Position numbers and translations under genes: made by a program. From assembly GCF_040807025.1 (NCBI RefSeq), contig NC_090967.1, positions 7,804,001-7,868,000 on the forward strand: a stretch of 64,000 nt of DNA. Direction: 5' to 3'. The notes beneath the pieces were generated by a model. It saw only the letters and a program-made list of their open reading frames with translations. It made no database searches and had not been told where the DNA came from. The DNA is from Struthio camelus (Eukaryota; Chordata; Aves; Struthioniformes; Struthionidae). This document shows, piece by piece, positions 1-64,000 of this stretch; the first letter of the stretch is position 1, and the number at the start of each line of letters is the position of its first letter.

Positions 1-640
1 TCCCAGATCCTTCTCACTTCCATCCGTGTTCACCTCCCTCTCTGGTTTGTTGCTGCAAGCACATTGGCTCTGCCCAGACATCCTCCGTGCCTCCTGCTCC
101 GGCAGGCTCCAGCCAAAGCCCAAGCGTGGGCGCACGGCTCCCCGAGGCTGCCCGGGGGAGGAATCGGCGTCCAGCCGCAGGACACGCAACAAAGACCATC
201 CGCGTTCTGCCAGCGGCTGTGGCGAGGAGAGCTGGAGAGAAGCCAGAACCAGAGGTGTCAACGTTAACCTCCGCCCTCCCAGCTCACAGCCCAGCGCAGC
301 TTGGAAAGACCCCCACGGAGCAGATGCAGTTGTCCTGGACAGGGGAGCTCATTGCATTTAGCTTCAGCTGAACCAGGTAGAGCAGACGCAGTTTTTGGCT
401 GCACACAGCGGGATGATGGGGGGGAGGCAGCTTTTCCAGAGCCTGCTGAGAGCAGGTGACAGAGCACATGGGGAAACTGAGGCAGGGGACAGTAAAACAC
501 ATTAGTCAGCAAATCCATATGTTCTTCCCCAGCTATTCCCCATTTTCCTTTTGGGGTTGGGGGGGGGAGAAGGGGAGGAGGAGGATGGGAAGGAGGAATG
601 CAAGTCATCCGAAAGGCCCAAGAAAGCAGACAGAAAGTCA
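1..640. other. Left-edge sequence with no recognisable gene
   Basis: I see no coding exon, promoter or confident repeat here. By human synteny (TLE2 lies next to AES/TLE5) this should be the spacer downstream of TLE5, but no TLE2 exon is visible. A short stretch near 468-488 containing GGGAAACTGAGGCA resembles the MIR/CORE-SINE core; it is too short to call. Confidence 0.4.
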
Positions 641-644
641 CGGT

Positions 645-1710
645 CTTAACCAACCTTCTTATTTCTTTATTTGAAAGGCACAGCTTGTACGTCCTCGATA
701 CAGCATTTTCAGTTCCTCTTATTATAGGTCAAGTGATTAAACACAAAAAGCAAAACAAGATCTCTCTAAAGGACTATATACAAACACCAGATTATTTAAT
801 TGTATTCTTTTTTTGTTCCATTTTTGTTTTTTTAGAAGACACGCTAGCGCACGGAAATAAGAACAGAGAAAGCTGCTGTATCCTCTACATGGGGGTGGGG
901 GCACAGGAAGGGGGAGGACCAAGAAAGGCTGTCACGCGCTCTGCCTCCTCCTTTGCCCCAGTCCTCTCCTCGCCTCCCGCACCCCCAGGAGGGCGGGTGC
1001 TATGCCACAGGGGAGCGGGTGGCAGGGACTCCCCCTCCAGCCCTAGGTCAAGGAGCAGCGCGAGGAAAAGAAACCTGGCAGCCAGAGAGCATTGTACTAT
1101 TCCGGTGCTGCAGGACTGGTTAAAAACAGATACATGCAGAACAGCAAGGTGCCGGCCTGGTATTAGTGCAGGAGGGATGTGGGGGAGGACAGGACCAGAA
1201 TCAGGGAGATGCAAAGAGATCAAGAGCGTTCGGGAGGAGGAGGAGGTGGCTTGGGAGGGGGGGAAATCCCAGCAAGGAGTTGTGCAGAAACCGTTAGGAT
1301 CAAGGGTCATCTTTAAATACCAAGTGGGGCAGGTGGAAGGGAGCCTTGCGGTACCCGAGGAGCCAAGACTGCCGAGCGGCCCCAGAGCAGCGCGAGCCAG
1401 GCTCTGGCTCGGCTCTGCGACGGAGCAGGAGCGGGGATGGGGAAGCCAGGCTGGGCACAGGGAGAACACGATCGGCCACATGGTTACTGCTATGGCGCTT
1501 TTATTGCTGCGGAGCGGCCCATCTGCAGGGACGACAGTGGGGGCACCCCCCAGGCGCTGCTGCCCATGGGAACAGACCTGGCAAGCTGCCACCAAACACA
1601 AGCCCCCACAATTCTGCTGCACAGCAACTAGAGAGAGATACTGCATCTTGCATTGAACCCATCCCCTCCCACCCCCCAACAGCCCCCTCCCCCCATCCCC
1701 TCTATTCACT
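645..1710 (-). other. TLE5: TLE5 3' untranslated region
   Basis: This is the sequence downstream of the TLE5 stop on the minus strand. It contains a proximal AATAAA (plus-strand TTTATT, 1500-1505) and a distal AATAAA (666-671). The 680-860 part is AT-rich, as expected of a distal UTR. The 3' end at about 645 is inferred from the distal signal. Long open frames crossing this stretch on both strands lack family similarity and are not taken as genes. Confidence 0.6.
666..671 (-). terminator. TLE5: Distal polyadenylation signal of TLE5
   Basis: AATAAA on the minus strand about 1.04 kb past the TLE5 stop codon. A second AATAAA at 1500-1505, about 206 bases past the stop, could give a short-UTR mRNA. 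Confidence 0.5.
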
Positions 1711-3403
1711 CTAATCAGATTTCTCCCCGTCATCATCTTGGTGGGCATCTCCGTCATGGCCGTTCTTGTCCTCCTTGGAGAGGTGAGCTTGGGAGCCCAG
1801 GGCCGAGAGCGAGAGGAGCCCCGTGCCGGCGCTGACAGCGGGGAGGGATGGGGGCTGGAGGCCCACGGGGAGCGGAGTCAGAGGCAGAGCAAGGGCCTGA
1901 AGCTGCGAGAGCTGGTGAGCTTGAAGCTGCTGCTGTAGAGAACGACGGACAGATGGGAAGATAGGAGAGGGATATTGTCATTTTCAGTGCACTCAGACTC
2001 TAATTCACCCTCCCTCAACTCAAGGCCCCAGGCTGCCTGGGCAGGCATACTGTGCCAGCAACCAAGCTCAAACCGGGGACCTCGAGGCAGAGTCCTGGAG
2101 AGCACCACAGGCTGAGGTTTTAAGGAAGAGTCCAAACTCCTTGGGCTGTGACAGCCTCAAGAGAATGCTTGACAGCAGGTCCCTAACATGACATGCAGCC
2201 CCCAGCCCACAGGGCATCTGGCCCCAGGCTTTGGCATGCCCCAAGGATGCGGTTAAACCCCTTCCTGACCTCAACCCAGAACAGATGGTGTTTTCATTCA
2301 AGGGAGCTGCTGCGGTTCCTGCTCAAAAACCATAACTCCTCTCCTCACACCCAGATGGGACAGAGCAGGAATCCATGCAACCCCACGCCCACCTTAAAAC
2401 AAGCCTGGCCAAAACCAACCCCATGAAGCTGGAGCCAGCTCAGCACAGCATCCGCAGCCTCATCTTGGCAGGGTTACAGCAGTGTACATAGAGCAGCCTG
2501 CTCTCAGCACGCTGGGCACCTCTGTGTGTCATGACTCCCCTGCTTGCCTCTGCCTCAGAGTCCAAAGGCATGGATGCCTCTCCCTCCTAACCCAAACTAA
2601 ACATGCACCACGTACACGGATGATGGAGTTCAGTTCTGGTGCTGTCACCTGCTTGGCTCGCTCAATGGCTCCCAGGACTTGCTGCTGATGCTGGCGTGGA
2701 GAGAACAGAGGAGTTAAGAGTCATTTTGATCTGTGGTAGCGAAGAGCAGACCGAGGCAGGGAAGGAGACAAAATTGTCTCATTCCAGGTCTCCACCCAAA
2801 GGGTTAAGCAGGTCCCCTCTCATTTCCCATCCTCATCCTGTTCTGTACATGCTGGCAGCTGGAAAGGCCCAGCAGTCCTTGACCAAAGGGCTCTAAAGGC
2901 CTCAAAAATGAGATACCCCCTTAAAACAAACAAACAAAACACTAAAATCAGACACTCTTGAGGAGCTCCTCAGTCCTTGGGACATGTCCTGAGTCCCGAT
3001 CTGGAGCGGCTGGATGATGCTCCTGTGGAGGAGTCGAACACGGCTGCTCCAAACACCGGTAGGAAAAACAGCTGTATCACGTACTTTAAGAAATAAAGGA
3101 TGCCTGTGTTTGCTTCCCTGATAGCACAAGGTCTCCAAACACTAGGTCTGCCCATTTCACTCCAGCAAGTGGATTTTTCTTTCCATCTTGGCAGGAGGAC
3201 AGGGTTGCAGAGGGGGAAGGAGTTGCATTAAGATGCAAAGAGCTTAGTTGTGGCTTAGTTATTAGCCAGCTCTGATCTGATCAGGAAGCTACTTTGTCTT
3301 CCCTTTGAGCGGGTGTAGGGGAGGAATACAGCCTGTCCCCCCAACCCCACAGCTAATCCAGACCAAGAAACACAGCCTCCACAATACAACTAATCCTGAC
3401 CCC

Positions 3404-3434
<31 letters not shown>

Positions 3435-6400
3435 AACACCCAGCCATGAAAAGGGTGTTGGAGTTCACGGTCTCGGAGAGGTGCTGTGGGGAGATGGACA
3501 GATACTGCACTAAAGGTGCTTCATCATCCTCCTGCCTCAGGCAGCATCTCCCTCCCCTCCCTTGAGCACTCCCAATTAATCTCTCAGGGGAGTAGGAGGA
3601 GCACATCAGCTGCATTAATTAATGAGGCAGAGGAACTAGATCTCAAGGAGGAGCCATATGGAGGTATTTTTTAAATACACTCCCTCCCCCAATTAGCTGC
3701 CCGAAGCTCCCACCACCCCTCACAGAAGTGGCCGATGACTCAGGAATCATGGGAGCAGTGAGAGAACAGAGCCCATCTTTGTCCACAGCTTCCCAACAAA
3801 GGAGGACAGGACGGACATATCAGCCATAACCCAAGGGTTTGGGGGAGGGCTGCTTTAAAGACTCTAAGCCAGGCTTCTCTTTTAAGAGCTCATCCCCATG
3901 CAGGAGCTTAGAGCAAGCGACAAAGTTTTCCAGGCCTCCTGTGCCCTGGGTGAGGAGCTGGTTGGGAAGAGCCTATGTGTAGAGTGCCCAGGCTGGATGT
4001 CCAAAGGTACCTGGCCTCACAGAGGGAACAGGGGCCTCCATCCCTTTGTCACCAAAGCACTCCCTGATTCAGGGTTGAGTAAGAACCAGGGGGAGTTACC
4101 TCTTGCGAAAGGTAGGGCAGGACCTGAGCACAAATCCCATTTAACCTCTTGACAATTTCAGCCTGGAACATGGAGGGGGAAAAAAAAACCAGAAAGGAAA
4201 GACATCAGATGAGACCGGAGTTAGCACTGGACTGACCATCCTGAGCACGAGCTATCCCAGCTTCCCCCCTTCGTGAGGCAGGGCCCCCAGCTCCAGAGTG
4301 GCCTAATAAAATTCACAAGTACACCTGGAAAAGCCTGGCAGCATCCTTGTGTGTGTTGACGGGGGAGGCAAGGGGGATTTTGCCCCTAAGGCCCCTCCCC
4401 AAATAGTTAAATAAATCAATGCTGCTGACTGCACAGAGCAAGTTTTCAATATTCTTTTCCCTCTCAGCGTTTCCAGTATTCATTTAATGAAGTCAGGGGC
4501 AACCAGAGATAAAATTTATTATAGACTCAGGTGGGGACGTGTTGAATTATGTTCAGCTTGCGGACACAGACGCTTGTGCTGCTGCTGGAACCCTCGTTCT
4601 TCCCTCAGAAACGGTGGCTGCTTGGAGTCTCCTTGGACTCTCCTCCTCCACTCCCCTCCCCAAATCCAGAGAATTCGTCCGCTGCCCACTTCCCTGCAGC
4701 TGAGCTGGCAGGACAGAAACCATTCAAGCAGACTGCAAAGATGGGGGCAGCTTCTTCACTAACCCCACGCAAGCAGGTGGCAAACGTGTGAGGTTTTGAA
4801 TGCTTTTCTCCTAGTAAAGAGTGAAGCTATCAGCCCTTTGCAAATCACTTTCCAACAGAATTAGAAGAAATACAGACCTGAAGGGTTTAGGCATGCATCA
4901 AAACTGGCGAGAGGCCCCAACCAGCACAAGTAAGAAGTGGCACAGGATGGGAGTGAATTCATAGGAGTGCAGTGAGGATTCATGGCTCAAATCTTTTTGC
5001 GAGCAGGCAGGTTTTCCCAGGGAAGCCAGGATCACTGGCTTATCTAAGAGGGTGACTGGATCACAGGCTTTAAGTACCTTCGTAGGGAGCAGAAGTGTGC
5101 TGAAGGGCTTATAACTGAGCTGAGAAACGTACAGATGACTTTGTGACTGGAAGATGAAGCCAGCTAGAGTCAGACTCAGAGGAGACTCACGTTGTTAACA
5201 GTGCAGGTAATTAGCTACTGGGGGTTATTAACAACTTAACCACTAGCGATGGTAATGAATAAACTTATCCAGGCTGCAACAGAGTCTCCTCACAGGGAGG
5301 CTTTTTTAGAAGTTCTGCAAACAAGTTATCTAATCACGGTTCAAGAGAAATGCTGTCTGATCTGTGAGAGGATGGGGGGGGGGTGGCTGGGGAAAGGCCA
5401 AAGGCATTCTCACATACAGGCAGTCATGAAAACTCTTCCTGGACATTAAAGAAGGCAGCACATCTACAAGCTTGCCAGGGGCCTGGGAAACAGGTCTGGG
5501 AGAGACCCCGACAGTCATTTCCTGCCCTCCGCTCTGGACTCATGTTTATGGATTCTGACATGACAACTCTGGCACCTTCCCTGCACAATCTTGTCCAGGG
5601 CTTAAATACCTGTTCAGGTCCCAGGGGAAGATCAAAGTGTACCTGCAGCACAGAATTGCTGCCAGCATGATCTCTAAAGGTGAGGAGGGATCCCTGTGTT
5701 TCAAAAGGGTTTGCAAGGGCAGCCTTTTGCCAGGGCAATTATTTTTCCTCCCAACAGGGAAATATTTTTTAAGGTCTGAGAAAAACAAAACAAGAGAGAG
5801 AAAGAGAGGGAGAAAGAGAGAGAAAGTGAACCTCCTCCACCACCCAGGAGCTAGCAAACCCAAAAGAAGCTTCAGCATTTTACAGGCTCGTGGCATTTCT
5901 AGTTCCTGAAATGCCACCAAAGTGACAGGGCAAAACACAGCAGACAACCCACCCTCCCCAGGAACTAGAGCTCTTGGAAATGCCCCTCCTACCTGTTTGT
6001 GCATTTCGATATTCAGCCCATAGGACATCTCGTAATACTGTAGAGCAGGGGAAAAGAGAATTTAAAAAAAAATATATATATATATAAAATGAGTCAAGTC
6101 TGTACAAGGTAAAGACACTCCATGAACCAGTACTGAAAACTGCTGAAGTTTTTCTAACAGCTTTCTACAAAAACTGGGCAAGGATAGAGGGAAGAGAAGA
6201 AGCCTGCTCCCAGACAAACAAACACAGCAGGAGGCAAACACAAATGCAGACACAGATCTTCTCCAGGTCTAAGGCAGAAATATCCAAATCCAGGGTCTCT
6301 CTGCCCACCTAGCTCCAGCCTAGCACTGTTTCAGATGGAAAACAGAAAACTTGCCAACCGGGCCTCATCCAATACCCCACCCAGACACCTTCTGGCGCTC

Positions 6401-9400
6401 TAAATCAAGGTGAGCACCACTGCTTCAAACCCAAGAAAGGACTCAGGGCTCCAAGAACTTCTCCTAACTATGTCCATGGCCAAAAGAGAGGCAGCTTGAC
6501 TCTACAAACTTTGCCTGGCTCATATCCCAAAGCCCACATGGCTGGTTCTGCAGTGAATGGAAGAGATCACAACTGGGCTTCATCTAGCAAGTAACACATC
6601 CAGCTGCACACAGCTTCAGCTGTTTGGGAAGAAGCTGTGTAAAAAAAAAAAAAAAGAAAAAAAGAAAAAGAAAAGAAAAAACAATAAAAAACAAACAAAA
6701 ACCCACCCCCACAGCAACAGACAGCTATAAAGCAATCTATTGGCAGGAGAAGCTAATTCCTGACCCCCTCGAAGAAGCTGTTTTAAGGCTGATGTTTGAG
6801 AGTTTAGAAGTAAGTCTCCCTCAGCTTGCAGGCTGGAATCCTGACTCTTCCAAAGAGAAAGAAAATCCACTTCTGCACTCATTTAATTCAAAGAAGAGAA
6901 GATTGTGTCCTTGGGATTTTGGTACCGACTCCACAAGTCTGAGAAGCGCCCAGTTTGGTATCACCATTATTTCAGTCTGATTTAACGCCACTGCTGGTTC
7001 TCAAGGTTTCTTTGCATTCTGAAGACTGGAGCAGGAAGTGGGAACTTGACCCCTGAGCTGCTAATTGTTTCTTATTCAAAAATCTGAGCAGCTGCAACAG
7101 CTTCGAACATTCACAGAAACCCTCCTCTTCACTTCCTGCGACTTGCTGCTGGTCGGGAGCGACAGCAGCTCTGTGCGAATCCAGCTCGGAGCAACACAGC
7201 CAAAATCTCTAGGGCAGGAGCTGCTGCATGCTTGCAGGCTGGTAGGACAGTAGGACCCTGTGAAGCCTGGAGCTCTGCGTGATTAGGAAGAGCCTCCCTC
7301 CCAGCCCTGCCGGTTCAGCTGACAGTAACCTGAATCAATTCTGGCGACTGTCAGCATCAAGGGGGGAGGAGGGGGGAGAATCTCACCCAGCCGCACCTGG
7401 AAATGAGTTTCCATGCAGGCTGCAGGGCCCAGGAAGAGATCATTTAGCAGTGAGAATGGGGACACAATTAAAAGCCTGGCTTCCCCATTCCCATACAATG
7501 AAACTAGGGACCTATTCTCCTTTGCCCCCACCCCAAGCATGCCCTGCTCACTGTAGCCTAGGAGTCTGGACACACAGACAGCGCAGGAGTATGGACAGGA
7601 GAAAGCAGGGGCCAGCTCTGTTATTTCTCATTTCAAATTCATAACTCTTCTCTGAAGAGCTGCTGTATTAATTTCTACATCTTATCTCTTCCTTCCAGGG
7701 CAGGTGCAGCAGTTGGCAGGCTGGCACCAGCTCATCTTTATGGACAGCATCACAAACTCCTGTTAACTCCTTGATAGAAAAGCAACAGACCACTGCCTGG
7801 CCCTGCATCCCTCACCTGTGCTACAAGGGGCTCTTGCATGGGTGGAATGACAGAGGCACTACCTGGAAGCCAAACTGTCATCCTACCTACAAGAATATGG
7901 CTAAGTGTTTCCTAGAGGATTTCTTTCTTTAGAGAGCTCCAGTTAAGCCTGCAGCCTACATGTGGCACCACTTCTCACACCTTTCCCAGGCATCGCCCTG
8001 GGCTTTGCACACTTTGTGCTGGGACACACATGCACACCACAGACTAGAAGTGCCAGCTCTTTGTACTGTGGCTCTGCGAGGCTGTTGGGGTCAAGGGAAC
8101 GTGCAGAAGGCCTGAACTTTTGCACGGCAGCTAATTCCTGCTTCCAGCTCCCATCAGCCTTATGTGGTTTCTCAGCTTTGCAACTGCTCAAAGCACAGCT
8201 TCATCTGTCACTTGCCATGACTCTCTGTCTTCCCAGCAGGGCATCTCCCAGAGTTTCCAAACATCACCCCATTGGTACCTCACAGCTCTTTCTCAGGTAT
8301 ATAAGAGCTGTCACTTTCCTCAAGGCACAGAGAGCAAGGTCATGCAGTGAGTCAGTGGCAGGGCCAAAGATCCTGACTCCTAGACAGGGCTGAAATCACC
8401 AGATTGTCTTTATCTCAGCAGCATTTAAGCCTCAAGCACTGTCCAGCCCTCCTCAATCTCTCTCTGTTCTTTGCCTTCTTCAGAGGGGAGCCGCCTCTGC
8501 TTCTCCAGGGGTCAGTTAAAGGCTGGCAAGGTTCTTCTGCCTGCAGCTTGCAGAACAAGGGCACTTGCCAGGCACCAGCTCTGATAACCCCCTTTACCAC
8601 TCTGCAAGTGTTAAAATATCACCAGGATGATTCCTGTACAGCTAGGAGATCCCCAAGCACCCTGACAATCTTGCTCTGCTCCACAGGACCCCACACACCT
8701 ATTCCTCCCGCTGTCTGTTATACTAAAGCTGTTGGGGCAGGTTCTGTCACAGGCTCCAGCACCAGTTGCACAGGCTACTCTGCCCTGCACATCCTCTCTC
8801 AAGTAAATTTGGTTCTTCATGCTTCATTGCCAATTGGCTCAGCTACAGCACTATCCCACAGCAGCTCTACCATCCCTGCCTGACTTTTTGCACTCTCAAG
8901 TACCTCTCAATGCTCCTGGTCTCAGGGCACAGGCTCCACGCTCGGCTGTACTGGCTTGAGCCAGGTCTCACTCTTTCACAGGCAGTCAATGTAGGGGCAT
9001 GGAATGAGTATTTCTTTCAGTCTCAGCTGCCACAGGAACACAGGACTGCAGAGGCAGACCCCCATCACCACCAATCAAGCAGTAACTAGGCCCATCAGTT
9101 TTCTATGTCCAACACTTCTCTGCCAGTTCCCTGCATTTCAACAATCCACTGCATGTGGACAACACGAAATACCAAAATAGCCCTGCTTGCAGAAAAGTCG
9201 ACACCAACCTTGCCTACAGATCTGCTGTTCCATGGGGCAAAAGCTCTCTGCCAAACAAAACCCAGGCACGAGCACCTGCTCCGCTGTTCAGTCCCCACCC
9301 GTGCCACCCACACATTTTCTGCTGCCAGGACAGGTTCTTACCATGACGTAGTGACGCTGCATCTCTGATTTCTCGCTGGCTAGTTTGTCACATTCCAACT

Positions 9401-12400
9401 TCAAGCTGAAAAGCCAGAAAACAGTAAGAAAACCAAACAGGAGGTAACAAAGTCGATCATCGCAGAGCAGGGAACAGCTGCTTCCTGTGTTTTCTGTGCA
9501 GCACCTAACAGCCCCATCCCCAGTCTGGCTTCTCAAATGCCACCATTCAAGCACTAAAGGGCAGGTCCGAGCTTTGGTCATGTTGTGTTTGTACAGCAGC
9601 TACCTCAACAAAGCTCTTTCTCAGAGTCCTACCAAAATACAGGATTACCATTAAAGAGATGCTGGCAGCACAAGGCTGTCCACCAATGAGCCATTCGGAC
9701 AGTGACGTGCCCACCAGACAAATCTTGCCGTAGCAATCCTTTTATAGGGAAGAAGAGAGGCTGGACAGAAGCAGCAGTCACTGCTCAAGGAGGGGCTTGC
9801 CTTTCCTCAGTTGATCGCTGGCAGGAGGGGAAAGTTTCTAGCGTGGGCCTGCTTGCAAGCTCTAGAAGTGCTTTATACAACTTAAAAAATAAAGCCACAT
9901 CCTTTTCCAGATGATGAAGGGGAGGCCCAAGTGCAGCATACCCCTCCAGAAGAAAGGATTTTCTCTCCACTAGGTTCTTCACACCCTTAAGAGAAAATGC
10001 TGCTGCTCCCAGTGTTTTATGGAGCTCCAACTCCCCAGCCAAGCAACCGCAGCCTGCATGCGCTGTGGTTTTATGTTTCAAACAAGAAACAGCTTCACCT
10101 ACACAAAACCTGTTTCTCTTCTAGCAGATTACGTCCAAGTGCGGTGGCGGGGGGGAAAGCCTCCCTTCCAGTGGACATATTTCTTGAGGCTTCCTGTTCC
10201 ATCACTGGCACTGCTCAGAGGCGGAGGGAATCCAGGAAATAGCCATTTCTAAGCTGTTACTCTGATTGCCTTCTGCCAGAATGACATGACTACAAACCTA
10301 TGACCCAGTTGTCTGGCAGAGCCCAGGCCAAGGTGAAAGGTACATAAAGGCACAGCAGGGCTACACAAACTGCCATAGCACCGTGGCCACAGAGGCACAT
10401 GCTACAACCAGGTCTAGAGGCCTGCTAGACCATGACAGAGGGCATCACTGAGTTGATTTAAGCTCAGAGTTTTGTGTTTCTTAAATAAACACACACACAA
10501 AAAGCAACAAACCATCACAAGCCAACTTTCAGGTCAGCAGAAGTATTTCCACTCTCACATGCACAAAAGCGGAAGCATTTGGATTTAAGTGCTCCCTGCA
10601 GCATTTGTAATCCAAGAATGGCAGCCAGCGAGAAGAACCGAGGAGAAACTCCCAGCAAGACATGGGAGGCCTGGCAAGCCTCTGTGCAGTCCTGGCTGAG
10701 CAACACACAGAGGGAAGTCCTTGGCTGGAGAGGGAAGATTGAACATTCTCCTCTCTAGGCTCCTAAGCGGACATGATTAATCCCTTCCCTGAGGTCCCAT
10801 TTTAGACAAACATGACCCGAGCTGTACGATCAAGTCCCTCCCTTAGTGTTCCAGTTCGGTCCACACTGCAAGGCAATGGAGCAGAAGAATCAAAGTGATT
10901 CTTCTACGTCTTGCCACTGCTTGTCAGCCCAGCAGTAAATCTGCTGAGCACTCAGTGCAGTTGTCCCTGGGGAGCCCAGGATGGGCGCAGCAAGCTCCTC
11001 CTCTCTTGTGGAGAAAGTCCCCCCAGAAGGTGAGGGGAGGGGGGTCCTTGATGACCTGACACAGGTCATCAAGTTCCTGCAGGGTATATCCCACCAACCA
11101 GCGCCCAGGACGGCACTACCCAGGGTACAGGCACCCGTGGGCGCTTCTAATGGTTCTTAGCTCTATGGAGAGCAATGCTCAGAGTTCCCTGTCCCAAGAC
11201 AAAAGTGTGGAGGACACTGGGACCTGTGACACACAGGAGCACCCACCTGTGATACTGGGCCTGCAGGAGCTGGAACTCATCTTTGATCCGGTCGCAGGAG
11301 TCAGAGGTTGTGAACTTCAGCTGTTGTGGCAGGTGAGAGGAGCCCTTGAACAACACATGAAAGAGCGCTGGGCACTGAGCAAATGCAGGGGTGGGAAGGG
11401 AAGCCAACACATGCTCCTTCCCACGAGCACAGTTTCCTTCTCAGCTACCTAGAGGTGCCTGTGCTGGCCTGATCCCACCACGCATCCCACAGACACTAAA
11501 GCACAGATTTGCTTTTTCAGCGGTACATCTAACCAGGAGCACAGATCATTTTAAAAGCAGGACGGAAGCTGCCACGAGGAGACAGAGAAGGAGGTGACAC
11601 CCCCAAGGGCCCTCCTGGGGAAACAGCATGGTCAGGCCAGGGGGACATGCCCAAGGTCACCTGTGGGAACTCGGACGCAGAAGTTTGGCCAGGGTCCCTT
11701 TTCCAGGTTTTATCTCCACAGTCACCTTGCACTACAGACAGGGAAACGGAAGCGGGAGGAAGCTCCTCCTGGGGCTGGGACCCACATCTCTTGCTCGCAT
11801 CTCATCCCCCCAAGCTGTCCTCTCCCTCAGCTGGGAACAAGTCCCAGGGCTCTAACCACAAAGCCACCCGCCGCCTTCCTTAACAACTGCACAGAGACAG
11901 TAACCAGGGCATCTCTGCAAACAACAAACACCCCACGCGCGAACGGGAGCCAGGACTGTGCGGAACGCCCTGGCGGAGGGATGGGGGGCCAGGGCTCGGG
12001 AAGGGGGAGGAGACCCCCCGCAAAGCCTCCCGCTCGCTCCTCGCTGCGGCGAGGAGGCAGTCAGCCAGTCAGATCGGGAGGCAACGAGGGCTCCTGCCAG
12101 CACCGCGGGGGGGAGAGACGTTGCAGCAAGAGCCCCCGAGCGAGCGCGGGATGCCGGGGCCGGGAGCGCTGCAGCCGCTCCGCCAGAACATGGAGGCGCA
12201 GAGGCAGCCGCTGGGACACGGCGCGCGTCACCCCCGGGGCGCCCTGGCCCGCGCCCCGGCTCGCCAGAACCGCCCTCGGGGCTCCACCGTCCCCTCGGAC
12301 CCCCAGCCCCCCCCCCCCCCGGCAGCTCTGCCCCCCCGGACCCCCAGCACCCCCCAGCAGCTCTGCCCCCCCCCGGACCCCAGCACCCCCCGGACCTCCA

Positions 12401-12965
12401 GCACCCCCCGGCAGCTCTGCCCCCCCGGACCCCCAGCACCCCCCGGACCCCAGCACCCCCCGGACCCCAGCACCCCCCGGACCCCAGCACCCCCCGGACC
12501 TCCAGCACCCCTCACAACAGCTCTGCCCCCCCGGACCCCCAGCACCCCCCGGACCCCCAGCACCCCCCGGACCCCCAGCACCCCCCAGCAGCTCTGCCCC
12601 CCCCCGGACCCCAGCACCCCCGGACCCCCAGCACCCCCCAGCAGCTCTGCCCCCCCCGGACCCCAGCACCCCCCAGACCCCAGCACCCCCCGGACCCCCA
12701 GCACCCCCCGGACCCCCAGCACCCCCCGGCAGCTCTGCCCCCCCCGGACCCCAGCACCCCCCAGCAGCTCTGCCCCCCCCGGACCCCAGCACCCCCCGGA
12801 CCCCCAGCCCCCCCTCACAACAGCTCTGCCCCTCGGCCCCCAGCCCCCCCACCACCCCCGGCCCCCCGCCGTCCTTCACGGGCCCTGCGCCGCCCCCAGA
12901 CCCCCCAGACCCCCCGGCCGGGCCCGGCCCCGCCGTACCGAGTGCCGGCTTTGTGGAAACATCAT
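1711..12965 (-). CDS. TLE5: TLE5 (AES), Groucho/TLE family corepressor modulator, 7 exons, 197 aa
   Basis: Coding exons in transcript order: 12939-12965, 11247-11344, 9342-9405, 5993-6037, 4100-4162, 2616-2690 and 1711-1932. They sum to 594 bases, 197 codons plus stop, the same length as human AES. The protein starts MMFPQSRHS, continues with the Gln-rich Q domain ([20 protein letters not shown]..., then [35 protein letters not shown] and [14 protein letters not shown]), and ends with the short Gly/Pro segment and an acidic tail ending DDDGEKSD. It has no WD40 propeller, as expected for this short member. The family is nuclear: the Q domain oligomerises with full-length TLEs and contacts TCF/LEF factors, which dampens or modulates repression in Wnt and NF-kB pathways. 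Phases agree at every junction and all donors are GT, all acceptors AG. I chose the first of two adjacent ATGs in exon 1, as in the human protein. No damage is seen. Confidence 0.97.
3400..3438. repeat. C-tract followed by A-tract in TLE5 intron
   Basis: A C-rich run (3400-3416, one T) adjoins about 21 As. It is simple-sequence DNA inside the intron between the 4100-4162 and 2616-2690 exons. There is no flanking transposon body, so I do not read it as a retrocopy tail. Confidence 0.7.
6641..6705. repeat. A-rich low-complexity tract in TLE5 intron
   Basis: Fifteen As followed by interrupted A/AG runs. Low-complexity DNA within the intron between the exons at 9342-9405 and 5993-6037. Confidence 0.65.
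8325..8392 (+). repeat. Possible ancient MIR/CORE-SINE fragment
   Basis: The stretch around AGCAAGGTCATGCAGTGAGT and CAGTGGCAGGGCCAAAGATC follows the order of the MIR tail (aaggtcacacagc ... agtggcagagcc ... gattcgaaccc). Only about 70 bases can be followed and the match is diverged, so a relic is plausible rather than certain. Confidence 0.35.
12297..12880. repeat. C-rich minisatellite in TLE5 intron 1
   Basis: Tandem array of an 18-19-bp unit (core CACCCCCCGGACCCCCAG) interleaved with a longer variant carrying CAGCAGCTCTGCCCCC. The plus strand is C-rich, so the TLE5 coding (non-template) strand is G-rich with many runs of four to six Gs, a layout that favours G-quadruplexes and R-loops. 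It begins a few dozen bases downstream of the exon 1 donor. Large proline-rich open frames across it are by-products of the repeat. Confidence 0.9.
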
Positions 12966-13000
12966 GTCAGGCTGCGGCTCGGCCCCGCACGGAGCGGCCC

Positions 13001-13032
13001 GCTGCTGCTGCCGCCGCCGCCGCCGCCGCCGC
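13001..13032. repeat. TLE5: CTG/CCG triplet repeat in the probable TLE5 5' UTR
   Basis: Three CTG triplets followed by about seven CCG triplets, read as CGG then CAG on the TLE5 sense strand. It lies 36-67 bases upstream of the start codon. A second imperfect CCG cluster lies at 13053-13090. Confidence 0.8.
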
Positions 13033-13198
13033 CCGCCCGCCCGCTGCCGCCGCCGCCGCGGCGCCCTGGGCCTGGGCCGCCGCCGCCGCCTTTGTCCGCG
13101 CCGGGCCCGGCCGCCCCGCCCCCGCGGCCGCCCCGCCCCGGCCGCCCGCTCGCCCGCGCCGCTCCCGCCGCCGGCGCCTATTGTCTAATGGCGGCTGC

Positions 13199-13229
13199 TG
13201 CTCCGGCTCCGGCTCCGGCTCCGGCTCCG
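13199..13229. repeat. CTCCGG hexanucleotide repeat
   Basis: About five copies of CTCCGG within the TLE5 CpG island, in probable 5' UTR or proximal promoter. Confidence 0.8.
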
Positions 13230-13629
13230 TCCTGCGGCTGCTCGGCACCACCTGCCGCCGCCGCCGCCTCCCCGGGCCGGGCGGGCCCAGAGCCGCCCCC
13301 GCCCCCGCCGCGCCCGCCCCCGCCGCGCCGGCCCCAGCAGCCCCGAGCCCCGGCCCCGGCCCCGGCCCCGGCGGCCCCCGCCCCTGCAGCCCCGAGCCCC
13401 GGCCCCGGCCCTGCCCGGCCCTGGCAGCCCCAAGCCCCAGCCCGAGCCCCAGCAGCCCCGAGCCCCGGCCCCGGCCTCAGCCCCGGCCCCGGCCCCGGCC
13501 CTGCCCTGCCCGGCCCCGGCCTCAGCCCCGGCCCCGGCAGCCCCGAGCCCCGAGCAGGGCACGTGGGAGCGGCGCCGGCCTTGGCGGCCCCGAGCTCCAG
13601 GCCCCGCGGAGGCCGCTGGCGGTGCCCGG

Positions 13630-14195
13630 CTCTGCCCCGGGGCTGGGATCCCCTGGGGCTGGGGGTCCCGCTGGGGCTGGGGGTCCTGCTGGGGTGGGGG
13701 TCCCGCTGGCACTGGGGTCCCCTGGAGCTGGGGGTCCACTGGGGCTGGGGGTCCTGCTGGGGCTGGGGTCCCGCTGGGGCTGGGGTCCCCTGGAGCTGGG
13801 GGTCCACTGGGGCTGGGGGTCCTGCTGGGGTGGGGGTCCCACTGGGGCTGGGGTCCCCTGGAGCTGGGGGTCCCCTGGGGCTGGGGGTCCTGCTGGGGTG
13901 GGGGTCCTGCTGGGGTGGGGGTCCCACTGGCACTGGGGTCCCCTGGAGCTGGGGGTCCCCTGGGGCTGGGGGTCCTGCTGGGGCTGGGGTCCCGCTGGGG
14001 CTGGGGTCTCCTCCAGGGCTGGGGTCCCACTGGGGCTGGGGTCCCCTGGAGTTGGGGGTCCACTGGGGCTGGGGGTCCTGCTGGGGTGGGGGTCCCACTG
14101 GCACTGGGGTCCCCTGGAGCTGGGGGTCCCGCTGGCACTGGGGTCCCCTGGAGCTGGGGGTCCCGCCAGGGCTGGGGTCCCGCCAGCCGGTGTGG
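13630..14195. repeat. G-rich minisatellite upstream of TLE5
   Basis: Tandem 16-17-bp units of the type TGGGGCTGGGGGTCC, with CTGCTGGGG, CACTGGGG and CCTGGAGC variants. The plus strand is G-rich, the reverse of the array in TLE5 intron 1. The open frames that cross it in several phases are repeat artefacts. Confidence 0.9.
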
Positions 14196-15454
14196 GTGCT
14201 CGGGGCAGCGCCAGCTTTTGCTGCGCACCAAAACTTCCCGCCTCCTGCAGCGCCTGGGCCGGAAGGGCCCCAGCCCGCGCAGCAGCGCCGGTTCTCGCGG
14301 CTCCCCGGTCGCGCGGGGAAACGGGCGCCGGAGGGAGGAGGCCCTGCAGCCGCCTCGGCTTCGCGCCGGTCCCAGCCGCGGGCCTGGGGCGGCACCATCG
14401 CGCCTGGCCCGCGTTCGCGCCCTCCGAGTGGGAGAGCAGGGCTTGTTTGCGCAGGGTTTTCCTTTTGCTTTCTTTCGGCCGTGCCTCCTGCCGGGGCCGG
14501 CCAGGGTGCAGCCCGCCGGCGCGAGCGCTCCGAGGGCTCCGGTCCGGCCGAGCTCGCCGCGTGCCGAGGCTTCACGGCCGAGCCGGCGCCGCCGCGGGTG
14601 CTGCCGGCGGTTCCCCCGGCTCCGTCCTGCTCGGCGCGCCGGGGCCGGGACCGGGGCCGGGACCCACCGGCGGCCGCGGGCAGGAGGGAGCTCGTGTGCC
14701 GGAGCGCGCGGGGAGCTCTCGCCACCTTCAGAGGCTGCTCTGCCTCTAGCTTTAAAAATCAGCACGCTTTCTGATTAAAAATAAAAGCCCGGACGTCATG
14801 ACTCCAGCGACGCGGGCTGGGCTGTGGCGGTGTTTATTTTTAAAGAGAACAATATAGCAGCCGAGTTATTGTGACACCTCCTGCGTGCGGCGCGGTGGCT
14901 TTTTTCCTTCGCCGTCTCCGTGCTGGAGGCAGCGGTGACAGCTCCGCGCCGAGGACTGTCAGCGGCGCAGGCGGGCCCGGCGCCTCCGCAGCCCGGGGGC
15001 GGCGAAGCGGGGGTCCCGGCCCCCTGCGAAGCCGGGGCGCCGCGCGGGGGCTCGGCCGGGGCCGCGGCGGCCCCTCGACGGAGCCCTGCTTCCCCTCGGC
15101 TGTTTTATAGCTACCGCGTCGGCGAGTAAGTTAAGCGCCAAGAGGCCGTGCAGCGTGCAAGCGCCGTGGTCCAAACCGCGCGTCGGCAGCCGGGGCGGCG
15201 CGGCTCCCATCTTGTTCTAACTTGCTCCCTTTAATAAACCCCCTTTGGCGCAGGCCCTCCTTGCTGCTCCCGTGGGCTGCAAGTTCGGAAGAGCAGACCT
15301 CTTCTATCGCCGCGGCGGGCCGAGGCCTGGGCCGTGACGTCGGCTACCCCGTGCCACCCATCGAGCGTGCGCGCAGGAGGAGGTGGCCCCTCACTGCGAG
15401 GCAGGGCTGTTTTTCCCGTTTGGCAGACTGTTTGCCCGTGGGAGGCGCTGAGGG

Positions 15455-15762
15455 ATGGTGCTGTGCCGTGTCGGGCCACACCGTGCTGTGTGCCGTTGCA
15501 CTGTGCCGTGCCGTGCCGTGTTGCACCGTGCCGTGCCGTGTCACACTGTGCCGTGCCGTGTCGCACCGTGCCGTGCCGTGTCACACCGTGCCGTGCCGTG
15601 CCGTGTCACACCGTGCCGTGCTGTGTCGCACCGTGCCGTGCCGTGCCGTGTCACACCGTGCCGTGCCGTGCCGTGTCACACCGTGCTGTGCCGTGTCGCA
15701 CCGTGCCGTGCCGTGTCACACCGTGCCGTGCTGTGTCGCACCGTGCCGTGCCGTGTCGCAGG
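15455..15762. repeat. GTGCC-based minisatellite
   Basis: About 300 bases of tandem GTGCC and GTGTCACACC/GTGTCGCACC words, forming units of about 20-25 bp. It probably grew from a pentanucleotide. Open frames rich in Cys, Arg, Val, Pro and His (or Thr, Arg, His and Gly on the other strand) come from the repeat. Confidence 0.9.
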
Positions 15763-18700
15763 TGGCTGCTCCCTCCACTTTCGCCCCCGGGACGCTGCAG
15801 GTTTGGTAGCGATGCAGGCGGAGACGCACGGCAGGGTGAGGCCTCCCGGGCCACTGTCCTGCCCGACCAGCCTGGGCTACGCACGCACCCCCCAGCTGCG
15901 AGCCGCAGCCCTCGTCTTGCCTCTCCCCTGCTCCTTCCTGTGCGGCAAGTGCTCCTGCAGACCTTACAGTTCCTTTTTCAACAGGAGTGGAATTTTTTCC
16001 AGCTGAGATAAAGCAGCAAAGCTGCCACAAAACAACCTGAAAGAGCAGATGTTTCCCCAGGGATGGTGCTGCCAGCGCCGCGAGGTGTTTGTCCTTGATG
16101 GAAATGGGACCAGGCTCCTCCTGCAGTTTACGAACTTCCACGAGCAACAATAATCATTATAAGAGCAGATTAAACTTCCCAAAAGATGAGGCAGAAGAAC
16201 TCTTCCACGGTGCTGGGCCGTCAGCGCGAAGCTTTGCTCCAGCATGGCAGCGCTGCCCCTGCGATGCTGCCTGCACCCGGCAGCGGCTCCGACCCAGCCC
16301 TGGGCAAGGGCCGGGGGCCGTGACCGTGGGGGGGGACGGGTGACGGGACCGGGCACCCCGCACCCCCGAGCCACGCCGTCCCCACGGGACCCGCCACCCT
16401 GCGTCCCCATCACGCAGCCCCGCTGCCCGTCCACCCCGGGCGGGTTCAGAGCTGCTTGCAGTTGCTCCCTTCCAAGAGGAAAATGAAACGTTCCTTTATG
16501 GGCTTTTATGTTGGCTACAAAATGTTCCACTTTATGTTTTTTCTCTCCTTGCTTTCTTCCAGGAAACACGCTAATTTATGGCATAATCTTGGCAAATCTC
16601 AATCCAGGGGAACACAAACCTGCTTGTGCCTCGTAAGTGACATTTTAATAGGCTCCGTTACCAGCAGGCTGAGGAATCTGCATCTCAAAGGGGGGAATTA
16701 TAATCTCACCCAAGCGATGGGTCCGCACGTCGGCAGGGGTGGACTCGGCCCCGGGAAAGCCTGGCCCCGAGCAGCCCAAAAGCAGGCCCTCGCCGGGGGA
16801 TTCCCAGAGCCCACGGCAGCCCGGGCTCCGGGAGCGGAGGTTTTCCAGGGCGCTCCGGGAGCCGGCAGCAGCTCCCCGGTGTTTTTGTCTGCTGCGGGGA
16901 CGGCAGTGCCGGGAGGCTGCGGGGCCGGTCCCTCCCACACCGCCCCCCTCGGCCAGCAGTGGGGTCCGGCCGGGCCCCCTGGGCCCTGCGCTGTTCCCGG
17001 CGTGGCCGGCAGGAGCGATTGCGCGACAACGTCCAAACCAGGCTGAGCAACTTCCCCGTCGCTCCTGAAGGGAACAGCCTAACCAAGCTGCTGAAAATAA
17101 ATCCGTTTAATGAAGAGCCTTTGTAAATTATTCAGATATGATATCCCGCTCCAGCCGTGGTTCAAGGAGAGATGCTGCAGAGAGACTTGCTTCTCAGATG
17201 TGCTGGATGCGAGGTGAAAGTCATGCTGTCACTGCAAAGGAAGCGTGGCCCTAAGGTCCTTCTCTTACCTTGAAAATACCTTATAAGTTACCTGGAATTA
17301 AAGAAGGAGAGAAAAAAAGGCGCAGCAGCAATGCAGGCCCTGAGTGGAGGACCCGTCAGGACCGCTCTTGGCCCCCAACACTGAAAGCTGCCACGTACAG
17401 GAGGGCTTGGCAGGACTGGGGCCTGGGGCAGCAGGGTCCCCCGGCCCGGCTCATGGCACAGCGGTGCGGCAGGACCTGGCGGAGATGCGTTCAGCCCCTC
17501 AGCTGCGCTTTGCGTGCGGTGGGCTCCTTCCAGCAGCGGCAGGGCTGGGACCTGCCAAACTCAGTTCACAGCAGCTGCCATCCCTCTACCAGCTGCTAAC
17601 AAACCCCCATCCCTGGCGCCGCGGCATGGAGATGTGGGACACGAGGAGGGCAGACACAGAGACATGGGACAGGGCACCTGGCTCCGTGGCAGCCGGGCCG
17701 TGGAGGAGCTGCCGGCTGCCGCTGCCACGCTCACCCTTGGCCGCTCACACGCAGCAGCGACAGCCTCATGCAAAGTCCCCTGGCGACTTTAACGGGGGGT
17801 CCCGTGCCTGAAAGTGCTTGGAAGCTGCAGGGGTTAATGTCCAGCGCTTTGCCTGGACCTCGCAGGACTGTACTGAGGTTTCTTTTCCTTTCCGTCGCAC
17901 TTTGCACCTCGCCACCAGCAAGCTGTGGCTGCAGCAGTCCGCTGGTGCTGCGGGCAGGGGCAGCGTCCCGCAGGCGCGAGGGTGGGCGCTTGGGGAAGGG
18001 GCGCTTTCATGGCACCGTCCGGGGCAGAGGCTGCTCTCTGCCCCCAGCCCCCAGGGCAGTGCCGGGCCGGAGGGGCGCGCAGACCCGGCTCCCCGCGCCT
18101 GGAGCCAGCGGGTGCAGGTGGTGTCCCCCAGCCGTCGCTCCCTCTCCACACCGGCTGCTCCGAGCTGCCGTGAGTCGAGCAATTTGCTCTCTGTAGTTGT
18201 CCGCTGTCGAGTTTCTCGCATCTTCCCTTGAAATGTCTGCCACTAAGCTCCGTTGGGGATGGGGATGGAGCTCGGGGAGTCACCAGTCAGGTCCCATCCG
18301 CCGCAGCCACCTACTGTCGCCCTGCACACCGGCGATAAACTGCTCTTTTCCTGGGGAAAGTGGGCTGAAGCCACCCTGCTGGTTGCCCTTAGGGGCAAAA
18401 ATGAACCCAGTCCTCATTTCCCCCCCCCATGCCAAGAAGAGAAAAGAGCTGCTCATGGAGGTGTGCAGGTCCCACCAGGGGCGGCCTGTGGGTTGGAAGG
18501 GCCTTTCTCCAAGGAAAAGCATTTCTCCAAGGAAAAGCATTTCTCCAAGGAAAAGCATTTCTCTAGGGAAAAGCCTGGGTCAGGGCCGGCTTTTCACAGC
18601 TGGTAAATCACTTCCGCCTTCTTTGATCTCTTTTTATCAGTGACTTGGAATAATTGAGTCCCATTACTCATGGTGGCTGCCACGGTCTCTGGTTTTGCAG

Positions 18701-21700
18701 CAGACTGATTAGGGGTAATTATCGCCCTTTTTCCCAGCCGAGGTGCACGGAGCGGTCCCGGCTGGTGGGAAGCAGGACAGGGGCTTTGCAGCTGAGGCGC
18801 GACAAGGCAGCACGTGGTGAGGATGCCGTGCCCCAAATCGCCCACTGCCCAGCAAGGGCCGGGGCAGCACCCAGCGTCCGAGACAGGCTCAGCTATGAGC
18901 AACGTCTCTGGGGCATTTGATGGGAGATGAATGGGACATTTGGGACTCCAACACCGCAAGCAGGTCCAGCTGAATGCGGCTGCCCCTTCGACCATGGCGA
19001 GTTTCCTGGGATGACTAGTTTCCAGAAGCAGCGTTCAAGTCCCTGCGCACGCGCAGCGGGGACCCTGGGAGGTGCGTGGTGCCGGGAGCGGCTGGCCGGT
19101 GCTGGGGCGGGCAGGAGGGCAGCGTGCCATGGGCATGGCACCGCAGGGAGGCTCGCCTGGTGTCGCTGCTTCCCTTCCCACAAGAAAGCAGCAATGAGTT
19201 ACCAATTTTAAGGTCAAAATGGACCATCCAGGCTTTCCTCCTGCCTGATGTGAGGCGGATAATCTCTCCAGGGACTCCTACATCACGTTGCTCCCTGCCT
19301 TGCATGAGATCGGCACTCGTCTGCTGCATGGGAGCTCCATGAAATGGATATTTGCGATGATCTCTGAGAGCTGCACAGGGAAGACAGGTTGCTGCATCCC
19401 CGAGTGTCTCCCCGCGCAGCTCGTTTATCAGCACCGCGCTCCAGGTAGGGAGACTGCTTCTTCCTGACCTCAATTTATGACAAAACTCTGAAGGATGAGG
19501 CTGAATTGATTGCGCACGGAGATTGCAGCTTGGTAACTTGTGCGAGTGCTGCAGCAGCTGCACCAATTCAGCATGCCTTTATTTATGAAAGCTCTGTGCA
19601 GGCTGAGTGCAATTAAATGAGGTGCTTTGAGATCCTAGCGGATGAAAGGATCATGGTAAATGTAGGTTTGTTTTCCTGATTTAGCAGGCACCGAGCCCAC
19701 CTACAACAGCCGTGACAAACCAGATGTGAAACATAAGGTTTAAAAACTGTAATCCTGCAATTGCTGTCACAGGCTGCGTGTGTCAGCGTGTTTGATCTGG
19801 GCGCGCTTCTCCTCTCTCCAGGGAACTCAGGCCTCCTCGTGACATCCCCGTGACAGGCGACTGAAGAGCCCATGACAATAATTTGTGGGGGAGGCTGAAA
19901 CGTTTGACACCTGCTCTGCACTACCGACGCTTGCTACGCCGGGCTGCAGGAAGGGGTCCTGTGCACCTTGTGGATGTTCACGGGGACATCTCACAGTCTT
20001 CTGGCGGCGGCGGCAGCACCCAGGGCTGAAGGTAGCGCAGGGGAACCAGGCAGGGCTGTTGTGGGAGTCCCGCGGAGGGCTGCGCTCAGGAGCGGTGCTG
20101 CAGCGGGCTGGCGCCTGCCGGTGCAGGGCACAGGCTGGGCTGTCCCAGCCCATCCTTGGCTCTTGGTGTAAGCCACCGGGCTGTCCTCTGGCAGCTGCTC
20201 CTAATGTCTGCATCATCTTTCCCATCACAGAACATCCTCGTCCCCTGCTGGCTCTTAGCCTCTAATGCCTGCTCCTGTGTAATGGCTGTATCCTGTATCC
20301 TGGGTCCACCTCGTCGCAGGAGAGGAAGTTCTCTCGTGCCTGGGTTGTGCTCTCTGAGCTACGGTCCCCCTGAAGCGAACCCAGTGTGTGCCACCAGGGT
20401 CCTCGGAAGCACTTCCAGGCACCAGGCACGCAGCTCCGTCCAGAGGCACCCACACCATTGCCTCCGCTCCTGGGAGCGGCCGCGGAGCGTACAGGGGGCA
20501 CGCGCTTCCTTCCCGTGCGCTTTAAATGTCATCCCAGACTGAGTGGAGAGGGCGCTCAGCACTGCACGGTTGCACACTGTGCCCCTCTGCCCACCTGATG
20601 GCAAGGGCTGAACACCGGATAACTCCCGTCCCCTGGCAGCGGGAACTGCCGCAGCCCCCCAGGGCCTCCACAAATGCCCAGGTGCTGGCAAGGGAAGGGG
20701 CAAAGGACAGAGGGCCAGGAGGAGCTGGGGTGGGTGGCAGAGGCAGGTAGAGCTGGCAGGAGTCGAGGGCCGCAGCGAAGCACTGGGAGAAGGGGAGAAC
20801 TCAGGACGGGGGAGGGGGGTCGTAAGCCCAGTGTTTGCATTTCCGGGGGGAATAATGGTTTTTGTTCAGAAACTTAATCCCCACAGTAACTAAAATGGTG
20901 GAGATAACCCCATCACCCCCAAGCCTGGAGATGATGGTGCATCTCCGGGTTGGATGGAAAGTGTGCTCTAGCTCTTAATTGAAAGCTCATTTTAAAAATA
21001 CCCAAATGAGAAATGGCTTTAAAGTGTCCTACCAAGGCCCCATGCCAGAGTGTTTTTTCCTGCTTTGTCCCTTAAATGCCCCACATAGAGCAGAGTTCAA
21101 ACTTCTGGGTAGGCGACGGGGTGGCCTGGCCTGGCTGGCCCGCCTGGCCCGTGCTGCATGCGCTGGGGGTGCTGCCAGCGCTGCTGCAAGCCCTCAGCCC
21201 TGCTCGGGGCCCGAGGCTGCTTCAGTGATCCCAGGTCACGTCCTGGTCCCTCATCAGCTCCCACTGGAGCTCAGGGCAGCTCCCCCCCTTCCCATAACCA
21301 TGCAGTAGAAACGCTGCTGTGCTGGTGAAGGCAGGAAACGTTGAAAGGAGTGAAGAAGGAAATGAGGGAGCAGGTGCGAGAGCTACAGAAACACTCGTGA
21401 GGGGCTTTAAATATTTTTTTCTTATTTATTTTAAATGGAAATTGGTGAGCAGCATGAAACCCAGATCAAAGAGGAAAGAGTTGTCGTTTCCCCCCCACCT
21501 ATAACGAGAGCCTTACATCCTAGCCCAGGTCCCAGCAGGCGTCAAAGCTCTGCTGTGCAGTTCAAAAGGTGTTTTGCCTCTTAGACATGCAGCGTGGGGC
21601 TGGGGGCAGCTCATCGGGCCCCTCTTTCCGGCTGCGGGCAGGGGAGGAGGCTAAGGGCTGTGCGCCGGGGGCAGCGCGGGGAGCGGGCGGCGGCAGCCGG

Positions 21701-21782
21701 ACACCAGCACGGGGCTCCACCCGCCCGGGGAGCTTCCTCCCTGCAGCCCTGCAGCCTCCTCGTCCTCCTTTCCGGGGGTGTC
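15763..21782. other. Intergenic region with AT-rich islands, no gene recognised
   Basis: I find no exon with family similarity on either strand. The background is GC-rich, with AT-rich islands near 16500-16700, 17085-17150, 18600-18730, 19560-19700 and 20960-21030. In a compact genome these are candidates for conserved regulatory elements, but this cannot be shown without alignment. Confidence 0.5.
18503..18574. repeat. Short tandem repeat, 18-bp unit, about four copies
   Basis: Four head-to-tail copies of TTTCTCCAAGGAAAAGCA; the last copy is diverged (TTTCTCTAGGGAAAAGCC). Each unit contains an inverted pair, CTCC and AGGA, around its centre. Confidence 0.9.
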
Positions 21783-24700
21783 AGCGGGACGAGCAGGACG
21801 GAGCGGGGACAGAGCCGAGTTAGAGCCGGGCGCCGAGCGGGACGGAGCCGGGTGCGGAGCGGGACAGAGCCGGGTGCGGAGCGGGGACAGAGCCGGGTGC
21901 GGAGCGGGGACAGAGCCGGGCACCGAGCGGGACAGAGCCGGGCACCGAGCGGGACAGAGCCGGGTGCGGAGCGGGACAGAGCCGGGCACCGAGCAGGACA
22001 GAGCCGGGTGCGGAGCGGGGACAGAGCCGGGTGCGGAGCAGGACAGAGCCGGGCACCGAGCGGGACAGAGCCGGGCACCGAGCGGGACAGAGCCGGGCAC
22101 CGAGCAGGACAGAGCCGGGCACCGAGCGGGACAGAGCCGGGCACCGAGCGGGACAGAGCCGGGCACCGAGCAGGACAGAGCCGGGCACCGAGCGGGACAG
22201 AGCTGGGTGCGGAGCGGGACAGAGCCGGGCACCGAGCGGGGTCAGAGCCGGGCACCGAGCGGGACAGACCCGGGTGCGGAGCGGGGACAGAGCCGGGTGC
22301 GGAGCGGGACAGAGCCGGGCACCGAGCGGGGACAGAGCCGGGCACCGAGGGGTGACAGAGCCGGGTGCGGAGCAGGACAGAGCCGGGTGCGGAGCGGGGA
22401 CAGAGCCGGGTGCGGAGCGGGGACAGAGCCGGGCACCGAGCGGGACAGAGCCGGGTGCGGAGCGGGACAGAGCCGGGTGCGGAGCGGGGACAGAGCCGGG
22501 CACCGAGCGGGACAGAGCCGGGCACCGAGCGGGACAGAGCCGGGTGCGGAGCGGGACAGAGCCGGGTGCGGAGCGGGGACAGAGCCGGGCACCGAGCGGG
22601 ACAGAGCCGGGCACCGAGCGGGACAGAGCCGGGTGCGGAGCGGGACAGAGCCGGGCACCGAGCAGGACAGAGCCGGGTGCGGAGCGGGGACAGAGCCGGG
22701 TGCGGAGCAGGACAGAGCCGGGCACCGAGCGGGACAGAGCCGGGCACCGAGCAGGACAGAGCCGGGCACCGAGCGGGACAGAGCTGGGTGCGGAGCGGGA
22801 CAGAGCCGGGCACCGAGCGGGGTCAGAGCCGGGCACCGAGCAGGACAGAGCCGGGTGCGGAGCGGGGACAGAGCCGGGTGCGGAGCGGGGACAGAGCCGG
22901 GCACCGAGCGGGGACAGAGCCGGGCACCGAGCGGGACAGAGCCGGGCACCGAGCAGGGACAGAGCCGGGTGCGGAGCGGGGACAGAGCCGGGCACCGAGC
23001 GGGACAGAGCCGGGCACCGAGCAGGACAGAGCCGGGTGCGGAGCGGGGACAGAGCCGGGTGCGGAGCGGGGACAGAGCCGGGCACCGAGCGGGGACAGAG
23101 CCGGGCACCGAGCGGGACAGAGCCGGGCACCGAGCGGGACAGAGCCGGGTGCGGAGCGGGGACAGAGCCGGGCACCGAGCGGGACAGAGCCGGGTGCGGA
23201 GCGGGGACAGAGCCGGGCACCGAGCGGGACAGAGCCGGGCACCGAGCGGGACAGAGCCGGGTGCGGAGCGGGACAGAGCCAGGTGCGGAGCGGGGACAGA
23301 GCCGGGTGCGGAGCGGGACAGAGCCAGGTGCGGAGCGGGGACAGAGCCGGGCACCGAGCGGGGACAGAGCCGGGCACCGAGGGGGGACAGAGCCGGGCAC
23401 CGAGCAGGACAGAGCCGGGCACCGAGCGGGACAGAGCCGGGCACCGAGCGGGACAGAGCCGGGCACCGAGCAGGACAGAGCCGGGCACCGAGCGGGACAG
23501 AGCCGGGCACCGAGCAGGACAGAGCCGGGCACCGAGCGGGACAGAGCTGGGTGCGGAGCGGGACAGAGCCGGGCACCGAGCGGGGTCAGAGCCGGGCACC
23601 GAGCGGGACAGACCCGGGTGCGGAGCGGGGACAGAGCCGGGTGCGGAGCGGGACAGAGCCGGGCACCGAGCGGGGACAGAGCCGGGCACCGAGGGGTGAC
23701 AGAGCCGGGTGCGGAGCAGGACAGAGCCGGGTGCGGAGCGGGGACAGAGCCGGGTGCGGAGCGGGGACAGAGCCGGGCACCGAGCGGGACAGAGCCGGGT
23801 GCGGAGCGGGACAGAGCCGGGTGCGGAGCGGGGACAGAGCCGGGCACCGAGCGGGACAGAGCCGGGCACCGAGCGGGACAGAGCCGGGTGCGGAGCGGGA
23901 CAGAGCCGGGTGCGGAGCGGGGACAGAGCCGGGCACCGAGCGGGACAGAGCCGGGCACCGAGCGGGACAGAGCCGGGTGCGGAGCGGGACAGAGCCGGGC
24001 ACCGAGCAGGACAGAGCCGGGTGCGGAGCGGGGACAGAGCCGGGTGCGGAGCAGGACAGAGCCGGGCACCGAGCGGGACAGAGCCGGGCACCGAGCAGGA
24101 CAGAGCCGGGCACCGAGCGGGACAGAGCTGGGTGCGGAGCGGGACAGAGCCGGGCACCGAGCGGGGTCAGAGCCGGGCACCGAGCAGGACAGAGCCGGGT
24201 GCGGAGCGGGGACAGAGCCGGGTGCGGAGCGGGGACAGAGCCGGGCACCGAGCGGGGACAGAGCCGGGCACCGAGCGGGACAGAGCCGGGCACCGAGCAG
24301 GGACAGAGCCGGGTGCGGAGCGGGGACAGAGCCGGGCACCGAGCGGGACAGAGCCGGGCACCGAGCAGGACAGAGCCGGGTGCGGAGCGGGGACAGAGCC
24401 GGGTGCGGAGCGGGGACAGAGCCGGGCACCGAGCGGGGACAGAGCCGGGCACCGAGCGGGACAGAGCCGGGCACCGAGCGGGACAGAGCCGGGTGCGGAG
24501 CGGGGACAGAGCCGGGCACCGAGCGGGACAGAGCCGGGTGCGGAGCGGGGACAGAGCCGGGCACCGAGCGGGACAGAGCCGGGCACCGAGCGGGACAGAG
24601 CCGGGTGCGGAGCGGGACAGAGCCAGGTGCGGAGCGGGGACAGAGCCGGGTGCGGAGCGGGACAGAGCCAGGTGCGGAGCGGGGACAGAGCCGGGCACCG

Positions 24701-27700
24701 AGCGGGGACAGAGCCGGGCACCGAGCGGGGACAGAGCCGGGCACCGAGCGGGGACAGAGCCGGGTGCGGAGCGGGGACAGAGCCGGGCACCGAGCGGGAC
24801 AGAGCCGGGCACCGAGCGGGACAGAGCCGGGTGCGGAGCGGGGACAGAGCCGGGCACCGAGGGGGGACAGAGCCGGGCACCGAGCGGGACAGAGCCGGGC
24901 ACCGAGCGGGGACAGAGCCGGGTGCGGAGCGGGGACAGAGCCGGGCACCGAGCGGGGACAGAGCCGGGTGCGGAGCGGGGACAGAGCCGGGCACCGAGCG
25001 GGACAGAGCCGGGCACCGAGGGGGGACAGAGCCGGGTGCGGAGCGGGGACAGAGCCGGGTGCGGAGCGGGGACAGAGCCGGGCACCGAGCGGGGACAGAG
25101 CCGGGCACCGAGGGGGGACAGAGCCGGGTGCGGAGCGGGGACAGAGCCGGGCACCGAGCGGGGACAGAGCCGGGCACCGAGCGGGGACAGAGCCGGGTGC
25201 GGAGCGGGGACAGAGCCGGGCACCGAGCGGGGACAGAGCCGGGCACCGAGGGGGGACAGAGCCGGGTGCGGAGCGGGGACAGAGCCGGGTGCGGAGCGGG
25301 GACAGAGCCGGGCACCGAGCGGGGACAGAGCCGGGCACCGAGCGGGACAGAGCCGGGCACCGAGCGGGACAGAGCCGGGTGCGGAGCGGGGACAGAGCCG
25401 GGCACCGAGGGGGGACAGAGCCGGGTGCGGAGCGGGGACAGAGCCGGGCACCGAGCGGGGACAGAGCCGGGCACCGAGCGGGGACAGAGCCGGGTGCGGA
25501 GCGGGGACAGAGCCGGGCACCGAGCGGGGACAGAGCCGGGCACCGAGCGGGACAGAGCCGGGTGCGGAGCGGGGACAGAGCCGGGCACCGAGCAGGACAG
25601 AGCCGGGTGCGGAGCGGGGACAGAGCCGGGCACCGAGCGGGGACAGAGCCGGGCACCGAGCAGGACAGAGCCGGGTGCGGAGCGGGGACAGAGCCGGGCA
25701 CCGAGCGGGGACAGAGCCGGGCACCGAGCGGGACAGAGCCGGGTGCGGAGCGGGGACAGAGCCGGGCACCGAGGGGGGACAGAGCCGGGCACCGAGGGGG
25801 GACAGAGCCGGGTGCGGAGCGGGGACAGAGCCGGGCACCGAGCGGGACAGAGCCGGGCACCGAGCGGGGACAGAGCCGGGCACCGAGCGGGGACAGAGCC
25901 GGGTGCGGAGCGGGGACAGAGCCGGGTGCGGAGCGGGGACAGAGCCGGGCACCGAGCGGGACAGAGCCGGGCACCGAGGGGGGACAGAGCCGGGTGCGGA
26001 GCGGGGACAGAGCCGGGCACCGAGCGGGGACAGAGCCGGGCACCGAGGGGGGACAGAGCCGGGTGCGGAGCGGGGACAGAGCCGGGCACCGAGCGGGGAC
26101 AGAGCCGGGCACCGAGGGGGGACAGAGCCGGGTGCGGAGCGGGGACAGAGCCGGGTGCGGAGCGGGGACAGAGCCGGGCACCGAGCGGGACAGAGCCGGG
26201 TGCGGAGCGGGGACAGAGCCGGGCACCGAGCGGGGACAGAGCCGGGCACCGAGCGGGACAGAGCCGGGTGCGGAGCGGGGACAGAGCCGGGCACCGAGCG
26301 GGACAGAGCCGGGTGCGGAGCGGGGACAGAGCCGGGCACCGAGCGGGGACAGAGCCGGGCACCGAGCGGGACAGAGCCGGGCACCGAGCGGGACAGAGCC
26401 GGGTGCGGAGCGGGACAGAGCCGGGCACCGAGCGGGACAGAGCCGGGCACCGAGCAGGGACAGAGCCGGGTGCGGAGCGGGACAGAGCCGGGTGCGGAGC
26501 GGGGACAGAGCCGGGCACCGAGCAGGACAGAGCCGGGTGCGGAGCGGGGACAGAGCCGGGCACCGAGGGGTGACAGAGCCGGGCACCGAGCGGGACAGAG
26601 CCGGGCACCGAGGGGGGACAGAGCCGGGTGCGGAGCGGGACAGAGCCGGGTGCGGAGCGGGGACAGAGCCGGGCACCGAGCGGGACAGAGCCGGGCACCG
26701 AGGGGGGACAGAGCCGGGTGCGGAGCGGGACAGAGCCGGGCACCGAGCGGGACAGAGCCGGGCACCGAGCGGGGACAGAGCCGGGTGCCGAGCAGGACGG
26801 AGCCGGGTGCGGAGCGGGGACAGAGCCGGGCACCGAGCGGGACAGAGCCGGGCACCGAGCGGGGACAGAGCCGGGCACCGAGGGGGGACAGAGCCGGGCA
26901 CCGAGCGGGACAGAGCCGGGTGCGGAGCGGGGACAGAGCCGGGCACCGAGCGGGGACAGAGCCGGGCACCGAGCGGGACAGAGCCGGGTGCGGAGCGGGA
27001 CAGAGCCGGGCACCGAGCAGGGACAGAGCCGGGTGCGGAGCGGGGACAGAGCCGGGCACCGAGCGGGACAGAGCCGGGCACCGAGCAGGACAGAGCCGGG
27101 TGCGGAGCGGGGACAGAGCCGGGTGCGGAGCGGGGACAGAGCCGGGCACCGAGCGGGGACAGAGCCGGGCACCGAGCGGGACAGAGCCGGGCACCGAGCG
27201 GGACAGAGCCGGGTGCGGAGCGGGGACAGAGCCGGGCACCGAGCGGGACAGAGCCGGGTGCGGAGCGGGGACAGAGCCGGGCACCGAGCGGGACAGAGCC
27301 GGGTGCGGAGCGGGACAGAGCCGGGTGCGGAGCGGGACAGAGCCGGGCACCGAGCGGGACAGAGCCGGGCACCGAGGGGGGACAGAGCTGGGTGCGGAGC
27401 GGGACAGAGCCGGGTGCGGAGCGGGGACAGAGCCGGGCACCGAGCAGGACAGAGCCGGGCACCGAGCGGGGACAGAGCCGGGCACCGAGGGGGGACAGAG
27501 CCGGGCACCGAGCGGGACAGAGCCGGGTACCGAGCAGGACAGAGCTGGGTGCGGAGCGGGGACAGAGCCGGGCACCGAGCGGGACAGAGCCGGGCACCGA
27601 GCGGGGACAGAGCCGGGCACCGAGGGGGGACAGAGCCGGGCACCGAGCGGGACAGAGCCGGGTACCGAGCAGGACAGAGCTGGGTGCGGAGCGGGACAGA

Positions 27701-28768
27701 GCCGGGTGCGGAGCGGGGACAGAGCCGGGCACCGAGCAGGACAGAGCCGGGCACCGAGCGGGGACAGAGCCGGGCACCGAGGGGGGACAGAGCCGGGCAC
27801 CGAGCGGGACAGAGCCGGGTACCGAGCAGGACAGAGCTGGGTGCGGAGCGGGGACAGAGCCGGGCACCGAGGGGGGACAGAGCCGGGCACCGAGCGGGAC
27901 AGAGCCGGGCACCGAGCAGGACAGAGCCGGGTGCGGAGCGGGACAGAGCCGGGCACCGAGCGGGGACAGAGCCGGGCACCGAGCGGGACAGAGCCGGGCA
28001 CCGAGCAGGACAGAGCCGGGTGCGGAGCGGGGACAGAGCCGGGCACCGAGGGGGGACAGAGCCGGGCACCGAGCGGGGACAGAGCCGGGCACCGAGCGGG
28101 ACAGAGCCGGGTGCGGAGCGGGACAGAGCCGGGCACCGAGCGGGGACAGAGCCGGGCACCGAGCGGGACAGAGCCGGGTGCGGAGCGGGGACAGAGCCGG
28201 GTGCGGAGCGGGGACAGAGCCGGGCACCGAGCGGGACAGAGCCGGGTGCGGAGCGGGACAGAGCCGGGTGCGGAGCGGGGACAGAGCCGGGCACCGAGCG
28301 GGGACAGAGCCGGGCACCGAGCGGGACAGAGCCGGGTGCGGAGCGGGACAGAGCCGGGTGCGGAGCGGGGACAGAGCCGGGCACCGAGCGGGGACAGAGC
28401 CGGGCACCGAGCGGGGACAGAGCCGGGTGCGGAGCGGGGACAGAGCCGGGCACCGAGCGGGACAGAGCCGGGTGCGGAGCGGGACAGAGCCGGGTGCGGA
28501 GCGGGGACAGAGCCGGGCACCGAGCGGGGACAGAGCCGGGCACCGAGCGGGACAGAGCCGGGTGCGGAGCGGGACAGAGCCGGGCACCGAGCGGGGACAG
28601 AGCCGGGCACCGAGCGGGGACAGAGCCGGGTACCGAGCAGGACAGAGCCGGGTGCGGAGCAGGACAGAGCCGGGCACCGAGCGGGACAGAGCCGGGTGCG
28701 GAGCGGGACAGAGCCGGGTGCGGAGCGGGACAGAGCCGGGCACCGAGCGGGACAGAGCCGGGCGCGGA
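21783..28768. repeat. Large minisatellite, 22/23-bp unit, about 7 kb
   Basis: Uninterrupted tandem array; dividing its length by the unit gives roughly 310 copies. Each unit is GGGACAGAGCCGGG followed by either TGCGGAGC or CACCGAGC. Further variants are an extra G (23 bp), GCAGGAC, GAGGGGGGACA and rare GGTCAGAG, GACAGACCC and GAGCTGGG forms. Units at both ends are more degenerate (for example GCCGAGTTAGAGCC near 21815), as in arrays homogenised from the centre. The plus strand carries about twice as many Gs as Cs per unit. Open frames longer than 2,300 codons run through it on both strands because the units happen to lack stops; I treat them as non-coding. Confidence 0.97.
22037..24724. repeat. 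Higher-order tandem duplication of 1,344 bp inside the 22/23-bp minisatellite
   Basis: Rare unit variants recur in the same order exactly 1,344 bases apart: GACAGACCC at 22261/23605 (unit starts), GGTGAC at 22351/23695, GTCAGAG at 22241/23585 and 22822/24166, and GCCAGGTG near 23279/24623. Left and right limits are about 22.04/23.38 and 23.38/24.72 kb. After that the first copy continues with a GAGGGGGGACA unit where the second has GAGCGGGGACA. Confidence 0.85.
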
Positions 28769-30917
28769 CGGAGGCGGCCGCCGCAGACCGACGGGCGCTG
28801 CCGCCCTCTGCCGAAAGCGCCGCGTCTCCGGCCCATCCCGGGCTGCGGCGGGGGCCGCTGCCAGGAGCTGTCTACCCCGCGCCCCGCCACAGCCCACCAG
28901 CACGGGCTGCCCCTCGTCGCCTGGCGCGGACGGCTTCAGGGGGCACTGCCCTGCCAGGGCCGCCGTGGTCCAGCGGCCACAGCCTTGCGTCTGTTCCCTC
29001 CGCAGCCCCTGTCCGGGGGCGTTTCGGGATATCGGCCCTGCTCAGTGTCTGCGTGGCACCTTCCGTGACGCCCCGGGCTCAGCGGGGGCTCTGAGCTGGG
29101 GCCGTAAAACACGGCCCTCTTCGGGGGGATGTCTGCAAGGAAGAGATTCTGCGTCAGGTCTGACACTTCCGTTAGCTGCTGTGTTTCTGCCGCAAGGCTG
29201 GAAGCTCCCAGTGGGTTGCTCCTGGCAAAGACTTTGTGACAGTAACACACCAGCTGTCTTCGTTTTCTTTCTCATCTCTTGCAGACCACTTCTCATTTTC
29301 CTCCTCCTTCCCTCTTCTCCCTGGTGATGTTTCCTCCTTCGTTTTGATCTTGCTGTGCACTCTGAGCCAATCTCCTTCCCAGTCTAGATCTAGCTTTCCC
29401 AGTTGTTTCAAACTATCACTGCCAGCTTGTGAGGCTCGGGAAGGGTTCACCACAGCACCTGGGCAGCCTCCTAACCTGGGAAATGGGATTCCAGCTCAGC
29501 TCTGTGGGGTTGAGCTAGAATGCTCGGTGCTGGAGAGACACTGAGCAGTGAAGCCCCACACTGCATTTTCAAACAGCTAGAAGGGATAAAATGTTCACTG
29601 GCAGCAGGGCACTTCCTGGTGACTGAGCAGAAAAACCTTGCCCAAAGTTGGGGCCAGGAGAAGACTGTATAACCCTGCACTGCCTTTGGTGCTGAAAGCT
29701 CAGCTGACAGAGGTGAATTTTGGTAACTAACTCTCCAGCAGCTCAAGGAAACACTTGCTCAAGTTAAGAAATAATAGCAAAGCAGAGGATGCAACGGGGT
29801 CCTGATTCAGCAACGTGCAGGGACACCTGCTTGGCTTCCCGAACATCACTGTCCGTATACACCAGCTGAACCAGGGATCCTGTGTTCCTGCATTGATGAG
29901 AGAGCAGTTCTCATAGTCTGGTTGCAAGCTGCTTTTTAAAGCAATGAAAACTTTCTCTATTAAGTTATTGGTCAAGCAGCTGCAACAAAATACAGCTGGG
30001 ATGTCCCTGCCCCCTCCCCTTCACTCCCAAGCACCTGGAACTCAAATGTATCCTTGAATTGGGGCCAGAATGGAGAAAGGGAAAGCGACTCTGAGATGTT
30101 GGCAATGCTATCTAGCAAGGTGTGCTGACATCCTGACAGGCCCAGGGACTGGACATCACTTACTGGGCTGGCACCTCGCTCTCTCTGGGGACTCACCTTG
30201 GTGCTGTAACTGCTGCAAACACGGGCCATGAAGATAGTTGCTCTGAAGAAGCAACTCTCTCTTGTTCAGAGCAACTCTCTTGTCTCACAAGAAAGAGAGT
30301 GGGGTATTGATGCTGTGAAAGGCCAAACTATGGAGAGACCACTGAAGGAAGAAGTTATAAACTTTTAATTGAAGGCAAGAGCTCATGGGAATGGCACAGG
30401 TATTAGAGGAGCAGACAGAATTTAGGTGGAAACTAGAACTGCTGTTTGCGAATATCTCTTGTTTCTGTCTCAGCCAGGCTGTCGTACGCTGGTTGGAATG
30501 AGACTGGGACCAGCAAGTCCCAGCACAAACTGGGCAGATAACAAGCTAAGACAGAGAACTAACAGCTGTATCAGGCTTTTATGGGCCTGCTGAAAGATTG
30601 TGGCAACACACTCCAGAGTGGACTGGAAAAGGTGAGAGTGATCCTAGCCCCTGGCATGTGGGAACACTGAATGGGTGTCCTGAACTCCGTCATGCCAGCG
30701 GTGGCACCTGCGGAGCGGTAGGGAAGCTGCGAGCAAGACAGAGAAACAACAGCAGATGGAGCAAGAGAAACCAAGACAAGCAGGGAGGGAAGAAGGCAGG
30801 GAGGTTGCTCCTTTGGAAAGTGGAGTGAGCATCTGTTTACCTTGCCATAGGGAACGAGCAGAGGGCTTGCTTTGCCTGTCCCGCTCCTCCTGGGAGGAGA
30901 TTGGGAATGAGCAGAGC
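28769..30917. other. Spacer between the two large arrays
   Basis: It begins with about 200 bases of unique CpG-rich DNA (28770-28960) and then becomes ordinary unique sequence. I see no exon, repeat family or RNA gene that I can support. Confidence 0.5.
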
Positions 30918-45472
<14,555 letters not shown>

Positions 45473-48400
45473 CCTGCTCTGCCCTTGGCCCCTTGAGAGG
45501 CTTCATTGTGAAGAAAAGACAAAAAGAGAAATTTTAAACATGACAGGAAAAAATTTTAATTTTTGATGATGTAATGATTGCAAATTGTCTGATCTGTGGA
45601 GTGGCAAGTGCTCAGTGTTATCCTGGAGTCTCATGTCTCTGTCCACAGAGTAGTTGATTTCATATTTTTAACAAATTGCTTTTATTTCACAGTTAATGGG
45701 GATATGCCTCATTTCTTCAGCACCTTGTTCACTTCTTAATTTTTACCAAACAGCTAAGGTGGCCTCATCTTGAGCTTTCCTTTGTTGCTTAGCCACTTTT
45801 TTGTTTCTTTTCATTTCCATGGTATATGTAGAGAAAATAACTTTCCAGCCAAGATTGTGAATTCACTGGACTGTGGGAGTGTGGAATGCTACTGGTCCCT
45901 TTGCCTTGTGCTACAGGGTGCCTCTGGTGTAATTTGTTAATCCTGCCTGCTTTCCCCCCACCTTGCCTTTCCCTTCTCCAGGACACGCTCCATGGTTCAC
46001 TGTGACGAAATGTTGGGGAGGAGCAATTGCTCTCCAACTATTGCAAAAAAAAAAAAAAAGGCAAAACAAAAAAAGCCATCACTCTTCCATTCTTTATAAG
46101 TTTTAGTTCTGAGTTACTTTTTTTTCTTCTTATCAATTATAAAAGGTATGAAGACTGTGATTTTTTTTTTTTAAATTATTGATGTTCTATACATAGTTTG
46201 CTACATGTTACTTTATTTTGTTCATGGACTACGAATGATGGAAGCTCTTGGAGCAATAGCTGCTGAGCCTGGGGAAGTGCCTGACTGTAATGGTGGGGTA
46301 GTTGTGGGGTTGTTTTTGTTTTCTTCTCCACATACACGTGCACACACACATCCCCCATGCACCACAAGCACGTGCGTGCACATGCTAGGCTCAATTTGCA
46401 GAAAAAACTCCCTTTTGTTGAGTAGAGTATATGACATCAAGTGAGTGACTTCTCTATGCAGCAGATATCAAAAGCACATTACGTAATTGTTGCATTTAAA
46501 CACCAGACTTTGGCTGGATTGAAAAATCTTAGTCTTGTGCCACCCTCTCGTTCTTTTCTTGCTGCTAGTAGCAAACAAGCCTTGTTTTCACATTTTGTGC
46601 CAGTGTGTTGTATAAATTTGTAAGAACGCTTCGGTCCTGTCCAGCTTTTGTGGACTTCTAGAAAGGACCAGAGCTGGTGGGTCACAGACTTTGGGACGTA
46701 CGTAGGATTCTTACTTGAAAAGATTGTGGAGAGCTCTTGGAGGGAGTGGCAATTTTCTTTCTTCTATTTATGCATTCCCCAGAGGCACATGCTGTTGTGT
46801 TTCTCTTTAGAGAGGAGTATGGATTCTCTTTGGAGGACTTGCACACATACTTGCTCCAGGGTGCATGTGATAATCAAGTAGTCGTGGCTGGAGCGTGTGG
46901 CTGCTATGGAATCCAGAAAAACCCTACTGTGGATGCACTTTTGTTTAGCAGGAGAGTAGAGGCAGAGACAGCAGGGTTTGCTGGTGCAGACAGAAGTTAG
47001 TGGAAGTAGTTCTGGATTCTAGATGCTAAATGAAACTCCACTGAGCAGAAGGGTGTGAAGCCTTTGCATGTTACAGAGATTTTTCCAGGAGTCAAGGCAA
47101 GTGAACAAATGTGCTGAAGATCTGTTGCCTGCCTGGAAGACTGCAGGGCAGGGCAAGGCAAGGAGCGAGTAGAAAACAGGGAGATCTGACCCACTTCTAG
47201 ACGTGTGTGGTTTAGCCATCACTAATGCTTGTTTCAATTCCAAGAAGTAGCATTGGGTCCAAGTTCTCTGGATCAACCAGATTGCCCCCTTAAAGGCTAT
47301 TAGGCTGCCAGTAGATAAAGACTAAATGAGCTGCACTGTTGAAGGGGGCTGTTGATATTTTGTCTCTTTTGTAGACAGAGCACTACATCAGTGTTTTGCA
47401 CAACATGTAAGAGTCAATCTTCTCTGTCAGAGATGCTTCAGATGCTTTGATCTAGAACACTAAAATCTGGAGTCAGGTTATTTGGAGTAATTCTGTTTAT
47501 AGGTCCCTCTTGTTTTCCAGAGTAGCTGAGGGAAGCCTCTGTATGTCTCAGAGCACTACAGAAGAAAGCAAGTTCTGCTAGGTGTGATTGGAGAGCTAAA
47601 GCTGGAACAGTAGCCATGGGACCAACAGTTGAAGAGCCAGAATCTGGCTGAGTGACGATGCTAAGGGGAACACGGCATCTCTTTAGTATAGCCATGCTCT
47701 GGATTGCATTTAATGTTTGGGAGGAATGAGACGGATTCCCTTGTGTCAGACAGCTTTGCATCGATTTTACAGCTTTTTTTGTCTTATGCCAAAATGATCC
47801 ATTTTGTAGAAAGTGTCCTATAAAAAAGGAACTTATAATCGTTTTAGTGTACTCTAAATGCTGGTCATCTGAAACAGATGGCAGCACCAGTTTCTTCTGC
47901 TTTCCTGATCCTATTGTAAATGGTTCACACGACAACTATCGCCAGCAATTAGCCTGGCACTGAGAAATACAGGCTCTTGGAAATAACTTCCCAGAAGTTG
48001 TTTTTTTTTCCAAGGTGAATGATGGTGGTACTTCCCACTTGAATCAGAAACTTTTTGTATTCTCCCCTTCTTTGTAAGAGCTGCTGCCCTGGCACAGGAG
48101 GAGGGATCTAAGCTCCCCTGTCTTTTACAGAGTGAATCTGTGTTGTTATGGGGAACTGTGGGAGGCTGTGGGCACAGGGTACAACTTAGGCATCTGCTGT
48201 ACCTTGCTGACCAACTGCTTGGTGTAGCTGTTGGCCTAGTAACTGACTAGGCATGATGGTTATTGCAAAGGGAAGAGGAGCACATTATATGAGGGCTGAC
48301 CCATGAGTTCCTGAAACCTCATTCTGATTTAGGGGAGGAAAGGGCCAGACTTATAATCTGGAGGTGTCTGTGGGCTGTACTGTTTGTGAGAAGATACCAG

Positions 48401-49560
48401 TGTTAGCATGTGCTTTTCCTAGCAAGCAGTAGCTTGTGTGCCTCCAGCTTGGCCAGTAAAGCATTTCTACAGAACTGGTTCGCTTCTCTGTTGTTTGTTG
48501 CCTGGCCTTTGGCAAATGCCTGCCCTAGCAAAAGTGCCAAACCTTAAACCAAATTTGCCTATATCATCTTTTCTGCGAGTGAGGCCAGTCGGAATTTTCC
48601 ACAGATTGCAACAACAGATTGACCTTTAGAAAAGTGATGGGGTAGGGTTCTTGTACAGAATCTGGAATCTGAGTCTGAGGAAATGGTCTCTTGGCTAACC
48701 TCTGCTCCTTGTGCACTTTTTATTTTTGTTCTGCTGAAGAAACCAACATACTCTGAACCAGTTTGAAACTTGAAGTCAGTGAGGAGAGGACCATCCCATT
48801 TCTTTGTACCATTCTGTGTGGATTGGCTACCTGGTGAGCAACAGCCCCTTCCCGCTTCAGCGTGTCAGATAGTTCCAACCCCTTCTGCCTGTCTCCCCTT
48901 CTCCTGGAGCTGGATTCTTTGGTCTCTTGTTGTTGCTTCCTAGCAATGTTGGCCTTGCTTTCAACTATGTTTTTTTCATGTGTTTTATTGGTTTGAAAAA
49001 AAAAAAAAAAAAGTACTTCCAGAGTGTGCTGACCATTGTATTGTACTGTACAGAGCCCAGGTTGTTAGAGTCCAGCAGAGATAGTGTGTTATGCAGCACC
49101 CAGTTTTAAGAGTATGGTTTGTGCCAATGCCCCTTCTTTAGTAGTGCCAGAGACTCTTTACAAGTGCCAATGTGGTGGAAATTATTTGGTTATACTTGTA
49201 TATTATAGGATCCTGATTTAAGACAATTTAAACATTATCCTATTTAAAAAGATACTATATAAAATGCTGTTTTTAAACCTTGTCATTTGCAATGCATGTA
49301 TTGTTGTGCGTGTTGGGGTGGGGGGAGGGAAGAGGGTAGGGGAAAGGAGTTTCTGAATAAGATGCCCAGTGTCAGGGTCTATTCAGGCTCCCAACTGTCT
49401 CATTCCAGTCCAGGAGTGTGATTGTTTCTTGGAATGATCCAACTCTGACTGCTGGGCACCAACCCTTATTACAGAAATATCTGATGGAAATTGATTTTCA
49501 TATCTTTCTCCTGAAATAAATTCTCTGTTTGAAATTGGAATAAATTTTGTTCCTAAAAAC
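45473..49560 (+). other. GNA11: GNA11 3' untranslated region (inferred extent)
   Basis: AT-rich sequence without coding exons follows the stop. Two AATAAA signals at 49515-49520 and 49539-49544 are the first good cluster, giving a UTR of about 4.1 kb. A CA-rich tract (46331-46383) and A-tracts near 46045 and 48998 lie inside. Earlier weak signals could give shorter forms. Confidence 0.45.
49539..49544 (+). terminator. GNA11: Candidate polyadenylation signal of GNA11
   Basis: AATAAA, paired with another AATAAA 24 bases upstream, followed by a T-rich stretch at 49579-49620 that could serve as the downstream element. Confidence 0.45.
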
Positions 49561-52500
49561 CGTAGTGGTGATGCATGCATTTCTTTGCTCTTGCTTCTTC
49601 TCTCCCTTTCTTTCTGGTTGGCTGAACAACTTTTGTACCTTATGAGACCTGCATCTGAGTGAAGGCCATTCTGCCTGCCTAGCTAGTAATGTTGTCCCTG
49701 CTCAGGAAATCAGGAGTCTGAGGCATAGAAACAAAATGTGTCTTGGTAAATATAATGTGTAATATACATTAACTATATGAAATGTAGTGTGCAAACAATA
49801 GTTCTTAACTCTGATTGGAAGAGTGGCTGACTAGGGTTTTAAGATGGAGGGATGGAATGGTGACACCTTAACTTAAAACTCACAGGAGATTTTGGAGTGG
49901 AATTGTTATGTGAAGCTGTCAGTTTTCACTGCTACCGTTTGTTGTAATGTCCGCCCATTCCCAGGACAGTTCTTGTGAAATGTACGTTGTCCATAGAAGA
50001 AACTTTGAGACCCCAATTCCAATCCTGCTTCCAGTCTGGTTTACTGGAAACGTGGGCTAAAACATGAAGCAATACTTAAATTTCTCCTTTAAGAGTCTAG
50101 AGATGATTGATTGTGACAGCTTTCATGAAGGGAATTCCTGGGATGGAGTTCCTGGAGTTTAATGCTTCTCCCCCAGGAATATTTCAGATTAAATCAGTTG
50201 GGAATGGGTGGAGGTGTATGACTTTCCTTCTATGTAGTTTAATGCACAGGTGGAGCTTGCAGATACTGGACAAACTGAGATGCTGTGCTTCATCTTGAAC
50301 TGAGAAGATCACTCCTGTCTGGTTGGTCGTTATACTGGCAGATATTTGTGTCATAGATGCTTTCTAATTAAGGGTGAATGTGTGATGCTTTCCTCAGTAT
50401 CTCTGTGTTCTCATCCACTGGAAAGCATGAAATAGTAGCTGAATGAAAAGCTTTTTTATCTGCTCCATGTGGGTCATGTGCTATGCCATTCTTTGCAAAG
50501 AGACTATAATATGCTCCATATAAATAAAACATGGCAGCAGATTAATGTCTTGCTCCTTAAAGAGTCTAAAAGTCTGAAAACTAATGGCCAGCCTTCCCAA
50601 CTGACTGCAAGAGGGCCCTGTGTTTTAGCCCTTTCCAGCCTTATGGTAGGTGTGCAGACTGTCTGGACTTGCTGCATATATGCAGTATGGCTGCTGTCCT
50701 TGAAGTTAGTGGCTTGTCTTCAGTTTACTTAGTCACTTCCATGCTGGCTGTAAGATGTCACTACTAACACCAGAACAGCTCCTTGGGTTTGTGTACCTAA
50801 CTGCATTTCCATCCTTTTTCTGCACACTTTTATATAAAAAAAAAAAAAAAAGACGCTTAAGAAGAGAGAATGCAGGGTTTGCCTTGTCCTTGGACAGTCA
50901 TCATTGCCATAGTAGGAGAAAGCTCTTTGAGTCTGAGTGATTTGAATAAGTATCATAATAACTTGAGAAAAGCTTTTTTTATTTATATATTTAATATCCT
51001 TATGCCTCTGAGCGAACAAAGCATTAAGAAGTAATGGGAAAATCTCAGGATGGAAATGAAGGTTTCTATAGAACACTATGGACAAAATCTATCTTTCTTC
51101 TCTAGTTTGTTAAACTAGCTGAAAAGAAAGTGTACGTGTGGTCTCCTGAAAAGAAACTGTACGTGTGGTCTCCTGTGCATGATATCTCAGTTGCTTCCCA
51201 GGGAAGATTAGCACCATTCAGCATAGCTGTATTTGAGCTATTTGTCTTATGTGATGCAGTCCGATCCAGAATTCAAGCCTGTTTCAACTTGGGTGGCAAT
51301 CTTGTGGCTTTTTAATATTTTTTTTGTGGCTCCAGTGTTGGAGATTATATGACAAGACTGGCATTTGGGCTGTGTGAAAGCTTCTGGGTAACCTAGCTCA
51401 CCAGGTGGAAAAAGATGTGGCTTGGTGGGACTGCTGATGCTGATATTGCCCAAGGGTGCTTTGCGTGCCCAGCCAGGTGGTGGTATCTCTTGTCACTGGC
51501 CACTGCTGCCCATGCACTGTTCCTGGAATTGCACCTCCCTTCACTTAAGGTGTGTATCTGTAGCTCTTGGCCATGAAAAAAGTATTGGTATGAAGCATCT
51601 AAAAGGCTGGTCCCTCCTGCTATGCTGGTTCACATACTGCCTCCCAGTAGTTCAGAGCTTTGATTTCTACTATTGCAAACAGAGCTGCCAGCTTCAATGA
51701 GGCTCTCTGCAAAGTAGAGGAGATGTAGGATGAGTATGTTAGTGGGAACACGCTGTTCCGGAAAGCATTTGAAAGTCTGGTTAGACAAGAAGACTCGGCT
51801 CAACTTCTGCTTTGCAGTGTTTGATTTGGAACAAATTGTAGGCTGTAAAGAAACCTAATGGAAACAGGTGCCTGGTTCAGCTTAGCCACTTAGTTTACTT
51901 CCAAATTGAAACCTTATGCTTCTTTGAAAAGGAATTTTAGAGGTAAGTTCTTGGATCAATTCAGGAGTTTGAGAGATACCCTTGGGGAACGTGTGCTGTT
52001 GCTAACCCAAAGAGGGCAGTGTGTGCACATAAAATCTGTACAAGGGGAACACATTTATACTACAATAACAACATTATCCACATCAAAAATCACTGATAAC
52101 GTTGTTCAATTACAGCTTCTCAGTCATGTGAATGCCCTGGGGAGGCTATCAGAAATTTTTAATTACTAAGTTTGGGAAGTACTTGGTATCTTGAATTCTT
52201 TGGTCCAGTGTTTTTGTACTTTAAACATGTATCTTTTTTCTTCTTTTTTTCCTTCCCTCCTTTCTATGCAGTTAGAAGATTGCAACTCAAGTTTGAAACC
52301 TCTGTGTGCTACAAGACTAGCTAGGTCCCTCTAACAATAGAGAGGTTTTATCCCCTCTTTGTCCAAAGGTTGCTTTAGTTTCTTCAGCTGACGCTACTTT
52401 TTCTGTCACTAGCCCACCCTCATTGCTTGGGTGAGAATCACACTCCTCACCTCAGCTGGGCAGATTTCTGTTATATTTATCTTGTCTGTGGAGTTTTATT

Positions 52501-54793
52501 CTTTTTTGTCTCGGTAGCTGGAGCTATCCTCCCCGCACTGTAAGCCCTGGAGCGTACAGCTACAATTAAGGCCAAAGTAAGGAGGGCACCAAGGACAGTA
52601 AGTGAAGTTTGTTCTACAGATGCAGGCTCAGATTTTCTCCCGAGTGTCTTAGTCTGGCAGTGTCATGACACAAAGACTCTCAGCAGGGACCTCACAGCTC
52701 TGAGGTCTTGAACTTTATGCCTTCCTTGCAGCAAAGGGAGGAGAGAAACCAATCCTGTTTACAGCACAGGAAATCAGTATAGGCAGAAGATTATTATAAA
52801 ACTCCTCCTCCCCCTCCCTGCCCTGCATTGGGTTCAGATATACTGTGAAATTCTGCCTATGCCTCACTTTGAGTCTCAGTCAAAACCAGTATGCTTGAAA
52901 GTCCTCAGGGGGAAAAAGCAGGTGAATGGAGTTACCGTTTTCATACTTATTCTAAGGCAAATCTCAGAGCTGTAGGTCTTGGAACACGCTTTGGTGTAAA
53001 ACATAATATTCTCAGCATTTCACTGTCCAGCACATTCTTCCCTTGCTCTCCTGTACCGGCAGCGGTTCCCCTGTCGTGACGGAGGGCTGAATTGGGTTGT
53101 ACAGGCTGATTCCTTCTTAGCTGTTGCTTCAGTGTGGCTGCATTGTGCATGTGTGCGGAGTGTCTGGGAAAGGGTCCTTTGGGAAAAGCTTTCCTCTGGC
53201 TGCTTCTCCTGCAATTTTGTAGAGAATTGAAGAGTTGTACCATCACCTCTTACTGACAAGTCTATGCTTTTGTGATCTGAGGCTTTCCCTTAAAAAGTGT
53301 GTATGGGGGGGTTGTTTCTTCTTTTCAAAGTTTGGGAGAGGACGAAGTTCTCTGGATCCTCTTATCGTGGTGAATCTCCATCCTGCCTGTGTTTCACTTC
53401 CATCATACGAACGCAGAAGCTGACTGAGCAGCGTTGATTAAGTCTGGACTGCAAGCACTGTGTGCGCTGCTGGTGGACCCACGGGTGCTACTCCAGCGCT
53501 CTTTCAGATCAGCTGGTCTGCTGATGTGCAGATGTCCTGGCCAGTTACCATGAGCTCTAATTGGGTCAGACTAACATAGATCTGGGTATGCCAATGGTTA
53601 GGAGGTTAACCCTGAGCACCTGTAATGAGGGAGAGAGTGACTGCAGGGCTGGATCTGTTGCTCCATCTGCCTTGGACTCCCTGAGTGAGTGGCAGCCGAG
53701 GAGCTTCACCCCTGTCCGCTATGGCGAAGCGGAAAGAGTTAAGTGCTGGTGCTGTGCAAAATGCAGCGTGGTCTCTGAACGGCCCAGTTTTCACAGGTGA
53801 GGAGCCCCCTTCATGTGAGCAGAACTTGAAGTGCATGGGGGAAGTGAAAGTGCTGGCTTGTGACAATGCAGAAGAGCCTCCTGGAGCGGGTGACTCTGTT
53901 TTTAGAGCTTGAATTTGTAGATGTCTGAGATTCCATTTCCCTCCCCTCCTTGGGGCAGAGGTTGTGGTATGAGAGGTGTCAGATAAGGAAGCGAGAAGCT
54001 GTTTTGTTTTTTCTTGTCATTCTCTGTGACCTGGGGTTGGAGGGGTTCGTTGTGAAGCTCTGTTGCCTGTGGACCCCTTGTCTAGGCCGGGGAGAAGGCG
54101 TGTTTCTCAGGATGGAGGTTTTCTCCTGCGTGGCTCATGGATGAGAGCTTGCGCAGGATGTGAGGAGCGCAGCTTAGCAGTCTTAGCTAGCTTTGTAACT
54201 TGGATGTGATTGACAAAGATATCCCAAGGGGCAGGATTCTGGCTGGGGACATGGGAATGTGTTTCTGGAGGAACTGCTGTTAAGCCAACTTGAAAACACA
54301 GTGAGACCTAGCAGATTTTTCTCAATGAAATCCTAAGCAACTAAAGATGTTGAACTCATCCTCTTTTTAGGTTGCTTGCCAGATCTCCAGATTAATTTCC
54401 ATCAGATGTGATATTTTCAAGCTTTATTCTAGGAGAGGCATGTCTTCCCCCCCCCCCCCCACCTTAAACCACAGTCTTTGGAAGAAAAAGTTCCCTGAAT
54501 GTCAGGCCTTGGGGGAGATGTGTGGTTTTTCTCTCTGCTGTCAAAGTCGCTAAAAAGACCTGAATGACTCGGGGTGTCCTCGTGGACGCTTGCATGCTTG
54601 TGACGGAGGGCTCATCTGGATTCCCCTGAGCAAACTTCTGACTAGCACCTGCCTGAGCCCTGCCAGCAGCAGACAGAAGGGCAGAGGACTGGAGGGGTGG
54701 AGCAGGGAGGGAAGAAGCCTGCTGTACCCCTGCCCGGCTCCAAAGAGCTCTGCTGCTACAAGTGCCTTTCCCCCCAGAAACCCTGCTGCTGCC
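49561..54793. other. Intergenic region between GNA11 and GNA15 relic
   Basis: No exon, RNA gene or transposon is recognised. Small open frames (for example 53685-53912) have no family similarity I can name. The region holds an A-tract at 50834-50850, a C-tract near 54449-54462 and the 27-bp duplication listed separately. Confidence 0.5.
51121..51174. repeat. Two-copy tandem duplication, 27-bp unit
   Basis: GAAAAGAAAGTGTACGTG... is followed at once by GAAAAGAAACTGTACGTG..., and both end GTGGTCTCCT. The copies differ by one base (G/C), so the duplication is young. Confidence 0.85.
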
Positions 54794-57700
54794 ATGGCTC
54801 AGTGCTTCAGCTGCTGCCGCCTGTGCCCGTGTTTCCTCTCAGAGGAGGATAAAGCTGCCATCCGGATCAACAGAAAAATCAACAAAATACTGAGGGAGGA
54901 AAAGAGACAAAACCAGCAAGAGCTGAAATTGCTGCTTCTTGGTGAGTCACCCTGGGGGGAAGGTGCTGTTTGTCTGTTGGGTGACAGCTCAGCAGAGGAG
55001 GGGTGGAGAGAGGAAGAAGCGGGGCCGTGGGGTAGGAGGTGTGATGGGGGGAGTGAGCCCCCAAAGTGCCAACTTGAAGGGTTTTGTCTTTGCTTTTCTT
55101 GGTCATCTTGTCACTAGGAACTTCCCCTCTGAATGTGTCTCTCTGAAGCTGCCAACTCTCTAGATGTGGCACATTGCGGTCCCACCCTGCCGTTCCTCTG
55201 TGTCCCACAGGAGAGAACTACTTGTCCGTCTCTCCTTGTCCCACAGGAGACCTCTCTGCCTTCACTGCTGCTATTCTTCTGTGCCACAGAGGACTGTTCT
55301 CCTTCTCTTGTATTGCCTGCCTTAAATAACTATACTCAGAGTAGCTGTGCCCAGAGCAACTGTGCTTGACACTTGCTTTCAGATCTCAAGACAGGGCTGG
55401 CATCATAAACACTACCATGCACAACTTCCTGCTCCTAGTTCCCCCCTTACTGTAACCCAAGTGTCACCCGGAGAGCGCATTTGGTGTCAGGGCTGGAACA
55501 GGGCTCTGTTTTCCATGATGTGTCTAGGAAGGTGGCTGCTCTCTTCACTCTCACTCTAATCCTTCCCCTTTCCCCTGTTCTTAGCAAAATGCCTCATTAA
55601 TTCTGGGTGTGGATGCTTGCAGAGTAGTGACTCTCAGTAAGCCCTATGAAAATGCCATCGAGAGCCTGTGGAGGGATGCTGGCATCAGGACGTGTTACGA
55701 GAGACGATGGGAATATCACTTGCTGGATTTGGCTTACTTGTGAGTTACAGAGTGGGACTGGGGAGCATGCGTGCCTGACTACATGTGAGGAGTGCTGCTG
55801 GCTGGCCAGTGCCAGGAATGGTTCTGACGTGCCTGGGTGCTCTGGGATGTTCTTCTCCCAGCTTCATCTTTGTGCAACCTTGAGCAAGTCAATTCCACTC
55901 TTGCATTTTGCTCCGTTTATCTTCAGCATCTTCAGAGTGAGGACTGATTCTTCTGCACTCACATACAGCACCTAGCGTAGGAGGATCTTTGTCATGGGAC
56001 CTTTGGCCACTACTGTGATATCACAGATATTTCACTGCTGCATTTTTGTGGGTTGCCAATGATCAAACACCTACGTCTTTCACTCTTGTTTCCAGTATAA
56101 TCAGGCACAGAAATCTCTTGAAACTTTGGGTATGATTTCTTTTCTGAGACGCCAAAATCAGTGTCTCTTCTGTGGGGTTTTTGTTTCAGTAGGGTTGGGT
56201 GTTATCACAAGTTACAGATCCTTCTGAGAAGAGAAGGATGATGATACAGTTAAAGCATGGGGACTGGAGCAGGACTTGCAGTTCTGTTTCCTTTATTGCT
56301 ACAGATTCACTTTATCCTTTTATGGACTGGCAGAGATCTGAGATGAAACTGCGTATTGCAGTAGTACCTTACAGCCTAGTCAAAGACCAAGACCTTGCTG
56401 CGCTAGATGCTGTACAAATGCTGTGTTAATTGACAGCTTGGTTACGGTGAGGACCAGTGTTCTGGCTGTCTGCGCTGTCTGTGGCTTGAACCAGGAACAG
56501 GGCCTTTGCTCTTGAGCCAGTGGGTGTAGTCTGGCTTGTGGCCGAGGTTTTGGGGATATTGCCTTTTGGAATAGCATGGTTGCACCCACATGGCACAGCA
56601 ATAGGTCTAGATCTCTTTCTCCACCATGTGGTACCCGTGGTCAGAAAATATAGTGGATTTTGGCTTTGATTTCTTTTTTTTCCCCCCTCCCTTTGAACTT
56701 CTTAAGAAATACAGAGATGGTGATGCCATAGCCCTGTTGGATGCAGTATTTAAACTGTGACATCAAGGGGCATGAGTGTGTCTGCCTTTGGAGGTGGTGT
56801 AAAGATGCAGATGAAGGGGGCAATTAAAGGCATGAAACCTGCTGGACAGCTCTCCAATGCTACCCAGAGATAGAGAAAGTCAGGTTTGGTGCTACCTGCC
56901 TCCAGACTGTCTATGCTGGGAATGCACTTGCCTCCCTGCCAGGCCAGGCTTTCCCCTTAGAAAGACCTACTTGCTGTACTCCAGAGGGGAACCTGGAAGT
57001 GAGCTGGCATGTGCACAGCAGAGGGTGAGAGGAACATGGCCTGAGAATCAGCCAAAGACACTGCAGACATGTAGCACAGCCCTGGACTGCTTCCTTGTTC
57101 CATGACTCCCTGCAGTTTTCTGTCCGATCTAGAGCGGATGGCTGAGGACTCTTTCATTCCGCAGCTCAGGATGTGCTGCGGAGCCGAAAGTCTACAACTG
57201 GCATCAATGAATACTGCTTCTCAGTGCAGAATGTGACCTTAAGGCGAAGCTACTGTAAAGCAGTCAGCAGTATGAGGATGGCAAGTGCATGGGATTCCCC
57301 TTCTCCCAAGCAACCCTCCTGAACACCCCCCCCCCCCCCGCCTCTTTATTGCACCTCCTGCCCTTATTTCCCCTCTCTGGTGGGAAATAAGGCGGTGCTA
57401 CCATAGGAACCTCTGCTTTTGCTTGGGCTGGGCAGGGGCTGTGGTTACTGGGAAGCAGAGTCCAGCCCTTGTGCATCTCTGTGCCTTCTCTTCTTTGGGA
57501 AGTTGTTAGCAGCCTGAATGCCAGGCATTTGAATCCCAGCTGGCTCTGTGCTCTGCCTGGCTGCTGCCCTCTACCCAGGAGGTCACTGCTTGCTGCTGGG
57601 GATCTGTCTTATGCTTTTAGTCTGCTTTCAAGACCTTTTTCAGGGAAAGGGCAGATCTGTGATTGCTGCAAGCTGGCAGTGGGGACCCAGATCCCCAGCT

Positions 57701-58955
57701 GGGGTTACATGGCTCAGCAGGTCCCTCTCAGCAGAGCCACTGTAACTGGCCACCTGCCAGCACTCAGCCTGCAGGAAGTTTGAGGTAAGACAAGTTCACT
57801 TCCACTCCTTGGTGAGGTTTCTGCTCCCTTACTTTTGCAGAATGAGAGCGCGTGTGGGATGTGTCACAGCTTGCCTGGTGCCCAGTACCCTGATGAGGTG
57901 TGCCAAGGCAGTCCCGGGGGCTCCAAGGCCCTGATCCCTGTCAAAAGCTGTGGTCCTACGTGCTGCCTGCCTGAAGGGGACGAGTGCCCGTCCTCAGCCT
58001 CCAAGTGACCTGTTGCCCTGGCAGGATTGTGGATGTGAGGGGACAGAAATCGGAGCGGAAGAAATGGATCCACTGTTTTGAGAATGTGATTGCTCTCATC
58101 TATCTGGCTTCCCTCAGCAAACATGACCAGTGCCTGGAAGAGAACAGCAAGGAGGTGAGGAGCTGGTAGGGTGTGCTGGGAGGAGCTGGCACGGAAACTT
58201 GTACCTCTGATCTCCGCTGCATGCGTGCGGTGGTGCTCCAGGAAGGTGCTGGTGAGGAGTGTGGGGCCCGTCCCTGCTGCCACCACTCTGGAGCGGGTCT
58301 GCGTAGTTTGCCAGAGTGCTCTGGGAGTGTGGTGGGACGAGCATCTGCCCGAGGGGAACAGCGGTCTCTGCTTGTGTCCCTCCTGCTGCAGAATCTGATG
58401 AAGGAGAGCCTGGCTCTGTTCAGACCTATCCTGAGCTGCTCTGGTTCCAGCACACATTGGTGATCCTCTTCCTGAACAAAACAGACCTCCTGGAGGACAA
58501 GATCACTGCCTCAGACCTGGACAAGTACTTTCCCTCCTTCCATGGTAATGCCCTCCTCTGGGTGCTGTGAGGCTTGCAGACTGGCTCCCGCAGGCTCTGC
58601 AAGTCCTGCGTGCCAGGAGAGCAGGCCTGCCACTGGCTGCCCTCAGCCTCGGGCAGGGGGAGCTGCCTGCCAGCTCCCCTCACTTCAATCCTGTGGGATG
58701 GGGGTTCCTTCTTGTACCTCAGGGCCCAAGCAAGATGCAGAAGCAGCCAAGCAGTTTATCCTGGACGTGTATGTGGACACCTACAGGAAATGCTCAGCTC
58801 TCAACAGCAGCACCAGGTCGGGACTCCTTCAAACCATCCCTATGTCCAGGTGCCTTTACTGCCACTACACATGCACTACTGACACACACAACATCCACAA
58901 GGTCTTCAGAGATGTGATATTGGTTGCCTACTGGGAAGATGTCGATCTTCTGTGA
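54794..58955 (+). pseudogene. GNA15: GNA15 (G alpha-15/16) unitary pseudogene
   Basis: Six of seven G-alpha exons are present in order: 54794-54941 (exon 1, begins MAQCFSCCRLCPCFLSEEDK, ATG in a good context), 55585-55739 (exon 3, normal 155 bases, NAIESLWRDAGIRTCYERRW), 57116-57243 (exon 4), 58025-58154 (exon 5), 58392-58544 (exon 6) and 58723-58955 (exon 7, ends at TGA). Exon 2 (185 bases, P-loop and start of the helical domain) is absent; only 643 bases lie between exons 1 and 3, and joining them breaks the frame. Exon 4 is 128 rather than 129 bases (lesion near 57160, before the AQDVLRSR region) and exon 6 is 153 rather than 154 (near 58433). The exon 4 donor reads AG|GC. Switch II reads DVRGQ instead of DVGGQ, and TCAT reads TCTT. 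Other splice sites are intact and similarity is still high, so decay looks recent. GNA15 normally links haematopoietic receptors to phospholipase C beta. LEENSKE and NKTD identify GNA15 rather than GNA14 or GNAQ. Confidence 0.9.
55195..55315. repeat. Short imperfect tandem repeat where GNA15 exon 2 would be expected
   Basis: Three imperfect copies of a roughly 45-50-bp unit marked by CTGTGTCCCACAGGAGA, CTTGTCCCACAGGAGA and CTGTGCCACAGAGGA. The words look like splice acceptors, but no P-loop coding follows any of them. Confidence 0.5.
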
Positions 58956-60134
58956 GAGGCATAGCCTGACCCGTCAAACTTCAAGCTGGCCTTCAGGATG
59001 GTCAGCTGGCAGCGGGTGACCAGTGTAACGCTCTGAGTCACGTTTGCTGCGTGCGGATGGGAGCTGCGGGGGCCTTCTGTGGGTGGTGCATGAGGGGAAG
59101 CTGTCCCCGTGGCCATCAGCAGAGTGTTTTCTAGATGGTGCCTGCCAGGGATTCCCTGCTGGAGCTGCCTCTGCTCGCATCCCTTCTCTGCAAGCAGTCT
59201 AACCCTGCCTGCTTTTCTGCCAGCTAGGCAAGCAATCCAGACCTCTGCAATAAAGGAGGTTTGGTGCCAAAATAGCTCATGCGCCTTCCTCAGGCAGTGA
59301 TTTCTTCCTCCCCTTTTTGCTGAGCCATGTGAATTTGGTCCTTGAGACCTGGATGTGGGTAGCATAGAGCTGTTGAGATCTCTCTCCCACACCTCTGAGG
59401 CCACTGTTGGGAGGAGAGGGGAGCCAGTCCTCCCTGGCAGAAAGGAGCCAGCACTGCAGGAGAAGCAGCTGCGTTTTTGCAGAGCACGTTCAGGATTTCA
59501 GTCTCTTCAGCCTCCCTCCAGGCACATGTGTGACTGAAGCAGCCAAATCTGTGCACCATCCCTGCGAGCTACTGCTTCTCTGTATCTGACAATCTCAGAA
59601 TTAGCTGGAGGCTTGGCACAGCCCAGTGACAAAGCACTTGGGCACCAAAGCGGGTGAGGGCATGGCTGCATGGCTGTGTCCCAGCTTTGCTGAATAATGA
59701 GAAGAAAGGCTAATTCCACCCCTGTGCAACGCGGATGGGGATGCAGAAACATGTCACAGCTACTCGGTCACCCTGGGGCTCCCCTGTGCTTAGTGTCCCC
59801 TCCACTGTGCAGTTCTCTCCTGCCTACTTGCGCTGTAGTGTGTGGGAAGAAGATGGTCTCCTGCCAGGAGATAACCGCTTATGATCTTTTTCAGTTTTGC
59901 CTGAGCCCTCTGCACTGGGGAGGGGAGCAAGGAAGCTGTCCCTGCCCTGAAAACCCGGCTCCTTGCCTGGTTTAGGTAGGACAGAAAATGGAGGGTACTG
60001 GTTTGGGCTGCAACTTCCGACTTGGGATTCAGCAGTTTGAGCAGTGACTTTCTTCTGAGTTGTTCAAGGCTGGGGCCAGAGACTGAGAGAAATCAGATGC
60101 ATAGAAGGAAAAAGACTCTCAAACACAGATGCAG
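58956..60134. other. Spacer between GNA15 relic and protease gene
   Basis: Holds an AATAAA at 59249-59254 that would have served the GNA15 transcript. Nothing else is recognised. The two genes are convergent here. Confidence 0.5.
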
Positions 60135-60140
60135 TTTATT
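60135..60140 (-). terminator. Candidate polyadenylation signal of the protease-like gene
   Basis: Plus-strand TTTATT reads AATAAA on the gene's strand, about 530 bases past its stop; I saw no nearer signal. Confidence 0.45.
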
Positions 60141-60670
60141 GTTTTCATGTATTCTCACAACACCGGAGCTAAAGCGAGAGGGGAGAAATGAGGAAGCAAG
60201 TCTCATAGGGGAGAGCAGCAGTAGTGAAACAGAAGCTGGAAGTGTTCCCCTCAGAGCTGGGGGCAGCCCTCTAACCCCAGTGCTTGAGCAAAGGAGACCC
60301 AGGCATCTGGGGCTCACCTAATCCAATCTAACCATAGCACCTTCCCCCAGGGTAGCAGGCGTCCCAACGGCTCGGCTGCCCTGCTGCTTCTTTTCCAGAG
60401 CTGTGCCGCAAGCAGCTTGACAAGGGGGGATGTTGGAGCAGCCACACGTGGGAGCACGCGCTGGGGAAACGGGCACCCCGCGATCAAGGCGCAAACCCTG
60501 CACCAAGCCCACCTCTATCACACCTTGGCTTTGCCGGAGTGAAGTCCTTGCTGTGTCCGTGAGGATCAGTGAAAGATGTTTCCCAGGGAGAAGGGGCAGG
60601 GGGGGGAAGCAGGTGAGGGTGGGCCCAGAAACATGAATTTTCCAGGACAGCAGCCATGGAGAGAGTAGAT

Positions 60671-63526
60671 TCATGCTGACTTCATGACACTGTTGATCCA
60701 TGGGAGGTAGGCAGCGATGTTTGTGTAGAAACCAGGCCAATTGCCATACCGATAGGAGAAGATACCGTAGGCTTTGTTGTTGCAGACAAGTGGGCCCCCG
60801 ATATCACCCTGCAAAACAGGCAGATGGTGGGGGAGAGAGCAGCGATGATTATGGGGTGACCCCAGGAGGGGGGTGCATGTACTGGGAACAGGGAGGCTGC
60901 AAATGCCAGAACAGAGCTTCTGCAGGCAGAGCTTGGACTTACCGTGGACGTGGGTAGCTCTGGCTCCAAAAGGAACCATAGGTAGTCCTGTCTGGGGCCA
61001 GTATGGGACCCAGCGCAGCTACAGCTGGGGGAACGCTGAAGCTTAAAGCTCATATCTACCCTTCTACTTGCTGCGCAGCACTACGAAATGCGCTTAGCCC
61101 TGCTGTGAGGTGGAGGACAAACCCCTCAGCAGCCAAACCATATCCCCTTGGGCTGTGGCAGGCTCCTAGGCACTCTGCTGTGGGAAGAAAGAAGGCTGCC
61201 CTTGTCTCTCCTGTGGGCACAGAGCTTGGCATGAGCGTAATGCCTGCTGTCTGCAGGCATACTTCTGGCCCTGCAAGGGGCTGATCCTTGGAGATGGAGG
61301 CCCAGGGCACCACTTCATCTCCTAGGCCAGGACAACAAGAGAGAGGGATGCTAGCAAGGAAGCATAGGCTGATGGTGGCACGGTAAGGGGACAATAACAA
61401 GCAATTTTGGACAGCACGCTTTCAGTGAAGTTTCTTAGCCCAGATCCAATTCATGCCCAGGACCTGTCTGCAACCTTCCCCTACAGCCATCTACTCCCTG
61501 TGTCAAATACTGACCTTTTCAAGCACTCCAGTGGATCTGCTGCGGGCACAGATCAAGTTGTTAGCAAGTCCGGGGTTTAAGTTCAGGCAGTCCCTTGGTT
61601 TGAGGATGGTGACGTTGGCTTCATGGAGCATCGCAGCAGGCGTCTCGTGGCCCCAGCCAGCTATGCTGCATACAGGCCCTCCAAGGGCTTTTTGTTTTTG
61701 GAAGGAAATGGTCTTAACATAGTTATTGCTGATGGCAGTGCCTTTCAGCTGGACAAGGGGACAGAAAATAGAGAAAAAAAGTATTTGATCTTTAAATGTT
61801 CTGTGATGAAGGCTGTCCCCTCCCGCTCCAGTGTTAAAGCTCAGCCCTGCGTGTCGAGGAGTTCAGACAGATGGGACCATGCAGGTGCTCCAGGCAAGCA
61901 GTTACCTTCAGCAGGAGGATGTCCTTCCCCTTCTGAGGATTTGTGAAGTCTGGGTGGCGGTGATACTTTTGGACTTCAAATGTTTGCCAGCTCTCCTCTT
62001 TCTTCTGGATGTTGTGGGCTCCCAGGATGACCGACAGAGGTTTGTGGCTGGTAAAAATTAAACTCAGTGTCTGTCGTTTGGCTTTTCCTGTCTGCCCAGG
62101 TAACAATGAGGCACATCTCTTCGGGGTACAGCCTCGCGATACAGTCTGGGCTTTAAGCAAGAGTGGTGGGAGCAAAGAGCTCTGCCAGGGAATCTACCCA
62201 GCCAAGAGGCAGACTGAAATACCGATGACAGACAGAGCTCTGCATGCGTTACTCTGCTTCCAGCACTTGAGCCTGCAGTTAGGAGCTAGCTGAGCTGATT
62301 TGGTCCAATGTTACTGCTGTGTAAGGACATGTATTAATGTATGTAGACTATTGCTCTGGGCTTCACAGGCCTGGGGAAATCCATGGCACCAGGCAGCGAT
62401 TTCTAAAACAGGATCCTGCTCCGGGCCAGCATACTGTTATCTTTACTAGCCTTTGCATTGTCTGCAGAAGGGACTGCCTTGGCAAAGCTGGAAGGGTGCT
62501 GGGTGCAGAGGGCAGTCCCTCTCCGTTGGGCAGGTGGGACTTTGGGCACCTGGCCCTGGATCCTGCTCTTCATCTTCTGCTAACTCTCCTTTTTGTCACC
62601 CGGACAGGGGAGCTGGCTCTGAGCCTGGGCTATGGGCATGGGGGCAGAGCTGTCAGCCCCAAGGTGTCTAGGAACTCTACCCAGAGTTCACACATAGCTG
62701 GAAAAGCCACCTTGCCTGTCCCTGCCTCTGTTTTCCCAACCAAAGGGATGGAAGAGAGCTGGATAAGCAGCTGCCTCAAAACAGAAGACTGTTAATTCTG
62801 GTAACAATCTTGCAGGTCTTTGGTGGCAGAAAGGGCAAAGCCTGATGCCAGTAACCCCTGCTAGGCCAGCAGCTCTGTGACAGCAGCTGGTTCAGCTTCT
62901 GATTGGATGTCCAGGAGGAGTCAGATAGGTCATGAAGAAGACCTGGTAAGGAGCTGACCTTGCCCTGAGCATGCCCTGAGAAGGGCATAGGGAAGGGTGG
63001 CTTGAGGGAGAGCTGTGGATGGGCCCCTGCTGTGTTGGTGCCAGCCCCCGTAGCCTTACCCTGTCCTAGCAGTGCTAGAAAAAGAGCTTGGTCGCAGCCT
63101 GGGAAGGAAGTGACTCAACATGTTAGGCCTCTGTCTAGGTGATGTTATCTGGATCATGGCAGCACAACAATCTCACTGTGTTAGGTGCCGTACAAAAGTA
63201 GCACAAACTTACTTGAAACACTGAGCCGCTGTCATCACCCAACTCGGGGCCACCAGGAAGCCTCCACAGAAGCGGTTGTTCTTTCCCTGCAGATAGGCCA
63301 TGTAGGGTCTGGAGTGGGCCTTGGCTTCGGCTCTTCCCTCAATCCGATTCCAGAAATAATCTGCAACGCACAGGACCGAGGCTGAGCAGAGTTGGGGGTG
63401 CAGGATGCACCAGCCAAGACCTTTCCCAGCCCTTACCCCACCTTATGGCTGGTCCTACTTACTGGTGATAGCCGGAGGATATGTCACCAGCAGCAGAGAG
63501 AGCAGGAGTTTCTGCACGTGCTTCAT
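60671..63526 (-). CDS. Granzyme/chymase/cathepsin-G-type serine protease homologue lacking catalytic His and Ser, 5 exons, 241 aa
   Basis: Exons in transcript order: 63463-63526, 63213-63360, 61906-62047, 61515-61748 and 60671-60808 (726 bases). Phases 1, 2, 0, 0 are those of the granzyme/chymase group, and all sites are GT-AG. Residues 1 to about 18 form a hydrophobic signal peptide ([13 protein letters not shown]...). Arg27-Ile28 is the likely activation cut: the mature protein would start [18 protein letters not shown], keeping Ile16 but replacing the usual IIGG/IVGG. TAAHC reads TAAQC (Gln68 for His57), Asp113 (KGKDILLLK) keeps Asp102, and GDSGG reads GDIGG (Ile199 for Ser195). Cys53, 69, 145, 172, 185 and 205 give the three disulfides typical of granzymes, without the 191-220 pair. 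One sequon lies at Asn163 (NVT). My count gives about 25 Lys/Arg against 12 Asp/Glu in the mature chain, strongly cationic. The frame is clean throughout, so this reads as a maintained, secreted, non-catalytic protein in the manner of azurocidin. Orthology to a named human gene is not established; early-stage decay with an intact frame is the alternative. Confidence 0.88.
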
Positions 63527-63597
63527 CGTAGCGTTCTTGGCTTCAGTGGATCCCTTGGAGGTTGGGCTGCTACTGGGGTCTCTTGCTCCCAAGAAGG

Positions 63598-63604
63598 TTT
63601 TATA
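63598..63604 (-). promoter_or_regulatory. TATA box of the protease-like gene
   Basis: TATAAAA on the minus strand, 72-78 bases before the start codon. A start site 25-30 bases downstream would leave a 5' UTR of about 45 bases, usual for granule-protease genes. Confidence 0.7.
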
Positions 63605-64000
63605 GCCTGAAACTAGACTCCAGGAAACCACAGAGGCTGGGCTCATCTGATTAATCTATCTGTAAACTGCGTACCTCAGCAATCTGAGGGGGGAATTCAG
63701 TCAGCCTTAGCCTTGGGCATCAACCCACCTTCATCTTGGGTCTGACCTGCGGTATCTGACGTCCTTCTAAACTGGGAGTCAGTTTAACCCATTGCCTTTT
63801 AGCTGGAAGCTGTGTGGAGTATATCCATCCCAATGCTTTGCTCTCCAGTATGTCCTTCCCTTGCAGCTCATATTTGTTGTTGCGTGCTTGTGAATTCTCT
63901 TGATTTTTATCATGAGCCTTGCAAAACCATGAATTTTTTTTTTTTTCGGCTCAATGTACAAGTTCCAAAGACTGTGCAACCCTTCTGCTCTTTCTCTGTA
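63605..64000. other. Upstream flank of the protease-like gene
   Basis: Contains no exon I can recognise. In human the next gene past GNA15 is S1PR4; no S1PR4 sequence is visible before the window ends. Confidence 0.4.

Follow-up and report, generated by a model that had tools for sequence, protein, structure and literature searches.

An intact granzyme-type gene without a catalytic centre, and a triad-keeping tandem partner with a broken frame, in the ostrich genome assembly

The genome that we searched is a 1.45-Gb, 262-contig assembly of the ostrich, and the stretch of DNA analysed here (‘the window’, 64,000 nucleotides in length) corresponds to positions 7804001–7868000 of its contig. Globin sequence from the assembly accords with this species: joined alpha-A globin exons 2 and 3 scored 236.9 bits against ostrich haemoglobin (PDB 3a59/3fs4) and 218.1 bits against the next single-domain chain, from emu (3wtg), while six engineered double-domain chains ranked higher solely through matching twice. 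For scale, the query scored 238.2 bits when matched to itself within a chain of the same length, and 235.6–236.3 bits with a single real replacement. A protease-like gene, referred to below as the pseudoprotease gene, runs from position 63526 to position 60671 of the window on the minus strand, and a second, tandem protease gene lies on the same strand ~2.5 kb upstream of its start, beyond the window end. The gene order across the region is a G-alpha gene, the pseudoprotease gene, the second protease gene, a receptor gene and a nicalin-like gene. Four of six flanking open frames matched a Pfam profile: a plus-strand frame with a G-alpha exon at window positions 58476–58952 (E = 2e-5; 24.4 bits, below the curated cut-off of 48.8), a rhodopsin-type receptor (7tm_1) frame at L011:179–1690 and a Peptidase_M28 frame at L011:8374–8850 (21.9 bits, with a cut-off of 21.3), both beyond the window end, and a PC4 frame in the flanking stretch L012. 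A Pfam search of the frames at window positions 54554–55114 and L011:7255–7620 gave no match. On the basis of position we take the G-alpha exon to belong to GNA15, the receptor to be S1PR4 and the M28-like exon to belong to NCLN; with its neighbours so named, the pseudoprotease gene is located between GNA11/15 and NCLN.

The window also contains a 23-bp G/A-rich unit repeated in tandem over 6.9 kb (positions 21822–28763; ∼308 copies, 88% match), a 3.7-kb array of a 64-bp GC-rich unit (positions 30953–34606; ∼57 copies, 95% match) and further GC-rich arrays at 12.3–14.2 and 15.5–15.8 kb. With Rfam gathering scores as thresholds, no RNA family matched the window.

The pseudoprotease gene is complete and comprises five exons, whose coding frame (64 + 148 + 142 + 234 + 138 = 726 nt, or 241 amino acids and a stop) contains no internal stop. 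Exon 1 (63463–63526) encodes the signal peptide and ends at a phase 1 donor (GTAAGT), and exon 2 (63213–63360) encodes a propeptide (NYFWNR), the start of the mature protein (IEGR), Cys42, a TAAQC motif and Cys58. Exon 3 (61906–62047) carries Asp102, exon 4 (61515–61748) carries Cys136, Cys168, Cys182 and Val189, and exon 5 (60671–60808) carries a GDIGG motif, Cys201, Arg216 and the stop. The four introns (102, 1165, 157 and 706 nt; phases 1, 2, 0 and 0) all begin with GT and end with AG. A TATAAA box is found 78 nt before the ATG (63599–63604, minus strand), and the sole AATAAA or ATTAAA within 1500 nt of the stop, identified as a sequence match only, is an AATAAA at +530 nt (60135–60140, minus strand). 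Residues 1–21 are predicted by hydropathy (GRAVY 0.87) to form the signal peptide. A preliminary description of this locus, made from the letters of the window, had proposed an intact five-exon frame of 726 coding bases with canonical splice sites, a TATA box, a signal peptide and six granzyme-type cysteines, all of which were borne out.

The encoded protein matches the Pfam Trypsin profile (PF00089) over its whole length (E = 4e-47; 161.3 bits, with a cut-off of 20.6; profile positions 2–220 of 220) and thus belongs to the S1A fold family. The mature protein contains six cysteines (positions 42, 58, 136, 168, 182 and 201 by alignment) and does not have the 191–220 bridge, which together with the five exons and phases of 1, 2, 0 and 0 corresponds to the granzyme/chymase type. 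Its best PDB relatives, among the best 60 of 505 sequences, are chymase, cathepsin G and granzymes C, H and B. The highest-scoring of these, mast-cell chymase (CMA1; 147.6 bits), shares with it the stretch GAHNI..EE..WQ..EV.K..RHP, but differs in having kept its triad and in having an S1 triplet of SGA; genes that cluster with the chymase locus have apparently been lost in birds, according to the available text of PMC8537139. A search of IMG/VR contigs with the protein gave seven pattern matches, none of which was a relative by tblastn. The mature protein is strongly basic (pI 9.58; net charge +13, from 25 K+R and 12 D+E), compared with a pI of 8.52 for the tandem paralogue and 9.72 for human chymase. 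Two granzyme-type proteins from the ostrich genome are, like human chymase, as basic as the pseudoprotease (pI 9.5–9.7), so that its basicity is a family trait and does not constitute evidence of a new role.

Inspection of the active-site positions revealed glutamine at position 57 (codon CAG, 63221–63223), aspartate at position 102 (GAC, 61921–61923) and isoleucine at position 195 (ATC, 60800–60802), rather than the His57-Asp102-Ser195 triad of an active peptidase. The TAAQC and GDIGG motifs, and the retained equivalent of Asp102, had been pointed out in the preliminary description and are found at these codons. Several features lie beyond that description: the minus-strand orientation, the neighbouring protease gene outside the window, two substitutions in the S1 site (Val189, codon GTG at 61524–61526, and Arg216, codon CGG at 60749–60751) and two in the activation region (I17E and G19R). 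The S1 triplet at positions 189, 216 and 226 is therefore V/R/G rather than DGG. Ile16, Asp102, Gly193, Asp194 and the six fold cysteines are kept. No Ser195 codon of four relatives in the same genome can be turned into the Ile195 codon by fewer than two nucleotide changes, and Val189 is two changes away from the three Asp189 codons among them, indicating that neither substitution corresponds to a single read error. The pseudoprotease gene is thus a fold-preserving, secretion-type gene without a catalytic centre or a tryptase S1 site, and a new point is that in the ostrich copy the S1 pocket and activation motif have gone together with the triad.

The tandem paralogue likewise comprises five exons, with intron phases identical to those of the pseudoprotease gene and a TATA box at −76 (compared with −78). 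It encodes His57, Asp102 and Ser195 together with a D/G/G triplet, which is the published tryptase pattern. Its reading frame shifts in a G run directly after the GDSGG codons of exon 5 (L010 ∼2150–2156; near contig position 7870150), and the rest of its trypsin domain continues in another frame. We found no AATAAA or ATTAAA in the ∼2 kb after its stop, and a single-strand fold prediction at the site of the frame change gave nothing (z −0.13). A search of the genome with a 1801-base query from the paralogue returned the gene itself once at full length and two short matches only. Because the genome offers no second copy, the cause of the frame change is left between three options: it may be a real lesion, a polymorphism or an assembly error. 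As assembled, the gene that keeps the triad is broken and the gene that has lost it is whole, and the broken frame of this partner in the ostrich assembly is a new point.

The two proteins are 46% identical overall. A 53-bp stretch around the catalytic His codon (window positions 63219–63271 versus exon 2 of the paralogue) is 83% identical, which, set against that protein identity, may reflect either conservation or local gene conversion. The two promoters are not significantly alike (over 150 nt, 148 and 132 random windows out of 2000 each scored as high), and their likeness was rejected as evidence, since ∼7% of random windows reach the same score.

Protease genes at a GNA11–NCLN locus are known in birds, reptiles and frogs (PMC8537139, PMC4646688), and the pseudoprotease gene is placed as expected for that locus and not for the met-ase locus. 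The contig also carries a GZMM-type and a CFD-type gene (both named from their sequence), at distances of ∼320 and ∼430 kb from it. The chicken CTSG-like and GzmG-like genes, as described in PMC8537139 and PMC4646688, resemble the ostrich locus in lying between G-alpha and nicalin genes, in being two tandem genes and in their granzyme-type fold. The text available of PMC4646688 reports all genes of this branch with a DGG triplet, as tryptases, whereas the pseudoprotease has V/R/G and neither His57 nor Ser195. Quesada et al. describe, at odds with PMC4646688, one gene of the GNA11–NCLN type in chicken (PMC2865498).

We next compared the pseudoprotease with five relatives whose triad is intact: the tandem paralogue (with the stretch of the frame change masked), the CFD-, GZMM- and GZMA-type genes of the same genome (each named from its sequence) and human chymase. 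The GZMA-type gene is present on two large contigs (C40, 70.4 Mb, and C41, 89.9 Mb) that agree at 99.75% over 9,690 bases. Such agreement is what the pseudoautosomal region of a ratite, with its large W and Z chromosomes, would show; GZMA is Z-linked in birds. In ostrich, the W is reported to reach 65% of the Z in size, with a diversity of 0.0016 in the pseudoautosomal region (PMC10343094). A trypsin-type tandem array was also observed on contig C1 (89650001–89714000), with nine exon matches of near-equal score ∼7.5 kb apart among the matches listed.

Among the alignment columns in which four or more rows have data, 47 are invariant in the five relatives, and the pseudoprotease alters five of them (G19R, P24A, H57Q, one L-to-S replacement and S195I). 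When each relative was compared in the same way with the other four, 2/46, 12/56, 7/51, 5/49 and 6/50 columns were changed, and the corresponding counts for the pseudoprotease against the same-sized sets of four were 5/48, 8/56, 8/51, 7/49 and 7/50. These comparable counts indicate that the core of the pseudoprotease is kept no worse than the cores of its relatives. The changes are concentrated at functional positions, with three of eight functional invariant columns altered versus two of the 39 others (Fisher p 0.029). A textbook list of 14 functional positions, drawn up post hoc and including three (17, 189 and 216) that are not strictly invariant among the relatives, gave six changes, versus the same 2/39 (p 0.0027). 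A wider, query-anchored panel of 17 rows from the ostrich genome, many of them partial, gave a difference in the same direction that was not significant (3/10 versus 1/18; p 0.12).

Unique replacements are more numerous in the pseudoprotease than in the paralogue with each of four outgroups (23 versus 18 with chymase, 31 versus 15 with GZMA, 25 versus 14 with GZMM and 22 versus 15 with CFD), with only the GZMA comparison reaching p < 0.05 (p 0.018). The pseudoprotease is 40.0, 39.3 and 36.8% identical to the GZMA, GZMM and CFD types (paralogue: 46.9, 44.8 and 39.6%) and 40.7% identical to human chymase (paralogue: 41.9%). As judged from these sequence comparisons, the pseudoprotease appears to evolve somewhat faster than its paralogue, as under relaxed selection, yet is far from unconstrained. 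Pairwise dN/dS values against the four ostrich relatives were 0.21–0.54 (dS 1.2–3.0), and were not relied on because dS is near saturation and the CFD–GZMM pair gave 1.03.

A gene of this kind has been described before. The zebra finch GZMZL, reported in 2010 as a non-peptidase granzyme with two catalytic substitutions, was called finch-specific (PMC2865498). Compared by description, it resembles the ostrich pseudoprotease in carrying two catalytic-residue substitutions in a duplicate of GZMZ; it differs in its reported restriction to the finch, while the ostrich copy, which may be its orthologue, occurs in a ratite. No description of a ratite copy was found in the open-licence texts available to us. 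The kind of gene is therefore already known, and its occurrence in a ratite is new. This occurrence suggests that the pseudo-granzyme is older than thought or that it is recurrent, with inactivation either predating the palaeognath–neognath split or having taken place at least twice; the DGG triplet reported for all genes of the branch (PMC4646688, in the text available) speaks for a later or repeated loss.

The preliminary description had cited azurocidin as a precedent for loss of catalysis. Azurocidin (CAP37/HBP; AZU1) is a cationic leukocyte serine-protease homologue that does not catalyse and works by binding, a role that the ostrich protein may share, and its catalytic substitutions differ from those of the pseudoprotease. 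The comparison holds as an analogy. Orthology was rejected, since the pseudoprotease gene has other flanking genes and a place of the GNA11–NCLN type, and no azurocidin is present among the best 60 of 505 PDB matches. Azurocidin itself is reported from the met-ase locus of some placental mammals only (PMC4646688, in the text available).

The earlier proposal of a non-catalytic role, which had been drawn from the loss of two triad residues in an otherwise open gene, is partly supported: a non-catalytic protein with a kept protease fold is the best-supported reading of the alignments and invariant-column tests, and the open frame by itself is weak evidence of function. In a neutral simulation (with an assumed indel ratio of 0.08 and kappa of 4), the chance of acquiring neither a stop nor a frameshift was 0.19, 0.08 and 0.017 at 0.02, 0.03 and 0.05 substitutions per site, respectively. 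We believe that the pseudoprotease is probably a functional pseudoenzyme derived from a tandem duplicate of the bird GNA11–NCLN granule protease (‘granzyme Z / CTSG-like / GzmG-like’). This reading is supported by the intact frame, splice sites, phases, TATA box and AATAAA, by the gathering of changes at functional positions while the core is kept, and by the reported absence of azurocidin from zebra finch and chicken together with the presence of a non-peptidase granzyme copy in zebra finch (PMC2865498, in the text available); it is weakened by the faster evolution relative to the paralogue and by the p value of 0.12 in the wider panel.

If the pseudoprotease is such a pseudoenzyme, it would be made with its signal peptide in blood cells and then be either stored in granules or secreted, as a strongly basic protein with a protease fold. 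It would be unable to cleave peptides and would act by binding, most likely to polyanions (proteoglycan, LPS or heparan sulfate) or to a receptor, in the manner of azurocidin in some mammals; given the charge of the protein, polyanion binding is plausible. We take the chicken CTSG and granzyme G-like genes to be genes of the GNA11–NCLN locus, and the chicken CTSG-like enzyme is reportedly expressed in thrombocytes, to judge from the title of a paper on it. In single reports, chicken CTSG appears in a granulocyte cluster and the granzyme G-like gene in gamma-delta-enriched T cells (PMC10067856), and CTSG is used elsewhere as an NK marker (PMC11965369).

The pseudoprotease gene could instead be a recently inactivated, decaying gene that has not yet been hit by a stop or a frameshift, a possibility that the two lower substitution levels of the simulation leave some room for, and that would be in keeping with the already broken frame of its tandem partner and with the excess of unique replacements over that partner with all four outgroups, one of them significant. 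We regard decay as unlikely, since six functional codons have been altered, requiring at least nine nucleotide changes, while 37 of the other 39 invariant columns show no change; neutral evolution lasting long enough to alter six codons should have affected the core as well. The comparable copy in zebra finch (as described in PMC2865498) also argues against it.

The authors of the 2010 study proposed for zebra finch GZMZL that it acts as a decoy or regulator, sequestering substrates or inhibitors of active granzyme Z (PMC2865498), and the tandem position of the pseudoprotease gene beside a paralogue with the triad and D/G/G would suit such a role. For the ostrich protein we consider it improbable: with Val189 and Arg216, an S1 site that could mimic a DGG tryptase is gone, and the presumed active partner is itself frame-broken in the assembly. 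A covalent serpin complex, which needs Ser195, would likewise be out of reach.

That an error of assembly or gene model hides a normal, catalytically active protease is very hard to credit: the frame change in the neighbour's G run indicates that small errors are possible in this region, but H57Q, S195I, D189V, G216R, I17E and G19R would together demand about nine separate wrong bases in a clean frame with canonical splice sites and intron phases. The idea that some remaining or changed activity persists, with Asp102 working alongside a different nucleophile, has least to recommend it, since Asp102, Gly193 and Asp194 are kept but His57 and Ser195 are gone, the S1 site is altered and Ile195 is no nucleophile.

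Should the copies in ratite and zebra finch prove orthologous, the ‘finch-specific’ label of 2010 would be wrong and a pseudo-granzyme would have been kept for most of bird history, as a counterpart that arose independently of mammalian azurocidin and a natural experiment on what a granule protease does once proteolysis is gone. A bolder and tentative extension is that birds, which have no azurocidin, kept a non-catalytic granzyme with a wholly remodelled active site for roughly as long as crown birds have existed, and that in ratites it outlived its triad-keeping partner, leaving a dead enzyme as the sole working product of the locus. If the copies are not orthologous, the same kind of gene would have lost catalysis twice. 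The broken frame of the paralogue, if real, would alter how granule-protease repertoires are counted in ratites.
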